The translations under genes and the position numbers were made by a program. From an uncultured Prevotellaceae bacterium (GTDB taxonomy: Bacteria > Bacteroidota > Bacteroidia > Bacteroidales > Bacteroidaceae), in assembly GCA_900315105.1 (NCBI GenBank), contig OMXX01000001.1, positions 62,001 through 126,000 on the forward strand: DNA of 64,000 bases, in the 5' to 3' direction. Shown here piece after piece: positions 1 through 64,000 of this stretch (the first letter of the stretch is position 1; each line of letters begins with the position of its first letter). Below the pieces are notes generated by a model, which ran no database searches, had not been told where the DNA came from, and was given only the letters and a program-made list of their open reading frames with translations.

Positions 1-2
1 AT

Positions 3-953
3 GAAATCATTATCTATGTGCGTAATGAGGTTGCGGTTTCTGCCCTTGCACTTAACGACTGGGAACTCTATGCTGCCAATAACAATGCTTATACGAAGCT
101 CTATAAGGAATGCTCGCAGGACTCAACACTAAGCACATATTGTGCAACGATGGAACGTACTGAGAATACAAATAATATTGCTGTCGGGGTGCTTATCCTG
201 CTATTCCTTGTCCTTGTTGCTGTATTCTGGTGGTTCTATGTCCGCGATGTGCTCCACAATCGCAAAAGCATTGTGCGTGTATGCCGTGAGAAGGAAGAGG
301 AAATTGTAAGGATGAAGCGTGAGCGTGACCGTCTCTATGTCTCAAACAATGTTATTGATAATACTCTGAGTGCATTGAAACATGAGACTATGTATTTCCC
401 GTCACGCATAGCTCAGGACAACAGCAAGGTCATGGCGAGCGAGGAATTTGACAGGCAGGGCGTCAAGGAACTCTCTGAGACCGTAGGCTATTACCGTAAT
501 CTGTATTCCATGCTTTGCAGTCAGTGTACACGCAACGCATCGGAGATAACATATCCGATGCTGCCGTTTAAGGTTACAGAACTTAAGCTTGACTTTGCCG
601 CTGATGTCAAGAGCGTAGATATTATTGCCAATAGGCAACTTATGGACTATCTCGTGCTTCTCTTGAAGCGTAAGAATAACCGTGAGACTCCATCTGCGGA
701 GGTTATGATGACGGGAGGTTCCAATAAGGGAAGAAAGTATATCACGCTTGCCATAGACTGTCCAAATGTGAGGATGAGCAAGTCTGAGGCTGAGGCTTTG
801 TTCTCGCTTGCTACAACGGATGTTGACTATCTTGTCATCCGACAGATTCTTCGTGAGAACGGCACTGCGACAAATGCTTTTGCCATCGGTATTAGGGCAG
901 AAGTGACAGAAAAGGGATATGTCCGATTCCTCCTAACCCTATTGGCAAAGTAA
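3..953 (+). CDS. Membrane histidine-kinase-like protein (DUF5112/DUF5113 type), 5' truncated
   Basis: The frame is open to the left edge, so the N-terminus is missing. What remains has a short extracytoplasmic part, one strong membrane segment (about 22 hydrophobic residues at nucleotides 170-240), a charged coiled-coil linker, then an H-box-like stretch (ALKHETMYFPSR) and a C-terminal region resembling a degenerate kinase ATPase domain. This layout matches Bacteroidales DUF5112/DUF5113 sensor proteins. Canonical N and G boxes are not obvious, so catalytic activity is doubtful. Family placement is from recall of the pattern. Confidence 0.6.
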   Translation, partial: EIIIYVRNEVAVSALALNDWELYAANNNAYTKLYKECSQDSTLSTYCATMERTENTNNIAVGVLILLFLVLVAVFWWFYVRDVLHNRKSIVRVCREKEEEIVRMKRERDRLYVSNNVIDNTLSALKHETMYFPSRIAQDNSKVMASEEFDRQGVKELSETVGYYRNLYSMLCSQCTRNASEITYPMLPFKVTELKLDFAADVKSVDIIANRQLMDYLVLLLKRKNNRETPSAEVMMTGGSNKGRKYITLAIDCPNVRMSKSEAEALFSLATTDVDYLVIRQILRENGTATNAFAIGIRAEVTEKGYVRFLLTLLAK

Positions 954-1031
954 AAAAACGCGAATCTATTTTGTGTTTTACTCAATATGTACTATATTTT
1001 GAACCAAATAAACTAAAAATCTAAATTTGTT

Positions 1032-1619
1032 ATGAAAAAATTTGAATTAATGGCATTACCGTATGCCCCAGAAGCTTTGGAGCCGGTGATAAGTAAGAAA
1101 ACACTGGAGTTTCATCACGGAAAGCATCTTGCTGGATATGTTAATAACCTGAATGGTCTGTTGGAGGAGAGTCCGTTGGCAGGTCTTTCACTCGAGGAAA
1201 TCGTGTGTAAGGCTGACGGTGGAATACTGAATAATGCAGGTCAGATATTGAACCACAACCTGTACTTCGGGCAGTTCGGTGCACCCAAGGCAGACAACCG
1301 TCCTATCGGGAAACTGGCAGAGGCGATAGTTCGTGACTTTGGTTCTTTCGAGGCGTTCAAGGATGAGTTTCAGAAGAAAGGCGCTACGCTGTTTGGTTCT
1401 GGATGGGTATGGCTGTCTGCAGATAAGGATGGTAAACTGATTATCACGCAGGAGACAAATGCTGCCAATCCTATTCAAAAGGGATTAAAGCCATTGCTAA
1501 CATTTGACGTATGGGAGCATGCCTATTATCTGGACTATCAGAACCGCCGTCCTGACCACCTCGCTGCCCTTTGGCAGATTATAAATTGGGAAGTGGTAGG
1601 AAATCGCTATTCAAAGTAA
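1032..1619 (+). CDS. sodB: Superoxide dismutase (Fe/Mn family)
   Basis: Converts superoxide to hydrogen peroxide and oxygen in the cytoplasm. The 195-aa length is usual for the family. The four metal ligands are visible: His28 (EFHHGKH), His75 (LNHNLYF), and Asp159 and His163 in DVWEHAYYLDYQN. The N-terminal alpha-hairpin and C-terminal alpha/beta domain are complete. Start is the ATG before KKFELMALPYAPEAL. It stands alone and is followed by a strong terminator. Confidence 0.97.
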   Translation: MKKFELMALPYAPEALEPVISKKTLEFHHGKHLAGYVNNLNGLLEESPLAGLSLEEIVCKADGGILNNAGQILNHNLYFGQFGAPKADNRPIGKLAEAIVRDFGSFEAFKDEFQKKGATLFGSGWVWLSADKDGKLIITQETNAANPIQKGLKPLLTFDVWEHAYYLDYQNRRPDHLAALWQIINWEVVGNRYSK

Positions 1620-1681
1620 ACCTATGCGGAAATAGGGAACACTGATTCTTTACTACTCCATTAAGAAATTCATGACTCGTA

Positions 1682-1730
1682 TAATGCAAAGTGAAAGCCA
1701 TTATGGTTTTCACTTTGCATTATTTCTTTT
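1682..1730 (+). terminator. Rho-independent terminator after sodB
   Basis: Stem AATGCAAAGTGAAA pairs with TTTCACTTTGCATT around a short loop and is followed by a T-rich run (ATTTCTTTT). Confidence 0.85.
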
Positions 1731-1974
1731 CGATTTTCCGCTTTCTGCTTAATTCCTTAATTTAACGTGAGTTCGACGAAAATACATTCTGAAAGAGCAC
1801 TAAAATAATATCGTGATAGAATACTTTTCTGGGGAAATCCCTTCTAAGTGTTGGGGAATACCCTCCATAGAAAAAGGGAAAATCCTGAAACTTTTCTTTT
1901 AATTATGTATAGTTTTGCATCAGAATAAGTCTATTCGTTTTACTAATTATAAACCAATATTATTATTAATTCAG
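1731..1974. other. Intergenic stretch with a dispersed short repeat
   Basis: No coding sequence is seen. The segment ACGTGAGTTCGACGA near 1765-1779 recurs in reverse orientation near 10,411-10,426. The right part is AT-rich promoter DNA for the next gene. Confidence 0.5.
1910..1917 (+). promoter_or_regulatory. Bacteroidales -7 box (TAGTTTTG)
   Basis: Matches the Bacteroidetes TAnnTTTG -7 element about 57 bases before the chosen start of the following outer-membrane protein gene. Confidence 0.6.
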
Positions 1975-2670
1975 ATGAAGAAAACTATTACAGCCGTTGT
2001 TGTAGCTATGTGTTCACTCTCGGCAAATGCCCAGTTATGGGTAGGAGGAAGTGTCGGATTTTCCCGATTTGAGAATAATTCAGAGGTGGAAAATACTATC
2101 GGTGACTCGGGAAATACTCCTGTTAGATTGTTTTTCGGTCCGAAGGTGGGATATAATCTCAATGACAAGTGGGCAATTGCATTGGCGCTTGATTATTCGC
2201 ATTGGAATTCCCATGACGAGTCTAATTCATACACTAATGCTAGCTATCTCTCTACCAAATCAAAGGGTAATAGTTTCTCTGTTACTCCATATGTTCGCTA
2301 TACATTTGCAAAGTCTGGCATAGTGTCGTTTTATGTGGATGGTGGTATTTCTTTGGGATTTAGCAAATCGAATACAGACGAATGGGCTCAAAATGAAGAT
2401 GGATATGTAAGAACTGATGAAATGGAAAACAGCACCAATTCCTGTGATGTCGGACTTCGTCCTGGTATGTTGATAGAACTATCTGACCATGTGGGACTTG
2501 AGCTGAACCTTGGTTTCTTTGGCTATACTTATCATAAGAGAGTATATGATAGGGAAAGTGATTATATCGAATATGGACATAGTAAGAATAAAACTACTTC
2601 CACAAGCAATGGATTCGGGTTCTGCGGAAATAGCGGAGATGTGAATTTTGGTGTTATCTGGAAGTTTTGA
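1975..2670 (+). CDS. Outer membrane beta-barrel protein
   Basis: A 231-aa secreted protein. The start at 1975 is chosen because it gives a clean signal peptide (MKKTITAVVVAMCSLSANA, cleavage before Q); an upstream in-frame ATG at 1915 would bury it. The mature part has alternating hydrophobic/polar strands such as VGGSVGFSRF, VGYNLNDKWAIALALDYSHW and VTPYVRYTF, and ends in an aromatic VNFGVIWKF strand, typical of porin-like barrels with a terminal Phe. Likely outer membrane; specific role unknown. Confidence 0.8.
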   Translation: MKKTITAVVVAMCSLSANAQLWVGGSVGFSRFENNSEVENTIGDSGNTPVRLFFGPKVGYNLNDKWAIALALDYSHWNSHDESNSYTNASYLSTKSKGNSFSVTPYVRYTFAKSGIVSFYVDGGISLGFSKSNTDEWAQNEDGYVRTDEMENSTNSCDVGLRPGMLIELSDHVGLELNLGFFGYTYHKRVYDRESDYIEYGHSKNKTTSTSNGFGFCGNSGDVNFGVIWKF

Positions 2671-2689
2671 CGCATCCGTTTAAAAGAAT

Positions 2690-2724
2690 AAAAGTGAAAG
2701 TCATAGCGGCTTTCACTTTTTTCT
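2690..2724 (+). terminator. Terminator after outer membrane protein
   Basis: AAAAGTGAAAG pairs with CTTTCACTTTT across an 9-base loop, followed by TTCT; it could also serve the convergent gene on the minus strand because of the A-run. Confidence 0.8.
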
Positions 2725-2769
2725 ATCTACTTTATTCTTTACTCTATCTACTTTACACTCTACACTTTC

Positions 2770-4542
2770 CTAAACCTTCTTCAAGAAGCAAAGTCTGTGG
2801 GTGCCCTTTTTCTTCTTCTTGTGAATGAATTTCACGACATACACGCCCTTTGGAAGTCTTGAGATATTGATTGTGCGGACGATTGGGTATGAGTACAGCA
2901 CCTCGCCCTGAAGATTCTCAATAACGATAATACCTTCTTGTCTGAATATCTCGAAAGTGTTACAGAGATCTCGAAGCTCAATGGTATTGCTACGTTCAAG
3001 CAAAGGACAGTTGGCTATCTGCTTAACTTGCTTTTGAGGTGCAGAAACCTGACGCGGAGCTTGTCTGTGTTCTGGAACATTGAAAGATGTCTGTATGCCG
3101 TTTATCTGGCATGGCATGGATTCGTTGCCGTAGCGGTCAACGGCAGTTACTGCATAGTACAATCCCTTTGGCACGAGGGCAGACAGATTGCGTACGCCTA
3201 CCATGGTGATGTTGCGTGCATCACGCGTGTTTACCGGGAAATGCGTGGAAGAATACACGTTGTACGTCAGGTAAGGACCGTCGGAGTTATCACGTCCCGG
3301 TTCCCATGAAAGGACAGCTGTTGGACGGTAGTCCTTTGCCTCGTTTACGCTGATAGAGCGTGGCGGTTCTGGATTCCTGAAACCGTACCATGTCTGTGCA
3401 GGTATAAGAGAAGGGTAGGGGCAAAGGGTGTTTGCCGCAAAGTCGTATATGCCCTTGGTGTTGTCTGTAAGGAACTTTGAACGGAAATATGCGTGTCCGA
3501 GTCCGTATTGGCGAAGTACGTGCAGCTCGCGTGATATGTCGCTCAAAGGCCAGTTCTTTTCCTTTGGTGACATGAAGTATATTCCGAGACCCGGAGCCAC
3601 GATGCGTCCGTTGCTTCTTTCCTTCCAGTCGATGGCGAATGGATAGAAGTCATTATTACGGAAATACATCATAGGGAATACGGCATCCATAAGTCCTGTC
3701 TGCATCCATTGAGCTGCATCCTGACATACAATGTCGCGGGCATTCCATCCACGGGCCCATTGTCTTGGAAGGTCTGCGTATTTGCCAAGTGGTGAACAAC
3801 TTAGCATAACCCACTTCTTCTCTCTCTTTACTGCAGAATGGATAGCTCTGACAATGTTGGTTATATACTGTCGTCCATGATCTTTGTTGGCAATTCGTCC
3901 CCAAGTCTCAGGATAGCGGATGTAGTCGAGGTGAACGCCGTCGAGGTCATAGCGACGTGTCAGGTCTCCGCAGAAACGGGCAAGATAGTCGGCTGTTCCC
4001 GGCAGTTCAGGATTCATGAATCCCTCATCTCCAATTTTTTTGAGAAGGTGTGGAATTGTCTGGCGTAGGTGCCTGCATCCCGCTCCGTTCCATTTGCCCA
4101 CAGGGATAGTCACAACCCATGCGTGGAGCTGCATACCGCGTTTGTGACACTCGTTGATGGCAAATTCCAAAGCGTCGTAGCCAGGGGAAGTGCCAGGTCT
4201 GCCAGACAGGCATCCGTCCCATATCTCCATGTTTGATGGGAAGATGGTAGTTGCACGTACACGAGTCTGAATGAAGACAAGGTTGATGCCTGCCTTTTGA
4301 AGACGGTCGAGAGTGGTACGGAGTTCGTTCTGCTGTCGGGTGATGGCAGCACCTGACTGAGCGTATGAATGAGGCCAGTCAAGACCTCCTATTGTAGTAA
4401 GCCATACTGCACGTACCTCATGTAGAGGAACGTCAACAGGCGATTGAATCGTTACGGGCGACACGTTGTAATATCGTGTCTGAGCCTTTGCATTGCCGAG
4501 AGAGAGGGCTAAAAATGCAAAAAAAACTGTTAATTTCTTCAT
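2770..4542 (-). CDS. Secreted glycoside-hydrolase-like protein (GHL10/DUF187, YngK-like)
   Basis: A 590-aa exported protein. The start at 4542 begins the signal peptide MKKLTVFFAFLALSLGNAKA; a longer frame from 4581 adds 13 unlikely residues. After the signal comes a TIM-barrel-like GHL10 domain with the typical opening EVRAVWLTTIGGLDWP, then NLVFIQTRVRATTIFPS, HAWVVTIPVG, LDGVHLDYIRYPE and PMMYFRNNDFYPFA. A fibronectin-III-like part (PTAVLSWEPG) follows, then a C-terminal tail ending KGVYVVKFIHKKKKK, like Bacteroidales sorting tails. GHL10 members act on cell-wall or other glycans; the substrate here cannot be read. Confidence 0.88.
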   Translation of the reverse strand: MKKLTVFFAFLALSLGNAKAQTRYYNVSPVTIQSPVDVPLHEVRAVWLTTIGGLDWPHSYAQSGAAITRQQNELRTTLDRLQKAGINLVFIQTRVRATTIFPSNMEIWDGCLSGRPGTSPGYDALEFAINECHKRGMQLHAWVVTIPVGKWNGAGCRHLRQTIPHLLKKIGDEGFMNPELPGTADYLARFCGDLTRRYDLDGVHLDYIRYPETWGRIANKDHGRQYITNIVRAIHSAVKREKKWVMLSCSPLGKYADLPRQWARGWNARDIVCQDAAQWMQTGLMDAVFPMMYFRNNDFYPFAIDWKERSNGRIVAPGLGIYFMSPKEKNWPLSDISRELHVLRQYGLGHAYFRSKFLTDNTKGIYDFAANTLCPYPSLIPAQTWYGFRNPEPPRSISVNEAKDYRPTAVLSWEPGRDNSDGPYLTYNVYSSTHFPVNTRDARNITMVGVRNLSALVPKGLYYAVTAVDRYGNESMPCQINGIQTSFNVPEHRQAPRQVSAPQKQVKQIANCPLLERSNTIELRDLCNTFEIFRQEGIIVIENLQGEVLYSYPIVRTINISRLPKGVYVVKFIHKKKKKGTHRLCFLKKV

Positions 4543-4591
4543 TTCGGCTGCAAAGTTAGCATTATTTGTTTGTTTTTCCAAATGTTTTTGT

Positions 4592-4599
4592 TATCTTTG
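4592..4599 (+). promoter_or_regulatory. -7 box TATCTTTG upstream of cstA
   Basis: Perfect TAnnTTTG element about 50 bases upstream of the cstA start, divergent from the GHL10 gene. Confidence 0.7.
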
Positions 4600-4648
4600 C
4601 ACGTAATTTGCAAATATTTCAGAAATTATACAATAACATAAGGGTAAA

Positions 4649-6124
4649 ATGATAACATTTTGTATTAGCCTTGTACTCTTGATACTCGGCTATCTGTTTT
4701 ACGGTAAATTTGTTGAGAAGGTCTTCGGACCTGATGATCGTATTACTCCAGCGTTGCGTATAAACGATGGAGTGGATTACATTCTTCTTCCTTCTTGGAA
4801 GATTTTCATGATTCAGTTTCTGAACATTGCGGGCACCGGTCCTATCTTCGGTGCTATCATGGGTGCCAAGTTCGGTCCTGCTGCCTATCTGTGGATTGTC
4901 TTCGGATGTATCTTTGCAGGTGCTACTCACGACTATCTAAGCGGTATGCTCAGCATACGTAACAATGGTGCCGGACTTCCAGTACTTGTAGGCAAGTATC
5001 TCGGCAATGGCGTTAAGAACGTGATGCTCGTCTTTACTGTGCTGCTCCTCGGACTTGTAGGTGCTGTGTTTGTAAAGAGTCCTGCTGACATTCTTACAGA
5101 TATTACACATGGCTATGGAATGCTCTGGATTATTCTTATTTTCGCATATTACATCATTGCTACGATGATGCCTGTGGATAAGATTATCGGTAAGATATAT
5201 CCAGTCTTCGCATTCTCGCTCCTCTTCATGGCAGCAGCCTTGATGGTGGTGCTCTTCGTAAGATGGTATGATATCCCAGAGCTTTGGGAAACAGGTATTG
5301 TAAGTGTTGGTAAACTTACGCATCCTGAGACATTTACTGATGATCTGTTCCCAGCACTCTTCATTACTATTGCCTGTGGTGCAATTAGCGGTTTCCACGC
5401 TACGCAGAGTCCTCTTATGGCTCGTTGTATGAAGAATGAGCATCTCGGCCGTCCTATCTTCTATGGATCTATGATAACCGAGGGCATCGTTGCACTTATC
5501 TGGGCAACAGTAGCTTCATATTTCTTCTATGGAAATCCTGCAGGTTATGAAGTTATAGCAGCAGAGAATGGGTATAATACAAGTGCTCCTGTTGTGGTGA
5601 ACCTTATATGTAACGACTGGCTTGGTGTTGCTGGTGGTATTCTTGCCATGCTCGGTGTTGTTGCTGCACCTATTACAAGTGGTGATACTGCTCTGCGTAG
5701 TGCCCGTCTTATCATTGCCGACTGGCTTCACATGGATCAGAAGAGTATTGTAAAGCGTCTGAGCATCAGTATCCCTCTCTTCCTTGCCACAATGGGCTTG
5801 CTCATCTGGCAGATGGAGAACGTTAGCGGATTCAACGTGCTGTGGGGCTATTTCGGATGGGCAAATCAGGCTCTCTCCGTCTTCACACTCTGGACATTGA
5901 CGGTATATCTTGCAAAGAACCGTCCTGCATATTTCTGGGTTACTCTCATTCCTGCATTGTTCATGACTGCTGTCTGCACATCATTCATTGTGATAAGCAA
6001 GACTGCTATGGGACTTGCACCTGAGATTGGGTATTGTGCAGCAGCGGTTATGTGTGCCGTCCTTCTTGGCATTTTCCTAAAGTGGAAGGTGAGCCTGAAG
6101 CCAGAGGATAAAAAAGAAGAATAA
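4649..6124 (+). CDS. cstA: Carbon starvation protein CstA family (peptide/pyruvate transporter)
   Basis: Polytopic inner-membrane protein of 491 aa with more than ten hydrophobic segments. Family signatures include the N-terminal GYLFYGKFVEKVFG, IAGTGPIFGAIMGAKFGP, FAGATHDYLSGMLSIRNNG and SGFHATQSPLMARCMKNE. CstA proteins import pyruvate or peptides during carbon limitation. It is shorter than E. coli CstA (about 700 aa) but matches the short CstA form common in Bacteroidales. Start follows a short leader from a strong promoter box. Confidence 0.93.
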   Translation: MITFCISLVLLILGYLFYGKFVEKVFGPDDRITPALRINDGVDYILLPSWKIFMIQFLNIAGTGPIFGAIMGAKFGPAAYLWIVFGCIFAGATHDYLSGMLSIRNNGAGLPVLVGKYLGNGVKNVMLVFTVLLLGLVGAVFVKSPADILTDITHGYGMLWIILIFAYYIIATMMPVDKIIGKIYPVFAFSLLFMAAALMVVLFVRWYDIPELWETGIVSVGKLTHPETFTDDLFPALFITIACGAISGFHATQSPLMARCMKNEHLGRPIFYGSMITEGIVALIWATVASYFFYGNPAGYEVIAAENGYNTSAPVVVNLICNDWLGVAGGILAMLGVVAAPITSGDTALRSARLIIADWLHMDQKSIVKRLSISIPLFLATMGLLIWQMENVSGFNVLWGYFGWANQALSVFTLWTLTVYLAKNRPAYFWVTLIPALFMTAVCTSFIVISKTAMGLAPEIGYCAAAVMCAVLLGIFLKWKVSLKPEDKKEE

Positions 6125-6172
6125 ATGTGTGTGTATACTTAACATAAACCTAAATTAAGAAAGGAATTAATA

Positions 6173-6652
6173 ATGAAAAAGATTCTATTCATGCTCGCTA
6201 TGCTAACCATGACAATGGTGGCAAAGGCACAGTTCGAGGCTGGTAAAATGTACGTGAACGCATCGCTTTCAGGTCTGAGCCTCAGTCATAACGGTAAAGA
6301 GGAGTGTAAGTTTGACGTTGGTGCTATGGGTGGCTACTTCGTTGAGGACTGCTGGATGGTTAACGTACAGGCTGGTATGCATCATCCTGGCAAGGGTGGT
6401 CATGCTACACTCATGGGAGGTGTTGGTGGTCGCTTCTATGTTATAGAGAATGGTCTTTTCTTCGGTGCTAATGCCAAGTTGATCCTTTCTAAAGGACATA
6501 ATGACATCATGCCTGGTATTGAGGCTGGCTATTGCTTTTTCCTCAATGATAAGTTGACCGTTGAGCCTTCAGTATATTATGACCAGAGTATCAGAAGGCA
6601 TAAAGACTATTCTACCGTTGGTATGAAGATTTCTCTTGGCGTATATTTCTAA
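6173..6652 (+). CDS. Small outer membrane beta-barrel protein
   Basis: A 159-aa protein with signal peptide MKKILFMLAMLTMTMVAKA before Q, then glycine-rich beta strands (VNASLSGLSLSH, VGAMGGYFVED, LMGGVGGRFYVIENGLFFGANAKL) and a terminal aromatic strand (KISLGVYF). This is the pattern of short Bacteroidales barrels. It lies 48 bases after cstA; function unknown. Confidence 0.75.
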   Translation: MKKILFMLAMLTMTMVAKAQFEAGKMYVNASLSGLSLSHNGKEECKFDVGAMGGYFVEDCWMVNVQAGMHHPGKGGHATLMGGVGGRFYVIENGLFFGANAKLILSKGHNDIMPGIEAGYCFFLNDKLTVEPSVYYDQSIRRHKDYSTVGMKISLGVYF

Positions 6653-6714
6653 GGGAGAAAGTGTAAAGAGAGGAGAAGTAAAAATAGTAAATAGCAAAAT
6701 AGTAAATAAATTAG

Positions 6715-7590
6715 ATGTTAAGTGTAGAAGAATTGACCGACAGGCTCATTGACTTGAGTTTTGCAGAGGATATCGGTGATGGTGATCATACCACCCTGTG
6801 TTGTATTCCGGCTGATGCCATGGGTGAGAGCAAACTCCTCATCAAGCAGCCTGGTATCATTGCAGGTGTAGAGGTGGCAAAGGTGGTGTTCCATCGTTTT
6901 GACCCTACTCTTGAGGTAGAGGTGTATATCAATGACGGTGCAGAGGTTAAGCCTGGCGACATCGTGATGAGCGTGAAGGGTAAGACACAGAGCTTGCTCC
7001 AGACAGAGCGTCTTATGCTGAATATCATGCAGCGTATGAGCGGTATTGCCACAATGACACACAAGTATCAGCAGGCTCTTATCGATGCCGGTACCAAGAC
7101 CCGTGTCCTCGACACCCGTAAGACAACTCCTGGTATGCGTATGCTTGAGAAGGAGGCTGTGAAGATTGGCGGTGGCATGAACCATCGTATCGGCCTTTTT
7201 GATATGATTCTGCTCAAGGACAACCACATCGATTTCTGCGGAGGCGTTCACAATGCCATCTCACGTGCAAAGCAGTATTGCAAGGATCACGGCAAGGACC
7301 TGAAGATTGAGTGTGAGGTGCGCAACTGGAAGGAGCTTGATGAAGCTCTTGCCGAGGGCTGTGACCGTATCATGTTCGATAACTTCACTCCGGAAGATAC
7401 CAAGAAAGCTGTGGAAATTGTTGGTGGCCGTTGCGAGACAGAGTCATCTGGCGGTATTACATTCGACACAATGATTCCATACGCCAAGGCTGGTGTTGAC
7501 TTCATCTCATTCGGTGCTCTTACGCATAGCGTGAAGGGACTCGACATGAGTTTCAAGGCTGCCGGTTCAGATAAACTCATAATAAAGTAA
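6715..7590 (+). CDS. nadC: Nicotinate-nucleotide pyrophosphorylase (carboxylating)
   Basis: Makes nicotinate mononucleotide from quinolinate and PRPP in de novo NAD synthesis. The 291-aa length is standard. Seen: N-terminal FAEDIGDGDHTT, LLQTERLMLNIMQRMSGIAT, the phosphate/quinolinate-binding TRKTTPGMRMLEKEAVKIGGG, the catalytic-loop HRIGLFDMILLKDNHI, IECEVRN and the C-terminal ESSGGI. nadA and nadB are not nearby. The stop codon abuts a long palindrome. Confidence 0.97.
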   Translation: MLSVEELTDRLIDLSFAEDIGDGDHTTLCCIPADAMGESKLLIKQPGIIAGVEVAKVVFHRFDPTLEVEVYINDGAEVKPGDIVMSVKGKTQSLLQTERLMLNIMQRMSGIATMTHKYQQALIDAGTKTRVLDTRKTTPGMRMLEKEAVKIGGGMNHRIGLFDMILLKDNHIDFCGGVHNAISRAKQYCKDHGKDLKIECEVRNWKELDEALAEGCDRIMFDNFTPEDTKKAVEIVGGRCETESSGGITFDTMIPYAKAGVDFISFGALTHSVKGLDMSFKAAGSDKLIIK

Positions 7591-7795
7591 GAAAGTAAAT
7601 CCCACTTGCGTGGGGACTTTTTTAGAAAGTAAATTATCAGTAAATTATATTCAGTAAATTATTGGGCTGCATATGCAGCTGGGAAATTCCAATTGATAAT
7701 TTATAGAATAAAATTTACTGATAATAATTTACTGGTTTAATTTATTCCTAATTTACTTTCCAAAAAGAAGACCCACGCAAGTGGGATTTACTTTC
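7591..7795. repeat. 205-bp imperfect palindrome (MITE-like)
   Basis: The outer arms GAAAGTAAATCCCACTTGCG and its complement CGCAAGTGGGATTTACTTTC sit at the two ends; inner arms repeat AAAGTAAAT and CAGTAAATTAT in inverted orientation, and the centre holds GCTGCATATGCAGC. The whole forms one long hairpin. It has no coding frame. It may be a non-autonomous mobile element or a structured 3' region of nadC. Confidence 0.8.
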
Positions 7796-7850
7796 CCCAA
7801 ATATCTCCGAGCAAGCGGAGTATTCATAGACATTTCCTTTCAGTTTTTTC

Positions 7851-9500
7851 ATGAAAAAAACATATATTTTATTATCATTATTAGCTGTAAGTTTTGTGCA
7901 GGCAATGGCTTGTACTAATTTCATCGTCGGCAAGAAGGCAAGTGCCGACGGTAGTGTGATGTGTACGTATAATGCCGATTCATACGGTGCATTTTTCTCC
8001 CTGTACCATTCCCCTGCAGGAAAGCATCCTAAGGGCGAGATGTTGAAAATCTACGACTGGGATACCAACAAGTATCATGGCGAGATTCCACAGGCAGAGG
8101 AGACGTATAACGTGATAGGAAACATCAACGAGTATCAGGTCACTATCGGCGAGACCACATACGGCGGTCGTGAGGAGATGGTTGATACAACCGGTATCCT
8201 GGATTACGGCTCTCTTATCTATATCGCCCTTCAGCGTTCAAAATCAGCCCGTGAGGCTATCAAGGTGATGACCAGTCTTGTGGAGACCTACGGTTATAAC
8301 TCAGAGGGCGAGACCTTCACTATCTGTGATCCTAACGAGGCTTGGATAATGGAGATGCAGGGCGCAGGCGTTAAAGGCGTGGTATGGGTTGCCCAGCGTA
8401 TTCCTGATGATGCTATATGTGCTCATGCCAATCAGAGCCGTATCACCACGTTCAATCAGAAGGACAAGGAGAATGTGATGTTCTCAAAGAACTGCATCAA
8501 GTACGCACGCTCAAAGGGCTGGTTTACTGGTAAGGATGCCGATTTCTCTTGGAATGCTGCATACGCTGCTCCTGACTTCTCTGGCCGTCGCTATTGTGAT
8601 GCCCGTGTGTGGGCTTTCTTCCGTTTCTTTGTTGACGGCATGGATAAGTATCTGCCTTGGGCTGAAGGTCGTGACAAGGATGCTGAGCCGCTTCCTCTTT
8701 GGGTTGTTCCTAACAAGAAACTCTCCGTGCAGGACTTGCAGATGGCGATGCGCGACCACTATGAGGGTACTCCGCTTGAGGTTAGAGGCACTATCGGAGG
8801 CGGTATCTGGGAGATGCCTTATCAGCCAACGCCACTGTCTTTCGAGGTGGATGGAAAGAAATACTTCACGGAGCGTCCTATAAGTACCCAGCAGACAGGC
8901 TTTACGTATGTATCGCAGATGCGCTCTTGGTTGCCTCGCGAGATTGGCGGATGCCTGTGGTGGGGTAATGACGACGGCAATATGGTGGCATATACTCCAA
9001 TCTATTGCGGCAATACCGTTTTGCCTGAGTGCTACAACACCCCCGGGGCTGATGATGTAACGTTCTCTGACAAGAATGCCTACTGGGTATGCAACTGGGT
9101 GAGCAATATGGTCTATCCTCGCTATTCTATGCTCTTCCCAGAGCTGAAAGGCTATCGTGACAGTCTTGAAAGCAGTTATTTCGCCAAGCAGGGAGAGATA
9201 GAGTCAAAGGCGAAGGATATGTATGCTCAGTCGTCTGCCGATGCTGTTAAGTTCCTCAATGACTATTCAAATACCCAGGCTCAGCAGATGCTTGCTACGT
9301 GGAAGGATCTTGCAGTTCGTCTCATTGTCCGTTACAACGACATGGCGGTGAGGAAGATGAAGGACGGAAAGTATCTCAAGACCAAGTACGGACTTATCGA
9401 GCCTGTTGAGCGTCCCGGCTATCCAGCTGACTATGCGCGCAAGATGATTCAACTGTCAAAGAAGGATATGCAGGAACCGGTGGAGGAAAAGAAACCGTAA
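7851..9500 (+). CDS. pepD: C69 family dipeptidase
   Basis: A 549-aa N-terminal nucleophile hydrolase that cleaves dipeptides. The signal peptide MKKTYILLSLLAVSFVQAMA is followed directly by Cys21 (CTNFIVGKKASADGSVM), the family nucleophile exposed by processing. Conserved ADSYG, NVIGNINEYQVTIGETTYGGR, YGSLIYIALQRSKSAREAI and EAWIMEM follow. The leader suggests periplasmic location. It ends with a charged tail. Confidence 0.93.
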   Translation: MKKTYILLSLLAVSFVQAMACTNFIVGKKASADGSVMCTYNADSYGAFFSLYHSPAGKHPKGEMLKIYDWDTNKYHGEIPQAEETYNVIGNINEYQVTIGETTYGGREEMVDTTGILDYGSLIYIALQRSKSAREAIKVMTSLVETYGYNSEGETFTICDPNEAWIMEMQGAGVKGVVWVAQRIPDDAICAHANQSRITTFNQKDKENVMFSKNCIKYARSKGWFTGKDADFSWNAAYAAPDFSGRRYCDARVWAFFRFFVDGMDKYLPWAEGRDKDAEPLPLWVVPNKKLSVQDLQMAMRDHYEGTPLEVRGTIGGGIWEMPYQPTPLSFEVDGKKYFTERPISTQQTGFTYVSQMRSWLPREIGGCLWWGNDDGNMVAYTPIYCGNTVLPECYNTPGADDVTFSDKNAYWVCNWVSNMVYPRYSMLFPELKGYRDSLESSYFAKQGEIESKAKDMYAQSSADAVKFLNDYSNTQAQQMLATWKDLAVRLIVRYNDMAVRKMKDGKYLKTKYGLIEPVERPGYPADYARKMIQLSKKDMQEPVEEKKP

Positions 9501-9526
9501 CTGCCATATAGTGCCTTTATAGCTAA

Positions 9527-9572
9527 GAAAGAGCTTGTCCTAATCGCCATTGGGGTAGGCTCTTTCCTTTTT
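9527..9572 (+). terminator. Terminator after the C69 dipeptidase
   Basis: GAAAGAGC pairs with GCTCTTTC and is followed by a CCTTTTTTCC run. Confidence 0.8.
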
Positions 9573-9630
9573 TCCTGATACCTCGTCGCTACGAGGGTGG
9601 GATGGAGTAGGGACTTTATATCTCTGATAT

Positions 9631-9675
9631 AGGGAACGGACTTGAAACGGACTTGGAACGGAGGTGGAACGGACC
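9631..9675. repeat. Tandem ACGGACTTG-type repeat
   Basis: Four imperfect copies of an 11-12 base unit (AACGGACTTG, AACGGAGGTGG). Related copies occur at about 20,300-20,340 (inverted) and 25,485-25,520, with the shared lead-in GATATAGGGA. Confidence 0.7.
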
Positions 9676-9720
9676 TACGACCCCTTTATTCGCAAAAGCT
9701 CATCAATCTTCGCAAGTTCC

Positions 9721-9817
9721 GCCCTGCGGGCACCCTTTCTCCGTAGAGGGGCAAGGGGATTGTAATAATCCTTTCGTGAGCTGCTCCCCCTTGCCCCTTC
9801 ACGGGGAAAGGGTGGGC
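9721..9817. repeat. GC-rich inverted repeat
   Basis: The left arm contains CACCCTTTCTCCGTAGAGGG and GCAAGGGG; the right arm contains CCCCTTGCCCC and GGGGAAAGGGTG. The arms are about 33 bases with an AT-rich loop of about 26 bases. It resembles dispersed intergenic palindromes of Bacteroidales genomes. Confidence 0.7.
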
Positions 9818-9948
9818 TTTGTTTCTTGATGCAAAGTTACTCACATTCCCCAAGAGTCTTGAGGGCATTTTCGGATTTCTTTCGTTAAAAAGTGTTAAAA
9901 CTGAATAACTTGCATATTTTCAATGTGTTGCATTGAAAATTAAGAAAA

Positions 9949-10130
9949 AGTACACATAGTACACATATTCCACATATATTTTACAGACACCCTATATTCC
10001 CTTTCCCCCTCACTTTTACTTCAATAATAATATATATTATAAAATAATATATATTATTATTGGGAAGAAGAGCGTGTTTCTGAGGGTGTGTATGTAGAAA
10101 ATGTGGAATATGTGTACTATGTGTACCTAG
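9949..10130. repeat. 180-bp palindrome with AT-rich centre
   Basis: The arm GTACACATAGTACACATATT at the left returns as its complement AATATGTGTACTATGTGTAC at the right. The centre at 10,022-10,060 is a second perfect AT palindrome (AATAATAATATATATTAT and complement). It is non-coding and looks like a cruciform or a MITE-like insertion. Confidence 0.75.
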
Positions 10131-10689
10131 TCTTTTTTCGGAGAAATGTTTGGAGGTTTCTGGAATTATCACTACTTTGCGTTTGAAATTGTATATAAAC
10201 CCAAAATCCCCAAAATAACAAAACCTGAACTATGACTTTCAGAGAAATACTCAAGAAATTCCGTTGCGAATCTCAGATATATTCTGACGGTGTGGGTTGA
10301 AACCACAGCGTGAGGAAAGATGATGGGAAACGGAGGCAAGTCTTACTCTTAAACGCATAAATAATGTGAGTTCACGAATTCAAGACTACGAGGGCTGAAC
10401 GTCGAAGAGGTCGTCGAACTCACGTTATGATATATTTTTGAAATACTCTTTATGATAGATTTATATCCTCGTTGCGTGAATGTTTTAGATACGTCTGTCG
10501 AGCCTGTATTTTTGCCTTTCGAAAAATGGTTTCGGGTGATATGTGGCAAAAAAGCAGAGAAACTGTCACGTGATAGTCCATTTTCAGACAGAGTAGGTTT
10601 GTTGTGAATATGACTTGATATAAATCAATAGCAATAAGAGCGCACTTAAATTTCTTTGTTTTTCGTTCTTTGTTCTAAAAAATAAATTG

Positions 10690-10697
10690 TACCTTTG
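10690..10697 (+). promoter_or_regulatory. -7 box TACCTTTG of tRNA-Cys
   Basis: The motif GTACCTTTGCATCGCATTTG occurs here and identically upstream of tRNA-Ser at 28,910, about 40-50 bases before each tRNA, marking a shared tRNA promoter. Confidence 0.8.
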
Positions 10698-10735
10698 CAT
10701 CGCATTTGAAAAAAGTGCCCGTTCTAATCAAGTTT

Positions 10736-10807
10736 GGTGCGTTGGATGAACGGTTTAGTCTCTGGTCTGCAAAACCAGCTAAGGCGGTTCGACTCCGCCA
10801 CGCACCT
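10736..10807 (+). tRNA. tRNA-Cys (GCA)
   Basis: Acceptor GGTGCGT pairs with ACGCACC, discriminator U. Anticodon arm CTGGT-CTGCAAA-ACCAG gives anticodon GCA. The T-arm GGCGG-TTCGACT-CCGCC is perfect. CCA is not encoded. Confidence 0.97.
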
Positions 10808-10812
10808 CACAA

Positions 10813-10854
10813 GAAAAAGCGTTGAGTCTTCTTGATTCAACGCTTTCTTTTTTG
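10813..10854 (+). terminator. Terminator after tRNA-Cys
   Basis: AAAGCGTTGA pairs with TCAACGCTTT and is followed by CTTTTTTG. Confidence 0.85.
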
Positions 10855-10878
10855 TTATATTTCCTGCTTCAGATTTCT

Positions 10879-11517
10879 TTATTTTTTTTCTTTCATTTCT
10901 TCCTCAAAATATATGTCGAATTTCTGTCGGAGTAGGGTAGGTGATTCTATTATCTTGCGTATTGCCATAAGGTTCTTTTCGTTCTCTGAACCAGGAATCC
11001 ACAGGTGGATATATCCACGACTGGAGTATTTCTCGTCCATGTGTGCCTTGAAACGACGCCAATGCTCTTCTGTGTTCATTTCCGGATAGTGCTCAAGACC
11101 GAATTGAACGGTACGGCGGAACACGCTATCCTCTGAAATCTCTCTGTCAGCCTCTGCTATTATTCTGCCATAGATGCTGCGAGGTGCGTGGGAAGCAGAG
11201 GCGCGGTGGTCTTCTACTGCTTCTTTCATCAGCTTGAGCTTTGCAGGAGAGAACCATTTCTTGAGTCTTGCGTCGGTTATGAGTATCTTACCGCTTGTGA
11301 TATGGTGTATGGCGCGAGGACCTTCGAGTCCGAGGTCGTGATAGGCAGCAATAGCGTATGCCATATCCACATCGGCACCCAGTTGGTTGGCAAGCTTTAC
11401 TGAAGCCCGTACAACATTTGTGACGTGCTGCATCTGGTGCGCCTTGTCGAAGGCGGTGTATCGAGGCAGGATATTGCGCTCGATAAATTCCATAAGGTCA
11501 AGACTCGGATTCTGCAT
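10879..11517 (-). CDS. HD-domain metal-dependent phosphohydrolase
   Basis: A 212-aa cytoplasmic protein with an HD fold. The metal ligands are probably His31 (QMQHVTNVV), the His60-Asp61 pair (AYHDLGL), and a later Asp in IIAEADREI; a further His-rich segment AIHHITSG and EDHRASASHAP fits the family. HD proteins of this size hydrolyse phosphoester or nucleotide substrates; the substrate is not evident. It is convergent with tRNA-Cys. Confidence 0.85.
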   Translation of the reverse strand: MQNPSLDLMEFIERNILPRYTAFDKAHQMQHVTNVVRASVKLANQLGADVDMAYAIAAYHDLGLEGPRAIHHITSGKILITDARLKKWFSPAKLKLMKEAVEDHRASASHAPRSIYGRIIAEADREISEDSVFRRTVQFGLEHYPEMNTEEHWRRFKAHMDEKYSSRGYIHLWIPGSENEKNLMAIRKIIESPTLLRQKFDIYFEEEMKEKK

Positions 11518-11632
11518 AGTGTGAAGTCAAAGGTCAAAGGTCAAAAGTCTGAGGGCTAAAGTCTTTTGCCTTTCGTCTTTTGCCATTTGCCATTTTTATA
11601 GAAAAATATTTGCAAATGTAGCAAATAATGTT

Positions 11633-11640
11633 TAATTTTG
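11633..11640 (+). promoter_or_regulatory. -7 box TAATTTTG upstream of menA
   Basis: Matches TAnnTTTG, 23 bases before the menA start. Confidence 0.65.
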
Positions 11641-11662
11641 CAAGAAATTTGATAAAAAACTA

Positions 11663-12568
11663 ATGGAAAAAGAAGAAATAAAGACCAATTCATTCAAGGC
11701 ATGGGTGCTTGCTGCACGTCCCAAGACGCTTACGGCGGCGGCTGTGCCTGTAATGATAGGTACTGCGATGGCATGGAACCATACCGGCGGTGAGGGCTTC
11801 AGGTATGTAGCTATGGTGCTGTGTTTCCTCTTTGCCTTCGTCATGCAGATAGATGCCAATTTCGTCAACGATTATTTCGACTTCAAGCGAGGTAATGACG
11901 ATGAGACACGTCTCGGTCCTGAGCGTGCTTGTGCACAGGGGTGGGTGACGGATACGGCAATGAAGAAGGCGCTGGTTATTACAACTGCGCTTGCATGTCT
12001 TGTTGGCCTACCTCTTATTATATATGGAGGATTGGAGATGATTGCCGTGGGAGCGGCTTGTGTGCTGTTCTGTTTCCTCTATACCACAACGCTCTCATAT
12101 ATCGCTATGGGAGATGTACTGGTGCTGTTGTTCTTCGGAATAGTGCCTGTATGCTGTACGTACTATGTAGAAGTGCCGGAGGTTGCGTTTTCTGAGTTTT
12201 CTCGCGTGTTTTTGATGTCGATAGGCTGCGGACTTGTAGTTGATACCCTTCTGCTTGTAAACAATTACAGGGATATAGAGAATGACAGACGCGCGGGAAA
12301 GCGCACTTTGGTCGTTTTCATCGGGAAAAAAGCTACGGAGGTGATATTCCTTCTTGTCGTGCCAATTGCCCTTGCCATAATGTTTTTAGTGGGGTGCAAG
12401 TTGTATTTCATCGTTCTTGCCGTACTGATGTTCGTGAAGCATTTCATGACATGGCGGAAAATGGTGAGCATAGGCGAGGGTAGGGAACTGAACAAGGTTC
12501 TCGGAATGACCGCCGCCAACATCTTTCTTTATGGAGTTTTAGCAAGCGTATGTGTCATTTTATCATAA
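11663..12568 (+). CDS. menA: 1,4-dihydroxy-2-naphthoate octaprenyltransferase
   Basis: Inner-membrane UbiA-family prenyltransferase of menaquinone synthesis. The 301-aa protein has about eight hydrophobic segments and both aspartate-rich motifs: NFVNDYFDFKRGNDD (about residues 67-80) and NNYRDIENDRRAGKRTL (about 196-212). The opening KAWVLAARPKTLTAA is typical of MenA. No other men genes are adjacent. Confidence 0.95.
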   Translation: MEKEEIKTNSFKAWVLAARPKTLTAAAVPVMIGTAMAWNHTGGEGFRYVAMVLCFLFAFVMQIDANFVNDYFDFKRGNDDETRLGPERACAQGWVTDTAMKKALVITTALACLVGLPLIIYGGLEMIAVGAACVLFCFLYTTTLSYIAMGDVLVLLFFGIVPVCCTYYVEVPEVAFSEFSRVFLMSIGCGLVVDTLLLVNNYRDIENDRRAGKRTLVVFIGKKATEVIFLLVVPIALAIMFLVGCKLYFIVLAVLMFVKHFMTWRKMVSIGEGRELNKVLGMTAANIFLYGVLASVCVILS

Positions 12569-12715
12569 AAAAGCCCGAAAAAACTATAAAAATGGCACAA
12601 AAAGGGCATTTTGTGCAATAATTTCTTGTTTATTACGAGATTTTTTATTAATTTCGCACCGCAAATCTAAATAGAATATTTAAGATAACCATTTATATTA
12701 TAATAAATAAAACAA

Positions 12716-13783
12716 ATGAAGAAGTACAACTTTAATGCAGGTCCTTCAATTCTCCCACGCGAGGTTATTGAGCAGACCGCAGCAGCTTGTCTTGATTTCG
12801 AGAATTCAGGACTTTCACTTATGGAAATCAGCCACCGTGCTAAGAATTTCCAGCCAGTCGTTGACGAAGCCGAGGCTCTCTTCAAGGAACTCCTTGATAT
12901 TCCAGAGGGTTACAAGGTATTGTTCCTTGGTGGTGGTGCTTCGCTTGAGTTCTGTATGGTACCTTACAACTTCCTTGAGAAGAAGGCTGCATACCTGAAC
13001 ACTGGTGTATGGGCTACAAAGGCTATGAAGGAAGCTAAGCTCTTCGGTGAGGTTGTCGAGATTGCAAGCTCAAAGGATAAGAACTTCACATATATTCCTA
13101 AGGACTACGTAATTCCAACAGACGCAGACTATCTGCATATCACTTCAAACAACACAATCTATGGTACTGAGCTTCGTGAGGATATCGATTCTCCAATTCC
13201 ATTGATTGCTGATATGTCTTCTGATATTCTCTCTCGCCCAGTTGACGTTAGCAAATACGCTATGATCTACGGTGGTGCTCAGAAGAACCTCTCTATGGCA
13301 GGTGTAACATTCGTTATCGTTAAGGAAGACGCTCTCGGTAAGGTTAGCCGTCAGATCCCAACAATGCTCGACTATCGTACACACGTTAAGAAGGGCTCTA
13401 TGTTCAACACTCCTCCAGTAGTTCCTATCTACTCTGCTCTCATGAACCTTCGTTATATCAAGGCTCATGGTGGCGTAAAGGCTATGGAGAAGCTTGCTAA
13501 GCAGCGTGCAGAGATCGTTTACGGTGAGATTGACCGTAACAAGCTCTTCGTTGGTACAGCAGAGGAGTCAAGCCGTTCACTCATGAACCTCACATTCGTA
13601 CTCAAGCCAGAGTATCAGGATCTTCAGGACGACTTCCTCGCATTCGCTACTTCTAAGGGTATGGTAGGTGTTAAGGGCCATCGTGATGTAGGTGGTTTCC
13701 GCGCTTCTTGCTACAATGCAATGTCAATCGAAGGCTGTGAGGCTCTCGTTGCTTGCATGAAGGAGTTTGAGGCTCAGCACTAA
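12716..13783 (+). CDS. serC: Phosphoserine aminotransferase
   Basis: PLP enzyme that transaminates 3-phosphohydroxypyruvate to phosphoserine. The 355-aa protein begins [16 protein letters not shown] and has the PLP lysine at Lys190 in [16 protein letters not shown]. Late motifs [12 protein letters not shown] and [12 protein letters not shown] are standard. It precedes serA by about 150 bases occupied by palindromic repeats, forming a serine-biosynthesis cluster. Confidence 0.97.
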
Positions 13784-13784
13784 G

Positions 13785-13921
13785 AAGCCCACCCAGGCCC
13801 TCCCTAAGGGAGGGATGCTTTATAGTAATAACAAGATTATAAATTAACTTAATAAAAATTCCAAGCCTTTTTAAAGGATAGAGTGCATAAAACATCCTTC
13901 ACTTTGGGAAGGCTTGGTTAT
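13785..13921. repeat. Paired palindromic repeats between serC and serA
   Basis: The left copy has CCTCCCTAAGGGAGGGATGC; the right copy has AACATCCTTC..GGGAAGGCTTGGTTA. Together they can pair as AGGCC/GGCTT with the GGGATG/CATCC arms. The right copy is nearly the same as 15,534-15,566. Confidence 0.7.
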
Positions 13922-13930
13922 GTCTTTTAT

Positions 13931-14851
13931 ATGGCAAAAGTACTTGTTGCAACTGAGAAGCCATTTGCTGCTACTGCGGTTGCTGGTATTAAGGAAGTTA
14001 TCGAGGGTGCAGGCAATCAGCTCGTTCTTCTCGAGAAATATACAGACAAGGCTCAGCTTCTTGAGGCTGTTGCTGATGTAGATGCAATCATCATCCGTTC
14101 AGATAAGATTACTGCTGAGGTTCTCGATGCTGCTAAGAATCTGAAGATCGTTGTTCGTGCCGGTGCTGGTTACGATAACGTTGACCTCGCTGCTGCTACA
14201 GCTCACAACGTTGTTGTAGAGAACACTCCTGGTCAGAACGCTAACGCAGTTGCTGAGCTCGTTCTCGGTCTCCTCGTTTTCGCAGTTCGTAACTTCTACA
14301 ACGGTAAGGCAGGTTCTGAGCTCCTTGGTAAGAAGCTTGGTATCCTCGCATTCGGTAACGTAGGCCGTAACGTAGCTCGTATTGCTAAGGGCTTCGGTAT
14401 GGACGTTGTTGCTTATGATGCATTCTGCCCAGCAGAGGCTATCGAGGCTGCAGGCGTTAAGGCTGCTAAGAATCAGGAAGAGCTCTTCGAGACCTGTGAC
14501 ATCGTTTCTCTCCACATCCCTGCTACTCCAGAGACAAAGCAGAGCATCAACTACAACCTCGTAGGTAAGATGAAGAAGGGTGGTATCCTTGTCAACACAG
14601 CTCGTAAGGAAGTTATCGACGAGGCTGGTCTTCTCAAGCTCCTTGCTGAGCGTGAGGATCTGAAGTATATCACAGACATCATGCCAGATGCTAACGACGA
14701 TTTCGCTAAGTTCGAGGGCCGTTACTTCTCTACACCTAAGAAGATGGGTGCTCAGACAGCAGAGGCTAACACTAACGCTGGTCTTGCTGCTGCAAAGCAG
14801 ATCAATGCATACTTCGCTGAGGGCTGCACAAAGTTCCAGGTGAACAAGTAA
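13931..14851 (+). CDS. serA: D-3-phosphoglycerate dehydrogenase (short form)
   Basis: First enzyme of serine synthesis. The start at 13,931 (MAKVLVATEKPF) is preferred over an upstream ATG whose codons lie in a dispersed repeat. The 306-aa protein has the Rossmann motif KLGILAFGNVGRNVARIA, NTARKEVIDEAGL, and lacks the C-terminal ACT regulatory domain. The usual catalytic His of PHIGG is Lys here (TPKKMGAQTAEAN); this is the pattern of short type III enzymes such as that of Entamoeba. No serine feedback site is visible. Confidence 0.93.
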   Translation: MAKVLVATEKPFAATAVAGIKEVIEGAGNQLVLLEKYTDKAQLLEAVADVDAIIIRSDKITAEVLDAAKNLKIVVRAGAGYDNVDLAAATAHNVVVENTPGQNANAVAELVLGLLVFAVRNFYNGKAGSELLGKKLGILAFGNVGRNVARIAKGFGMDVVAYDAFCPAEAIEAAGVKAAKNQEELFETCDIVSLHIPATPETKQSINYNLVGKMKKGGILVNTARKEVIDEAGLLKLLAEREDLKYITDIMPDANDDFAKFEGRYFSTPKKMGAQTAEANTNAGLAAAKQINAYFAEGCTKFQVNK

Positions 14852-14973
14852 GATAAGAATTTACATATTTAATATTTAGGAAATAAGAAATAAAAGATGG
14901 AGTAACAATTCATTTTTTATTTCTTATTTTTATTTTTTTTCTTCAAACATTTTGAAATATGGTAGGATTTTCG

Positions 14974-14981
14974 TAAATTTG
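14974..14981 (+). promoter_or_regulatory. -7 box TAAATTTG upstream of ridA
   Basis: TAnnTTTG match 33 bases before ridA. Confidence 0.6.
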
Positions 14982-15013
14982 CATACCATTTTTCAACAAC
15001 TAAACAACACAAT

Positions 15014-15388
15014 ATGAAAGCAATAGCAACACAGAATGCACCGGCAGCCATTGGTCCTTATAGTCAGGCTATTGAGGCAAATGGTACTGTTTATGTTAGT
15101 GGTCAGTTGGGTATCAACCCTTCAACTGGCAGTTTTGCCGAGGGTGGGGCGGTAGCTCAGGCTCGACAGTCACTTACCAATATCAGCAATATCCTCAAAG
15201 AGGCTGGTATGTCAATGAAGAATGTCGTTAAGGTGACTGTTCTCCTTGCCGATATCAACGACTTCGCAGCAGTGAATGACATTTACAAGGATTTCTTCGA
15301 GTCTCCATTCCCAGCACGCTCTGCTTTCGCTGTAGCTGCACTTCCAAAGGGTGGTAAGATTGAGATTGAGGCAATAGCAGTTAAGTAG
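15014..15388 (+). CDS. ridA: RidA family enamine/imine deaminase
   Basis: A 124-aa Rid protein that removes reactive enamine intermediates, often from PLP enzymes. Seen: IGPYSQAIEANGTVYVSGQLGI and the key Arg in FPARSAFAVAALPKGGKIEIEAIA. Its place next to serine-metabolism genes suits a role in PLP-enzyme detoxification. Confidence 0.95.
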   Translation: MKAIATQNAPAAIGPYSQAIEANGTVYVSGQLGINPSTGSFAEGGAVAQARQSLTNISNILKEAGMSMKNVVKVTVLLADINDFAAVNDIYKDFFESPFPARSAFAVAALPKGGKIEIEAIAVK

Positions 15389-15389
15389 T

Positions 15390-15567
15390 CTAACCAAGCC
15401 TTCCCAAGGGGTAGTCAGATGTTGATAATATCTGAGTATGTGGCATGATGTTAGATACACTTTTATCAGAATAAACAATAATATTAATTAATAAAAAAAT
15501 CCAAGCCTTCTTGATAGAAGGGATGATTACTATAAAACATCCTTCCCCTTGGGAAGGCTTGGTTAGG
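15390..15567. repeat. Dispersed palindromic repeats between ridA and the DUF1015 gene
   Basis: The segment TAACCAAGCCTTCCCAAGGG at 15,391-15,410 is inverted relative to CCTTGGGAAGGCTTGGTTA at 15,547-15,565. A partial copy (CCAAGCCTTCTTGATAGAAG) lies at 15,501. This is the same family as the serC-serA spacer. Confidence 0.75.
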
Positions 15568-15573
15568 CTTATT

Positions 15574-16842
15574 ATGGCAATAGTAAAACCATTCCGTGGC
15601 ATTCGTCCACCAAAGGAGTTAGTAGAAAAGGTAGAGTCACGCCCTTACGACGTTCTTGATTCAGAAGAGGCTCGTGCAGAGGCTGGTGATAACGAGATGT
15701 CACTCTACCATATCATCAAACCAGAGATTAATTTCGAACCGGGAACATCAGAGTATGACCCGAAGGTTTATACAGAGGCTGCTCGTCAGTTCAAGAAGTT
15801 CCAGGATAACGGTTGGCTCGTTCAGGATGACAAGGAGCAGTATTATATCTATGCTCAGACTTCTCATCTTCCTGCTAATGGCGGTAAGGAGAAGACTCAG
15901 TACGGTCTTGTAATCGGCGCGTATTCAGGCGACTATGAGAAGGGCGTTATTAAGAAGCATGAGCTTACCCGTCGCGACAAGGAAGAGGATCGTATGAAGC
16001 ATGTTCGTGTGAACAATGCAAATATCGAGCCTGTATTCTTCGCTTATCCAGATAACAAGGTTCTCAACGACCTTATCATGAAGTATGCTGCTACCGAGCC
16101 TGAGTACGATTTCATCGCTCCAATCGATGGATTCGGACACAAACTCTGGGTTGTAAGCGACGACAACGACATAAAGACAATCACAGAGGAGTTCGCTAAG
16201 ATGCCGGCTCTCTATATTGCTGACGGTCACCATCGTTCTGCTGCTGCTGCTCTTGTTGGTACAGAGAAGGCGAAGCAGAATCCAAACCATAGGGGTGACG
16301 AGGAGTACAACTACTTCATGGCTGTTGCTTTCCAGGCAAGTCAGCTTACTGTGCTCGACTATAACCGTGTTGTTAAGGATCTCAACGGCAATACTTCTGA
16401 GCAGTTCCTTGAGAAGCTTGCAAAGAACTTCGTAGTAGAGAAGAAGGGCAAGGAGGAATATCGTCCACAGCATGCTCATCAGTTCTCTCTCTATCTTGAT
16501 GGCGAGTGGTATTCACTTGACGCTAAGCCAGGTACATTCGATGATTCTGACCCTATTGGCGTTCTCGATGTAGATATCTCAAGTCGTCTTATCCTTCAGG
16601 ATATCCTTGAGCTTGGCGACCTCCGTTCAAGCCAGCGTATCGACTTCGTAGGTGGTCTTCGCGGTCTTGGTGAGTTGAAGCGTCGTGTGGATAGCGGTGA
16701 GATGCGTGCAGCTCTTGCTCTCTATCCTGTAAGTATGAAGCAGATCATGGATATCGCTGATTCCGGCAATATCATGCCTCCAAAGGCAACATGGTTCGAG
16801 CCAAAGCTCCGTTCAGGTCTGATTATTCACTCTTTGGACTAA
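15574..16842 (+). CDS. DUF1015 family protein
   Basis: A 422-aa cytoplasmic protein beginning MAIVKPFRGIRPPKELVEKV, the DUF1015 signature; the start at 15,574 excludes 21 repeat-encoded codons. It contains RPYDVLDSEEAR, the conserved ALYIADGHHRSAAA and a C-terminal PPKATWFEPKLRSGLIIH. Genes of this family commonly accompany serC/serA in Bacteroidetes; biochemical function is not established to my knowledge. Confidence 0.93.
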   Translation: MAIVKPFRGIRPPKELVEKVESRPYDVLDSEEARAEAGDNEMSLYHIIKPEINFEPGTSEYDPKVYTEAARQFKKFQDNGWLVQDDKEQYYIYAQTSHLPANGGKEKTQYGLVIGAYSGDYEKGVIKKHELTRRDKEEDRMKHVRVNNANIEPVFFAYPDNKVLNDLIMKYAATEPEYDFIAPIDGFGHKLWVVSDDNDIKTITEEFAKMPALYIADGHHRSAAAALVGTEKAKQNPNHRGDEEYNYFMAVAFQASQLTVLDYNRVVKDLNGNTSEQFLEKLAKNFVVEKKGKEEYRPQHAHQFSLYLDGEWYSLDAKPGTFDDSDPIGVLDVDISSRLILQDILELGDLRSSQRIDFVGGLRGLGELKRRVDSGEMRAALALYPVSMKQIMDIADSGNIMPPKATWFEPKLRSGLIIHSLD

Positions 16843-16847
16843 AAGAC

Positions 16848-16940
16848 CCTCTAAATCTCCCTTAAAGGGAGACTTGGAAGGCATAGTAATAGAATATGAA
16901 TGAAGAAAAGTCCCCCTTTAAGGGGGATTTAGAGGGTCCT
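16848..16940. repeat. Palindromic CTCTAAATCTCCCTTAAAGGG repeats overlapping the yigZ start
   Basis: CCTCTAAATCTCCCTTAAAG at 16,849 and its inverted relative CCCCCTTTAAGGGGGATTTA at 16,912 flank and enter the yigZ reading frame. A further relative lies at 20,378-20,421. Confidence 0.75.
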
Positions 16941-17522
16941 GATGTTTTCAGAACCATAACAGATAACATAGGCGAGGGATACTACACCGAAAAGCGTAGC
17001 AAATTCTTCGCCTATGCTCATCATGTGCGTACTGCTGATGAGGTGAAGGCGTTGCATCAGATGTATAAGAAGAAATACTATGATGCGCGTCATGTGTGCT
17101 ATGCCTATCGTCTTGGTGCTGATGGTGCTGAGTTCAGGGCTAATGATGACGGAGAACCTTCAAGCACGGCAGGAAAGCCGATTCTCGGCGTTATGCTGAG
17201 TAATGAGGTTAGTGATATCGCTATCTTCGTGATACGCTATTACGGAGGTGTCAATCTCGGTACAGGCGGTTTGATTGTTGCATATCGTGAGGCTGCTCAG
17301 GATGCTTTGGCACATTCAGAGATTGTGGAGCAACTTGTTGAGGAACAGCTTACTTATACTTTTTCATATCCTATGATGAATAGTGTCATGCGTGTTATAA
17401 AAGACCTTCAGCCTCGTATTGTTTCACAGAATTTTGACAATACCTGCTCCATAACCCTTGCTATTCGTAAGAGTGAGATTGAGCGTCTTAGGTCTGCTCT
17501 CGAAAAACTGAATTTTGAGTAA
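16896..17522 (+). CDS. yigZ: YigZ/IMPACT family protein
   Basis: A 208-aa member of the UPF0029/IMPACT family (translation-stress or proline-peptidase-linked proteins; exact role unclear). Core motifs: EKRSKFFAYAHHV, YDARHVCYAYRLG, NDDGEPSSTAGKPIL, FVIRYYGGVNLGTGGL and AYREAAQDAL; a C-terminal DUF1949-like domain follows. Residues 5-16 (KSPFKGDLEGPD) are encoded by an intergenic palindromic repeat, so the N-terminus appears to have been replaced or extended by repeat insertion. Confidence 0.93.
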   Translation: MNEEKSPFKGDLEGPDVFRTITDNIGEGYYTEKRSKFFAYAHHVRTADEVKALHQMYKKKYYDARHVCYAYRLGADGAEFRANDDGEPSSTAGKPILGVMLSNEVSDIAIFVIRYYGGVNLGTGGLIVAYREAAQDALAHSEIVEQLVEEQLTYTFSYPMMNSVMRVIKDLQPRIVSQNFDNTCSITLAIRKSEIERLRSALEKLNFE

Positions 17523-17564
17523 TTTTAATTGAAAAATAGAACCTAAATATAAAACTTTTTTAAT

Positions 17565-19523
17565 ATGAAAGAACAATTATATAAGTGGGGACGTACTTGG
17601 ATTACAATAGCTTTGTCAGGGTTTTCCTGCTTGGCTTTGTCTGCTCAATCGACCGATGGCCCGAAAGGATTGTACAAGCTCAATGAAATCGTACAACAGG
17701 ATGGCAAGCACGTCGAGGCGGATTTCAAGCAGTATAAGTACTGCCTTGACAACAATTCCCTTACCATGAGTTTTTATTCCCCGAAATTGGGCATCCATTC
17801 TTTTGATTTTGTTGTTTCCAATTCTGATGGTAGCCCCTTGACCTATACGGGCGACTTGTCGAAAACGGAGAATAAGGGAATCCAAGCTTTTGCCACCTCC
17901 GACAGCACCTTCACCTTGCGTTGGTTCAATGACCGGAATGGTTTAGATTCGCGTTTGTTCCCTTTACATACTAATATCGATGAACTCTACGAGAAGGTAG
18001 ATTCCGCCGATGTTATGCAAAAGGCTATGAACCTGTTACAGATGAGGTTAGGTGCCAAGACGCACCCATTGCAAGGCGTATGGAAACTGCGTGGTGTGCA
18101 AACAAAGGGTTCTGCTACGTCGCAATACTGGGTTATGGCTGGTCGAGGTGAGCAATATACAATATTTGGCAGCAATAGTGCTGCCATCGTTGTGGCCAAT
18201 CCTAATTTCCCTCGCGCACAGATGCAATGTGTCTATACGGCATGTAACTATTTGAACGACAAAACGATTGATTGCGATGGAAAGGCCATGATTATTCATT
18301 GGTTCGACGACGAAACAATCTCTGTCACGCGCATCGGAGATGATGGTCGTCCTTTCGTCACCGTTTGGGATCGTTGCGGATTACCCCAGAATATACAACA
18401 GGTGTTCGGCACCGATGTGCCTCGGATGAAGAAAGATGTTTCGCGTTTCATGCTTCAAGGCTTTATGGAGAAATACGGTCAGCAGCCGGACTCTATACAA
18501 AAGGCCTTCGAGACATTCGACTTTGCCATCGATGCAACAGAACGGAACAATGCCATCTTTCCTGTATTGATGCGCAATGGTTATGCTGATGAATACAACG
18601 CAATGAAAGATTCGTTGTTCGCACGTATGATGCGGGCTGAAATATCAGCGGATGAGGCAGTTAGTCGTTATATCTATTGGTTCTATAAGGATTTCGACCG
18701 CCATACCAGTTGTAGTGCGTCATTCTTCCGTAAGTTGCAATCGGAAACCTTGGTCGATTATAGCAAACATATAGCTAAATATGCTCCTGAACCTGTGGGC
18801 TGCAAGGTCAATGCCGATACGTATCTGCTTCGTCTGCCTTCTTGTAACGGTGTGGTACCTACTTGGGAATGGTTGAACAAAAAAGCCGATGAGTTCAAGC
18901 AATCGAGCTGTAAATACCTGATTCTTGACTTGCGCGGCAATGGTGGAGGTAGCGACCATTATAGTGAGTTGTTTACTAAATTTTTTGGTTCGACTGGTTT
19001 GAAACGAGAGGAACGTTCTTATATTCGAAACAGTTTTGAGAATCGGAAGGTATTGAAGATGTGGTGTGACGAGATGGATAATGTGGATCATATTAAATCG
19101 GTCTATGCGGAAGCTCTTAGAGCCGATGAGGGTAGTCTCATAACATGGTCCCATTTGGAAGCTGGAACAGATGTGTATGAACCATTGGTGCGCAAGGGTG
19201 CCATTATCGTCGATAATATGAGTGCCAGTGCAGGGGAATCGCCTGTCGGTTTTGTGCATAGTCATAATGGTTGCCGTGCCAAGGTCTATGGTAAGGAGCG
19301 AACGATGGGTTGTGAACAGTCGGGCAACTGTATCCCTATCCGCTTGCCCAACAGCAATATTGTATTGAATTGTCCGATGACTGTCCCAGATACTTTCGAG
19401 GTGGCTTGTAAAGATCGTAATCCTGGTCATAAACCCGACGTTATCATTCCATTGCCCTACCCGGAGCAACTCACGGACAATATCGACTCTTGGGTGTTGT
19501 GGGTAGCGAAGAAGATGAGGTAA
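17565..19523 (+). CDS. S41 (C-terminal processing peptidase-like) protein
   Basis: A 652-aa protein with signal-like N-terminus (ITIALSGFSCLALSAQ). The first half is a repeated lipocalin-like region (GVWKLRGVQ, GPKGLYKLNEI). The C-terminal S41 domain has YLILDLRGNGGGSDH and the serine-containing IVDNMSASAGESPVGF near residue 555, with KVYGKERTMG. Likely periplasmic. A yigZ-like fragment immediately follows, suggesting the gene was inserted next to or within a yigZ copy. Confidence 0.85.
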   Translation: MKEQLYKWGRTWITIALSGFSCLALSAQSTDGPKGLYKLNEIVQQDGKHVEADFKQYKYCLDNNSLTMSFYSPKLGIHSFDFVVSNSDGSPLTYTGDLSKTENKGIQAFATSDSTFTLRWFNDRNGLDSRLFPLHTNIDELYEKVDSADVMQKAMNLLQMRLGAKTHPLQGVWKLRGVQTKGSATSQYWVMAGRGEQYTIFGSNSAAIVVANPNFPRAQMQCVYTACNYLNDKTIDCDGKAMIIHWFDDETISVTRIGDDGRPFVTVWDRCGLPQNIQQVFGTDVPRMKKDVSRFMLQGFMEKYGQQPDSIQKAFETFDFAIDATERNNAIFPVLMRNGYADEYNAMKDSLFARMMRAEISADEAVSRYIYWFYKDFDRHTSCSASFFRKLQSETLVDYSKHIAKYAPEPVGCKVNADTYLLRLPSCNGVVPTWEWLNKKADEFKQSSCKYLILDLRGNGGGSDHYSELFTKFFGSTGLKREERSYIRNSFENRKVLKMWCDEMDNVDHIKSVYAEALRADEGSLITWSHLEAGTDVYEPLVRKGAIIVDNMSASAGESPVGFVHSHNGCRAKVYGKERTMGCEQSGNCIPIRLPNSNIVLNCPMTVPDTFEVACKDRNPGHKPDVIIPLPYPEQLTDNIDSWVLWVAKKMR

Positions 19524-19524
19524 A

Positions 19525-19580
19525 AGACATTCATCCTCGTATCGTCTCGCAGAATTTTAATAATACCAACTCCATAAAAT
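19525..19580 (+). pseudogene. Fragment of a yigZ-like 3' end
   Basis: This stretch reads KDIHPRIVSQNFNNTNSIK, matching KDLQPRIVSQNFDNTCSIT of the intact yigZ (17,401-17,457) at about 47 of 58 bases, then stops. It is a decayed or foreign partial copy separated from yigZ by the S41 gene. Confidence 0.75.
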
Positions 19581-19729
19581 AGAGAAAAAGCTATGAAATA
19601 AGTAATTAATGGGGAGAAAGTGATTTCTCCCTATTTTTTTGTACATAATATAAAAGAGCCTGACATTGCCGATTGTCTTAAAAAAATATAAAATTTCATC
19701 TATTTTTATAAAAATTTTATATTATTTTG

Positions 19730-19737
19730 TATTTTTG
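19730..19737 (+). promoter_or_regulatory. -7 box TATTTTTG
   Basis: TAnnTTTG match 47 bases before the thioredoxin-fold gene, in a very AT-rich stretch. Confidence 0.6.
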
Positions 19738-19783
19738 CACTCTGTGAGTTATGAAAGTTTAATTATTAAAGAAATTATAGAAG

Positions 19784-20299
19784 ATGAAGAGAGTTCTCAT
19801 GTTTTTTTTCGCTTGTGTTTTGACAGTCCAAAGTTCATGGGCACAACAAGCGCAACTTTTTAGTCCGATGAAAGACTTTACGCTTTATGACCGAAAAGGC
19901 AATGAGCATAAGGTTTCTGAGTTTAAAGGGAAATATATAGTATTGATGTTTACCTCACAAGACTGTGAGCCTTGTAAAGAGGCGAAGTCTATCCTTGATG
20001 GATTCTACAATCGTAATAAAGACAAGGCGGAAGTTATTGCGATTTCAGCAGATGATAAGGATAGTTGGTTGAAAGAGGAGTCTAATGTGAGTTTTCATGA
20101 ATGGAATGACTATAATTCTGCACATGACATAGGAGAAGAATACTATGGATTGAATTTATGTCCTCTCTTTGTGATTATTCATCCGAATGGTAATATTATT
20201 CATATTTCCAAAGCTCGTTTAGGAGGTTTCTTCAGGGATTTGAACGATAATGTTCCTGATGCAGAAATCGAGAATATACTTAAAGGTCATAAGAAGTAA
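19784..20299 (+). CDS. Thioredoxin-fold (TlpA/AhpC-TSA-like) exported protein
   Basis: A 171-aa protein with signal peptide ending SSWAQ. The CxxC redox motif is Cys61-Glu-Pro-Cys64 in MFTSQDCEPCKEAKSIL, and the cis-Pro segment is LNLCPLFVIIHPNG. Probably a periplasmic thiol-disulfide reductase. It is a single gene with its own promoter. Confidence 0.88.
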   Translation: MKRVLMFFFACVLTVQSSWAQQAQLFSPMKDFTLYDRKGNEHKVSEFKGKYIVLMFTSQDCEPCKEAKSILDGFYNRNKDKAEVIAISADDKDSWLKEESNVSFHEWNDYNSAHDIGEEYYGLNLCPLFVIIHPNGNIIHISKARLGGFFRDLNDNVPDAEIENILKGHKK

Positions 20300-20421
20300 C
20301 AGGTCCGTTTCAGGTCCGTTATAAATCCGTTGTAAGTCCCATTTCTTACAAGAGGAGTTTGGCTTTAAAATTAATACCTACCTTCCTAAATCTCTTTCAA
20401 GGGGATTTAAGAGGGTAGGTG
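20300..20421. repeat. Inverted ACGGAC-type repeat plus CTAAATCT palindrome
   Basis: AGGTCCGTTTCAGGTCCGTT matches, inverted, the repeats at 9,631 and 25,485. It is followed by CTACCTTCCTAAATCTCTTT paired with AAGAGGGTAGG, a copy of the palindrome around yigZ. Confidence 0.65.
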
Positions 20422-20438
20422 TTGTGCTTTATAAATGC

Positions 20439-20864
20439 TTACTTCCTCTTGAACTGCATAGTAGAAGGCAGCTTTACCCATTTGCGGTTTCGGGCAATCT
20501 TGATAGTAGAACCGGCATTCTGCTTGAGGGTATAGACGCTATCCTTGGGATTATAGGATAGGGTAGCGGTGAGATCCTCAGAACCATAGTCGTTGATGAT
20601 TTCGAGGTTGGCGGTATGCTTCTTCTCGTTCATCTCGGCAGAAGTGATGATCCAACAGCGGGAATCGTCGTCACTACGCAGAAAACCGCCGATTTCACCG
20701 AATATCTCCTGCCCGGGAATCTTTATGTCGTTGTCGTAGAGATTTATACGCATATACACCTTGTACTCCTTGTTGTAGATGTAAGCCTTGAAAGGAGCGT
20801 CACTCTGTGAATAGGCTGAAAAACACATAAGTGAGAGTAATATGGAGAGAATCGTACTTTTCAT
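20439..20864 (-). CDS. Secreted protein of unknown function
   Basis: A 141-aa protein with signal peptide MKSTILSILLSLMCFSAYS. The rest is beta-rich (YKVYMRINLYDNDIKIPGQEIFGEIGGF) and ends in a basic tail QFKRK. No family recognised. Confidence 0.75.
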   Translation of the reverse strand: MKSTILSILLSLMCFSAYSQSDAPFKAYIYNKEYKVYMRINLYDNDIKIPGQEIFGEIGGFLRSDDDSRCWIITSAEMNEKKHTANLEIINDYGSEDLTATLSYNPKDSVYTLKQNAGSTIKIARNRKWVKLPSTMQFKRK

Positions 20865-20980
20865 TGTTTTTTTTCTTGAATTGTCTTATCTGCTTGCAAA
20901 GGTACACAATATAAATCAATTTTTCTGACTTTTTTGATTAAAAAGTTAATGATAATGATTTTTTTTCGATTTTTTTACAT

Positions 20981-20988
20981 TATCTTTG
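20981..20988 (+). promoter_or_regulatory. -7 box TATCTTTG of the glycogen genes
   Basis: Perfect TAnnTTTG element about 90 bases upstream of the glycogen synthase start. Confidence 0.7.
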
Positions 20989-21077
20989 CAAATAGTTTAA
21001 ACTTAGTTATAGATATAATATATCTAACTATTTGAGAGTTATAGTATAGAGTATACTCGATTGGTATTAATTTAATT

Positions 21078-22724
21078 ATGGATTCAATGGTTACACCAGA
21101 CTATATATTCGAAAGCAGCTGGGAAGTCTGTAATAAAGTTGGAGGAATCTACGCAGTACTTTCTACAAGGGCAAAGACTCTGCAGGATGCAATGCCTGAT
21201 AGAATCATATTCATCGGTCCTGACTGCTGGAATGAGAAGGGTAGTCCATATTTTGTAGAGGATAACAGTTTGCTTGCCGATTGGCGCAAGTATGCAGCAG
21301 AGAGAGGTATAAATGTAAAGATTGGCCGTTGGGACATACCAGGCAAACCAATATCGATTCTTGTTGATTTCAAGCCTTTCTATGCAGAAAAGGACCGCAT
21401 CTATGGCCTTTGTTGGGAGGATTTCCAAGTTGATTCACTTCATGGATATGGTGACTATGACGAGGCAAGCATGTTCTCATACGCTGCAGCTAAGGTCGTG
21501 GAGAATTTCTATCTTTTCTTTAAACTCGAAACAAAGAACGTAATCTACCACGGTAATGAGTGGATGACCGGTATGGGACTCCTGTACATCAAGAAGCATT
21601 GTCCGAAGATAGGTACAATCTTCACCACCCATGCTACTTCTATAGGCCGTTCCATCGCAGGCAATAACAAGCCTCTGTATGATTATCTCTGGGCATATAA
21701 CGGAGATCAGATGGCAGAGGAACTCAATATGCAGTCAAAGCATTCCATCGAGAAGCAGACGGCAATGAATGTGGATTGCTTCACAACCGTTAGCGAGATT
21801 ACCGCTCAGGAATGTAAGGAACTTATAGGCAGGCCTGTTGACGTGGTTCTGCCTAACGGTTTTGAGAATGACTTCGTACCAAAGGGCGCTACCTTTACCA
21901 AGAAGCGCAAGGAGGCGCGAAATATTTTGCTCCGTCTTGCTAACTGCCTGACTGGCTGTCAGTTTGATGATGATACTTTAATTATTGGTACAAGTGGCAG
22001 ATATGAGTTCCGTAATAAAGGTATTGATGTGTTTGTAGAGGCTATGAACCGCCTTAACCGTGACTCGCGCTTAGGCAAGAATGTGGTTGCCTTCGTTCAG
22101 GTTCCTGCATGGGTTGGCGATGCGCGTGAGGATCTGAAGGAACGCTATAATAGCGGAAAGACATTCGATACAGCGCTTGAGGTTCCGATGGTTTCGCATT
22201 GGCTTCACAACATGGATCAGGACAATGTGCTCAGCATGATGAAGTACAACGATATGTGGAACCGTAAGGAGGACAAGGTGAAGCTCATCTTCCTGCCTTG
22301 CTATCTCACGGGCAATGACGGAATCATCAACAAGCCTTACTACGACCTCATCATCGGTATTGACCTCAGCATCTATCCTTCATACTACGAGCCATGGGGC
22401 TACACTCCGCTTGAGTCTGTTGCCTTCAAGGTGCCATGTATCACAACCGATCTTGCAGGCTTCGGTCTCTGGGCTAACTCTGTGAAGGGTGCATATAGCG
22501 AGATAGAGGATGGTGTTAAGACAATCCACCGTACTGACTACAACTACTCAGAGGTGGCAGATGTCATAAAGGATACTGTATCCAAGTTCAGCAATATGTC
22601 TGAATCTCAGGTCAAGAAGGCTCGCTCAAATGCCGACAAGCTTTCGAAGAAGGCTCTTTGGAGCGAGTTCATAAAGTACTACTGGAAGGCGTATGATTTT
22701 GCGCTTAGCAAGAAAAAACAGTAA
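21078..22724 (+). CDS. Glycogen synthase, GT3 type
   Basis: A 548-aa glycosyltransferase of the GT3 (eukaryotic-like) family, adding glucose from a nucleotide sugar to glycogen. Seen: FESSWEVCNKVGGIYAVLSTRA, the YHGNEWMTGMGLLYIKKH and FTTHATSIGRSIAGN motifs, NGFENDF, and the C-terminal catalytic YPSYYEPWGYTPLES. It lies 53 bases before the phosphorylase gene, giving a synthesis/degradation pair for storage glucan. Confidence 0.95.
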   Translation: MDSMVTPDYIFESSWEVCNKVGGIYAVLSTRAKTLQDAMPDRIIFIGPDCWNEKGSPYFVEDNSLLADWRKYAAERGINVKIGRWDIPGKPISILVDFKPFYAEKDRIYGLCWEDFQVDSLHGYGDYDEASMFSYAAAKVVENFYLFFKLETKNVIYHGNEWMTGMGLLYIKKHCPKIGTIFTTHATSIGRSIAGNNKPLYDYLWAYNGDQMAEELNMQSKHSIEKQTAMNVDCFTTVSEITAQECKELIGRPVDVVLPNGFENDFVPKGATFTKKRKEARNILLRLANCLTGCQFDDDTLIIGTSGRYEFRNKGIDVFVEAMNRLNRDSRLGKNVVAFVQVPAWVGDAREDLKERYNSGKTFDTALEVPMVSHWLHNMDQDNVLSMMKYNDMWNRKEDKVKLIFLPCYLTGNDGIINKPYYDLIIGIDLSIYPSYYEPWGYTPLESVAFKVPCITTDLAGFGLWANSVKGAYSEIEDGVKTIHRTDYNYSEVADVIKDTVSKFSNMSESQVKKARSNADKLSKKALWSEFIKYYWKAYDFALSKKKQ

Positions 22725-22777
22725 ATAGTAAATAGTCAAATAGTAAATATATTACATAATCTAATAAATATACAGTT

Positions 22778-25339
22778 ATGAAAATCAAAGCAGATTATGC
22801 AAACTCTCCTGTATGGAAAGAGTTTAATGTGAAATCAACCCTCCCGGAAGAGTTACAATGCCTCGATGAGCTTGCTCACAATATGTGGTGGGTATGGAAC
22901 TATGATGCACGTGAAATGTGGCGTAGCCTTGATGAGGATCTCTACGAACAGGTTGCGCACAACCCTGTAATGCTTCTTGACCGTCTCTCTTACGAGCGTA
23001 AGGAGGAAATCGTGAAGGACAAGGCTATCATGAAGAACGTAAAGGAGGTTTATAATCACTTCCGCTCTTACATGGACGTAAAACCAAACGAGAACCGTCC
23101 TTCTGTGGCATACTTCTCTATGGAGTTCGGTATCCACAACTCTCTGAAGATCTACTCTGGCGGTCTCGGTATGCTTGCCGGTGACTATATCAAGGAGGCT
23201 TCAGACTCTAACGTTGACATGTGCGGTATCGGTTTCCTGTACCGTTTCGGATACTTCAAGCAGACCCTCTCAATGGATGGTCAGCAGATTGCAAACTATG
23301 ATGCTCAGAACTTCACCTCTCTGCCAATCACACGTACTCTCGATGAGAACGGCAATCAGGTAGTTGTTGATGTTCCTTATATGAACTATATGGTTCATGC
23401 CCTCGTATGGCAGGCTAACGTAGGTCGTGTGAAGCTCTATCTGCTCGATACTGACAACGATATGAACTCTGACTATGACCGTCCTATCACTCACGCCCTC
23501 TATGGTGGTGACTGGGAGAACCGTCTGAAGCAGGAAATCCTTCTCGGTATCGGTGGTATCCTCACTCTGAAGAAGCTCGGTATCACAAAGCAGGTATATC
23601 ATTGCAACGAGGGACACGCAGCTCTCTGCAACCTCCAGCGTCTTGTTGACTATATCAAGGAAGGCCTCACATTCCAGCAGGCTCTCGAAGTTGTTCGCGC
23701 TTCTTCTCTCTATACGGTTCATACTCCTGTACCTGCAGGTCACGACTACTTCGACAAGGAACTTTTTGGAAAGTACATGGGTGGCTATCCTCAGATGCTC
23801 GGTATCTCTTGGGAGGAGTTCATCGGTATGGGACGTACAAACCCAGACGACGACAATGAGCGTTTCTGTATGTCAACATTCGCTTGTAACACCTGTCAGG
23901 AGGTTAACGGTGTGTCTAAGCTCCACGGCTGGGTTTCACAGAAGATGTTCGCTCCAATCTGGAACGGATACTTCCCAGAAGAGACTCATGTGGGATATGT
24001 AACCAATGGCGTTCACTTCCCTTCATGGTGCGCTACAGAGTGGCGTAAGGTTTATGACAAGTACCTCAAGAAGGGCTTCTATAACGACCAGTCAAACGAA
24101 TCTCTCTGGCATGGCATCTATGACTGTCCTGATGCTGAGATCTGGGAGACACGTATGGCTCTGAAGGAAAAGCTCGTGAAGTACATCCGTGAGAAGTTCG
24201 CAGAGAACTGGCTAAAGAACCAGGGTGATCCTACACGTGTATTGTCACTTCTCGACCGTATCAACTCCAACGCCCTGATGATTGGCTTCTGCCGTCGTTT
24301 CGCTACTTACAAGCGTGCTCATCTTCTCTTCACCGACCTTGAGCGTCTTGCTAAGATTGTGAACAACCCTGAGCGTCCGGTTCTGTTCTTCTTCTCAGGT
24401 AAGGCTCACCCTGCTGATGGTGCAGGTCAGGGACTTATCAAGCGTATCTACGAAATCAGCCAGCGTCCTGAGTTCCTCGGTAAGATCATCTTCCTTGAGG
24501 ACTATGACTTCCAGCTTGCCCGCCGTCTCGTTTCAGGTGTTGATATCTGGATGAACACTCCTACACGTCCTCTTGAGGCTTCTGGTACATCAGGCGAGAA
24601 GGCAGAGATGAACGGTGTTGTAAACCTCTCAGTACTCGACGGATGGTGGGTTGAAGGCTATCGTCCAGGTGCAGGTTGGGCTCTCAAGCAGGAGCGCACC
24701 TACGAGAACATGGCTTACCAGGATCAGCTCGATGCCGCTACTATCTACGGTATGCTCGAGAACGAGATCACTCCTATGTACTACAACAAGAACGAGCAGG
24801 GCTACTCTGAGGAATGGATCAAGGTCATCAAGAACTCAATCGCTACAATCGCTCCTCACTATACTATGAAGCGTCAGCTCGACGACTACTACGCTAAGTT
24901 CTACATCAAGCTCGCTGAGCGTTCTGCAATGATCAATGCCAATGGCTATCAAGAGGCAAAGGAGATAGCTCAGTGGAAGGAGACTGTAGCAGAGCGTTGG
25001 GACAGCATTAAGGTTGTGGCATCTGATACATCTGTTATTGCTAATGGTGCAGAGACTGGTAAGTCTTACAAGATTCAGTATGTCATCGATGAGCAGGGAC
25101 TCACAGATGCTGTAGGCCTTGAGCTCGTCATGCTGAAGAATGATCAGGACGCTTCCGATCGTCGTGTTATGAATGTTGTTCCTTTCGAGCTTGTAAAGGT
25201 GGAGGGCAACCTCTACACATTCGAGTGCAGCTTTGAGGTTAATCATGCCGGTAGTTTCAAGACCGCTGTCCGTATGTTCCCGAAGAATAACAAGCTGCCA
25301 CATCGTCAGGACTTCTGCTACGTTAAGTGGCTTGACTAA
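22778..25339 (+). CDS. glgP: Alpha-glucan phosphorylase (GT35)
   Basis: An 853-aa PLP enzyme releasing glucose-1-phosphate from glycogen. It has the N-terminal DUF3417 segment ([16 protein letters not shown]), [30 protein letters not shown], and the PLP-lysine region [19 protein letters not shown] with DGWWVEGY. Length and domains are those of bacterial DUF3417-type phosphorylases. It forms an operon with the glycogen synthase. Confidence 0.96.
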
Positions 25340-25804
25340 TCGATTTAGTTTTATAATCTCTTCAATAATCATGGCTCGTTGCTTCCTTTGTGGAGTGGCG
25401 AGCCTTTTGTTTGTTAGGGTGTGTATGTTTTTAGTTAAAATTTAACTTTTAACCTTTTCATTCCCCTATGTATCTCCGATATAGGGAGCGGACTTGCAAC
25501 GGATTTACAACGGTTTTGGTTCGGAGGAAGAGCGAAGGAGAAGCGGATCTGAATCGTATTTAGGGCTTCGTTATGCTAAATGTTTAATATTTGGTTCTAT
25601 AATTAAAGGTGATATTGCGCTGTAATCTATTGATATATAGGCATTTGCTATGTTTAGTGTCTTGTACTGATGATGAAACTTAGTTGTTTTTTTGATGATT
25701 AGATTTGGAGATATCAGATATTATTGTTACTTTTGCATTTGGATTATTAAACATATAACATTGTCTATTAAAATTCAACAATAAATTAAAAGTTTAAAAC
25801 CAAA
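25340..25804. other. Intergenic region with ACGGACTTG repeat
   Basis: No gene is seen. GATATAGGGAGCGGACTTGC at about 25,478-25,497, followed by AACGGATTTACAACGG, repeats the motif found at 9,631. A -7 box TACTTTTG lies at 25,728-25,735 for the LRR gene downstream. Confidence 0.6.
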
Positions 25805-27574
25805 ATGAAAAAACTATTACTTGTTTTATTAACCGTGTTCTCATTCAATGCGATTCATGCAGAGATTGCATGGGAACTGTCAAGTGACGGTACTTTGACC
25901 ATATCAGGAACAGATATGCCAAACTATTCCGAAACTAATCCTGTTCCATGGCAGAGTTCAAATGTAAGAGAAATTGTGATTGAAGACGGAGTGACTAATA
26001 TTGGAGATCAGGCTTTCCGTAATTGTATGAGTGTCACTTCCGTATCAATCCCTAAGTCTGTTACGAGTATAGGAATGATGGCATTCAATTGGTGTGGAAT
26101 GACTATGATAGAGATTCCTAGTTCTGTAACTGAAATTAAAGAAGGTGCTTTCTCTTGTTGCACCAACTTGACCTCAATAACAATCCCTAAGTCTGTAAAA
26201 AGTATTGGAGAATTGGCTTTTGATTGTTGTCATTCTCTTAGTTCTATAGTTGTAGAAGAAGAAAACCCTAAATATGATAGTAGGAATAATTGTAATGCTA
26301 TCATAGAGACAAATTCCAATACCTTGATTCAAGGTTGTAAGAATACTGTTATTCCAAACAATGTGACAAGTATTGGAAACTATGCTTTTGATGGCTATTC
26401 TGACATTAAATCAATTGATATCCCAAAATCTGTGACGAGTATTGGGAAAAAGGCATTTGAGAACACAGGTTTGACTTCGTTAACGCTCCCTAAATCTGTG
26501 ACGAGTTTGGGAGAGGATGCTTTCTTAGGTTGTAACTACCTAAACTCTATCGTTGTTGAAGAAGGGAATACCATATATGATAGTAGAAATAAGTGTAATG
26601 CTATTATAGAAACCAAATCAAACACTTTGATTTGGGGATGTAAGAATACTGTTATTCCTGATGATGTGACATGTATTGGAAATAGTGCCTTTTATGGCAG
26701 CTCTGACCTTACTGCAATCACTATCCCTAATTCTGTAACAAGCATTGAGGATAAAGCTTTCATGTATTGTTCAGGTCTCACATCTATTACTATTTCTAAA
26801 AGCGTAACTAATATTGGGGATCGTGTATTCTGTGGATGTGGTAATCTTGCATCAATAATTGTAGAAGAAGGAAATACTAAATATGACAGTAGGAATAATT
26901 GTAATGCTATCATAGAGACAAATACGAATACGCTGATTCAAGGTTGTAAGAATACTGTTATTCCAAACAATGTGACAAGTATTGGAAACTATGCTTTTTA
27001 TTGTTGTTCGGGCATAACCTCTATTAATATACCTAACTCTGTAACGAGTATAGGAGATCGTGCATTCTATTTATGTGATAAACTTACCTCTGTTGTAATT
27101 CCAAACTCTGTAACAAGCATAGGAGAAGAGGCGTTCTATTATTGCAATGCTTTTGAATCTATTGTTTTGCCTGAATCTGTAAAGAGTGTAGGAAAGAAGG
27201 CTTTTCGTACTTGCAATAACCTGACTAATCTAACGATCTCTAATTCAGAGATGAGTATAGCAGATGATGCTTTCGAGGAGTGCTGGATGTTGCTTAATGT
27301 CACTATTCTTTCGAAAAATCCACCTGCATTTACAAATGTTACTTTTCCGTCATACACCACATTCCATGTGCCTGCTGGTAGCAAGGCTGCATATGAGACT
27401 GCTGAATTCTGGAAGAACTTCAATATCGTAGAGGATGCGACTACAGGTATAGATGCTGTGGAAAGTCCTGCAATGATTTCCGATGATAAGATATTCTCAA
27501 TATCTGGTCAGCGATTGGATAAGGCTGCGAAGGGCTTGAATATCATCAATGGAAAGAAAGTATTGGTGAAATAG
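25805..27574 (+). CDS. BspA-like leucine-rich repeat (LRR_5) surface protein
   Basis: A 589-aa secreted protein: signal peptide ending NAIHAE, an opening WELSSDGTLTISGTDMPNY, then about 15 LRR_5 repeats of the form VTSIGxxAFxxCxxLTSITIPxS. Three nearly identical insertions (YDSRNNCNAIIETNSNTLIQ) interrupt the repeats, evidence of internal duplication. The C-terminus SISGQRLDKAAKGLNIINGK is shared with the next gene and is a Bacteroidales-type tail. BspA-like proteins bind host surfaces or other bacteria; the partner is unknown. Confidence 0.92.
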   Translation: MKKLLLVLLTVFSFNAIHAEIAWELSSDGTLTISGTDMPNYSETNPVPWQSSNVREIVIEDGVTNIGDQAFRNCMSVTSVSIPKSVTSIGMMAFNWCGMTMIEIPSSVTEIKEGAFSCCTNLTSITIPKSVKSIGELAFDCCHSLSSIVVEEENPKYDSRNNCNAIIETNSNTLIQGCKNTVIPNNVTSIGNYAFDGYSDIKSIDIPKSVTSIGKKAFENTGLTSLTLPKSVTSLGEDAFLGCNYLNSIVVEEGNTIYDSRNKCNAIIETKSNTLIWGCKNTVIPDDVTCIGNSAFYGSSDLTAITIPNSVTSIEDKAFMYCSGLTSITISKSVTNIGDRVFCGCGNLASIIVEEGNTKYDSRNNCNAIIETNTNTLIQGCKNTVIPNNVTSIGNYAFYCCSGITSINIPNSVTSIGDRAFYLCDKLTSVVIPNSVTSIGEEAFYYCNAFESIVLPESVKSVGKKAFRTCNNLTNLTISNSEMSIADDAFEECWMLLNVTILSKNPPAFTNVTFPSYTTFHVPAGSKAAYETAEFWKNFNIVEDATTGIDAVESPAMISDDKIFSISGQRLDKAAKGLNIINGKKVLVK

Positions 27575-27594
27575 AAAATTAATTTGTATTATAT

Positions 27595-27628
27595 TGAGGG
27601 CATCTTATTGTGAGATGCCCTTTTTTCG
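27595..27628 (+). terminator. Terminator after first LRR gene
   Basis: GGGCATCT pairs with AGATGCCC and is followed by TTTTTTC. Confidence 0.9.
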
Positions 27629-27732
27629 TTTGATGATAATTAATTGTTACTTATTAATAAGTTGATTGTTACTTTGTTTGTTTGATATGCTTAAAAAAAC
27701 GTAATAAGTTATTGTATTAAGGAATTTATTTG

Positions 27733-27740
27733 TAATTTTG
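27733..27740 (+). promoter_or_regulatory. -7 box TAATTTTG
   Basis: TAnnTTTG match 60 bases before the second LRR gene. Confidence 0.65.
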
Positions 27741-27799
27741 CACGCCGAAAAGAATTGTAAATTAATAACATAAACCTTTTAAAATTCAGAAAATCAGAA

Positions 27800-28669
27800 A
27801 TGAGGAAATTGTTTATACTCATCGTGTTAACTGTTGGTTCGTTCTCTGCAATTCATGCTGAGATAACGTGGACGCTGTCATATGATGGCACTTTGACTAT
27901 ATCAGGAACGGATATGCCAGATTATCAGTCTCGAGCTGAAATCCCTTGGTCAGAGGATTGGGATAATGTCAAGAAAATTGTAATTGAAGACGGTGTGACC
28001 TGTATTGGACGTGATGCTTTTGTGAGTTGCCGTTATGCCACCTCTGTCACAATACCTAATACTGTTACAAGTATTGGGTATGAAGCTTTCTCTGGTTGCT
28101 CAAGCCTTACTTCTATAACTATCCCTGAGTCTGTTACGAGTATTGGGTATGGTGCATTCTCTGATTGCTCAGGGCTCACTTCAATTGTTATCCCTAATTC
28201 TGTGACCAGCATCGGAGCGTATGCATTCTCAGGTTGTCGTGGTCTCACATCTTTTACTATTCCAAGCTCTGTGACGAGGATTGAAGAACGCACTTTCTTT
28301 GGTTGCAGCAGTATTACCTCAATCATAATTCCAGAGTCTGTGACGAGTATTGGAGAAATGCAGTTCAAGGGTGGTGCTCTCTCTTCTATAACTAATTATG
28401 CAACAACTCCGCAGGAAATTGAAGGCCATACTTTTAATGATTATGATAATGTTATACTTCACGTACTTCCTGGTTATAAAGCAGTATATGAGGCTGCTAA
28501 CTATTGGAGCGGATTTACGATTGTTGAGGATTTAACTACGGGTATAGATGCAGTTGAAGGTTCTGCTACGATTTCCGAGGATAAGATATTCTCAATATCA
28601 GGTCAGCAATTGGATAAGGCTGCAAGGGGCGTGAATATCATAAATGGAAAGAAGGTATTGGTGAAATAG
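27800..28669 (+). CDS. BspA-like LRR_5 surface protein, shorter paralogue
   Basis: A 289-aa paralogue of the preceding gene, with the same N-terminus (AIHAEITWTLSYDGTLTISG) and C-terminus (SISGQQLDKAARGVNIINGK) but only about six LRR_5 repeats and no YDSRNN insertions. Each gene has its own promoter and terminator. The pair arose by tandem duplication. Confidence 0.92.
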   Translation: MRKLFILIVLTVGSFSAIHAEITWTLSYDGTLTISGTDMPDYQSRAEIPWSEDWDNVKKIVIEDGVTCIGRDAFVSCRYATSVTIPNTVTSIGYEAFSGCSSLTSITIPESVTSIGYGAFSDCSGLTSIVIPNSVTSIGAYAFSGCRGLTSFTIPSSVTRIEERTFFGCSSITSIIIPESVTSIGEMQFKGGALSSITNYATTPQEIEGHTFNDYDNVILHVLPGYKAVYEAANYWSGFTIVEDLTTGIDAVEGSATISEDKIFSISGQQLDKAARGVNIINGKKVLVK

Positions 28670-28689
28670 GATTTAGAGCATAGAATATG

Positions 28690-28733
28690 GAGAGCGTCTC
28701 ATGATAATTATGGGATGCCCTCCTTTTTTTTGT
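28690..28733 (+). terminator. Terminator after second LRR gene
   Basis: GGAGAGCGTCTCA pairs imperfectly with GGGATGCCCTCC and is followed by seven or more T residues. Confidence 0.8.
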
Positions 28734-28910
28734 TTCTATATATCCTTTTGATACTATATTTGATAGTGGCGTGTCTGCTGAATACAGATAGAGTAGGGGA
28801 GAAGAGAGGCATTTGAGAGAATAGGATGATGTTTATCGCAAAAAGTGAGAGATTTGCATGAAATGTGAAAAAAGTTAATGAAAAAATTTGGTGGTTTCAG
28901 AAAAATGTTG

Positions 28911-28918
28911 TACCTTTG
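28911..28918 (+). promoter_or_regulatory. -7 box TACCTTTG of tRNA-Ser
   Basis: Same TACCTTTGCATCGCATTTGA segment as upstream of tRNA-Cys. Confidence 0.8.
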
Positions 28919-28967
28919 CATCGCATTTGACAAAAGAGGTTCGGCTAAGAACTTTTCAAAGGCTTTT

Positions 28968-29054
28968 GGAAGGTTGGGTGAGTGGCTGAAACCACCAGTT
29001 TGCTAAACTGACGTACGGGTTACCGTACCGGGGGTTCGAATCCCCCACCTTCCG
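28968..29054 (+). tRNA. tRNA-Ser (GCT), probable integration site
   Basis: Acceptor GGAAGGT pairs with ACCTTCC; anticodon arm CAGTT-TGCTAAA-CTG gives anticodon GCT; a long variable arm (TACGGGTTACCGTA) marks a class II serine tRNA; the T-arm GGGGG-TTCGAAT-CCCCC is perfect. CCA is not encoded. The tRNA is intact and the recombinase begins about 200 bases downstream, so the element probably integrated at its 3' end. Confidence 0.97.
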
Positions 29055-29055
29055 C

Positions 29056-29102
29056 AAGACGATAAAATAGGTGAAACATCTTCATTTGTTTTATCGTCTT
29101 AA
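29056..29102 (+). terminator. Hairpin after tRNA-Ser
   Basis: AAGACGATAAAA pairs perfectly with TTTTATCGTCTT. It is the likely tRNA terminator; whether it is chromosomal or element DNA is unclear. Confidence 0.7.
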
Positions 29103-29242
29103 CTATCTGAAAAACAGTGAATTTTAACTTGTTTAGCTGTCCACGAATTTAGGTGAAGTATCGTGGTTTATTAATTTCTACAAGTAACCTTCATGTGCAA
29201 GCATGTGTAAATCGTTAAGCTCGTAAAGTATTAATCGAGTTT

Positions 29243-29250
29243 TAACTTTG
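29243..29250 (+). promoter_or_regulatory. -7 box TAACTTTG of the recombinase gene
   Basis: TAnnTTTG match only 8 bases before the recombinase ATG, giving an almost leaderless transcript. Confidence 0.6.
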
Positions 29251-29258
29251 CTAAACAA

Positions 29259-30524
29259 ATGTTTAAGGTTTTTACAAATTTTCAAATGTACGGAAGTTCT
29301 GGCTTCCAGTTACGTTTTCGTATGTATCGTGCAGGAGAGGTACGTTACATCTCAGTTAATAATCTTCTTCAGGGAAATCTCATTAAGAAACACTGGAACC
29401 AGAAGAAGCAGTATTTCATCCCATCAGCACCATTCAGTACCGAGAACAATGATGCACTCGTTAAATTCAAGAAGAAATACGATGATGCTCTTAGGGACTG
29501 GGAAGGATCTCTATTCAGCTTCAACATATCAGCCAGAAGGGACGGAATTGATAATGTCCAGGCTGATGGTGAGAGACTATGGTGGGTGCTTGATTGGTGT
29601 ATTGAGAATGCTAAGAAAAAGAAACATTCCGATGGTACTATGTGTGGAACATTTGAGGTCTATGAGAAAGTAACAAGAAGGCTTCAGGAATATTGTGTAT
29701 CAAGACACCTGAGATATGAGGCTATAAAAATGGATGATGTTGATACACACATGGTAAATGACTTTCTTTCATGGGTAGAGAAGAATGGTAAGGGACAATA
29801 TGTTTCCTGTATGTTCAGATCTGTCCTGAATAAGGCAGATAAGCAGGGATGGTTTGATTTTAACAAGGTTGAGAGGTGCAACTGGATAAAACGTGTCAGG
29901 AACTCAAAGAAGAAGTATGAGACACTTACTGCCGAGCAATGCAATAAGTTTATCCACATGACTGTTTCAGAGCTTCCTAAAGGCCAGAAAAGGCTATTGT
30001 ATCATGATTTCTGTGTATTTATCCTATATACTTGTCAGTCACCATGTGATGCAATAAGCCTGAAGATGTCGGATATTAAGCAGATCAATGGGGTGGATCA
30101 TCTTATATTCAAGCGCCGTAAGATTGAGAGCAAGCAGTCGGTTGATTGTACTGTTCCCATCAACCCAGTAATGAGAAGAATAATAGATCACTGGTCTAAA
30201 TATGCTGAGGATGGTTATATATTCCCTATCAGGAGCAAAAAGAAGATTGCTACCCAGAGAGTGAATAACTTTGACATAAAGAGCTTTGTAAAGAAATGTA
30301 ATGTGTGGCTGAAGAAGGTTGGTGTATTGTTGGGGTGTGATTTCCCCTTACATAACTATACTTTCAGACATACGGCCATTACCCATTACATAAGCAAGGG
30401 TGTTCCAGTAATCTATGTTGCCAATCTTGCTGGAACGTCAGTTGAGAATTGTGAGAGTATCTACTATAACAATCATGGAGATACTACAAGTAGGGATAAG
30501 GTTTTGGCTGCGGTTGAATTTTAG
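29259..30524 (+). CDS. int: Tyrosine recombinase/integrase
   Basis: A 421-aa integrase with an N-terminal Arm-binding part (residues 1-90), a SAM-like core-binding domain (about 100-210) and a C-terminal catalytic domain. The box II segment HNYTFRHTAITHYISKG keeps Arg370, and Tyr402/403 (ESIYYNN) is the likely nucleophile. The box I Arg is not in its usual place (YTCQSPCDAISLKM) and the box II His is Tyr367 with a displaced His365, so it is divergent. It is the only confident rightward gene of the element and abuts tRNA-Ser. Confidence 0.9.
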   Translation: MFKVFTNFQMYGSSGFQLRFRMYRAGEVRYISVNNLLQGNLIKKHWNQKKQYFIPSAPFSTENNDALVKFKKKYDDALRDWEGSLFSFNISARRDGIDNVQADGERLWWVLDWCIENAKKKKHSDGTMCGTFEVYEKVTRRLQEYCVSRHLRYEAIKMDDVDTHMVNDFLSWVEKNGKGQYVSCMFRSVLNKADKQGWFDFNKVERCNWIKRVRNSKKKYETLTAEQCNKFIHMTVSELPKGQKRLLYHDFCVFILYTCQSPCDAISLKMSDIKQINGVDHLIFKRRKIESKQSVDCTVPINPVMRRIIDHWSKYAEDGYIFPIRSKKKIATQRVNNFDIKSFVKKCNVWLKKVGVLLGCDFPLHNYTFRHTAITHYISKGVPVIYVANLAGTSVENCESIYYNNHGDTTSRDKVLAAVEF

Positions 30525-30529
30525 GCATG

Positions 30530-30562
30530 AAAAAGCCCCTGTCTTCACAGATGGGGGCTAAA
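30530..30562 (-). terminator. Terminator of the leftward phage operon (TGTGAAGA loop type)
   Basis: On the minus strand AGCCCC pairs with GGGGCT around a loop holding CTGTGAAGAC, followed by TTTTTC. It lies about 65 bases past the last leftward gene and belongs to the hairpin family seen at 34.6-35.0 kb. Confidence 0.8.
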
Positions 30563-30623
30563 ATGAATATCAACGAAAAAATAGTCGTGATTGTGTTTGT
30601 GAAAAATAACTAAGAAACATTTA

Positions 30624-31058
30624 TTACCTTATAACTATAAAAACCTCTTCTTTCTTAGACCATGCTTTTTGCATTTCGGCAATCAGCAAGTTTGTCCAAT
30701 AACGAGAATTATTGATACATCCTACCGTATCGTTCTTACCGATGAGGATACATCCCAAAGAGTCCCTTGCCGTATTACCTGAATGTATCCTGACACCAGT
30801 AAAGCCTTTGGTGTTGTTGATGTATGGGAGATACTTTTTGAAATGGTTGGAATATGTATAAGTTACCAGATACCTTCCAGTAGGAATAGCGGTCTGGCCG
30901 TACACCTTCAGCTTGGCAATCTCAGCTATTGACATGTTCTGATTAAGGCCTCTGTCCTTGTCCTCAAGAGCGTTGCATCCAAAGTCCTTACCATTGACGT
31001 ACACCTTACTGATAGTGTACTTGTCTTTCTTCCACTTTCTATCAATTAGTATTTCCAT
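30624..31058 (-). CDS. DUF5675 family protein (possible lysis-related)
   Basis: A 144-aa protein starting MEILIDRKWKKDKYTISKVY at 31,058. Typical DUF5675 motifs: VNGKDFGCNALEDKDRG, TAIPTGRYLV, GVRIHSGNTARDSLGCILIG. The HSGN..D..GCI arrangement resembles a catalytic His/Cys fold, and the family often sits with phage lysis genes; activity is inferred. Its ATG overlaps the preceding stop (TAATG). It is the last gene of the leftward operon. Confidence 0.8.
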   Translation of the reverse strand: MEILIDRKWKKDKYTISKVYVNGKDFGCNALEDKDRGLNQNMSIAEIAKLKVYGQTAIPTGRYLVTYTYSNHFKKYLPYINNTKGFTGVRIHSGNTARDSLGCILIGKNDTVGCINNSRYWTNLLIAEMQKAWSKKEEVFIVIR

Positions 31059-31324
31059 TATATGTTTGTTGTTATTAGTCGTTTTAATACATCGGCGCTT
31101 CTCAGCCTGTTTATCGTCTCTTTTGTCTGGAGGCTTCTGAGAGGAACAAACCATTCCTCGCCCTTATTGACTCCTTTGGTAATAATAACAAAAGCGCCAG
31201 GGGTTTTGATATTCTTAAACCTTGCCTCAGTTATGACTGCGGTCTGTCCCACGAGAAACACAAGGTTAAGTTCCTGGAGTTTCTTACAATAGGCTATCTT
31301 GACTGTCGATCCGTTACTAATCAT
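31058..31324 (-). CDS. Small phage protein
   Basis: An 88-aa protein (MISNGSTVKIAYCKKLQEL..). Its start overlaps the last codons of the terminase small subunit, and its stop overlaps the next start (TAATG), so it is translationally coupled. The longer upstream frame lies inside the terminase gene and is rejected. A beta-rich segment (VFLVGQTAVITEARFKN) is visible; no family recognised. Confidence 0.65.
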   Translation of the reverse strand: MISNGSTVKIAYCKKLQELNLVFLVGQTAVITEARFKNIKTPGAFVIITKGVNKGEEWFVPLRSLQTKETINRLRSADVLKRLITTNI

Positions 31325-31808
31325 TAAATTCCTCTTCCTCCTTATTGGTTTGTGTAGGAACATTGATATTGAATACAATGCCGTTGCCATCCCCACCTTC
31401 CAGAGTAACCTTGTGTGCGATGTCCTCCTTGATACCATACATATCATTAAGAGTCTTTACAGCATTGACAGCCACAGCCCTCAATGGTGCAGGAGAAACC
31501 TCATGTCCGAATCTGTCAATAGTTATGCAATCAGCACACTCATCAGTAATCTTCAGAAGTGTTGCTGTCAGTTTATGCTTCAATGACACTGTATCAAAAG
31601 TGTTCTTTGCAATAAGCTCGTCAAGTCTTGCCTTGATGTGTTCTTGAGACATCAATTCCAATGCCCTTGCCTGAGCTTCAGCATCGTCTATATTGGAACC
31701 ATAGACAGCCTTATAGCATCGTCTTGGATCTCCAGACATAGGAGCTGGAGCGTTTACATATAAGAGGCAAAACTTAGCCTCTTCTGGGGTTATAACATTA
31801 TCTGCCAT
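31317..31808 (-). CDS. Terminase small subunit-like protein
   Basis: A 163-aa protein with an N-terminal helix-turn-helix (ITPEEAKFCLLYVNA..DPRRCYKAVYG..DAEAQARALELM) typical of phage packaging small subunits, followed by HIKARLDELIAK and an acidic tail. It would recognise the packaging site and recruit the large subunit. Here it lies downstream of the large subunit, the reverse of the usual order. Confidence 0.8.
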   Translation of the reverse strand: MADNVITPEEAKFCLLYVNAPAPMSGDPRRCYKAVYGSNIDDAEAQARALELMSQEHIKARLDELIAKNTFDTVSLKHKLTATLLKITDECADCITIDRFGHEVSPAPLRAVAVNAVKTLNDMYGIKEDIAHKVTLEGGDGNGIVFNINVPTQTNKEEEEFND

Positions 31809-31850
31809 TGTCTTATCTTTTCTATATAATAGACAATGGCAGATAGGAGA

Positions 31851-34487
31851 TTAGTAACTGAAGCTGTCATACATATCCCCAGTATCTGAGGTGGTTACAA
31901 TTTCAGCTTCGCCGTTGATGAACTTATTATATTCTTCATTGAGATAGTAGCATAGGGCATAGTCAAGACAGTCTGAAAGGTGTCCGTATTGTTCTGCCCT
32001 GACACCATTATCCATCAGCACTTTCTTTTTCTCCTTTGTGCCATCGGGATTTCTTTTTTGATATACAAGGTCAGCAGTCAGCTTACGGCAGTTAAGGTCA
32101 ATCATTATTTTCCACCCATTATATCCGTTCAGTAGTTCATTAATAAAGTCGAGTCTTAGACCTTGCGATGGCTGGGTATTGAATATCTGTAATGATGTCC
32201 TAAAGACAGGTTTCAATGTCTTTTCAATGATAGTAAAATTGTTAGTTCCCGCTTCGGTCTGTGTTGATCTTGCAGCGCCAGAAGGATCTCCTGTAATCAA
32301 CACCCTGTCCATTTGATTCTTTCCTTTCAGATATTTTAGGATATATCTTGAGAATGCTGGAGTGTTGTTAAGACCGTCTTCTGGCTTACCTACAATTTCT
32401 TTGAAAATATATACTTCTTTTTTGTCGTAGTCTATTTGAATAGGCAATGCTGACATTTGAGGATTAATATTAAAGTCGATTGACAAGATAAGCGTTTTCA
32501 TTGGATTGAAGTATTTATCAGTTAAACCGCATATAAGATGTTTTTCACCATCAAAAGCATGATATGCAGCCATTTTATTAGAGTCGGTAAACTCCCAGTT
32601 TCCATAAAGAAGCCTATCTCTGGTGGCCTTGTCTCTAATTTTTCTTAGTCTATTAAAATAGATTATTCTGAATTGTTCGTTAGGATTGTCAAACAGACTG
32701 AAAGGCAAATACCTTAATCCTTTTGGCAATTTTACAGGATTTCCATCATCATCCATAACAAAGGTGCTACGAACCCAATTCAAACATGGATTTGTGGACA
32801 TGAGCATTTTTCCCACAATAAAGGATTCTGCTATTTTGTAACGAATACGAGATTGCAAAACTTCTATTGCTTTTTCTGATATTTCCGATACCTCATCGCA
32901 GAATGCTCCGCTAATCTCCAAACTTCCTAACCTATTGAAATCCAAGTCGTTAGGAGAGGGGGAGAGTTCTAATCCAATAATTGTACTTCCATTCCAGAAA
33001 GTAAGAACAATGCGTTGATTGTTTATATGATAATTGACATCTTGTACCAATCCCCACTCATTAAGAATATTCAACATGGTTGACCAAGTTGTAGCAATGA
33101 GGTTCTTTAACTCTTTTCTGGCAAGAACCATGCGGATTCCAGGATATTTTAGGCAGCTTGAGACAACCCAGGCACAACCCAAATAAGAATTATGAGTAAC
33201 TGTAAAATTATCAGCAACATACAATCCTGAAGGATCATCAACGGTGATACACCTTCCTATTTTTTTACCAATAGGTTCACAACTTATTATTCTTTTGCCA
33301 AGAATAGAAGCACCACCATTAAATTCATTTCTTGCATACTGTCTTTTGCGTTCCAGCCATACAATATCACGATTACATTTAGTCATGATCCAGACATTAT
33401 AAGCCAATTTGCCAGCTTTTTTATTTCCATTTCTATCCTTAAAATAAGGTTGTTTAGTTGTAATAGTTGCCTTCCCCCCTAAACTACGGACAACAAAGGC
33501 TACATCTTCTGCAAGTTGTTTGCTGACGGTGCAATAACTTATATGTCCACGATTATCAACGTAGCCATCAGTATCAATAAGTCCCTGCAATAGCATCTTT
33601 CTATCTTCAATAGAAAAATACTTATATTGCTCTGGAATGAATTTTGTTTCTGCCTTATGGTTGCCTATCCCAGTTTGAGCTATTCTATTAATAAAGTCTT
33701 TATTGTAATACATGTATGATGAAGCTTGATTGCCCCCTTTGACACTTATACTTGAATAAGGACAATCAAGTTCTGCAATTCGGTCAATAACTTCTTTATC
33801 TTTTGAAGTTATGGATGTTTTTTCCTGACTAAATAGTGACTCTGCTAAGCATCCATTACCAATTAATACCCCTAAAGTGTAAGGATGAATTGGTTTTGGG
33901 GCTTTTTGAAATTCTTTAGAAAATTCAACAGGCTCTGTCAATGGGATTATAAGATTTGATGGCTTAGGGTTGTTATGTAAATATTCGTATATTTGTTTTG
34001 CAGTCCAAATATTTTCCTTTGCACCACTTCTTGCTTTATGTAATCGCCATAAATGCTCTTCAGAACACTCAGAATATGTTCTGTCAATAAATTCAATTCT
34101 ATAATATTCACATTCTGTAATTGGATGTAAATAAATAATCTTTTGTTCTTTTCCTGTGTTTGGATTAGTAATGGTATCACCTACTTTCAAATCTCTAACT
34201 GCGCAAAACCCATTGGGAGTACATACATGAGAATCTAATGACATCTGCTTTCCCCCGCCCGCAGAACCACCTGCTAATATTAGTTCTGGTATGTCGGTAT
34301 TACCACATTTCGCGCAAATAGGTTCGTGTATAGGGTGTCCTTCTTTGTCATAACCTGTAACTCTTAATTCAAGCGGGCCTCCACATTTATCACAAACACC
34401 CCCTTGTAATGCTTTCCAAACCTTGTACTGTTTTGGCGAAGGACTGAAGTTTATAACCAGTCCTCTTGGTTGTTCTAATTTTTTCAT
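31851..34487 (-). CDS. Terminase large subunit with in-frame intein
   Basis: An 878-aa precursor. Residues 1-80 and 434-878 form a normal 525-aa terminase: an N-terminal zinc ribbon (CDKC..CAKC, residues 32-61), the P-loop GGSAGGGK (73-80) interrupted before its Ser, Walker B-like SGAFCDEVSE, and an RNase H-like nuclease (LILSIDFNINP, ITGDPSG, LSDCLDYALCYY). Residues 81-433 are an intein: Gln1, block A (SLDSHVCTPNGF), block B SEEH, a LAGLIDADG domain (TLGVLIGNGCL and LLQGLIDTDGYV), block F VADNFTVTHN, then Ser+1. Splicing would rebuild GGSAGGGKS. The first LAGLIDADG acidic residue is Asn. Confidence 0.95.
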   Translation of the reverse strand: MKKLEQPRGLVINFSPSPKQYKVWKALQGGVCDKCGGPLELRVTGYDKEGHPIHEPICAKCGNTDIPELILAGGSAGGGKQMSLDSHVCTPNGFCAVRDLKVGDTITNPNTGKEQKIIYLHPITECEYYRIEFIDRTYSECSEEHLWRLHKARSGAKENIWTAKQIYEYLHNNPKPSNLIIPLTEPVEFSKEFQKAPKPIHPYTLGVLIGNGCLAESLFSQEKTSITSKDKEVIDRIAELDCPYSSISVKGGNQASSYMYYNKDFINRIAQTGIGNHKAETKFIPEQYKYFSIEDRKMLLQGLIDTDGYVDNRGHISYCTVSKQLAEDVAFVVRSLGGKATITTKQPYFKDRNGNKKAGKLAYNVWIMTKCNRDIVWLERKRQYARNEFNGGASILGKRIISCEPIGKKIGRCITVDDPSGLYVADNFTVTHNSYLGCAWVVSSCLKYPGIRMVLARKELKNLIATTWSTMLNILNEWGLVQDVNYHINNQRIVLTFWNGSTIIGLELSPSPNDLDFNRLGSLEISGAFCDEVSEISEKAIEVLQSRIRYKIAESFIVGKMLMSTNPCLNWVRSTFVMDDDGNPVKLPKGLRYLPFSLFDNPNEQFRIIYFNRLRKIRDKATRDRLLYGNWEFTDSNKMAAYHAFDGEKHLICGLTDKYFNPMKTLILSIDFNINPQMSALPIQIDYDKKEVYIFKEIVGKPEDGLNNTPAFSRYILKYLKGKNQMDRVLITGDPSGAARSTQTEAGTNNFTIIEKTLKPVFRTSLQIFNTQPSQGLRLDFINELLNGYNGWKIMIDLNCRKLTADLVYQKRNPDGTKEKKKVLMDNGVRAEQYGHLSDCLDYALCYYLNEEYNKFINGEAEIVTTSDTGDMYDSFSY
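33189..34247 (-). mobile_element. Intein (Gln1, LAGLIDADG) inside the terminase P-loop
   Basis: The 353 codons of the intein, from Gln81 to Asn433 of the precursor. The insertion is between Lys and Ser of the Walker A motif, a site where inteins are often found because it is highly conserved. The C-terminal His-Asn and the Ser+1 are intact, so splicing is expected. Homing may be impaired by Asn in place of the first catalytic Asp. Confidence 0.92.
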
Positions 34488-34558
34488 AATTATTAATGAT
34501 TTATGTTTTTCTTAGTAATAGTTTTCTCCCACCAGATTATCTGTACTTTATTATTATG

Positions 34559-34598
34559 TATTTTGTAAATATTTGATAATTACATATTTACAAAATAA
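34559..34598. promoter_or_regulatory. AT-rich palindrome upstream of the terminase gene
   Basis: ATTTTGTAAATAT is perfectly inverted as ATATTTACAAAAT across an 11-base spacer, 75 bases upstream of the terminase start. Placement suggests an operator or a promoter-associated site. Confidence 0.55.
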
Positions 34599-34629
34599 TT
34601 ATTTTTACTACTTTCTGCCTCTTAAAACA

Positions 34630-34662
34630 AAAACCACCCTACTTTCGCAAGCAAGGTGGTGT
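34630..34662 (-). terminator. Terminator-like hairpin T1
   Basis: Minus strand: CCACC..GGTGG then TTTTTGTTTT, with a loop containing GCTTGCGAAAG. Confidence 0.7.
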
Positions 34663-34772
34663 CAAACTCTCAAAACATGAATAAAAACAGAATCCGTTTT
34701 ATAACGAAACGGTGAATTTATATATAATAGTGTCGTAACTCTTACATTCAGTGGGAATTTAAGTTAAAAAAT

Positions 34773-34804
34773 AAAAACCGACCTATCTTCACAGACCAGT
34801 CGGA
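34773..34804 (-). terminator. Terminator-like hairpin T2
   Basis: Minus strand: CCGAC..GTCGG then TTTTTATTTT; loop CTGTGAAGAT, as in the terminator after the recombinase gene. Confidence 0.75.
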
Positions 34805-34846
34805 AAGAGTCGTGATATATGTATAACTATAAACAGAATTTTCAAA

Positions 34847-34881
34847 CAAAAACCTGTCCGACCTTCACAGGCAAGACAGGG
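34847..34881 (-). terminator. Terminator-like hairpin T3
   Basis: Minus strand: CCTGTC..GACAGG then TTTTTGTTTG; loop CTGTGAAGGT. Confidence 0.75.
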
Positions 34882-34939
34882 TGAAAGCGTGAATATAAAT
34901 ATATATAGACTACTTTTTGGAAAATAGTACGTGTTTTCT

Positions 34940-34973
34940 TAAAAACTGACCGATTCTCACGAACCAGTCAGGA
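34940..34973 (-). terminator. Terminator-like hairpin T4
   Basis: Minus strand: CTGAC..GTCAG then TTTTTAAG; loop CGTGAGAAT, a relaxed version of T2 and T3. Confidence 0.7.
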
Positions 34974-35099
34974 TAAAGTTTTATGTATTATCAAAATCGA
35001 GATTATCTTAATCAGCCCTCGCGGGTAGCTAAGACGAAACGGAAAAGATTAATTCACTTTTGCCTTTACCTAAATCAATGTTATATATTAAACCCTAAA

Positions 35100-35255
35100 T
35101 CAAATTACCATTGTTTCATTAAACTTGGCAGACATCTCAAATTGAGTCATCCGCTTCCTTCTCAGCCTTCTTTCCTTAGCCTTTCTTATCTCCTGGATCT
35201 TACTGGCTAACTGATAGGCTATTCTGAAGTTGTCCTTATTTTTTATAATGCCCAT
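35100..35255 (-). CDS. Small basic protein overlapping the HU gene
   Basis: A 51-aa frame starting MGIIKNKDNFRIAYQLASK within the last codons of the HU gene and running on as a strongly basic helix (QEIRKAKERRLRRKRM). It has no visible ribosome binding site; support is the compact overlap and lysine/arginine-rich composition. Confidence 0.45.
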   Translation of the reverse strand: MGIIKNKDNFRIAYQLASKIQEIRKAKERRLRRKRMTQFEMSAKFNETMVI

Positions 35256-35526
35256 TGTTCACTGCATTTATAAATGAATCGTATGGACGGAACTTAGGGT
35301 ATCTGCATTCCTGCTTAGAGTAGTTCTCTTCAGTCCTGAAGTTCCTTACTGACTTTGGTTTTCTTGTTACTGGGAAGAATTTTCCAAATCCTCTCAGATA
35401 TACTGTATCACCTTCAATCACAGCCTGGGAAATCGTCTTCATGATGCTTTCAACAGCCGCAGAGACTGCAATCTTGGGCAATCCTGTTTCACCCATTATT
35501 CTCTCAATAATCTGATGTTTTGTCAT
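35236..35526 (-). CDS. HU/IHF-like DNA-binding protein
   Basis: A 96-aa HU-fold protein: MTKHQIIERIMGETGLPKIAVSAAVESIMKTISQAV (helical dimer part), then VYLRGFGKFFPVTRKPKSVRNFRT (beta arm). The usual proline-tipped arm is shorter than in HU. It may bend DNA during packaging or regulation. The start overlaps the previous stop (TAATG). Confidence 0.85.
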   Translation of the reverse strand: MTKHQIIERIMGETGLPKIAVSAAVESIMKTISQAVIEGDTVYLRGFGKFFPVTRKPKSVRNFRTEENYSKQECRYPKFRPYDSFINAVNNGHYKK

Positions 35527-35783
35527 TATCGTAAGCTATATTGGTTGTCTTTTAGGAAATTTACCACCTCTTCAGGCAGCTTATCAGACTTGTAATATTT
35601 CAGTGACTGCGTTACCGAGTCAAGCTTTCTTACTCTTGCACAGAAGATCTTGCGCTTACCCATAGTGGCCACACATGGAACCTTCTCTATGCTTTTAGGG
35701 TTTATTGTCCCAATCATATAGTATTGGGACTTTTCACATACGTAACCCTGTTTTACGATAGGTAGATTAACTTTTTCTTGCAT
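35526..35783 (-). CDS. Hypothetical protein coupled to HU
   Basis: An 85-aa basic protein (KVPCVATMGKRKIFCARVRKL) with a C-terminal helix LPEEVVNFLKDNQYSLR. Family not recognised. Confidence 0.65.
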   Translation of the reverse strand: MQEKVNLPIVKQGYVCEKSQYYMIGTINPKSIEKVPCVATMGKRKIFCARVRKLDSVTQSLKYYKSDKLPEEVVNFLKDNQYSLR

Positions 35784-36005
35784 TGTTTTTAACTTATTAC
35801 TTTTATGATAATAGTAACATTAACCCCTATTGTTAGTGGGATTTAGCGTTAAAAAAAATTAAGGGGATGTTTCACAACACCCCCCTCAACCAAAACAATG
35901 AAAAAAATATGCGACTTATTAGACTAAATTACAAATTTATCTTTATGAATAATAGATATTGCCAATGATTAGTTGGCTGATTTTTAGTTAAAAATGCTTA
36001 ACACA

Positions 36006-36209
36006 TTAATAATTCCAATCTTCAATATCCCTTATATGGTTCTTTTCCTTCAGGTGATTTATTATGACTTCCAATATAACGGCCATTGAACCCGAAGCAA
36101 TAGCGATCATCCAGCTCTTTGCAAAAAGACTGAATACAAGCGTTATCAGACATACAAAGGAACATACTATCAGAGACATGATAGTCAGTTTTATCTTTAC
36201 TCTTTTCAT
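36006..36209 (-). CDS. Small membrane protein
   Basis: A 67-aa protein with two hydrophobic segments (about residues 8-29 and 33-51) and a charged tail. Could be a holin by size and topology, but nothing specific supports that. Confidence 0.6.
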   Translation of the reverse strand: MKRVKIKLTIMSLIVCSFVCLITLVFSLFAKSWMIAIASGSMAVILEVIINHLKEKNHIRDIEDWNY

Positions 36210-36210
36210 A

Positions 36211-36405
36211 TTAGCACTTTGGTCTTATTTGTGAATATTCATCGCAGACATCATACTTAAAGACAGGTTTTGCCCACCCCTTTGAGTCCTGGCACACACC
36301 CCACCCATCAGTTCTGAGACCACGCATCCTACAACATGTATTGCAACATGTGTTTCTGTCTTCCGCTTCTCTATAATTTCTTCTCTCCATTTTCGCAGTC
36401 CTCAT
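36211..36405 (-). CDS. Cysteine-rich small protein
   Basis: A 64-aa protein with eight Cys (NTCCNTCCRM, WGVCQDS, YDVCDEY, PKC), suggestive of zinc binding. It overlaps the 3' end of the preceding gene by about 35 bases. Confidence 0.6.
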   Translation of the reverse strand: MRTAKMERRNYREAEDRNTCCNTCCRMRGLRTDGWGVCQDSKGWAKPVFKYDVCDEYSQIRPKC

Positions 36406-36985
36406 TGGTTAAGAAGCCCTTTCTATATTCCTTCAGGCTCTCGGCAAATCTTTTTGTCAGTACATACTTACAGCTCTTGTCTGGTGCTTCAGGACAGAAA
36501 CCATATCTGATACACTGAGGAACCATGAAACGTGCTACGATAGGATCTACTTTCTTCATCTCAACATATACCGCATTCCAGACCATTCTTGTGGCAGTAG
36601 CAGCCATACCACATAGTCTGAGATATGATATAGACTGAAGGGAGTCTGCATTTACAGCCATCCATAGGTTTACTGGCTGGTCTTGTGGAAGCTTTGTTCT
36701 GTCACTTATTTCCTTGTTTCTGTCATCTCTGAGAGTACACTGGAATTTCTCTACCCCTACATGATGTCTTACGAAATGAACTGCCACATAGTAAGGTATT
36801 CCCTTGATGAGTATGTCGTATTCCACCATGCGCTTAGGAGAATGACAGCTCATCATCATCTCAGTCTTGAACTTATCTGAAGGCTCCTTCCATCCATCAG
36901 GAAGAAGCTCGTCTTTTCCTACTGTCCATCGGGCGGCATTTAATGCTCTGTCCCAGTTTGTTACTTGTTTGATTGTTACGTTCAT
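36371..36985 (-). CDS. ThyX-like fold protein
   Basis: A 204-aa protein. FVRHHVGVEKFQCTLRDDR resembles the ThyX signature RHRxxSxNExSxRY in layout, and the C-terminal part with MVWNAVYVEMKKVDPIVARFMVPQCI resembles the ThyX helix ending in AR..LP. Several signature residues are replaced, so flavin-dependent thymidylate synthase activity is uncertain. No thyA is present in the window. Confidence 0.5.
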   Translation of the reverse strand: MNVTIKQVTNWDRALNAARWTVGKDELLPDGWKEPSDKFKTEMMMSCHSPKRMVEYDILIKGIPYYVAVHFVRHHVGVEKFQCTLRDDRNKEISDRTKLPQDQPVNLWMAVNADSLQSISYLRLCGMAATATRMVWNAVYVEMKKVDPIVARFMVPQCIRYGFCPEAPDKSCKYVLTKRFAESLKEYRKGFLTNEDCENGEKKL

Positions 36986-37008
36986 AATTGATTGCTTGAT
37001 TTGATTGG

Positions 37009-37392
37009 TTAATTGATTATTTTTACTTTTACGTTCTTTTTCATTATTCTCTTGGAATCTTTAGGATGTATGAGAATGTCGATCCTGTGGTTATGCCTTT
37101 TGTGCATGACATCCCTGACTTCAAATTCTCCATATCCTTCAATCCAGACTTTCTTAGGCTTATTCTTTGGGAACAGCCAGAGAAGATCCCTACTTATCGC
37201 ACACCATTTCACCTTTCCGCTTTTGAGGTGTTTCAGGTTTATCCTGCTTCCGTCAGAGGTTACTAATGGTTCACTATTGCATTGTTCCTTGACTGGCTGG
37301 TAACAGGTAAGTGTGACATGAGTTGTCTGTGCAGATAGAGTGCATAGATAACCCGATAGTAGAAATAAAGTTATCAGTATTCTCATAAGCAT
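37009..37392 (-). CDS. Secreted 3D-domain-like (double-psi barrel) protein
   Basis: A 127-aa protein with signal peptide ending CTLSAQ, then VTLTCYQPVKEQC.., a middle KWCAISRDLLW, and VWIEGYGEFEVRDVMHKRHNHRIDILI, similar to the 3D domain of lytic transglycosylases. A cell-wall role is inferred. Confidence 0.55.
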   Translation of the reverse strand: MLMRILITLFLLSGYLCTLSAQTTHVTLTCYQPVKEQCNSEPLVTSDGSRINLKHLKSGKVKWCAISRDLLWLFPKNKPKKVWIEGYGEFEVRDVMHKRHNHRIDILIHPKDSKRIMKKNVKVKIIN

Positions 37393-37393
37393 T

Positions 37394-37975
37394 TTACGTT
37401 GAGTTAAGCTTGCGCCTCATGTTCCTATGCCTTGTGATCCAGGCCTTCTTCATTTGCGCAGAGTGTTGTTCTGGTGATAGTTTATCGTTACCCACACCCT
37501 TCTTGAAACGATACTTCTTAGTACGTTCAATCAGGGCGGTATAGTCTCGATTAGGGTTGCGGTACGTGAGCTTTCGGTTGACCTCCCAATTAGCGGCTAC
37601 CCATTCAGGATCTTTTTCAAGTCCCAGTTTCCTTGCTCTTCTGATAATAGTTCTTTCTGAGCATAGAAACTCAATGGCAAGCTCTTCATTGGTGGTAGTA
37701 GGGAAGAGTCTCTTGAATTTCTTGATGGCTTCCTCACCCCAGTAGATTCTGAGAACACGCCCTTCGCGTTCCATAGTCCTGCCGTTAATGGAATACAGGC
37801 CATCAGGTTTCTTTCTGTGCCTTTCTCGGCCTTCCTTACGCCTACATTCCTTGCATCGGCAATCATAGCCATCTGGAAAGTTCTTGTGGTTACTCATACG
37901 ATAGAACTCACTCTTGAACTTTATTTGACCGCATCCAGTACATGTTTTGCGGTTTTTGGTACGAATGATTTCCAT
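37394..37975 (-). CDS. Zinc-finger plus helix-turn-helix phage protein
   Basis: A 193-aa protein. N-terminal zinc-finger Cys set (CTGCGQ..DCRCKECRR), then a helix-turn-helix-like segment TNEELAIEFLCSERTIIRRARKLGL, and a basic C-terminus. It resembles phage DNA-binding proteins flanking HNH-type genes but has no HNH motif. Regulatory or DNA-binding role inferred. Confidence 0.6.
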   Translation of the reverse strand: MEIIRTKNRKTCTGCGQIKFKSEFYRMSNHKNFPDGYDCRCKECRRKEGRERHRKKPDGLYSINGRTMEREGRVLRIYWGEEAIKKFKRLFPTTTNEELAIEFLCSERTIIRRARKLGLEKDPEWVAANWEVNRKLTYRNPNRDYTALIERTKKYRFKKGVGNDKLSPEQHSAQMKKAWITRHRNMRRKLNST

Positions 37976-37979
37976 ATTG

Positions 37980-38171
37980 TTAATAATCCTTGATGTCTAA
38001 GAACATATCGCATTTATCACCCAGTATCTTCTTAGGTGATGGATAATAGTAACTGGCAAGTCTGTGTTGGGTATTTCTTATCTCTTTACCCAGCCAGTAG
38101 CGATAACATTTATCTTTCTTTGTGCATCGTTCCTGAGAACAATGAACTAAATCATGAAAATATGTCGGCAT
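37980..38171 (-). CDS. Small Cys/Tyr protein
   Basis: A 63-aa protein (MPTYFHDLVHCSQERCTKKDKCYRYWLG) with a CxxxxCxxxxxCYR pattern common in small Bacteroidales proteins. It overlaps the preceding gene by 20 bases. Confidence 0.6.
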   Translation of the reverse strand: MPTYFHDLVHCSQERCTKKDKCYRYWLGKEIRNTQHRLASYYYPSPKKILGDKCDMFLDIKDY

Positions 38172-38472
38172 AATAGGTTTTGTATTTATCAGGATGAACA
38201 TCTATATCCTTTAGAATGTATTCAGCTTCTCCCTTGAGATACCAACAAGCATGAAACTTGTCAGTTACGGAGAATATAACTTTAGATATATCGCTGGCTG
38301 GGGTTGTTATAATTGAAGCAACTGGTGTATTTTCGCGGTATCCCTGGAATGATATGTATTTTCTCTTAAACCATTTCCAGAAATAGAAATAATACCTGTC
38401 TTCAGTCTCTATGGGTTGTCCCTTGATGTTATAAGCGATAACACGTTTCTCGTGCTTGATACGTATTTTCAT
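38152..38472 (-). CDS. Hypothetical phage protein
   Basis: A 106-aa protein rich in aromatic residues (YYFYFWKWFKRKYISFQGY). A GGAGGAAAG ribosome binding site precedes the start. No family recognised. Confidence 0.65.
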   Translation of the reverse strand: MKIRIKHEKRVIAYNIKGQPIETEDRYYFYFWKWFKRKYISFQGYRENTPVASIITTPASDISKVIFSVTDKFHACWYLKGEAEYILKDIDVHPDKYKTYYADIFS

Positions 38473-38663
38473 ATTCTTTCCTCCTTGTCTGTTATGTTTG
38501 AATTATTATAGGTGGTATCGGTGCAATTCTCTTGCCTCTTATTCTCAATTACCACCAGAGCTTTCGGTATTGCGCAAGCAACCAAAAACAAAACTACCAC
38601 CAATCCAGCCCAATGCCAGAAATTAGTGAAGAAAAACTCACAGAGATACGTTATTATTTCCAT
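38469..38663 (-). CDS. Single-pass small membrane protein
   Basis: A 64-aa protein with one membrane segment (WAGLVVVLFLVACAIPKALVV) and a polar C-terminus. It overlaps the next start by 4 bases. Confidence 0.6.
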   Translation of the reverse strand: MEIITYLCEFFFTNFWHWAGLVVVLFLVACAIPKALVVIENKRQENCTDTTYNNSNITDKEERI

Positions 38664-38664
38664 A

Positions 38665-38805
38665 TTATTTACTGTTTTTATGTTTAACTTTCCAGCGTTT
38701 CCAACATCCGATTACAATCATTATCAGTAACATTATTTCAAGCAATATTAATGATATGATTAGTAACTGGTAGAATATACACGCTATGATATGTGGAGTA
38801 TCCAT
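38665..38805 (-). CDS. 46-aa membrane peptide
   Basis: Reads MDTPHIIACIFYQLLIISLI.. with one long hydrophobic helix and a basic tail (CWKRWKVKHKNSK). It ends 1 base before the next start, forming a pair with the preceding small membrane protein. Confidence 0.55.
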   Translation of the reverse strand: MDTPHIIACIFYQLLIISLILLEIMLLIMIVIGCWKRWKVKHKNSK

Positions 38806-38809
38806 ATTA

Positions 38810-39148
38810 TTACTTGATTGAATTTATACCATACATTTCATCCATCTTCTTCCTACGTTCCTCTTGGGAGATATACTGAATGTTGATGTTGAACTCCTCT
38901 ATCATCTTCTCAGCAACTTCACGAGCGATTTGATACTTCAGATTTTCAACACTTGAACAGCATCCAGATTTAACCTGATGGTTCTCAAACAGATACTCGT
39001 CAAGCTCATCATCGAAATCACCCTCGTAAGTCTTACTTTCGTATTTTTCACAATCTCGCCAATGAGAATAAACTTTGGCATGAAAAACAGAACACTTACC
39101 TAATTGATAATCAGGCTTGAAATATTCACATTTACTACATTGTGCCAT
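38810..39148 (-). CDS. Hypothetical Cys-containing protein
   Basis: A 112-aa acidic protein with N-terminal Cys pairs (QCSKCEYFK, GKCSVFH) and a helical C-terminus. No family recognised. Confidence 0.65.
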   Translation of the reverse strand: MAQCSKCEYFKPDYQLGKCSVFHAKVYSHWRDCEKYESKTYEGDFDDELDEYLFENHQVKSGCCSSVENLKYQIAREVAEKMIEEFNINIQYISQEERRKKMDEMYGINSIK

Positions 39149-39152
39149 ATTC

Positions 39153-39386
39153 TTACTTGTTTTGCATAAATGAAAGTATCATTGCCTGCCTTTGCTTGCG
39201 CTCCTGTTCATACTGGAGTAGTTGCTCATAGCGGTCTTTTGATATTGTAACTGTATCAGTAATTATTTCAATATCGTGTACCCAATCATAATGATTAGGC
39301 TCATCCTCTATCTTATACCATGTAATTCCACATGATACCTTAGTTTCGAGGACATTGTATATATTTCCAGCGAATACTATCTGCAT
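39153..39386 (-). CDS. Hypothetical phage protein
   Basis: A 77-aa protein: a beta-rich first half (VFAGNIYNVLETKVSCGITWYKI) and a helical glutamine-rich end (YEQLLQYEQERKQRQ). Confidence 0.6.
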   Translation of the reverse strand: MQIVFAGNIYNVLETKVSCGITWYKIEDEPNHYDWVHDIEIITDTVTISKDRYEQLLQYEQERKQRQAMILSFMQNK

Positions 39387-39409
39387 ATTTTTATTTATTT
39401 ACTTTGTTT

Positions 39410-39628
39410 TTATTCTAATATTATCGGCTTACTTTCTTCCACAATGCCAACTTTCAGTTTTTTGCAGAATGCTATGATCTCATCTAATTGCGACAAGAAG
39501 AAAACTGTTTCATTTTTTTCTTCCATTACCTTAACTATGCCAACAAATGCCATAGTCTCTGCGCTGTTAGTATTGTTATATACCCTCTGCAAAAGTTTGG
39601 ATGCGGTTTTTATTGCTGTCTGTTCCAT
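39410..39628 (-). CDS. Hypothetical phage protein
   Basis: A 72-aa mostly helical protein. No motif recognised. Confidence 0.6.
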   Translation of the reverse strand: MEQTAIKTASKLLQRVYNNTNSAETMAFVGIVKVMEEKNETVFFLSQLDEIIAFCKKLKVGIVEESKPIILE

Positions 39629-39630
39629 AG

Positions 39631-39933
39631 TTACTCTTCTTTTAATTTTTCTACGAGTGTATCAGCAAGTTTGACAGCCAAATCTGTAATTTCTTCTACA
39701 CTGGGGTTAGGATTGACACCTTCTATCAGTGGCGCAGAAAGTAGCCCTTGCATAGCAGCAATAGCCGCCCTTTCCCTTACATCTTGCCAATGGTCTGAGG
39801 TTGATTCTTGCTGTGTTTTCTCTTGCTCAAACTCAATTCTGCTTGCATCATATACAACGTATGGTTTATTTGCCAATGACACCTCTGTGATTTCAACAAA
39901 GGGGTCTTTTGTTCCGTTTAGTCTTGCTTTCAT
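39631..39933 (-). CDS. Hypothetical phage protein (RERAAIAAMQGLL type)
   Basis: A 100-aa protein with the segment VRERAAIAAMQGLLSAP, which I associate with many Bacteroidales phage proteins, and a C-terminal amphipathic helix. Role unknown. Confidence 0.65.
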   Translation of the reverse strand: MKARLNGTKDPFVEITEVSLANKPYVVYDASRIEFEQEKTQQESTSDHWQDVRERAAIAAMQGLLSAPLIEGVNPNPSVEEITDLAVKLADTLVEKLKEE

Positions 39934-40106
39934 TCGGATATTATTTTATCTGCGTATTTAATAAATTTACGATTAACTTCCCACATATCGTTATAACTAA
40001 TGTTCGTTATCACCCTTGCAATAAGGGCAGATATGGATGCTAAAAAAACAAACAATAGCATTAATATGAATAAGGGCAGGCATATAAAATTCTTAATTGC
40101 TTTCAT
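39930..40106 (-). CDS. 58-aa membrane peptide
   Basis: Reads MKAIKNFICLPLFILMLLFV.. with one long membrane helix; its TGA overlaps the next ATG (ATGA). Confidence 0.55.
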   Translation of the reverse strand: MKAIKNFICLPLFILMLLFVFLASISALIARVITNISYNDMWEVNRKFIKYADKIISE

Positions 40107-40117
40107 ATCTACTTCCT

Positions 40118-40252
40118 TTATAATTTTAAGTCTTGATTATACTTGATATAATAATTATCAGCCTCTTTTTCAAAACACAAGTTAGCGTAAGTACATTCCT
40201 TACAATTTCTTGTGCATGGCTTATTCAACTCAGGTGTATAACTCATACTCAT
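40118..40252 (-). CDS. 44-aa four-cysteine peptide
   Basis: Reads MSMSYTPELNKPCTRNCKEC.. with a CxxxCxxCxxxxxC set. Its ATG overlaps the preceding stop (ATGA), supporting translation. Confidence 0.55.
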   Translation of the reverse strand: MSMSYTPELNKPCTRNCKECTYANLCFEKEADNYYIKYNQDLKL

Positions 40253-40563
40253 TCCTCTGGTTTTAATAATCTCATCCAATACATAGGTGTTATATTATTA
40301 CCCACCCAAGTACCATAGAAATAATCATAATAAGCCTTTTCAAAATCAAACCCATCCGATACTATTACCACAAGGGATTGATGTGAATCTTCGCTTTTTC
40401 TTGGAGGTAGCTCATCCTCTGCCTTGTGCCATTGGTTTACTGGGTGAGAGTCAGCCCATTGAGCGCCATGTTTGAATGGAATAGTATAATCATCATCAAC
40501 AAAATCCCACATAGCCTTTGAGGTTTCCTCTGCGGCTTTTATTATTTCTTCTTCTCTATTCAT
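40249..40563 (-). CDS. DUF551-like protein
   Basis: A 104-aa protein. The C-terminal half (QWHKAEDELPPRK..VVIVSDG..YYDYFYGTW..YWMRLLKPEE) follows the DUF551 layout of phage proteins. Start at 40,563 is set by the preceding gene's end. Confidence 0.6.
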   Translation of the reverse strand: MNREEEIIKAAEETSKAMWDFVDDDYTIPFKHGAQWADSHPVNQWHKAEDELPPRKSEDSHQSLVVIVSDGFDFEKAYYDYFYGTWVGNNITPMYWMRLLKPEE

Positions 40564-40828
40564 GTCCAAATGATTTATATAAGTCCTCAATATAAGCCCA
40601 TTTTTTCAATCCATAACAAGGATAATCGACTTCGTTAATTAACACCAAGACAAGGGCCATATTATTTGGCATTATTGCCAAGAAAGTCTTGCCGACTTTA
40701 GGTTGTTCAGATGGTTTATGCCATACATTATCAAGATACCAGTCAATAGCATCCAGCTTCATCTGGTTGAGTAGAGATTTATGAACACGAGCATAATCCT
40801 CTACTTTTGTTTGCATTTCTTTTGTCAT
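40556..40828 (-). CDS. Hypothetical DUF551-like protein
   Basis: A 90-aa protein containing WHKPSEQPKVGKTFLAIMPN and WAYIEDLYKSF, similar in layout to the following gene. Confidence 0.55.
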   Translation of the reverse strand: MTKEMQTKVEDYARVHKSLLNQMKLDAIDWYLDNVWHKPSEQPKVGKTFLAIMPNNMALVLVLINEVDYPCYGLKKWAYIEDLYKSFGHE

Positions 40829-41154
40829 AGCTTCTTATTTTCTAATAACCAACATATCATTTCAAAGGCTGCATCCATTAGAGTGCTACCCTCAGTACAT
40901 GGTGCATCGTGACCGCTATAATAGATAGAATTACCTTCTAAATCTATCATAGGTTTCAGATTGTCTATTGGTGACATCAACTCTAACAATGCAGACAAAC
41001 TCCATGCTGAAATGTCAGTATCTTTATCTTGTGCTTTATAACCTCCTATTCTAAGGTCTGTTCCACACCAGTAAAACATATCTGACGTTTCCCTACTCAG
41101 TCCCAACTCAATGAGTTTCTTACTCTGTTCAATTGTAGTACATATCTTTGTCAT
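40825..41154 (-). CDS. Hypothetical protein, paralogue A
   Basis: A 109-aa protein starting MTKICTTIEQSKKLIELGLS after an AGGAGG site. TSDMFYWCGTDLRIGGYKAQDKD is almost repeated in the gene at 42,351-42,734, so the two are paralogues. Function unknown. Confidence 0.65.
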   Translation of the reverse strand: MTKICTTIEQSKKLIELGLSRETSDMFYWCGTDLRIGGYKAQDKDTDISAWSLSALLELMSPIDNLKPMIDLEGNSIYYSGHDAPCTEGSTLMDAAFEMICWLLENKKL

Positions 41155-41174
41155 ATTTACCTCCTTTGTTATTG

Positions 41175-41297
41175 CTATTCGTTCTGCCAACCTATTTTGT
41201 CAGACCAATACACTTTATGCTCACCATACAAAAGGTTGTATATGTATTTCTGAGCATCGGCAATCTTTTTATTTGCCTTGCGCGTCTTCTTATCCAT
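41175..41297 (-). CDS. 40-aa peptide
   Basis: Reads MDKKTRKANKKIADAQKYIY..; start overlaps the preceding stop (TAATG). Basic N-terminus. Confidence 0.5.
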   Translation of the reverse strand: MDKKTRKANKKIADAQKYIYNLLYGEHKVYWSDKIGWQNE

Positions 41298-41533
41298 TAG
41301 CGTACACTTTTTATTCTGAAAGATGATTGCACATGGCTTATACCTTGTATATCAAAGTACGATGCAACCTCCCTCTTACGATTACAATGCAGTCTGTCAC
41401 TTTTTACGTATGGATCTTGCGTGTCTGGGTTGTGACTGAAGTCACATAGACAATACCAACCATTTCTTCGCAAACATCTATTGCTATATGGCTTACGATG
41501 TTCCTTACCGTAATATATTGCTTTGAATAACAT
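41297..41533 (-). CDS. Hypothetical basic protein
   Basis: A 78-aa protein rich in Arg, Cys and His (NRCLRRNGWYCLCDFSHN..HCNRKREV), possibly metal binding. Confidence 0.55.
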   Translation of the reverse strand: MLFKAIYYGKEHRKPYSNRCLRRNGWYCLCDFSHNPDTQDPYVKSDRLHCNRKREVASYFDIQGISHVQSSFRIKSVR

Positions 41534-41535
41534 AT

Positions 41536-41760
41536 CTATTCCTTCTTATTTAGAAAATTATCCATTGACAAAGTTATATCTACTGCAACAGGGCTATTTT
41601 TCCAAGTCACATCAGAAAATCTTGCTTTCATTTCTCTATTCCAAATTGGGTATCCGTAATCACAATTCTTTACTGCCCATGATATTTTGCTGTGATTGAT
41701 TGTCGGCTTGTCATTGAACAGACTAAGACAGCCATTTTTGTTTCTTGCTAACCACATCAT
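41536..41760 (-). CDS. Small WxARN protein
   Basis: A 74-aa protein, MMWLARNKNGCLSLFNDKP..VTWKNSPVAVD. It shares its framework with the gene at 52,254-52,478, a type common in Bacteroidales phages. Confidence 0.6.
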   Translation of the reverse strand: MMWLARNKNGCLSLFNDKPTINHSKISWAVKNCDYGYPIWNREMKARFSDVTWKNSPVAVDITLSMDNFLNKKE

Positions 41761-41762
41761 AC

Positions 41763-42179
41763 TTATCCCTCCATTGCTTTTCTGAAACCTTTTATCATTT
41801 GATCACTATCAAAATAGAGACTTAAATCATAATCACCATAGTCATCAGCATTTTCTTTTAACCACTTACAAGCCTTGTCAATCATCTGCTTTCTTGTTTC
41901 CTTGATAGCATCTGAGAAAGTAGGTGTACGATGATGTTCTTTGACGAATGGCACAACAAATTCGGATTCCCTCCAAGCCTCTTGTGGTGTTTGATTATCA
42001 CAAGCCTTTAGCCTGTTTTGTTCAAAATAGTCAAAGCAATCAAGAATACCTATTCTGTACCAATTTGCTTCTCGGTTACTATTATATAGTCGGCTACCAT
42101 CTTCTCGGTAATAATCTCTATACTCGTATGATGGTATGATTTTATTTCTATCTTCCTTGATTATGTCTTTTACTTCCAT
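41763..42179 (-). CDS. Hypothetical phage protein
   Basis: A 138-aa protein ending in MIDKACKWLKENADDYGDYDLS..DQMIKGFRKAMEG, a helical module I recognise from Bacteroidales phage proteins without known function. Confidence 0.6.
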   Translation of the reverse strand: MEVKDIIKEDRNKIIPSYEYRDYYREDGSRLYNSNREANWYRIGILDCFDYFEQNRLKACDNQTPQEAWRESEFVVPFVKEHHRTPTFSDAIKETRKQMIDKACKWLKENADDYGDYDLSLYFDSDQMIKGFRKAMEG

Positions 42180-42354
42180 AGTCTTTTATTTTTTCTTCTC
42201 TTTCTATAAAAACAAATAATATAATACCAACAGCCAACTGAATTGCTATATCTGCATCTGGAAGTGCATTAAAGCCATTTAATATCCAAGAAGTCATCAA
42301 AAGTGCTACTATAAAAAGTATGGCTTTTCCTATTCCGACAAATATTTTTTTCAT
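42148..42354 (-). CDS. Small two-helix membrane protein
   Basis: A 68-aa protein starting MKKIFVGIGKAILFIVALLM after an AGGAG site, with two membrane segments; overlaps the next gene by 32 bases. Confidence 0.6.
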   Translation of the reverse strand: MKKIFVGIGKAILFIVALLMTSWILNGFNALPDADIAIQLAVGIILFVFIEREEKIKDYGSKRHNQGR

Positions 42355-42734
42355 ATCAAACTCCTTTCTTTCAAATGTAATATCATTTTTACACAAGCAT
42401 CAATAAGATTTTCTGCTGAATAAGCAATACGTGTTATTCTTCCGAAATCAGCGCCATCCCTGTTTTCTCTAAATCTGTAATAGCGCACCTCATTAGGCTT
42501 AGAAACATCGCCCATCTTTGATATTTCAAGAAAATAACGATTATCAACAATACTTGCTGGTAATATATTAATTAATGCAGCCAAAGACCAACAAGGAATA
42601 TCATAATCCTTATCTTGGGCTTTATAACCACCAAATCTAATATCCTCACCACACCAATAATACATATCGGAAGTTTTGTTGGATAGTATCTCAGCAAGTT
42701 TCTTGCTTTGATTTATGTCGGTAAATGCTTTCAT
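42351..42734 (-). CDS. Hypothetical protein, paralogue B
   Basis: A 127-aa paralogue of the gene at 40,825-41,154 (shared TSDMYYWCGEDIRFGGYKAQDKD). The middle is longer and charged. Confidence 0.65.
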   Translation of the reverse strand: MKAFTDINQSKKLAEILSNKTSDMYYWCGEDIRFGGYKAQDKDYDIPCWSLAALINILPASIVDNRYFLEISKMGDVSKPNEVRYYRFRENRDGADFGRITRIAYSAENLIDACVKMILHLKERSLI

Positions 42735-42754
42735 ATTCTTATTTTTACTGATTA

Positions 42755-43009
42755 TTATAACAATTCATCTGTGAAATGTTTTATCTTCACTTCACAACAG
42801 CCATCTGGACATTTGAACACACTTTCGTATTCATTACGTTGTCTTGTCTGATAACCCACAAATGGTGGTGACATTGGTCTTCTGTATAATTCACTATCTC
42901 CAAAAGAAAATTCACCATTATGTAACGTCATCCGTTCACCACAAATCGGACATTTTATATCTTCAATGCGAATCTTACGTCTGTTCTTCAATATAAGTAA
43001 TGGTTCCAT
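42755..43009 (-). CDS. Zinc-ribbon protein
   Basis: An 84-aa protein with CPICGERMTLHNGEFSF and FKCPDGCCEVKIK, a two-knuckle zinc ribbon like Lar-type small phage proteins. A GGAGGAAC site precedes it. Confidence 0.6.
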   Translation of the reverse strand: MEPLLILKNRRKIRIEDIKCPICGERMTLHNGEFSFGDSELYRRPMSPPFVGYQTRQRNEYESVFKCPDGCCEVKIKHFTDELL

Positions 43010-43026
43010 ATCTGTTCCTCCATAAG

Positions 43027-43173
43027 TTATTTATGTCTGTTTTTCTTACAATACGAAAAACGATGACGTGTTGTTGTGTCTCTTCCAAGCCCATCACATA
43101 ACTCGTATGCGCCACATTGTTGACATAATGTAAGCGGAGGGTATTCGGGAGGTAACAAATCGTAATGTTCCAT
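43027..43173 (-). CDS. 48-aa zinc-knuckle peptide
   Basis: Reads MEHYDLLPPEYPPLTLCQQC.. with CxxCxxxxxC and a later Cys. It sits between two genes in the operon. Confidence 0.5.
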   Translation of the reverse strand: MEHYDLLPPEYPPLTLCQQCGAYELCDGLGRDTTTRHRFSYCKKNRHK

Positions 43174-43177
43174 AGTC

Positions 43178-43411
43178 TTATTGGTTTAGAAAACGTTGTT
43201 GCATATAATACTCTTCCCGAATCCTTGCCTGTCGCATATTCTCGTGGCACTCAACATACCCATGTGTTTGTCCGTTTTTGAAACCAGCAAGGTAAGCTTC
43301 TTCTATCATGTCAAGAACAACCTTATCTTGAGCATCAACATCTACAAGCTTAAACTTGCGCTTGCCATAAGTACGTCCCAACTTCTTTATATCTTTTGTC
43401 TTGTATTTCAT
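43178..43411 (-). CDS. Hypothetical phage protein
   Basis: A 77-aa charged, helical protein (LDMIEEAYLAGFKNGQTHGY). No family recognised. Confidence 0.6.
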   Translation of the reverse strand: MKYKTKDIKKLGRTYGKRKFKLVDVDAQDKVVLDMIEEAYLAGFKNGQTHGYVECHENMRQARIREEYYMQQRFLNQ

Positions 43412-43421
43412 ATCGTTTTAG

Positions 43422-43838
43422 TTATTTTCTACAAAAATCAGCAGGAATTTCACCCCAGGCCTTATTGTCCCATTTGACAATCTCAACCTCGTCAACATAT
43501 ATTGCACAAGTCCTGAGATAGATTACCGCCTTGTCTATATCTTTATTCTTTTTGTTTGATGATGTAGCCTTATGTTTAACCCAGGATATAGCAGTTACAC
43601 TATCAGAGAAAACCCTGGGTGGATCAACCTTATGTTCTATTACATACTTGATACCCTCAACCAGTGCAAGGAACTCGCCTATATTTATGGTCTGGTTTCC
43701 CAAGTCCCGATAGAATATTATCTCTCCAGTCTCAAGATCCACCCCCTGATATTCAGTCTTGCCATTCTTCATTGAGTGGGCAGCATCAACTGCGATACCT
43801 TTATTTAAGCTCACCATAGCCATACATATTTGTTTCAT
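43422..43838 (-). CDS. rnhA: Ribonuclease HI-like protein
   Basis: A 138-aa RNase H fold: IAVDAAHSMKNGKTEYQGVD (first Asp), NIGEFLALVEGI (Glu), VFSDSVTAISWVK (Asp) and WDNKAWGEIPADFCRK (last Asp). The NIGEFLALV and WGEIPAD segments are typical of Bacteroidetes RNase HI. It would remove RNA from RNA-DNA hybrids, which may matter given the RT in the same element. Confidence 0.85.
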   Translation of the reverse strand: MKQICMAMVSLNKGIAVDAAHSMKNGKTEYQGVDLETGEIIFYRDLGNQTINIGEFLALVEGIKYVIEHKVDPPRVFSDSVTAISWVKHKATSSNKKNKDIDKAVIYLRTCAIYVDEVEIVKWDNKAWGEIPADFCRK

Positions 43839-44505
43839 ATACCAGCTTTGCCTTTCTGAGACATTCCTTTATCCAGTCCCTATCATCCATAGTGGCAATA
43901 AGCTCACCAGAGATCTTCTGACATGTAGATGTATTGTTGTTTATAGTTACATTAGGTTCTGTATGGAAGGACTTTACCTTACCCCATATCTGATCGTAAA
44001 GGTTGTCCATCATCTTTCGGCAAGCACTGAAATCATACTTGTTATATCCAGTCCTTACATCTACTCCATACGCCTCCTTGACACTATCCATAGACTTACT
44101 GAAGAAGAGATCGGAATACTGAATGAAGTAACCGATAAGCTGAGTCCATCCAAGAAGCTCGTAATAGTTCATTGTGGCTTTCTTGTAATTGTCCTCAAAG
44201 TTCTTCCTCAGTTCTTCTATCTGTTTCTTCAGGTCTTCATAATAATAGTCTGACATAGCGTAGTAGAAACCATTAGACATATCTCCAGCCCACTCTTTGT
44301 TATGTTTCTCAAACCACTTGTTAATGTCCTTAGCGGTTGTTCTTACAGTGAACTTGAATATGTTCTTATGCTTATGTAGAACACTATAGAAATCAACCCA
44401 TACAGAATATGACAAGGCTCCAGACATAGATAGTCTCAGGATTATCTCTCTTGAAAGATGAGTCATCTTCTTCAGGGCTTGCTGGTCTTTTTCTTTGTTA
44501 TACAT
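43801..44505 (-). CDS. Hypothetical phage protein
   Basis: A 234-aa helical protein (IILRLSMSGALSYSVWVDFY..KKQIEELRKNFEDNYKKATMN). It overlaps the RNase H gene by 38 bases. No family recognised. Confidence 0.7.
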   Translation of the reverse strand: MYNKEKDQQALKKMTHLSREIILRLSMSGALSYSVWVDFYSVLHKHKNIFKFTVRTTAKDINKWFEKHNKEWAGDMSNGFYYAMSDYYYEDLKKQIEELRKNFEDNYKKATMNYYELLGWTQLIGYFIQYSDLFFSKSMDSVKEAYGVDVRTGYNKYDFSACRKMMDNLYDQIWGKVKSFHTEPNVTINNNTSTCQKISGELIATMDDRDWIKECLRKAKLVYETNMYGYGELK

Positions 44506-44974
44506 ACTGGGCAGTCATTACGTTAATATTCTTTCTCAAATCCTCAATCACATCACCGATATTTCTTATCTGCTGAGTAGATATAAGATACTGAACGATT
44601 GTATCGAAATCATTATATCTTTTATCCTTGCTTTTGGGATCATAGAATATTGTCTGATTGCCGAAATGTACTTTGATCTTAAATGTCTTGGGAAGAAACT
44701 CAGGCTCCACCCATCCATCAAACATAAGAGGTGAGGCTGAGACAGCAACATAACCCTTCTTGTGTGACATAGGTATAAGCTTGCAACTATATACTACTTT
44801 CTCTTGTATCTTCTTGGCAAGCTCAGTGTCAAGAACTACAATGAGTTTCTTTAATGGGGAGAGTTCACTTACCCCCCTCCAGTTATCTCCTACCTTTGAG
44901 ATGAAGCTTACGATCTGCCCAGTCTGTGAATGTGGGGCGAATTTCAGGTTTGTTGTAATAATTCTTTTGTTCAT
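44498..44974 (-). CDS. Hypothetical phage protein
   Basis: A 158-aa protein starting MNKRIITTNLKFAPHSQTGQ at 44,974; the upstream in-frame ATG adds a poor extension. Mixed alpha/beta, no family recognised. Confidence 0.65.
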   Translation of the reverse strand: MNKRIITTNLKFAPHSQTGQIVSFISKVGDNWRGVSELSPLKKLIVVLDTELAKKIQEKVVYSCKLIPMSHKKGYVAVSASPLMFDGWVEPEFLPKTFKIKVHFGNQTIFYDPKSKDKRYNDFDTIVQYLISTQQIRNIGDVIEDLRKNINVMTAQYV

Positions 44975-45000
44975 AAAAATTGATTGATTGATTTGAAAAA

Positions 45001-45402
45001 TTATAAATCCAATGTATCGACAAGGCACTCAGAACATAGTCCGTTTGTTCTCTGATATTGCTTGCCAGTTATTCTCTTCCCACACTTTGTACAGAAGTGC
45101 ATCGTTCCATTGTTCTTTCCCTGGATACTTGCATTGATTTCATTCTCAGGCATCTTATAGGCTTTTGCCAATGCCTTCTTAATCTCACTGTAATTATAAG
45201 ATTTCTTTAATGTCTGGAGATATTCTATTCCCTTTGTCAGTTCATGGTAATCATGCTGGATGAGAATATCCCTTATGTACTCAGCATTAAGGCATCTGAG
45301 AGCATTAAGTTGCTCCACATTAGCCTGGTCAACCCCCATAATGTCGCAGAACTTCTCGATCTGCTGCTGGGTTAGGATGTACTTTATTTTTGCAGCCTCC
45401 AT
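45001..45402 (-). CDS. Hypothetical protein with C-terminal zinc ribbon
   Basis: A 133-aa protein ending FCTKCGKRITGKQY..GLCSECL, a treble-clef/zinc-ribbon pattern. The helical N-terminal part has ILTQQQIEKFCDIMGVD. Confidence 0.65.
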   Translation of the reverse strand: MEAAKIKYILTQQQIEKFCDIMGVDQANVEQLNALRCLNAEYIRDILIQHDYHELTKGIEYLQTLKKSYNYSEIKKALAKAYKMPENEINASIQGKNNGTMHFCTKCGKRITGKQYQRTNGLCSECLVDTLDL

Positions 45403-45490
45403 AATTTGTGGTTTATTAAATTAAATTGAATATTGTATTTAAGAAATTGAAATTCAAGGTTTATGAATAATAGGGTAGGGCACAAAACAA

Positions 45491-45526
45491 TTTCGGCAAG
45501 ACTTTCGTTAAAAAATCTTGCCGAAA
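45491..45526. terminator. Strong hairpin between two leftward genes
   Basis: TTTCGGCAAGA pairs with TCTTGCCGAAA around a 14-base loop. No T-run follows on the minus strand, so it may be a pause, processing or attenuator hairpin. Confidence 0.6.
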
Positions 45527-45597
45527 CAGTTAAAATTGTTAATAAAATAAAAGATGCCCAGTCAGAGGTAACTCCTACATATAATAAGAGTTATATT

Positions 45598-46101
45598 TTA
45601 TTTTCCAAGTATGGCTTTTACAAGTGTAGCAAACATTCCCAGCGTTATTATTACGGCAGCAATTCCGAATATATAACCTAAAACCGATCCTTCAGAAGCA
45701 AATAAATCAAACCCAACAAAACAAATACCCCCAACAAATTTTAAGATAGGCCATCCAATAACAGCTACAATAATTATTATAGGACTTAAAATAGCCCAAT
45801 CTTTTATTTCTTTTTTTCTTTTTTGTTTTTTTAGCCATTGAAGATATTTTTGATATTTTTCTTTTTCATCAGGCGCAAGAATGCTCTCTCCTTTCTCCCA
45901 AAAAGGACTGCCAATAAGGATTTGTCGATACATCTCATTATATCTCCCTGGCCTTTTATCTGTTTTAAGAAGCCTTACAACTTCTGTTTTTTCTATTTTT
46001 GACAAATTATTAAATCTCATAATAAAACTTTCATAACTACATCCAAAACGAGACAAATCAGTAGTATGACTTAGCATAATAAACCATTTCTCATTCTCCA
46101 T
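45598..46101 (-). CDS. Membrane-anchored hypothetical protein
   Basis: A 167-aa protein: a soluble N-terminal part (SRFGCSYESFIMRFNNLSK), a basic coiled region (YLQWLKKQKRKKEIKDW) and two C-terminal membrane segments. Very AT-rich compared with neighbours, so possibly of separate origin. Confidence 0.65.
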   Translation of the reverse strand: MENEKWFIMLSHTTDLSRFGCSYESFIMRFNNLSKIEKTEVVRLLKTDKRPGRYNEMYRQILIGSPFWEKGESILAPDEKEKYQKYLQWLKKQKRKKEIKDWAILSPIIIIVAVIGWPILKFVGGICFVGFDLFASEGSVLGYIFGIAAVIITLGMFATLVKAILGK

Positions 46102-46131
46102 AAGTTTCTTTATTTAAGTTAATAAATATAG

Positions 46132-46178
46132 TAGGCAGGGGCGGAGTCGAACCACCCGAACACCATGTATCCTATGGC
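46132..46178 (-). other. tRNA-like 3' half
   Basis: On the minus strand: anticodon arm GCCAT-AGGATAC-ATGGT, 5-base variable loop, T-arm GGTGG-TTCGACT-CCGCC, acceptor strand CCTGCCT and one discriminator base. Spacing is exactly canonical, with GAT in the anticodon place but G at position 33. No matching 5' acceptor or D-arm precedes it; it starts at the stop codon of the adjacent gene. Confidence 0.55.
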
Positions 46179-46555
46179 TATATATTGATAATATCCAACT
46201 TACACTTGAAATACCCCAACACCTTCAGCAAGGTATCAATAGACAACGCCTTAGAAGTATAAGTCACCTGAATGGTGCTATTCATATCACTCAGTCTTCT
46301 TCTACTCTTGTCAAGCAACTTACCTATCATATCATGCAGATCCTGAGTATTCGTAGCTCTCCATGTCTCACCCATCCAGTCGGTAATCTCCAGTTGCTTT
46401 TCACATGCAGTCAGGTACTCCATCATGTTATGTACTGAGAAATTCCTTTCTGTTGACAAGAGGGAAGCAATGGCATTTACAGTCAAGTTATTCTCTCTTC
46501 TAAGAGTCAGCCTACCCAGTTCATCTCTTAATGTCAGTCTGTGTAAATCTTTCAT
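46178..46555 (-). CDS. Hypothetical phage protein with strong promoter
   Basis: A 125-aa helical protein starting MKDLHRLTLRDELGRLTLRR at 46,555. A perfect -7 box lies 20 bases upstream. It has VNAIASLLSTERNFSVHNMMEYL but no recognised fold. Confidence 0.65.
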   Translation of the reverse strand: MKDLHRLTLRDELGRLTLRRENNLTVNAIASLLSTERNFSVHNMMEYLTACEKQLEITDWMGETWRATNTQDLHDMIGKLLDKSRRRLSDMNSTIQVTYTSKALSIDTLLKVLGYFKCKLDIINI

Positions 46556-46569
46556 ATTATATAAGTTAT

Positions 46570-46609
46570 AAATGCAAAGATACATATTTTACTATATATC
46601 TTTGCATTT
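46570..46609. promoter_or_regulatory. Palindromic promoter/operator
   Basis: AAATGCAAAGATA is perfectly inverted as TATCTTTGCATTT across 14 bases. Each arm carries a TATCTTTG -7 box, one facing each way; the minus-strand one serves the gene at 46,178-46,555. Confidence 0.65.
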
Positions 46610-46630
46610 TGTCTCACTTTTTAAGATTTA

Positions 46631-46963
46631 TTAATCAACCAGGTCATAGATAAGGTTGATGGCTTTCTTGGCAGACTTCTTGGTTTCCTTCATATCCTCA
46701 GCCTCGGAAGCCTCACGCAGCTCATCCATGATTTCCTCCAGATTATCCACATTGTCCTGATACTCATCGGCCCTGGAACTGAACATGAGATTTTCTGGGA
46801 GGCTGTCAATCTTGCCATTCTCCTCATCAATCATCATCTCCACATCATCAGCAGCCTTTGATGTCTCAGTTTGCAAGTCCTCGATCTTCAGGTCATCATT
46901 ATCAAGCATTGTTTCAAGATACCTGGCTGTCATTCTCAGTTCATTTCTTTGTCTTCTGTTCAT
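46631..46963 (-). CDS. Acidic helical protein
   Basis: A 110-aa protein rich in Asp, Glu and Lys (LDNDDLKIEDLQTE, NLEEIMDELREASEAED), probably coiled coil. No family recognised. Confidence 0.65.
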   Translation of the reverse strand: MNRRQRNELRMTARYLETMLDNDDLKIEDLQTETSKAADDVEMMIDEENGKIDSLPENLMFSSRADEYQDNVDNLEEIMDELREASEAEDMKETKKSAKKAINLIYDLVD

Positions 46964-47192
46964 TGTTCGTTTTGTTTTGTTTGTTAATAACTATATAATA
47001 AACCCCATTGCCGTATCCGTCCTGGCAATAGTCATATCCGATAGCTCTGAGATCATTCCTTATTTCCCTGAACTGGTCTGATATAGGTCTTCCCGAAGAC
47101 ATCTCAATCAACCAGTAACCACGCTTTGAACATGGGGAGAGTATCCATTTCTTACTCTTGCAATACTGTCTCAGTTTATCTGCTTCACTCAT
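46941..47192 (-). CDS. Hypothetical phage protein
   Basis: An 83-aa basic protein (KKWILSPCSKRGYWLIEMSSG). It has a GGAGGATTAG ribosome binding site and overlaps the next gene by 23 bases. Confidence 0.6.
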   Translation of the reverse strand: MSEADKLRQYCKSKKWILSPCSKRGYWLIEMSSGRPISDQFREIRNDLRAIGYDYCQDGYGNGVYYIVINKQNKTNNEQKTKK

Positions 47193-47208
47193 ACCTAATC
47201 CTCCATCT

Positions 47209-47406
47209 TTAATTGTTCAAATCAGTAATATCCTTACCATTAACAGGATCATAAATCGCACCAGTATTGCCCCATATTCTGAGGAGATTGTCTTCATCGT
47301 TACGCAGCCCTCTTCTTTTTATGAAATTGAGACAAGCCCTGATGGATTTATACATGGCAATATAACAAGCGTTATATTCCACATAAAATAATGTAGGCTT
47401 ATTCAT
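47209..47406 (-). CDS. Hypothetical phage protein
   Basis: A 65-aa protein, MNKPTLFYVEYNACYIAMYK.., whose start overlaps the previous gene's last codons by 8 bases. The longer frame from 47,595 is rejected because it lies within the acidic gene. Confidence 0.6.
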   Translation of the reverse strand: MNKPTLFYVEYNACYIAMYKSIRACLNFIKRRGLRNDEDNLLRIWGNTGAIYDPVNGKDITDLNN

Positions 47407-47674
47407 CTTCTTCCTCCTCAGTCTCTTTCTCTTCCAGTTCAAGTCCGAAATGATCTGCAAGCTCTTCAATAGAATCTGAATAAAACATCTCTTCAACCTC
47501 GTCAATATCCATATCATCAGTTTGGTCATCCAAGATGTCAATCGCAATACGTTCACCCTCAGAAGAACGCTCAATAAGTTCTTCCAAGGTCTCATACGCT
47601 TGATCTCTGAAGAAAAAGCCTCCTAATGAATGCTTGTTCCAATAAATCTGACTGATTGATATATATGCTGTCAT
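47399..47674 (-). CDS. Acidic protein
   Basis: A 91-aa strongly acidic protein (DILDDQTDDMDIDEVEEMF, tail EEKETEEEEDE), preceded by AGGAGGTAAG. Confidence 0.65.
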   Translation of the reverse strand: MTAYISISQIYWNKHSLGGFFFRDQAYETLEELIERSSEGERIAIDILDDQTDDMDIDEVEEMFYSDSIEELADHFGLELEEKETEEEEDE

Positions 47675-47703
47675 AATCTTACCTCCTGTTTTTAATGTTA
47701 AAC

Positions 47704-48108
47704 TTATTCTGGCTTCTCATAATAACACACCACTTCATATCCGTCCTTTGTGAGGAACGGCAGCATCTTCAAGCACTCCTTGAAATAGGTGTTGAGACGG
47801 ATTTCTATAACCGCATCACGTCTTCTAAACAAGTGGTGCATTCCATCCTCATCTGCAAGATTTGGATCTTTCATCATATTCTTTATATGCTCAACATCAT
47901 TGAAGAAGCTGTAAAGTTGATGATACCACTGTCCATTCTCCTCATAGGCATAGATAAACACAGCAAGACAGTTACCTCTTCTTATCTGTATCTCATACTT
48001 ATTATATAACTGAAGGCCTCGGCTGTCCTTGACCAACTTTCCATCTTTGTACTTAGGCTGCTCGATTTTCATTGTACCAAGCTTAACCTCTGAATATTGT
48101 ATTGCCAT
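47704..48108 (-). CDS. Hypothetical phage protein
   Basis: A 134-aa beta-rich protein (YEIQIRRGNCLAVFIYAYEE). No family recognised. Confidence 0.65.
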   Translation of the reverse strand: MAIQYSEVKLGTMKIEQPKYKDGKLVKDSRGLQLYNKYEIQIRRGNCLAVFIYAYEENGQWYHQLYSFFNDVEHIKNMMKDPNLADEDGMHHLFRRRDAVIEIRLNTYFKECLKMLPFLTKDGYEVVCYYEKPE

Positions 48109-48126
48109 AATTGTTATTGTTTTATA

Positions 48127-48498
48127 TTAAATTTTTCTTTTCTTTGAGCATTCGTGACGGAAATTCTCATATATCTCCTTCAACTGACTCTCCACCCAGT
48201 CCATGTCAGCAAGGCAGTCTCTCAATGAAGGCGCTCCGTTCTTCCCCTGTCCATCAAAATCTACCCTTAACATAGTTTCCTCTTCTGGATCGAAATTATG
48301 CCACAAAATATAAAGAGAGTATTCAATCAGATCCACATCGTTCCACATCTGAATATAAAACTCCTGTTCTACATCCTGACCTTTTGGGCTTGTTGTACTG
48401 AGGTAATAGTGGTACCCCTCGCTTTCCTTCTCAGCACTTACGCTCCAGTTGTTGTTATTGCAAACTTTCTGGAGCAATTGGTTTACCTTTGCTTTCAT
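48127..48498 (-). CDS. Hypothetical phage protein
   Basis: A 123-aa mixed alpha/beta protein starting MKAKVNQLLQKVCNNNNWSV, after a GGAGAACT site. Confidence 0.65.
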   Translation of the reverse strand: MKAKVNQLLQKVCNNNNWSVSAEKESEGYHYYLSTTSPKGQDVEQEFYIQMWNDVDLIEYSLYILWHNFDPEEETMLRVDFDGQGKNGAPSLRDCLADMDWVESQLKEIYENFRHECSKKRKI

Positions 48499-48516
48499 AT
48501 TTAGTTCTCCTTGAAA

Positions 48517-48912
48517 TTATATATAACAACATTCTGTCTCTTCAACAATACGCTGATATTCCTTTACGGCGCTCATGTCAACTCCTCTGCGAATACACTC
48601 AGCCTTAATCATCCCATCTTGCAAGGTTTCATCCATCAGCTCATGGGTATTTAAGTGTATCAAACCGACATCCCAGCTATTAGCGGAAACACCAGCACTC
48701 CATGAGAAAACATCTTTCAAGCCTTCAATCTGCATTGCCAGATCATCGAATGCGTTTTGTACACAGAGATAATCCCCTGAGACCAACTCATCATCTGCAA
48801 ATTTTCTTGCACTCTCTTCTGAGAAGAACTCCTTATCATCCTCATGCTTGTCTATTAGATCGCTAAACATTTTGTTTAACTCTGTGTAAGTCAAATCTTC
48901 AACTTTCTTCAT
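48517..48912 (-). CDS. Acidic hypothetical protein
   Basis: A 131-aa acidic helical protein (LIDKHEDDKEFFSEESARKF). A GGAGAAT site precedes the start. Confidence 0.65.
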   Translation of the reverse strand: MKKVEDLTYTELNKMFSDLIDKHEDDKEFFSEESARKFADDELVSGDYLCVQNAFDDLAMQIEGLKDVFSWSAGVSANSWDVGLIHLNTHELMDETLQDGMIKAECIRRGVDMSAVKEYQRIVEETECCYI

Positions 48913-48933
48913 AATGTATTCTCCTATATTTTG

Positions 48934-49149
48934 TTATTGATTAAATTTCGGGTATCTTGTACTCTCTTTAATCATTTCTTGGAACGGAGCAGGCAAACAA
49001 TGTTTTTCAACAGTTACCTTATATCCATGCAATTTGTTTGCGACACCCTGTGCTTCTTCCTTTGTCTCGTAGTACCAAAATCGTTCACAATCATGTAATA
49101 CTTTAGACCTTTGAAGTCGTATAACATAAGCAAAATAATTGTTTGCCAT
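48934..49149 (-). CDS. Hypothetical phage protein
   Basis: A 71-aa protein, YFAYVIRLQRSKVLHDCERFWYYETKEEAQ, resembling small antiparallel-beta phage proteins. Confidence 0.6.
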   Translation of the reverse strand: MANNYFAYVIRLQRSKVLHDCERFWYYETKEEAQGVANKLHGYKVTVEKHCLPAPFQEMIKESTRYPKFNQ

Positions 49150-49168
49150 AATTTAATCCTCCGTTTTT

Positions 49169-49342
49169 TCAATTCGCAAAATAATTTGAATTTTCATCAC
49201 ACTCGATTTCATCCTCTATGAGATCGAAATTAATGCTATCGCAAACATATTTAAGACTACATCCAGTACAATGATTGTGGTAACTTGCTGAAGCTGCGGT
49301 TAAGGTATGCCGAACATCATTATAAATAATATCCTTTGCCAT
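49169..49342 (-). CDS. Small Cys-containing protein
   Basis: A 57-aa protein starting MAKDIIYNDVRHTL at 49,342 after GGAGGATTAG, with HCTGCSLKYVC as a possible metal site. Confidence 0.6.
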   Translation of the reverse strand: MAKDIIYNDVRHTLTAASASYHNHCTGCSLKYVCDSINFDLIEDEIECDENSNYFAN

Positions 49343-49344
49343 AA

Positions 49345-49569
49345 CTAATCCTCCTCTCTGTTCACAAAAAACAACCAAGAAAACTCAGTTGAAATCCTAT
49401 CATTGTTCACCATGTTGGAAAACTCTTCAAGAGTTAATACGCTTGCATCTCCATCGTCAAAAGTCGAGGCTGTCCAGGCAAGGTCAAAAAGTTCCTCACT
49501 GCTCATCTTCTTTAGCTCATCCAACTGAGGATAAGTATCAATGCTGAATAATAATGCGTAAGTTTTCAT
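49345..49569 (-). CDS. Acidic hypothetical protein
   Basis: A 74-aa acidic protein; GGAGGATTAG lies just before the ATG. Confidence 0.6.
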   Translation of the reverse strand: MKTYALLFSIDTYPQLDELKKMSSEELFDLAWTASTFDDGDASVLTLEEFSNMVNNDRISTEFSWLFFVNREED

Positions 49570-49571
49570 AT

Positions 49572-49784
49572 CTAATCCTCCTCACCTATCTCATACTCGG
49601 CAATAACCCGATGATATGAATTATAAACATTGACCGCAGTAATCTCTTCATCGAAAGAATCACCAGTGTCATTACTGAACTCTATTGAATCGCCAGCGCT
49701 GATAGGAAAGCTGGAGCCAATATACTCCAGACATTCCTTTACTGACTTGAACCTTCTATCTGCACTCATACACTTAATCTCCAT
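49572..49784 (-). CDS. Acidic hypothetical protein
   Basis: A 70-aa acidic protein (ISAGDSIEFSNDTGDSFDEEI) whose start lies inside the preceding gene's end. Confidence 0.6.
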   Translation of the reverse strand: MEIKCMSADRRFKSVKECLEYIGSSFPISAGDSIEFSNDTGDSFDEEITAVNVYNSYHRVIAEYEIGEED

Positions 49785-50130
49785 TGTTTAGTAAGTACCA
49801 TGCCTCATTCAGCATATCAAGGAAGATCTTCAGTTCATCCTTAGTAGGTGCAAATGGCTTCTCGAATATGTACCAGCATGACTCAGACAAGCCAGTACAA
49901 TCGTCATTGCTGATGGATATATAAGAACCATTCTTGCTGTTCTTTATCTTTGTAATGTACTCATAGTTCTCTCCGATACGCTGAACCTTTATTGAGAATA
50001 CCATAGGGAGAACAGCCATCACGTATTTCTGAATGACAGCTACCGAGAACTCATCCATCATGTCATAGCATTCATCCTCGATTATCTCCTCAACCCACTT
50101 CTTGTATTTCTTTGCCTCTTTTGGTGTCAT
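49774..50130 (-). CDS. Hypothetical phage protein
   Basis: A 118-aa protein starting MTPKEAKKYKKWVEEIIEDE, with a beta middle and helical ends. Confidence 0.65.
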   Translation of the reverse strand: MTPKEAKKYKKWVEEIIEDECYDMMDEFSVAVIQKYVMAVLPMVFSIKVQRIGENYEYITKIKNSKNGSYISISNDDCTGLSESCWYIFEKPFAPTKDELKIFLDMLNEAWYLLNNGD

Positions 50131-50132
50131 AG

Positions 50133-50417
50133 TTATTTACCCTTTAGTTTGTTGTTGTATTCGTTGATAATTTCTTCAACCACATCAAATGAAACGAGCC
50201 TTGTAAATCGCTCATTCTTTTTTGTGTCCGAATAAACTACACACATTGCCTTATTGGAATTTGCAACCCACATGAATCTGATGTATGGATTCTTATACAT
50301 CTTGGTAAGTTTTTCAATAACCTCCTCAAGTTTCTTCTCATCAACCTTATGGGCAGCCATTCCCTTAACCAACATGTAAGCATTATAGTTTGTGTACTTT
50401 GCAATTTTGTTTGTCAT
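50133..50417 (-). CDS. Hypothetical phage protein
   Basis: A 94-aa protein: a helical lysine-rich start and a beta-rich middle (IRFMWVANSNKAMCVVYSD). Confidence 0.65.
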   Translation of the reverse strand: MTNKIAKYTNYNAYMLVKGMAAHKVDEKKLEEVIEKLTKMYKNPYIRFMWVANSNKAMCVVYSDTKKNERFTRLVSFDVVEEIINEYNNKLKGK

Positions 50418-50429
50418 AATTACAATGCT

Positions 50430-50555
50430 TTAATCGTTTAACTTATGCCAACATGTGATACACACTCCTCCATATCTAATGTATTGTACATCACCGATTG
50501 GCTTTCCACATTCCATGCAGGATGATTTTTTACGAATATCTGATAGTTTTGTCAT
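50430..50555 (-). CDS. 41-aa zinc-ribbon peptide
   Basis: Reads MTKLSDIRKKSSCMECGKPI.. with CMECG and CITCW knuckles, a complete four-Cys ribbon. Confidence 0.6.
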   Translation of the reverse strand: MTKLSDIRKKSSCMECGKPIGDVQYIRYGGVCITCWHKLND

Positions 50556-50557
50556 AA

Positions 50558-51082
50558 TCACTCCTCCTCATTATCGGTTTCCTCTTCCTCATCATCCTCA
50601 TCGTCTTCTCCGATTTCATCTACCCAGATGTTCCAGAGGTCATCAGTGTCTTCCCATTCTTCATCCCAGTCGAAATCATCTTCAACCCACTTAACGAATG
50701 TCTCATCGAACCCCTTGTCTCTCAATGTATCAACGAGGAAATCCTTGAAACCATCCTTGTACCAGTCACTTGTTACAAAGTAATTGGTCATGTCTGATGG
50801 GTAGATATTTTCAGTCGGATCATTGTATGAATCAACATACCCATATCCATTAAGCTGACAATAACTGTCCTGTTCACGATAGCTTGAACTGAAGCTGTTC
50901 CATATCTCCAATGCTGTCCTTCCTTCAGTTGGGACAAGCATATCAATATTGTCTTCAGTATTCTCAAGTATCTTCTCGTAACCATTTTCTTCAGCATACT
51001 CATTATAAAGCTGGACAAGTTCTTCCTCATCCATATTCTCCATGAACTCAATCATGAGATCGTCTCTGTTCATTGCTTCCAT
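50558..51082 (-). CDS. Highly acidic protein
   Basis: A 174-aa protein with net strong negative charge; the last 60 residues are mostly Asp/Glu/Trp (DDFDWDEEWEDTDDLWNIW). GGAGGAAT lies before the ATG. Charge and size would fit a DNA-mimic, but nothing specific shows that. Confidence 0.7.
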   Translation of the reverse strand: MEAMNRDDLMIEFMENMDEEELVQLYNEYAEENGYEKILENTEDNIDMLVPTEGRTALEIWNSFSSSYREQDSYCQLNGYGYVDSYNDPTENIYPSDMTNYFVTSDWYKDGFKDFLVDTLRDKGFDETFVKWVEDDFDWDEEWEDTDDLWNIWVDEIGEDDEDDEEEETDNEEE

Positions 51083-51109
51083 ATTTATTCCTCCATGTTT
51101 TAGTTATTA

Positions 51110-51436
51110 TTACTCTTCTACAAAGAAAAATGACTGCTTCAACATCAGTTCCTTACTCAGGCTATCATCATACTTGACAACAATATATGGAACCACGTCT
51201 TGCTCTTTCAGTCTATTTACAAGCTCATTGTATATCTTATCATTTCCACCGAAGAACTTATGTATTTCCCAGTAGATATGATTTCTCTGATATGTACAAG
51301 TACATGCAGCTCCATTTATGAAGCCAGTAAGTGTGTTTCCTGAGCAAGTGCAATTGCAGTCATCGAAAATCTCTTCAATCCAATCTGATGTAATATTCTT
51401 TTCATCAATTGGAGCTGGAACAAGCTTCTTTTCCAT
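51110..51436 (-). CDS. Hypothetical Cys-containing protein
   Basis: A 108-aa protein with DDCNCTCSGNTL and GAACTCTYQRN in its middle. GGAGGAAT precedes the ATG. Confidence 0.65.
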   Translation of the reverse strand: MEKKLVPAPIDEKNITSDWIEEIFDDCNCTCSGNTLTGFINGAACTCTYQRNHIYWEIHKFFGGNDKIYNELVNRLKEQDVVPYIVVKYDDSLSKELMLKQSFFFVEE

Positions 51437-51438
51437 AG

Positions 51439-51783
51439 CTATTCCTCCTCATCTTCAAAGCCAAACTTCATCTCATCTGAGTAGTTCTCCATAACCCAGG
51501 AGATAAGCTTCATCCTATTGGCTGTTCCCAGTCTGCTATAGAAACGAGACATATAACTGTGTGGATCTTCAGTCATGGTTGCTTCCACCCACTTATCTAC
51601 CATGTGTTGAGTAGGACAATCCCACTCAACCTCCAGTACGAACCTCGGTATGATTACATTCTTACCATCCACCTTAACAGGCTTCTGTGAAAGCTGATAG
51701 TTCCATGAATGGTATATGAAACGATTGACACCAATCATCATCAACTCCATATCAGTATATTTCTTCATAGTTATCTCCTCCAT
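51439..51783 (-). CDS. Hypothetical phage protein
   Basis: A 114-aa acidic protein (FVLEVEWDCPTQHMVDKWVEA). An alternative start six codons in (MKKYTDMEL) is possible. Confidence 0.6.
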   Translation of the reverse strand: MEEITMKKYTDMELMMIGVNRFIYHSWNYQLSQKPVKVDGKNVIIPRFVLEVEWDCPTQHMVDKWVEATMTEDPHSYMSRFYSRLGTANRMKLISWVMENYSDEMKFGFEDEEE

Positions 51784-51785
51784 AT

Positions 51786-52214
51786 TTAGTAGTTACCGAT
51801 TTCTTCCAATGTTCTCTCATCCAGGCCTTCCGATACTCTTTCCCAGCGTTCAGCCTCACTCTTGCAAGCTTTATAGATCTTCATAGCTCTCATGCTATCG
51901 TCACTATATCCAAGCTCAGCACAGAAATCACTGAAATCTATTGAACATTTATAGCATGATGAGTCCAGATGGATTGAGCTGAGAATTGAACGTGCCATAC
52001 CCTCATCTATATCAGTCTTACCTTTCCAAAAGTCATTCTGAGAGCCATACCATGTGACACTCATCTTACGGCCATTCTGAGGATTAGATACTGTGCATCT
52101 AAACTTGTTATGCACTCCAGCATGTTTCTTCTCCGCGTTTGGAAAAGGAACACCACTCTCTACCAATGTGGCTGTAACATTCAGATACTCACCACTTTCA
52201 AATTTAATTTTCAT
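51786..52214 (-). CDS. Hypothetical phage protein
   Basis: A 142-aa protein: an N-terminal beta sheet (KMSVTWYGSQNDF) and a helical C-terminus. No family recognised. Confidence 0.65.
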   Translation of the reverse strand: MKIKFESGEYLNVTATLVESGVPFPNAEKKHAGVHNKFRCTVSNPQNGRKMSVTWYGSQNDFWKGKTDIDEGMARSILSSIHLDSSCYKCSIDFSDFCAELGYSDDSMRAMKIYKACKSEAERWERVSEGLDERTLEEIGNY

Positions 52215-52253
52215 AATTGTTTTGTTTTGATTGTTTGATTGTTATTGTTTTGA

Positions 52254-52478
52254 TTATTTGCTTTTTAATGCAAAATACTCAGAAACTTTTATAGGAGAAT
52301 TTTCAAAAGTAATGTCAAGATAGCACTCGTCATATAGACAAAGTGGCTCATATCCGTTTTCACTTTCAAGGTCTTCCCATTCACCATATTCGTCACAAGT
52401 TGGTTTGGCAACAAAAACATATAAAAAATTGTTTTCAATATTACGAGCAAACCACATTTCCATATTTTTATAATCCAT
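52254..52478 (-). CDS. Small WxARN protein, second copy
   Basis: A 74-aa protein, MWFARNIENNFLYVFVAKP..ITFENSPIKVS, sharing its framework with 41,536-41,760. Confidence 0.6.
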   Translation of the reverse strand: MDYKNMEMWFARNIENNFLYVFVAKPTCDEYGEWEDLESENGYEPLCLYDECYLDITFENSPIKVSEYFALKSK

Positions 52479-52488
52479 AACATTTTCT

Positions 52489-54255
52489 TTATGCGTTAAT
52501 AATTTTGTTCATAACTCTCTCCATCTCCACATAAGGTATCTGATGACAACCCGATGTTAAGATGTCATTCTCATAAGATGAAATCGTATATTTACCGCTA
52601 CTCAGTGTGTTAATCTCACATGATTTGAAAGACGATGGATCATTGTGCCATTTCTGAACAATCTTCCACATCTTCTTGCATTTCTCCACAGGAATACTGA
52701 TGTGCTTACTTGTCTCAATAGCATTACCACTCAGACTGAGACGTAGCAATACATTACCGCCAAAGAAGAAGTCTGCATCGTTATTGCTTTTATCCTCAGC
52801 AGTGCCAATTTCCATGAAATGATTGCGCCACAAGTCTCGACATCCTTCCAGTCCACGAGAAAGACATTCATTAATCTGTTCCTGCTTTATCTTCTGTCTG
52901 TACTCGATTTCACGCTTTCTTTCTTCCTCACGCTTGATTCTTGCAATCTCCTCAGCACGTATTCTTGCCTCACGATCAGCAAAATACTTTTCTTGGCGCT
53001 TAATGAAATCCGCACATAATGCGTACTCATCTTCAGTAGTATTCTCTACGAGGAAATCATCATCAACATACCGAACACCATAATAATGGCTTGATGTTTC
53101 ATTTGTATGTGCATTGATATTGCTCATTATCTCCATTGCCTTGAGATTATTTGCTACCTCACTACATTTGGCATAGAAGTTTACAAGCCACTCATTCTTA
53201 TCCTTCGCATGTCTGAAATCTGTATAATCAAATTTTACATGATCATCACACCAATACACCCTTGTATATCCCTTATATCTGAGGTTGTATTCTTCACCTG
53301 TAAACATGTTACGGACTACAAAAGGATTTCTCAGGGATTTGTCCCAAACTGAATGTTGCTGAGCATCACATCCAGTCACCCACTTGAAGGCATTACACTC
53401 ATTCTTGTAACGCTTGTCTTCCACCGCTTTTCGATTCTTTTCACTCTCCTGATAAACAAGTGCATTGAAGTGTAAGTCAAGTCGTTCCTTTGCTGAGAGC
53501 TTGCGAATGTCTCCAGCCTTGAATGGGGTAGGCATATACTTTGTCCCCCATTCTGACTCATAAGGAGATTGAATACCAATGCGATGGGCAAGCATGGTTA
53601 TCTGCATTCTCTTCATTTCAGCCTTACGGAACCTCTCAGAATAAGCCATATAAGTTTTGAATGTGCCTACTCCGAACAGATAATCAACAAGAGTCTCTAC
53701 GTCACGCTCACCATTATAGAGCCTTACTGCAAGGTCTGCGTAGTACTCATGTCTGGGAAGCCACTTGATATACTTCTCAATTGTAGTGTCTTTGTAGAGA
53801 CTACAAAGCTCCTCAACATACCTCCAAGCTGAGAAATCTACATTCTCCAGACCTTTACATTTGCCTCCATTGATGGCAGCAAGCTGATCATAAATACGTC
53901 CAATATAATGATTAATCATCACCATGCGATGCTCAAACTTAAAGTCTGAATCCTTATTAGCGTACTTACCAATAAGATTACAATGACTCCAGTTATATCC
54001 ATCACCAAGGTCAAGAGGAAATACATGGACATCTCCTGGGAATACTCCGCTATACAACTTATGCTTGTTTGAAGATTTACTTGTGCTACCATCAAAGATA
54101 GCGACAACTTTTTTCTCCACATCAAGCCACTGGCCGAACACTGTATAGTATGAGTAATAACATCTACCCTCATAACTTACATTGCCAGCCTTGATACTTC
54201 CATTCTTTCCTTCAAGTCGGTTAGCAAATCTATGCTTAATATCATCTCTATTCAT
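52489..54255 (-). CDS. Large phage protein of unknown function
   Basis: A 588-aa protein. The N-terminal part has VEKKVVAIFDGSTSKSS and VHVFPLDLGDGYNW; the middle is helical; a long basic coiled coil lies around residues 430-480 (REARIRAEEIARIKREEERK); the end is beta-rich (LLRLSLSGNAIETSKHISIP). I recognise no family. It is the largest unassigned gene of the region. Confidence 0.7.
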   Translation of the reverse strand: MNRDDIKHRFANRLEGKNGSIKAGNVSYEGRCYYSYYTVFGQWLDVEKKVVAIFDGSTSKSSNKHKLYSGVFPGDVHVFPLDLGDGYNWSHCNLIGKYANKDSDFKFEHRMVMINHYIGRIYDQLAAINGGKCKGLENVDFSAWRYVEELCSLYKDTTIEKYIKWLPRHEYYADLAVRLYNGERDVETLVDYLFGVGTFKTYMAYSERFRKAEMKRMQITMLAHRIGIQSPYESEWGTKYMPTPFKAGDIRKLSAKERLDLHFNALVYQESEKNRKAVEDKRYKNECNAFKWVTGCDAQQHSVWDKSLRNPFVVRNMFTGEEYNLRYKGYTRVYWCDDHVKFDYTDFRHAKDKNEWLVNFYAKCSEVANNLKAMEIMSNINAHTNETSSHYYGVRYVDDDFLVENTTEDEYALCADFIKRQEKYFADREARIRAEEIARIKREEERKREIEYRQKIKQEQINECLSRGLEGCRDLWRNHFMEIGTAEDKSNNDADFFFGGNVLLRLSLSGNAIETSKHISIPVEKCKKMWKIVQKWHNDPSSFKSCEINTLSSGKYTISSYENDILTSGCHQIPYVEMERVMNKIINA

Positions 54256-54280
54256 AGTTTTATCTTTTTATTTGTTAGTA

Positions 54281-54634
54281 CTACTTTATCTTGTTTATTT
54301 TCTTATATGCTTGATATAACTTGCCGAGCGTGGACCACTTAACGTCAGTTCCGTTGCGTTTCAAAACATCTCCGTCTAAAACGTAAATATCTTTTACAGT
54401 TGTGCTGTATTCTCCTTTGCGAGACACAACAAACTTGTCCAATTTCTTGCGTGTTATGTGATCGGTGATTACGTCAATGCAAATTTGTCTTGTGTATTTT
54501 TCGAGAATAGATCTTTGTCTATTATCTACTGCAAGGTCTTTCATGCAATCAATGATTGCGGGGACATCCTGCATTCTTACCGCATCTTCGAGACGCTTAA
54601 TAAGGGCAATAATTCTATTGTATATTTCATCCAT
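54281..54634 (-). CDS. Hypothetical phage protein
   Basis: A 117-aa helical protein with a C-terminal beta segment (YSTTVKDIYVLDGDVLKRNG). Confidence 0.65.
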   Translation of the reverse strand: MDEIYNRIIALIKRLEDAVRMQDVPAIIDCMKDLAVDNRQRSILEKYTRQICIDVITDHITRKKLDKFVVSRKGEYSTTVKDIYVLDGDVLKRNGTDVKWSTLGKLYQAYKKINKIK

Positions 54635-54683
54635 ATTTTTATATGTTTAATTGTCGGTTATTTTTTCAGTTCTGAAAGGGTGG

Positions 54684-54712
54684 GGTAGAGTCTTACAACT
54701 CCACCCCTATCA
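54684..54712. terminator. Hairpin between leftward genes
   Basis: GGGGTAGAGT pairs with ACTCCACCCC with a G-T pair; no clear T-run on the minus strand. Confidence 0.5.
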
Positions 54713-54728
54713 AACAAAACAATTACGA

Positions 54729-55070
54729 TTAATCCTTAACTGCGTAACGAACCATGTCATCAGCTATCTCTATTGTCTGTCCCATTTCAAGCTTTGTAAT
54801 GGCTATGTCATAGTCAATACAATCATCAGATGGAACAACATTAAGCATGACGATATTCTCATCATTCACCCATATTCTCCCTACATTTACATACTGAAGA
54901 ATACCTCCAAGTGTGGCACTTACACAGGGTTCATACCCCTTTTGCCACTCATACTTACCACCGACACTATCAAGCACCTCTCTCAAGAGGTTTCTTGATT
55001 TTTCCTCAAGCTCCTTCTGAGCTATCTGAATGTCAGTTACTTCGCAAATAAAATCACATTGCTTACTCAT
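54729..55070 (-). CDS. Hypothetical phage protein
   Basis: A 113-aa protein with a helical start and a beta-rich middle (VGRIWVNDENIVMLNVVPS). No family recognised. Confidence 0.65.
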   Translation of the reverse strand: MSKQCDFICEVTDIQIAQKELEEKSRNLLREVLDSVGGKYEWQKGYEPCVSATLGGILQYVNVGRIWVNDENIVMLNVVPSDDCIDYDIAITKLEMGQTIEIADDMVRYAVKD

Positions 55071-55093
55071 ATATTTTAGTTTTTAGTTGTTAG

Positions 55094-56119
55094 TTACATT
55101 ATTGCTTTCTCCATATTCATCAGAACATCTCCTGGAATGTCTCTTACATTTACATCTTCGCAAAAACAATCCACCCATCCGAGACTGCTGTCACACTTTC
55201 TAATAACGGTCTGTCCGAATATATCATCCGTTACCTTAAAACAGTGAGGATGCCCGATGAATATCTTGCCTTTCAGCTTATCTATGTTGGTTTTTACTTT
55301 TTCGAGACGTTCCTCATACTCCTCTTCACGTCTTGCAATATATGAATCAATATTGTTCTTGGCCTCGGAAATCATGTAGTCAATTTCCTCATATCCATAA
55401 TATCCCCAGCATGAATCAATCTGATCATCTTCCTCATCCTCAACAACCCAGCCATAGACATCGCCCCACAACCATGCTCCAATATACTTAGAACCAGCAT
55501 CCATAGCTTCTTTTGCCACTTCCTTCCAGTCCTTTTCTTTCTCTACGCATAGGTTCTTGTCAGCCATTTTTTTGGTCATGAAGGCAATACCCTTAACATA
55601 GTCACCCTGACAATATCCAGTAGAAGACCACTCATAAATAGCTATGTTATCAGCACACTTGTCAAGAATATCAATAAGTTCATCCCTATCCCTACTCTCA
55701 AGCATCTCCCAAAGATAATCGCCACTCTTGTATTCATCTGAAGTACAGGTGAATACCTCAATATATTTTTTACGATACTCGCTCCACTCCTCAAATACCC
55801 ATCTTCTGAGACTACGGTCATAATAAAGTTTCACATTTGAAATTTCATTCTTGAAATATTTATATACCTTGTCAAGATTGGCATTGTTATTTATGAGGTT
55901 CATTATGGCATCATCAAGAGAATGGTTGTTGTCTCCATATTTACCATACACTTGCTTCCAATGACAATCATCACTCAGTCTGTGTACATCTGAATATTCC
56001 CACAGAAAAGCCCCACACATATCCCAACATTTAGTAGGGCAGTCTGGGTAATCCTCATACATGATTTTGATAGAGTAGCCTTTGTAAGACTCCTCTTTGT
56101 AAATTCTTTCTTCACTCAT
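55094..56119 (-). CDS. Unknown protein downstream of RNA array A
   Basis: A 341-aa protein. It contains IAIYEWSSTGYCQGDYVKGIAF and YIGAWLWGDVYGWVVEDEED..DSCWGYYG, segments that recur in plasmid and phage proteins of unknown role, and a helical segment RREEEYEERLEKVKTNIDKL. It begins about 30 bases after the last unit of array A and so may share its transcript. Confidence 0.7.
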   Translation of the reverse strand: MSEERIYKEESYKGYSIKIMYEDYPDCPTKCWDMCGAFLWEYSDVHRLSDDCHWKQVYGKYGDNNHSLDDAIMNLINNNANLDKVYKYFKNEISNVKLYYDRSLRRWVFEEWSEYRKKYIEVFTCTSDEYKSGDYLWEMLESRDRDELIDILDKCADNIAIYEWSSTGYCQGDYVKGIAFMTKKMADKNLCVEKEKDWKEVAKEAMDAGSKYIGAWLWGDVYGWVVEDEEDDQIDSCWGYYGYEEIDYMISEAKNNIDSYIARREEEYEERLEKVKTNIDKLKGKIFIGHPHCFKVTDDIFGQTVIRKCDSSLGWVDCFCEDVNVRDIPGDVLMNMEKAIM

Positions 56120-56152
56120 AGTTGTTAATTGTTTGTTTGATTGATAAATGAT

Positions 56153-56289
56153 AATCTGATTACTGATTAGTGTCTCACTGTATCAAACAGATTTCACCAT
56201 CTGACTCTGCGGCGTTATACGGGCTTATTGTAGCCAGTGAAACGCCGCACTCTCAGATGATATAATAAATATCATCAGTCCATCAGATT
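56153..56289 (-). ncRNA. Structured RNA unit A1
   Basis: Plus-strand coordinates. Basal stem AATCTGAT/ATCAGATT, then ACTGAT/ATCAGT, with TCC opposite one T. The conserved segment is at 56,176-56,194. The hairpin is CATCTGA/TCAGATG, GCGGCGTT/AACGCCGC and GGCT/AGCC. Strand inferred from neighbours. Confidence 0.8.
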
Positions 56290-56306
56290 TATTTGACTCA
56301 GTTATT

Positions 56307-56431
56307 CAATTATTGGCTGGATTTTGCTTTAGTTGTCAGATTTCCAAGCTGGAGAATGAACCTGCCTTATGGCATGATAAGGCTTGAGGCAGGTTCCTTT
56401 ATCCAGCTTGATAAAGATTGCCAATCCATTG
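56307..56431 (-). ncRNA. Structured RNA unit A2
   Basis: Basal stem CAAT/ATTG and ATTGGC/GCCAAT with CC bulged. The conserved segment is at 56,325-56,343. The hairpin is CAAGCTGG/CCAGCTTG then GAACCTGCC/GGCAGGTTC and CCTTAT/ATAAGG. Confidence 0.8.
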
Positions 56432-56440
56432 TTTTTAGTC

Positions 56441-56577
56441 CGATTATTGATTGGTGTCTTGCTTTAAGATTATGATTTAAGGAGATCAGAAGCACCTGTT
56501 CGCTTCAGGTGGAATATCCCCTGAAGTCGCACAGGTATCTTGTGATCTGCTTATAAAACTGTCATATCAATCCATCG
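56441..56577 (-). ncRNA. Structured RNA unit A3
   Basis: Basal stem CGAT/ATCG and TTGAT/ATCAA with TCC against TA. The conserved segment is at 56,460-56,478 (diverged). The hairpin is GATCA/TGATC, ACCTGT/ACAGGT and CTTCAGG/CCTGAAG. It begins about 25 bases after the preceding gene's stop. Confidence 0.8.
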
Positions 56578-56602
56578 AACTGAAACTGACTGCTTGCTCA
56601 GT

Positions 56603-57706
56603 TTAGGCTCTTCTTGCTCTCTTTGCCTCAGCCCACTCAGCCATCTTCTTGTCAGGATCAATGTCGTTGTCATCAAGGAACTTCTTCAGCAACCCGAAGA
56701 GCCTCCACCCCTCTTCCTTGTACTCCTCAGCCTTAACATAGAGATACTTGATTGAATCTTCCTTACTCAGCTTGCGGCCATTGTCATCCCAAAGGAAGCA
56801 GCCTGAGAAGAGGATGAAATTCTCCATAGTGAAGAATGCTCCAGTGAACTTGTAGGAATTGATAAAGGCAGCGCTCATCTTCTCGTCCCATCTTGGCTGA
56901 TACTTCTTCACCAGCTTGTAGAACTCCGCAGCAGCCTTATATAGTCCTTGGGCATCGGTCTGCTTCTTGATATTTGCATGAGCCAAAAGCATCGGCCTCA
57001 TAACCTTGCTGTTGATTTCGTCACAGAAGACATTATTGCCGCGAATCTTTTTGTACTCCCTTCCCTTGCACTTGTGAACCTCAACGTCCTTGATATACTC
57101 AGAAAGAGATGTAATGAAATCCTTAGCCATCTCAGCCACCGTAATCTTGTTATAGCCTCTGTTGTACTTGATATAGTTCTCCATATCAAGCCTTGCCAAC
57201 TTAGCCTGGACACGAAGCTCCTCAACAGCGACCTTCCATGAATACATATAACCATGAGCTTGTATTCTGGCAGTAAAGTCGTAGTTGTACCTCTCATAGT
57301 AGTTGTTCTTGCTCATCATGTGCATGATCTGAGAGGCAATCCATCTGCGGAACAACCTACGCTCAGGGATAGCACCGTACTCAATGATAGCCTTGAAGAT
57401 AGGATCGTCATCTGCTACTGGCTGAATGACTCCGTTCTCAAGCCTTACCACTGTATCACCACCATTTGCCCCATTCATGGCAAACAGATTGTCCACGTTC
57501 ACACCAGCAGCCTTCAGAGCTGCAATCTTCTCACTTGCTGTCTTCTTCATCTTGTTTGGTTTGTTACTTGTTTCTGCGGCTGGAAGGATGATTGTTCCCA
57601 TTCCAGAGTCCTTGCCGATACACATTCCTGCTGCAAAATGCTCATGCTCAGGGATTGCGATTTCAGCTCCACAGTTAGGACACACCACTTTTGTCTCGTT
57701 CTTCAT
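56603..57706 (-). CDS. Zinc-ribbon protein between the two RNA arrays
   Basis: A 367-aa protein. The N-terminal ribbon KVVCPNCGAEIAIPEHEHFAAG is followed by a linker with KMKKTASEKIAALKAAGVNV, then a largely helical body (RRLFRRWIASQIMHMM, VEELRVQAKLARLDM) and a basic tail EAKRARRA. No family recognised. Its position between the arrays makes it a candidate partner of the RT, though such proteins also occur generally in Bacteroidales phages. Confidence 0.75.
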   Translation of the reverse strand: MKNETKVVCPNCGAEIAIPEHEHFAAGMCIGKDSGMGTIILPAAETSNKPNKMKKTASEKIAALKAAGVNVDNLFAMNGANGGDTVVRLENGVIQPVADDDPIFKAIIEYGAIPERRLFRRWIASQIMHMMSKNNYYERYNYDFTARIQAHGYMYSWKVAVEELRVQAKLARLDMENYIKYNRGYNKITVAEMAKDFITSLSEYIKDVEVHKCKGREYKKIRGNNVFCDEINSKVMRPMLLAHANIKKQTDAQGLYKAAAEFYKLVKKYQPRWDEKMSAAFINSYKFTGAFFTMENFILFSGCFLWDDNGRKLSKEDSIKYLYVKAEEYKEEGWRLFGLLKKFLDDNDIDPDKKMAEWAEAKRARRA

Positions 57707-57733
57707 AATTGCTTTGTTTTTTAAGTTAATTGA

Positions 57734-58210
57734 TTATTGTTGTCTCGTAACCCATTCCTTCAGGATTACTAAATCTTTGTCTTCTTCACTCTGCCAGAAC
57801 CACTTGCCCATATCCCACTCATCCCAGTATTTATCAAAAACTCCTGTGACAGCGTAATATAGAACAGTAAATTCAAGACAGGCTTGCGCTTTGTCTCTCG
57901 GAATACCGAAAAGCATATCTTCTTCTGACAGTTCATGCTCCTTCAGTGCCTTGAAATAGTTTTTTCTCCTACTATTTGTCCGTTCTGAGGGGATGGAATA
58001 CTTGTAATATGAGTAGGCTTCGTTGATATGCTTCAAGACTTGCTCCTTTGTTATCTCGCAATCTTCATAGCATCCCAACTCACCCTCATACTTGCCATTA
58101 TCCACCAACTTCTTGCCGTTGATTGTCAATGTTCTGTCTTTCAGTGAGATATGCCATTTTACTCCCGTAGAAGCTGCATCCCATACTTGCTCAAAGATTG
58201 ATTTTTCCAT
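57734..58210 (-). CDS. Unknown protein directly downstream of array B
   Basis: A 158-aa protein. YYKYSIPSERTNSRRKNYFKAL, EDMLFGIPRDKAQACLEFTVLYYAV and KWFWQSEEDKDLVILKEWV form a pattern I recall from many Bacteroidales mobile elements, without known function. It starts 16 bases after unit B1. Confidence 0.7.
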   Translation of the reverse strand: MEKSIFEQVWDAASTGVKWHISLKDRTLTINGKKLVDNGKYEGELGCYEDCEITKEQVLKHINEAYSYYKYSIPSERTNSRRKNYFKALKEHELSEEDMLFGIPRDKAQACLEFTVLYYAVTGVFDKYWDEWDMGKWFWQSEEDKDLVILKEWVTRQQ

Positions 58211-58226
58211 TTTATTTCAAAATTAA

Positions 58227-58359
58227 GGACACTCATAGTCTTGGCTGAGGCTTTATTTATCAGATCTTACCCTGGTGCATTGAAGGTTCCAGTGTATTTC
58301 ACACTGGCCCCTTCCAATTGAGGAAACCAGGGGTGTGAATCCTATGACTCCTTGTGTCC
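58227..58359 (-). ncRNA. Structured RNA unit B1
   Basis: Basal stem GGACAC/GTGTCC and TCATAG/CTATGA with CTCCTT bulged on one side. The conserved segment is at 58,249-58,267. The hairpin is CCCTGGT/ACCAGGG, GAAGG/CCTTC and CCAGTGT/ACACTGG with ATTTC loop. Confidence 0.85.
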
Positions 58360-58373
58360 GTTTACCATTCAGC

Positions 58374-58508
58374 TATGGCTCTGTATTGTCAGGTAGATTT
58401 AACTATATTTGATAGATTTAGACTGTATTATCCAGACTTAGAAGGATGTATTCACATACTCTTGAGTCTGGTATCACACAGTCTGTTAAACATATTGCTG
58501 ACTCCATA
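58374..58508 (-). ncRNA. Structured RNA unit B2
   Basis: Basal stem TATGG/CCATA and GTCAG/CTGAC. The conserved segment is at 58,401-58,419. The hairpin is AGACTGT/ACAGTCT, CCAGACT/AGTCTGG and GTAT/ATAC; TTTAAC/GTTAAA could extend it and cover part of the conserved segment. Confidence 0.8.
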
Positions 58509-58510
58509 CG

Positions 58511-58647
58511 TTTTTGTATTGCTGGGTAGGCTTTTACTTTACTTACTTGATTTCATTGGATATTTCTCAGATGCTCATCTCGTATTAATGAGATGAGCAT
58601 CAGATTACAATATGTAATGAATAAATGCACCCAACTCCATACTAAAA
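58511..58647 (-). ncRNA. Structured RNA unit B3
   Basis: Basal stem TTTTTGTAT/ATACTAAAA and TGGGT/ACCCA with ACTCC bulged. The conserved segment (diverged) is at 58,535-58,553. The hairpin is a perfect GATGCTCATCTC/GAGATGAGCATC on an AT-rich stem. Confidence 0.8.
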
Positions 58648-58810
58648 TGACTCTCAAAACATTGGCTAAAGCTTTATCAATCAGATCTCTCCAGCTTACA
58701 AGATGACTTTCTTAGAGGCTGGCCTGCTCCGCGTCTTTGACGCGGGTGGCCGTCATCTGAAGAAGTCATATTTGAAGCGGGATTGTGAATGTCTTGTTTC
58801 TTGAGTCATT
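58646..58810 (-). ncRNA. Structured RNA unit B4 (RT-proximal)
   Basis: Basal stem AATGACTC/GAGTCATT and ACATT/AATGT. The conserved segment is at 58,670-58,688. The hairpin is ATGACTTTCTT/AAGAAGTCAT, GGCC/GGCC and CGCGTC/GACGCG. It shares ATTCACA with B1 beside the hairpin. The internal loop differs from the other units. A GGCTAAA/TTTAGCT pairing with DNA just outside is an alternative. Confidence 0.8.
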
Positions 58811-58831
58811 ACGTTTAGCTCCGTCCATTCA

Positions 58832-60091
58832 TCAGAGCATGGCAACCAAGGCATTATATACAGCTCTTCTCGTCAGTAATGCTTTCTGCATACATACCAA
58901 CGTCAGATAACCTTCAATTTTCTCCTCAGTCTTTGCTCTGTTCGCCTTGACATTCTTTCCCTTGCCTCGGACAATACATCGTTTGAGGTCAGGCACATAG
59001 CCCAGTCCACCAATCTTATGGCGGTCAGTCTTACATCCTCTCAGTCTGTCCATGACGAAGTTATTCAATGTCATCAGGTCATCAGCCACATTCACCACTC
59101 TCAGAACTGAAGTAGCCCATGAGTATTCGCCTTTGTAGAGAAACCTGTTCACTTTGTTTATGGCAGACTCATAGCTCACTCCATGCTTGGTGCGCTCCTC
59201 AATCTCTTTCTGAAACTTCTTCAGCCTTGTCTTGCTCAGGGTTCGCTCACCCCCTCTTATTGAAAAGCCAAGGAACTTGAACCACTTGTCCTTTCTGATT
59301 TCCTCAACTTTCTTCGGATTGAGTTTCATGTCCATATTCTGAAGCATACTACTCAGCACACCCATAGCCTTTTTGTAGCTCTTACCGATGTAGAGGATGT
59401 CATCAGAATACCTGATATACATTCCATTGTCTCGGTCTGCAACAAGAGTGATTGCCGTATCAATATGTCTCAGAACCACGTCAGCCAGCCACGCCGCAAC
59501 CGCACAGCCTTGCTTCAGTGATTGGTAATTGCTCTTTAGAACTCCATCCAAATCAAAGTACCAGTCAGAGTGATAATAACTCCTGAGAACATCAATCACT
59601 TTCGACTTGCCCCATTTGTCCTCCACCTTGTCAAAGGCATTGTCAATAAACTCCAAGGGAACAGAATCAAAATACTTGCTCAGGTCAGCCTTGAAGCCAA
59701 TCACCTCGCCCTCAGCCTCCGCAATAGTCTTGCTGATACCGATTACCACGTCACCACATCCAGTTCCAGTCAGATAGCTCTTGCAATTCTTATGCACCAT
59801 CTCTGGCATCAGCTCGAAAAGCAAGTCATTTGCAATACTGAGGAAGATACGGTCAATAGGCTCATTCACATAGACCGTCCTAAACTCACCCTTCTCCTCC
59901 TTTGGTATCTGAGCAGTATGGGGTGGGGTAATGGTGTATGTTCCATTCTTCACAGCCTGATAGAGCCTTACTCTCGTAGCCTCTTTGGTCAGTTGATAAA
60001 GGTCAGCCTTGCGAATGTCCTTGTCCACTCCTTTGGCTAACGCATACCTCCAGCGCTCTGGCTCCATGAATTTTTGCAGAATTACGTCCAT
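58832..60091 (-). CDS. Reverse transcriptase associated with RNA arrays
   Basis: A 419-aa RNA-directed DNA polymerase with a complete palm: motif A FKADLSKYFDSV (Asp136), motif B-like QGCAVAAWLADVVL (194-207), catalytic YSDD (228-231), NPKKVEEI and KFLGFSIRGG (272-281), then a thumb and a basic C-terminal domain (GGLGYVPDLKRCIVRGKGKN). No endonuclease, maturase, protease, RNase H or primase domain is fused. The retron VTG motif and a DGR variable repeat or accessory protein are absent. Four structured RNA units follow its stop, and three more after two genes. The start overlaps the preceding gene by 89 bases. Confidence 0.95.
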   Translation of the reverse strand: MDVILQKFMEPERWRYALAKGVDKDIRKADLYQLTKEATRVRLYQAVKNGTYTITPPHTAQIPKEEKGEFRTVYVNEPIDRIFLSIANDLLFELMPEMVHKNCKSYLTGTGCGDVVIGISKTIAEAEGEVIGFKADLSKYFDSVPLEFIDNAFDKVEDKWGKSKVIDVLRSYYHSDWYFDLDGVLKSNYQSLKQGCAVAAWLADVVLRHIDTAITLVADRDNGMYIRYSDDILYIGKSYKKAMGVLSSMLQNMDMKLNPKKVEEIRKDKWFKFLGFSIRGGERTLSKTRLKKFQKEIEERTKHGVSYESAINKVNRFLYKGEYSWATSVLRVVNVADDLMTLNNFVMDRLRGCKTDRHKIGGLGYVPDLKRCIVRGKGKNVKANRAKTEEKIEGYLTLVCMQKALLTRRAVYNALVAML

Positions 60092-60311
60092 CTAAGTTCT
60101 TTTTTATTTTCTTTATCTCCCAGTTATGAATGGTCAGCATGTCATCCTGGTCGGGATTTGCACCAGGATACGGCCATTTACACACCCACTCAGGCGGCTC
60201 TTTCTTCTGTTTCTTGAAGTATGCCTCCTGAGCTTCCTTGACTTCTTTACATTTGTACCAGTCAGCACATTTACTGCCAATACACTCTGTTGTCTCTATC
60301 TGATTTGTCAT
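60003..60311 (-). CDS. Small Cys-rich protein overlapping the RT start
   Basis: A 102-aa protein starting MTNQIETTECIGSKCADWYK after GGAGGAATT. CIGSKCADWYKCKE and PEWVCKWPYPG suggest metal binding. Its last 89 bases lie inside the RT gene in another frame, pointing to translational coupling. Confidence 0.65.
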   Translation of the reverse strand: MTNQIETTECIGSKCADWYKCKEVKEAQEAYFKKQKKEPPEWVCKWPYPGANPDQDDMLTIHNWEIKKIKKNLDGRNSAKIHGARALEVCVSQRSGQGHSQG

Positions 60312-60387
60312 TGTATAATTCCTCCAACATTTCTTCATAGTTCTCAATCTGAGAACTCATGGGCTTCTTGTCTTTGTTTGCATCCAT
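60271..60387 (-). CDS. 38-aa peptide
   Basis: Reads MDANKDKKPMSSQIENYEEM.. with a strong AGGAGGAGAG site. It overlaps the next gene by 41 bases. Confidence 0.5.
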   Translation of the reverse strand: MDANKDKKPMSSQIENYEEMLEELYNDKSDRDNRVYWQ

Positions 60388-60398
60388 TTTCTCTCCTC

Positions 60399-60626
60399 CT
60401 AAAAGTTATTAACTATTTTGGTTATCTCCTGCTCCAACAGTAGGTAATACTCCAACCCACCATTAACTTCCATTCCAATCAGACGAAGCTTTCTGATACG
60501 TCTGATAGCTCTTTCAGTCACATTAAATGCTCCGCAAATCGGCCATTTATTTGAGTCATCATGCTTACGAAAGTAACTATTTATCTTTCGTATTGACCAC
60601 TCATTTACATCTTTTGGTTGTTCCAT
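60399..60626 (-). CDS. Hypothetical protein, possibly DNA-binding
   Basis: A 75-aa protein with INSYFRKHDDSNKWPICGAFNVTERAIRRIRKLRLIG, a basic winged-helix-like segment. Regulatory role is a guess. Confidence 0.55.
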   Translation of the reverse strand: MEQPKDVNEWSIRKINSYFRKHDDSNKWPICGAFNVTERAIRRIRKLRLIGMEVNGGLEYYLLLEQEITKIVNNF

Positions 60627-60637
60627 ATTCCTGTTCT

Positions 60638-61318
60638 TTAAGTATGTGTACTCCAGTCTTTTATGTGTTCATGGTAGATTATGCCACCATTCAGCCCACC
60701 ACACTCATAGTCACGCTCAGTCCAGAAAGTAAATGATTTGGGAGCAAAATCAATTCCAATCATCACTCTTTCGCTCATTCCAGTAATCATCCAATTCCTA
60801 AACTTTCTGACACACTTCAGCAGTTTCTCGCCCTCCTCACTCCTTGCGATTTGCATGAACTTACTGAAGGCTTGAGGCGTATTGAAACGTATCGGAACAT
60901 GTTTACCCCAGTATTTGATTTCATCAGGAAACAACTCACGAATTTTGTCCTTCACATTTGCCTCAATCACAGTTAGAAGTGCGTTCAATGGGGTTGCACT
61001 AATTGGCTTCAATGAAACTCCATCATACAGATAGATGTCACTCTTAAAGCACTCAGCATCCTGATTTACAGCATACCCGATTGAGAGAGAGTTTGAACCC
61101 ATGAAGATAAATCTTCGGGTTTCATTCTTCTTCAGCTTCTCCACAATATCGAATATGTCAATCAGCTCCAGATGTGTATGGCTTTGTGTAACGCTCCATA
61201 CGAAACAGCCATCGTAGTCTTTGAGTGTCTCCATGTCAAACTTGTAAAAGTCAGACTTGAACTGCTCCATTTTCTCCTCCACAATATCTGTCATTGCATT
61301 AATTATTTTCTTATTCAT
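60638..61318 (-). CDS. Hypothetical phage protein
   Basis: A 226-aa protein: a helical N-terminus, a beta-rich middle (RRFIFMGSNSLSIGYAVNQ), then VMIGIDFAPKSFTFWTERDYEC. GGAGGAGT precedes the start. No family recognised. Confidence 0.65.
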   Translation of the reverse strand: MNKKIINAMTDIVEEKMEQFKSDFYKFDMETLKDYDGCFVWSVTQSHTHLELIDIFDIVEKLKKNETRRFIFMGSNSLSIGYAVNQDAECFKSDIYLYDGVSLKPISATPLNALLTVIEANVKDKIRELFPDEIKYWGKHVPIRFNTPQAFSKFMQIARSEEGEKLLKCVRKFRNWMITGMSERVMIGIDFAPKSFTFWTERDYECGGLNGGIIYHEHIKDWSTHT

Positions 61319-61333
61319 ATTACTCCTCCTATG

Positions 61334-61804
61334 TTAGAAATAAACCTGTAGTGTCTGTTCACCCATTGTACAGAACACATCATCTCCTTGTGCGCAGCCT
61401 TTGTGTATAGAGTACTGATTGCCTGCAAAAACTCGCTTTATTCCAAAGCAGTCAACAAACAGCCACTCAATACGAAGAAAGTGTCCATCTATCCAAATCT
61501 CATGCAGTTTTAATGAGTCCAATGCAACATGGTGTCTTCCATTGTCTTCCTGAGCCGCATACATTTCGTTTTGCTTACGAAGTGTATTAATATCGCTTAT
61601 AACTGCGATGGAAAAATCAAGCTTGTATGCTTGCTCCCCACGCCGCATTGCATCTTCCCTCGGAATGAGAACCAATGCCTTAACTCCGTCTCTCCATGTT
61701 CCTTTGTCACCACGAAGAAACTTCTCACTCATATAAAAGTCAACATCTGACTTTATGGGAACACAACCAACAATCGTGCTGAAAGTTACTATAACTTTGT
61801 CCAT
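61334..61804 (-). CDS. Hypothetical phage protein
   Basis: A 156-aa beta-rich protein (VKALVLIPREDAMRRGEQAY, EIWIDGHFLRIEWLFVDCFG). GGAGGACTG precedes the start. No family recognised. Confidence 0.65.
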   Translation of the reverse strand: MDKVIVTFSTIVGCVPIKSDVDFYMSEKFLRGDKGTWRDGVKALVLIPREDAMRRGEQAYKLDFSIAVISDINTLRKQNEMYAAQEDNGRHHVALDSLKLHEIWIDGHFLRIEWLFVDCFGIKRVFAGNQYSIHKGCAQGDDVFCTMGEQTLQVYF

Positions 61805-61815
61805 ACTCAGTCCTC

Positions 61816-62289
61816 CTATTCTTCTGGTGTATCATCAACAATTATCAGATTGTTTGGGTTAAATCGCTCATCAGCAAGATGAATGTAGGCATTGATAAAA
61901 TCCTCAAGTGAATAAAACATCACTCTTGGCATATAGCCTCCAATTTGCTTGACAGAGAATGCGCTACTCCATACCATATTTCGCTCATGTCCATTTTCTT
62001 CTGTTATTTTGCAGAAATCAAAGGTGGTTAATAATCTGTAGAAATTGCGGCCTACCTCTTTGTGTCTCAGGGCAAAGCATGAGTGTTCATTTGAAAGCTG
62101 GCTATCCACCTCCACTCCATAGATGCTCACAACTCTCAACTCACCATTCACCTCATCAACTCTGATATGTCTTTTAATCCAATCACCATTGTCATTCTTC
62201 ACTCTTAGCATGTCAAGAGATGGGAATTGTCCGAATGTATTGTTGATTGCCTCCAACGTCTTCTTTTTAATTTCAGAAATTTCTTTCAT
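61816..62289 (-). CDS. Hypothetical phage protein
   Basis: A 157-aa protein (KKTLEAINNTFGQFPSLDML..SVKQIGGYMPRVMFYSLEDF). GGAGGACTG precedes the start. No family recognised. Confidence 0.65.
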   Translation of the reverse strand: MKEISEIKKKTLEAINNTFGQFPSLDMLRVKNDNGDWIKRHIRVDEVNGELRVVSIYGVEVDSQLSNEHSCFALRHKEVGRNFYRLLTTFDFCKITEENGHERNMVWSSAFSVKQIGGYMPRVMFYSLEDFINAYIHLADERFNPNNLIIVDDTPEE

Positions 62290-62300
62290 TTTCAGTCCTC

Positions 62301-62960
62301 CTATCCTAAACTAAATTGCCAACTATATTCGTAATAATGTCCTTCACACTCCAGGAAAACCCTATTGTGTTTGAAGTCCCTGTCTATCACTTTGTATTTT
62401 ATAACCATGTCTTCCAAATCTCCTGAGTAGAATCTCACACATCTTTCTTCAAGAAGATGAGGCTCATCAAATGAACATCTCAACTCTGGGCGATGCTTCA
62501 ATGGCTCATCGTACTCTTCTTTGGTTATAATTCTCATTTCACCAAGATGCTCATGCTTGCGGTCAACTCGCAAGTAGAACTGCTTAGTGTGTTTATATCC
62601 AAAACGTGCCTCCCATCTTTCAAAGTGGGCACATGGATTTGGAAAACCCATCCAATACAGATTATACACCGCAGCCACCGCATATCTCGCATCTGAGTCC
62701 ATTATTCTCCAACATTCAAATGGGAAATTATATATCATAGTGAAATTATGAGATGGACTCCATGACATTGCATTTGCCCCATACACATTCTTGCTCACAA
62801 TGTTCAACAATGTCTTGTATGCGGTCTCGTAATCTCCAGCCATTTCTGCTTTATGGCATTTTATTACTTCCCTCATCCTTGACTTCTTGTTGTACTTGTC
62901 AGTCCTGCGTGATCCAAACAATTTGGTCACACATTGCATCAGATTATAGTTCATACTCAC
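62301..62960 (-). CDS. Hypothetical phage protein
   Basis: A 219-aa basic protein with VTKLFGSRRTDKYNKKSRMRE at the start and aromatic segments later (NFTMIYNFPFECWRIM). GGAGGAGTG precedes it. It overlaps the preceding gene by 4 bases. No family recognised. Confidence 0.65.
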   Translation of the reverse strand: MSMNYNLMQCVTKLFGSRRTDKYNKKSRMREVIKCHKAEMAGDYETAYKTLLNIVSKNVYGANAMSWSPSHNFTMIYNFPFECWRIMDSDARYAVAAVYNLYWMGFPNPCAHFERWEARFGYKHTKQFYLRVDRKHEHLGEMRIITKEEYDEPLKHRPELRCSFDEPHLLEERCVRFYSGDLEDMVIKYKVIDRDFKHNRVFLECEGHYYEYSWQFSLG

Positions 62961-63256
62961 TCCTCCTTGATTGTTGTATCATTTGCAAACTCCTTGTGTT
63001 CATCCATCTCAGAAATAAGATGTCTGTATGCCTCAGTAGTCTCAAAGACCTCAGCCGCTTTCAAGTCAGTTATCTCAGTCTGAGCGAGAGCCGCACGATA
63101 CAGATGCAGTCTTTGTTCAGCATCAATGTGCATAGACTCCAGTCTGTCAATTCTGTCTTTAAGCTGGTCATTCTCAAAACTCAGTTCACAGATGCCACTC
63201 ACTACCCATACAGCAGCAAAGAATGCCACTACACATATTGTTGCGAATTGTTTCAT
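62957..63256 (-). CDS. Membrane-anchored coiled-coil protein (i-spanin-like?)
   Basis: A 99-aa protein with an N-terminal membrane helix (FATICVVAFFAAVWVVSGI) and a coiled coil (FENDQLKDRIDRLESMHIDA). Layout fits an Rz-type spanin, but no lysis genes lie next to it. Confidence 0.5.
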   Translation of the reverse strand: MKQFATICVVAFFAAVWVVSGICELSFENDQLKDRIDRLESMHIDAEQRLHLYRAALAQTEITDLKAAEVFETTEAYRHLISEMDEHKEFANDTTIKEE

Positions 63257-63270
63257 TGTCTGTCCTCCAG

Positions 63271-63573
63271 TTATATTCTCTTATGCAATTCACACCACTC
63301 ATTCGCCTTAGTGATAGACTTGAAATGCTTGTCAATCACCTTTCCGTCAGCCTCCACTCGGAAATCACCCTTACCCATCTTGACAATAGTAAGATTATCA
63401 TACACCTCACCCTTTGGCTTGAAAACCGTTGGTGTTACAACTGCCTTTGGCTTCTCTATTGCAGACAACACAACTACCTTTGTAGCATTCTTTACGTTTG
63501 TAGCTACTGACTTGCAGAAATTCAAAGCCTCAGCGAGTGCCTTGTCTGCCTTACGCATTTTCTTGTTGTTCAT
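63271..63573 (-). CDS. Basic hypothetical protein
   Basis: A 100-aa lysine-rich protein; the C-terminal half (GDFRVEADGKVIDKHFKSITKANEW) looks like a small alpha/beta module. Confidence 0.6.
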   Translation of the reverse strand: MNNKKMRKADKALAEALNFCKSVATNVKNATKVVVLSAIEKPKAVVTPTVFKPKGEVYDNLTIVKMGKGDFRVEADGKVIDKHFKSITKANEWCELHKRI

Positions 63574-63657
63574 ATTTTGCTCAGTTTAGTTTTAATTTCT
63601 ACATTCAGTAATAGTTACGCTTTCAGTCAAATCCTTCAGCATTAACTTACTTTAACT

Positions 63658-63692
63658 AAAAAGCGCTGACAGATTACTCCGTCAGCGCCCAA
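63658..63692 (-). terminator. Terminator after the last visible gene
   Basis: Minus strand: GCGCTGAC pairs with GTCAGCGC and is followed by TTTTTAG. It terminates transcription from the 63,706-63,987 gene. Confidence 0.85.
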
Positions 63693-63705
63693 TTAACAAC
63701 TACAA

Positions 63706-63987
63706 CTAAATGACCTTTCTTGTCCCGAATAAGCGCTCATATAACTCAGCACTCTTTTCAAGTGCAAGCGCTTTCAACTCCCTCAGATGTTCCTCACTCA
63801 TGCGCTGTTCCTCACGCTCATGACGAGCCTTAAAACGTGCAGCATACCAATTCTTGCCTCTAAATGGGCGCTTAGGCTGCTCTGGTGAAGCGCTCATTAC
63901 GCGCTCCACCATACGACAGCTATGCTTACTTGTGTGGTACTCCACCTCAACAAGGCGGTGTCCTTCGATTATCAATTCTTTTCTCAT
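63706..63987 (-). CDS. Basic hypothetical protein
   Basis: A 93-aa strongly basic protein (RPFRGKNWYAARFKARHERE). It is followed by its own terminator, so it begins a separate transcription unit from the genes to its left. Confidence 0.6.
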   Translation of the reverse strand: MRKELIIEGHRLVEVEYHTSKHSCRMVERVMSASPEQPKRPFRGKNWYAARFKARHEREEQRMSEEHLRELKALALEKSAELYERLFGTRKVI

Positions 63988-64000
63988 GGCTTATTTCTTT

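Follow-up and report, generated by a model that had tools for sequence, protein, structure and literature searches.

A phage- or prophage-borne UG27 reverse transcriptase locus with two arrays of scaffolded RNA units whose hairpins may be copied into DNA

The 64-kb stretch of DNA analysed here (the window) carries, on its minus strand, a reverse transcriptase (RT) gene followed in turn by array 1, the genes for RTas346 and RTas337, and array 2; units A–D lie between the RT and RTas346, and units E–G follow RTas337 (Table 1). Profile comparison places the RT in the UG27 clade: its best PADLOC model is RT_UG27 (E 7.9e-195, 645.7 bits), the next is UG26 (105.1 bits), and it also matches Pfam RVT_1 (E 3.4e-18). 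Catalytic RYSDD or RYCDD is kept in 136 of the 136 RT rows examined. The family numbers 4353 proteins at E ≤1e-20 among 7998 scored, a count that may take in neighbouring UG clades. A preliminary description of this DNA could name no described RT with such an array and left the two genes between the arrays unnamed. The clade is already known, and both neighbours, which belong to the system, are known RT-associated families with PADLOC profiles.

Table 1. Features of the UG27 locus in window coordinates.
Feature	Position	Strand	Evidence
UG27 reverse transcriptase, 419 aa, catalytic RYSDD	58832..60091	-	PADLOC RT_UG27 + Pfam RVT_1
Unit A, array 1, type 1 scaffold	58646..58810	-	cmsearch R1 58647-58809 E 5.7e-8; fold z -5.4
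Unit B, array 1, GG(A)/A loop	58516..58642	-	hand-read architecture + fold z -5.8; neither model matches
Unit C, array 1, GG(A)/A loop	58383..58509	-	hand-read architecture + fold z -5.1; neither model matches
Unit D, array 1, type 1 scaffold	58227..58359	-	cmsearch R1 58226-58360 E 1.8e-5; fold z -4.5
RTas346 accessory protein, 158 aa	57734..58210	-	PADLOC RTas346 E 2.7e-49
RTas337 accessory protein, 367 aa	56603..57706	-	PADLOC RTas337 E 1.9e-107
Unit E, array 2, type 2 scaffold (GG/A)	56439..56579	-	type-2 script pattern; fold z -6.3; neither model matches
Unit F, array 2, type 2 scaffold	56307..56431	-	cmsearch R2 56304-56434 E 0.0014; fold z -5.4
Unit G, array 2, type 2 scaffold	56153..56289	-	cmsearch R2 56154-56288 E 5.2e-8; script pattern; fold z -7.9

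The PADLOC model of RTas346 is matched by 42/42 aligned family members, and a homologue lies near the RT in 67 of 80 representative loci. For RTas337 the corresponding figures are 45/45 and 77 of 80, the other three loci being cut contigs; in two loci (L048 and L114) RTas337 lies upstream rather than downstream of the RT. The structure of RTas346 is predicted with a pLDDT of 93.7 and has no fold match in the PDB (best Foldseek E 4.3), and VIA likewise gave nothing usable. RTas337 has an N-terminal CPxCG zinc-ribbon-like part followed by a helical domain. Its identification as a Cas1 is unsupported by sequence (hhalign probability 0.3% against eight Cas1 proteins).

The units share one architecture, comprising a basal stem in two parts that covaries, an internal loop and a core (AUCRRnnnnnUAAAGnnAYGYRYC) that are both conserved, the core being unpaired in the model, and a long, almost perfectly paired hairpin whose sequence is particular to each unit. 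Compared with 200 mononucleotide shuffles of its own sequence, each of the seven window units folds better (z -4.5 to -7.9). Covariance models built from other phages, without the window sequence, recover four of the seven in cmsearch, with R1 (type 1) finding A and D and R2 (type 2) finding F and G; a separate script pattern detects E and G. The seven structured units reported beside a stand-alone RT are thus real. When the model searches are run with filters off, units are missed, score poorly or have shortened matches, and the filter-free matches listed for them leave no room, or too little, for the hairpin insert. Two-sided changes are seen at 20/20 modelled type 1 pairs and 19/19 type 2 pairs. 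Covariation in homologous loci, which the preliminary description had named as a check on its reading, is therefore present in both types, and it indicates that the scaffold functions as RNA.

The two scaffold subtypes differ in their internal loop, which is AAGG/AUGA in type 1 and GG/A in type 2. The GGA-containing loop first ascribed to every unit accordingly holds for one subtype, while unit D and, less exactly, unit A have AAGG/AUGA. Reading the basal loop as a kink-turn was given up in favour of a 4x4 AAGG/AUGA loop because longer S2 helices result. Conservation is poor at the inner S2 pairs of type 1 (columns 17/87 are unpaired in 15 of 26 rows and columns 18/86 in 19 of 29), and at the hairpin base of the type 2 alignment no more than 54.6% of cells are paired. 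At gathering level, Rfam finds nothing but two tRNAs in the window and no match in eight related loci; sub-threshold matches of the units are to unrelated families, mostly eukaryotic miRNAs (E 0.015 to 2.9).

The arrays travel with the RT. In 111 of 119 related loci, units are found on the same strand as the RT and 3' to it, usually 4–9 of them at a spacing of about 173 nt. At E ≤0.1, cmsearch over the 119 loci gives 287 matches (166 + 121), all on the RT strand, and an in-house scan at a score of at least 26 gives 568 forward and 4 reverse matches. Three of the loci without units (L050, L085 and L114) show none at threshold in the 6 kb downstream of the RT; in the five others the contig breaks off no more than 505 nt from the RT. 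Unit calls further include 12 places upstream of the RT. Among 119 Bacteroides genomes the RT is present in four and units in five, with four shared; the fifth genome with units has one match (E 0.007). The core pattern occurs in 28 viral contigs, of which 21 have the RT beside an array and seven have a lone match with neither RT nor array, so that no RT-less array was found among them. The co-occurrence with the RT clade for which a covariance-model search had been suggested is thus observed.

The claim that the hairpin differs in every unit holds within an array, but hairpins are passed on by descent, and related phages have orthologues of many of them. Their mean folding energy per nucleotide is -0.435, against -0.211 for shuffled sequences (150 of 383 units). 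No hypermutation of hairpins is seen, the rates being equal in hairpin and scaffold and free of A bias, in a test restricted to alignable units, which therefore under-counts swapped tips. Pairing between apical and internal loops shows no excess (38/168, against 37.9 when permuted).

The hairpin tips have a character of their own. Among distinct tips with a 4-nt loop, UNNC is found in 41/72, compared with 44/786 control hairpins, and GNRA in 0/72, compared with 83/786. Not every tip has the UNNC loop, and among the seven window units a clear UAUC is found in the predicted tip of F only. On the complementary strand UNNC reads GNNA, and d(GNNA) loops are stable as DNA. With DNA parameters, the antisense tip is more stable than the sense tip in 109 of 179 cases, less stable in 38 and tied in 32. 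RNA parameters also favour the antisense (118, with the sense more stable in 32), and stability alone therefore cannot indicate DNA.

A second line of evidence comes from how pairing changes. One-sided changes give a GU:AC count of 138:163 in hairpins versus 111:50 in scaffold stems. The contrast is weaker with a single count per pair (82:78 versus 64:30, p 0.012) and weaker again among anchor units scoring at least 40 (54:47 versus 49:25, p 0.12). A first, redundant count of isolated hairpin mismatches (flank 3) gave 40 GU and 11 AC, which pointed to RNA. With duplicates removed, the hairpin counts are 59:41 (flank 3) and 17:9 (flank 4), resembling the 56:36 of control DNA (flank 4), with no GU preference. 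Taken together, the UNNC tips, the antisense stability and the GU:AC contrast lead us to infer that the hairpin may act as DNA of the complementary strand; strict hairpin pairing could instead stem from quasi-palindrome correction in DNA.

We propose, at a probability of about one half for the whole including the copying step, that this is a phage- or prophage-borne UG27 system of RT, two arrays, RTas346 and RTas337, in which scaffolded hairpins are copied into a set of DNA hairpins used in phage conflict. The RT and accessory proteins would recognise the constant scaffold as RNA, and the RT would copy each unit-specific hairpin into single-stranded DNA (ssDNA), so that each array would yield a set of short DNA hairpins unlike one another. 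This set would resemble a battery of retron products, where each retron makes one msDNA, made here without the retron RT motifs. The DNA hairpins might then serve in conflicts between the phage and host defences or other, rival phages. Every tip may have its own protein to bind or sense; this would account for the conservation of tips in some lineages and their exchange as blocks in others. The observation in the preliminary description is confirmed and generalised and its interpretation partly supported; the tip loops agree with its suggestion of hairpin copying into cDNA. More tentatively, and somewhat short of even odds, the locus may be a multiplex DNA-hairpin factory, with the RT, RTas346 and RTas337 acting through a common handle on 4–9 units to give ssDNAs with GNNA tips. 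If tips are swapped as cassettes between phages, the array would be a modular set of DNA decoys or sensors for phage warfare.

The leading alternative, itself unlikely, is that the locus works like the Class 2 defence-associated RTs, with the core as template for short or tandem-repeat cDNA and the variable hairpins as sensor or regulatory domains, one trigger to a unit. The nearest named PADLOC models after UG27 are indeed UG26, UG17, UG4 and Drt9 (UG17 E 1.1e-23; Drt9 E 2.9e-18), and no other stretch left unpaired by the model is as conserved as the core. UG17 corresponds to DRT10, for which the part of the report available to us describes a confined ncRNA template copied into repeats (PMC12632851). 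Against this, the core contains a 5-nt run nearly without consensus and shows no evident direct repeat for repeat addition, and tip loops more stable as antisense are left unexplained.

Next, and also improbable, is a purely structural role for the unit RNAs, which the RT complex would hold as decoys, sponges or protein-binding hairpins while the RT copies something else. UNNC would on that account be a protein-binding RNA loop, and the same tip loop could indeed be read by a protein as RNA. The hairpins are much more stable than shuffles and have an apical loop motif in common, the scaffold stems evolve as RNA, and the redundant mismatch count leaned to GU in the hairpins. That leaning disappears with the duplicates, the sense tips are the less stable ones as RNA, and the RT catalytic residues are kept throughout the family rows. 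Two further ideas are very improbable. A guide or spacer array, in which hairpins are acquired foreign pieces and RTas337 a Cas1-like integrase adding units, is weakened by a search of three arrays, each against part of the collections, that found no protospacer match (outside RT loci, nothing better than E 0.07). The other takes the palindromes for DNA-level elements of the phage genome, working as cruciforms or dsDNA sites, with an incidental RT. It would suit the strict Watson-Crick pairing of the hairpins and their lack of a GU preference, but the scaffold shows the covariation and the tolerance of GU expected of RNA, 287/287 model matches lie on the RT strand, and the loops are strand-asymmetric.

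Returning to the copied-hairpin reading, the scaffold would be a ready tool, yielding several ssDNAs from one transcript; if the factory reading is true, it would lend itself naturally to programmable ssDNA production. The system is testable, since the RT occurs in phage contigs, in genomes of common gut Bacteroidales, Bacteroides fragilis Q1F2 (L106) among them, and in phage BS-TP1 (L011), an isolate with Bacteroides salyersiae as native host.

Comparison with known systems is in keeping with the exclusions made in the preliminary description. No group II intron RNA is matched by Rfam around the RT gene in the window or in the eight related loci. Diversity-generating retroelements (DGRs) also pair a phage-borne RT with nearby non-coding DNA, but self-comparison, which covers pairs with both members inside the 64-kb window (E 1e-3), gives no TR/VR-type pair involving 55–61 kb, and A-biased hairpin mutation is absent. 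CRISPR and TIGR arrays likewise repeat a unit in tandem, keeping some parts constant and varying others, and TIGR-Tas occurs in phages according to the part of the literature on it available to us; the UG27 array differs in its stem-scaffold constant part, its self-complementary variable part and the lack of a protospacer match in the searched data. Retrons share a basal stem and long hairpin, which in UG27 units is possibly reverse transcribed. VTG and NAxxH are motifs of retron RTs, and a retron has one msr-msd. The UG27 RT rows have VTG, searched anywhere in the protein, in 12/136 and NAxxH in 0/136, the best retron model for the RT reaches E 1.8e-12 among 25 matches listed, and an array replaces the single msr-msd.

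The same three proteins, RT_UG27, RTas337 and RTas346, form the UG27 candidate defence-associated RT (DRT) entry of PADLOC-DB, which contains protein models only, mentions no RNA and carries the defence label as a candidate. In our search of the open-licence PubMed Central literature, UG27 was named in no paper, nor was RTas337 in the RT sense, and no hairpin-unit array tied to an RT was described; what is already known is the proteins, as candidate DRT models. Class 2 UG RTs (DRT2, DRT3a, DRT9 and DRT10/UG17) are alike in having a cis-encoded structured RNA beside the RT, which here is predicted. In the portions of the reports available to us, those studied so far make cDNA templated by that cis ncRNA, a single one whose confined template gives repeats (PMC13174585; PMC12632851), and a single kind of RNA is likewise described for the other RT systems with cis RNA that we met. 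The UG27 locus differs in its usual 4–9 units, its dissimilar hairpins and its two accessory proteins, and a link between one RT and a whole array of RNAs that share a handle but vary in their hairpins would represent a new logic of multiplexed, modular reverse transcription.

The reverse transcriptase of the window belongs to the UG27 clade: it matches the PADLOC model RT_UG27 with 645.7 bits (E 7.9e-195), whereas the second-best model, UG26, reaches 105.1 bits. The layout given in the preliminary description, a reverse transcriptase (RT) followed by four structured units, two genes and three more units, is borne out on the minus strand, and PADLOC assigns the two genes to named families (see table). 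The window probably derives from a temperate phage, since it holds both an integrase match and a terminase large subunit match; its closest relative among the records compared is a 114-kb virus contig carrying the related locus L001. Elsewhere in the window, a cluster of diverged repeats resembles a repetitive gene region for a tail protein or adhesin, and a near-identical 29-nt stretch that shortly precedes each of two tRNA genes may be a promoter common to both or the remnant of an attachment site.

Features of the window, the RT system in its order along the minus strand
Feature	Position	Strand	Match or detail
UG27 RT, 419 aa	58832-60091	minus	PADLOC RT_UG27
Four structured units		minus	array 1, units A-D
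158-aa gene		minus	RTas346 family (PADLOC)
367-aa gene		minus	RTas337 family (PADLOC)
Three further structured units	ending at 56153	minus	array 2, units E-G
Integrase match	29259-30524
Terminase match	31851-34487		terminase large subunit as best match
Diverged internal repeats	25800-28700		up to 87% identity over 203 nt
29-nt stretch, copy 1	10687-10715		tRNA gene at 10736
29-nt stretch, copy 2	28908-28936		tRNA gene at 28968

The array is a conserved companion of this RT. Our sample comprises 119 loci with a UG27 RT, 86 on viral contigs or phage records and 33 on bacterial genome contigs (one component being the best 80 of 108); all genome loci are labelled Bacteroidota except one MAG labelled Bacilli. 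A covariance model of the type 1 scaffold, R1, was built from 29 trimmed units, all from other phages, and a model of the type 2 scaffold, R2, from 17 other units. The preliminary description looked to covariation in homologous loci, and it is seen: every modelled pair changes on both sides (20/20 in R1, 19/19 in R2). The R1 alignment has 165 double-change cells where shuffles have 59.4. Its basal helix, S1, shows pairing in 96.1% of cells; the corresponding figure for R2 is 93.6%. On the window, R1 recovers units A and D, and R2 recovers G and F. R1 matches 287 times at E 0.1 or better, 166 of these in one set of 60 loci and 121 in the remaining 59, and never off the RT strand; our own unit scan (score at least 26) finds 568 units on that strand vs 4 on the opposite one in 1.43 Mb. 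At a score of at least 22, units lie 3' of the RT in 111/119 loci, and five of the eight loci without them are truncated no more than 505 nt from the RT. Medians are 27 nt from the RT to the first unit and 173 nt for unit spacing; 91 of the 104 loci having at least 4.5 kb downstream carry 4-9 units.

Type 1 units run from a 7-bp stem S1 through an AAGG/AUGA internal loop, stem S2, a UUYA-bearing linker and the unit hairpin to the core, S2' and S1'. The core consensus, AUCRRnnnnnUAAAGnnAYGYRYC, was drawn from the 237/408 units in which UAAAG or UAAGG stands ungapped where expected, and that of the linker from 196 of those 237 picked by a UUNA match, so that the fixed letters of both are partly due to this selection. 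Type 2 units have a GG/A loop, and their core frequently closes with CCCC or CACC. Across the 77 loci where RTas337 was called, a type 2 script pattern matches 86 times on the RT strand vs 4 on the opposite strand; 81 matches are downstream of the RT, 52 of these beyond RTas337; of the matches preceding RTas337, some look like type 1 units in a different register.

Linkage was assessed in 80 representative loci (RT below 97% nucleotide identity). RTas337 occurs in 77 of them, always sharing the strand of the RT, and RTas346 in 67; after these two, the most frequent family of same-strand neighbours reaches 24. An opposite-strand ORF family found in 72 loci sits at the RTas337 position and is probably its shadow. 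RTas337 lies downstream of the RT in 75/77 loci and upstream in L048 and L114, and the three loci without it are contigs ending early. Among the 13 loci without RTas346 one contig ends early; the others are L003-L006, L009, L044, L062, L066, L068, L070, L108 and L111. In several loci without RTas346 the units are few ahead of RTas337 and more numerous behind it. Sequence searches for PDB relatives of either protein gave nothing better than E 0.028, and Pfam matches are weak, including zinc ribbons in some RTas337 members. RTas346 yields a confident predicted model for which no fold match was found; RTas337 contains a helical domain, and its resemblance to Cas1 is weak and finds no support by sequence. 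Both proteins may be handle-binding or effector parts.

Units occurring routinely apart from the RT, which would have told against the association put forward earlier, were not found in the viral contigs and genomes searched. A core-pattern scan of viral contigs picked out 28, of which 19 are, by contig name, RT loci of the 119-locus sample and two more carry RT, RTas346, RTas337 and 3 or 5 units; the remaining seven lack the RT and show no array (five without any unit in our scan, two with a single odd 234-nt call). Bacteroides, to which B. fragilis Q1F2 belongs, was covered by 119 genomes: the RT occurs in 4, and units, searched under tighter filters with a small number of candidates from each genome, in 5, the fifth having one marginal match (E 0.007). 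Scoring the top 150 candidates in each large genome, R1 matched nine of ten genomes or records (the exception being the record of L115), and the matches shown fall at the RT locus, judged from coordinates.

The hairpins measure 40-182 nt (median 95; 427 distinct units) and differ within an array: 400 units from 80 loci yield 2 similar pairs. Between related phages many can be matched as orthologues by their position, and 179/400 belong to similarity clusters. One cluster of 14 units is recognised by its tip, CGTCGTATCCCTAnnGTnATACGACG with minor variants; among the 12 units listed, the lower stems are unlike and the loci are as distant as L005, L043, L068 and L108. Over 213 orthologous pairs, change rates are 0.091 for hairpins, 0.088-0.090 for S1/S2 and 0.097 for the core. 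Some close pairs of loci reveal block replacement of the tip, with pairing and scaffold retained (L029/L035, units 1-3; L036/L093 and L103/L104, unit 1), and this exchange may be concentrated at unit 1. Some swapped tips match other phages' arrays (L103_1 to L057_1, L104_1 to L043_1, L093_1 to L061_1, the suffix numbering the unit); those of L029_3 and L036_1 have no match elsewhere among the sequences compared. Array DNA gave no spacer-like matches (BS-TP1 and window arrays against phages; B. fragilis Q1F2 array against plasmids and four host genomes). Unpaired hairpin letters are G-poor (9% G in apical loops), and where the first internal loop is 5 nt long, one 5'-side position is A in 81% of 62 cases.

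The nucleic acid under selection can be approached through the tips, of which 227 distinct ones were compared with control hairpins from upstream DNA. Loops of 4 nt read UNNC in 41/72 tips vs 44/786 controls (UAUC being commonest, with 19) and GNRA in 0/72 vs 83/786; 6-nt loops read UANC in 20/39 vs 23/517, and 3-nt loops UNC in 8/34 vs 14/438. We know of no stable RNA loop of the UNNC kind. The complementary strand reads GNNA, and d(GNNA) loops are exceptionally stable in DNA. With DNA parameters, stability favours the antisense tip in 109/179 cases and the sense tip in 38 (p 5e-11); with RNA parameters the corresponding counts are 118 and 32. Because both favour antisense, the asymmetry is one of strand; that the tips act as DNA is suggested by the scaffold being RNA of the opposite strand. 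Where a Watson-Crick pair has changed on one side only, GU:AC ratios are 111:50 in scaffold stems vs 138:163 in hairpins (Fisher p 2.3e-6), the latter without a base-to-tip trend (0.65-0.96). Counting each unit pair once weakens the contrast to 64:30 vs 82:78 (p 0.012), and to 49:25 vs 54:47 (p 0.12) for anchors scoring at least 40; all these p-values are optimistic since the units are related. An earlier, redundant mismatch count leaned to RNA and fell to control level once duplicates were removed. We infer from these sequence patterns that the scaffold is selected as sense RNA and the tips as antisense DNA, which is the pattern that a hairpin-copying RT would leave.

A mechanism has to accommodate a scaffold that covaries, hairpins specific to each unit, fixed accessory genes and strict strandedness. 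The catalytic site is intact, reading RYSDD in 135/136 rows and RYCDD in one (120 best homologues plus 16 rows of alignment A1, five of which repeat homologues). We propose that the RT binds the scaffold, that synthesis is primed and the unit hairpin copied, and that the resulting DNA hairpins would be released or complexed. The system may act in phage conflict, given that PADLOC files it as a DRT candidate, that its setting is phage or prophage and that tips are swapped.

By profile scores, the neighbours of UG27 are UG26, UG17 (DRT10), UG4 and Drt9, a proximity that suggests that it falls within the UG family on the side of the RNA-templated Class 2 enzymes (PMC12632851). In GenBank, the UG27 RT of Bacteroides phage BS-TP1 (PQ571274.1, 8001-9254) is annotated 'tail protein' with a note citing a reverse transcriptase profile hit, and the ~1350 nt behind it, which hold the array, are without annotated features. 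Distant RTs (24-25% identity) on the human faecal phage fragments MT837428.1, MT839204.1 and MT839988.1 may be another UG clade in phages. The array itself is absent from Rfam and was not found in the literature searched (mostly papers outside subscription, the UG/Abi founding paper not among them). As to the retron and DGR comparisons made previously, UG27 RTs lack the retron RT motifs, and no DGR-type repeat pair is seen within the 64-kb window. The three proteins are already known from PADLOC as a candidate system with family names, which calls for caution over novelty; to our knowledge, however, no other RT system has an array of individually different scaffolded RNAs.
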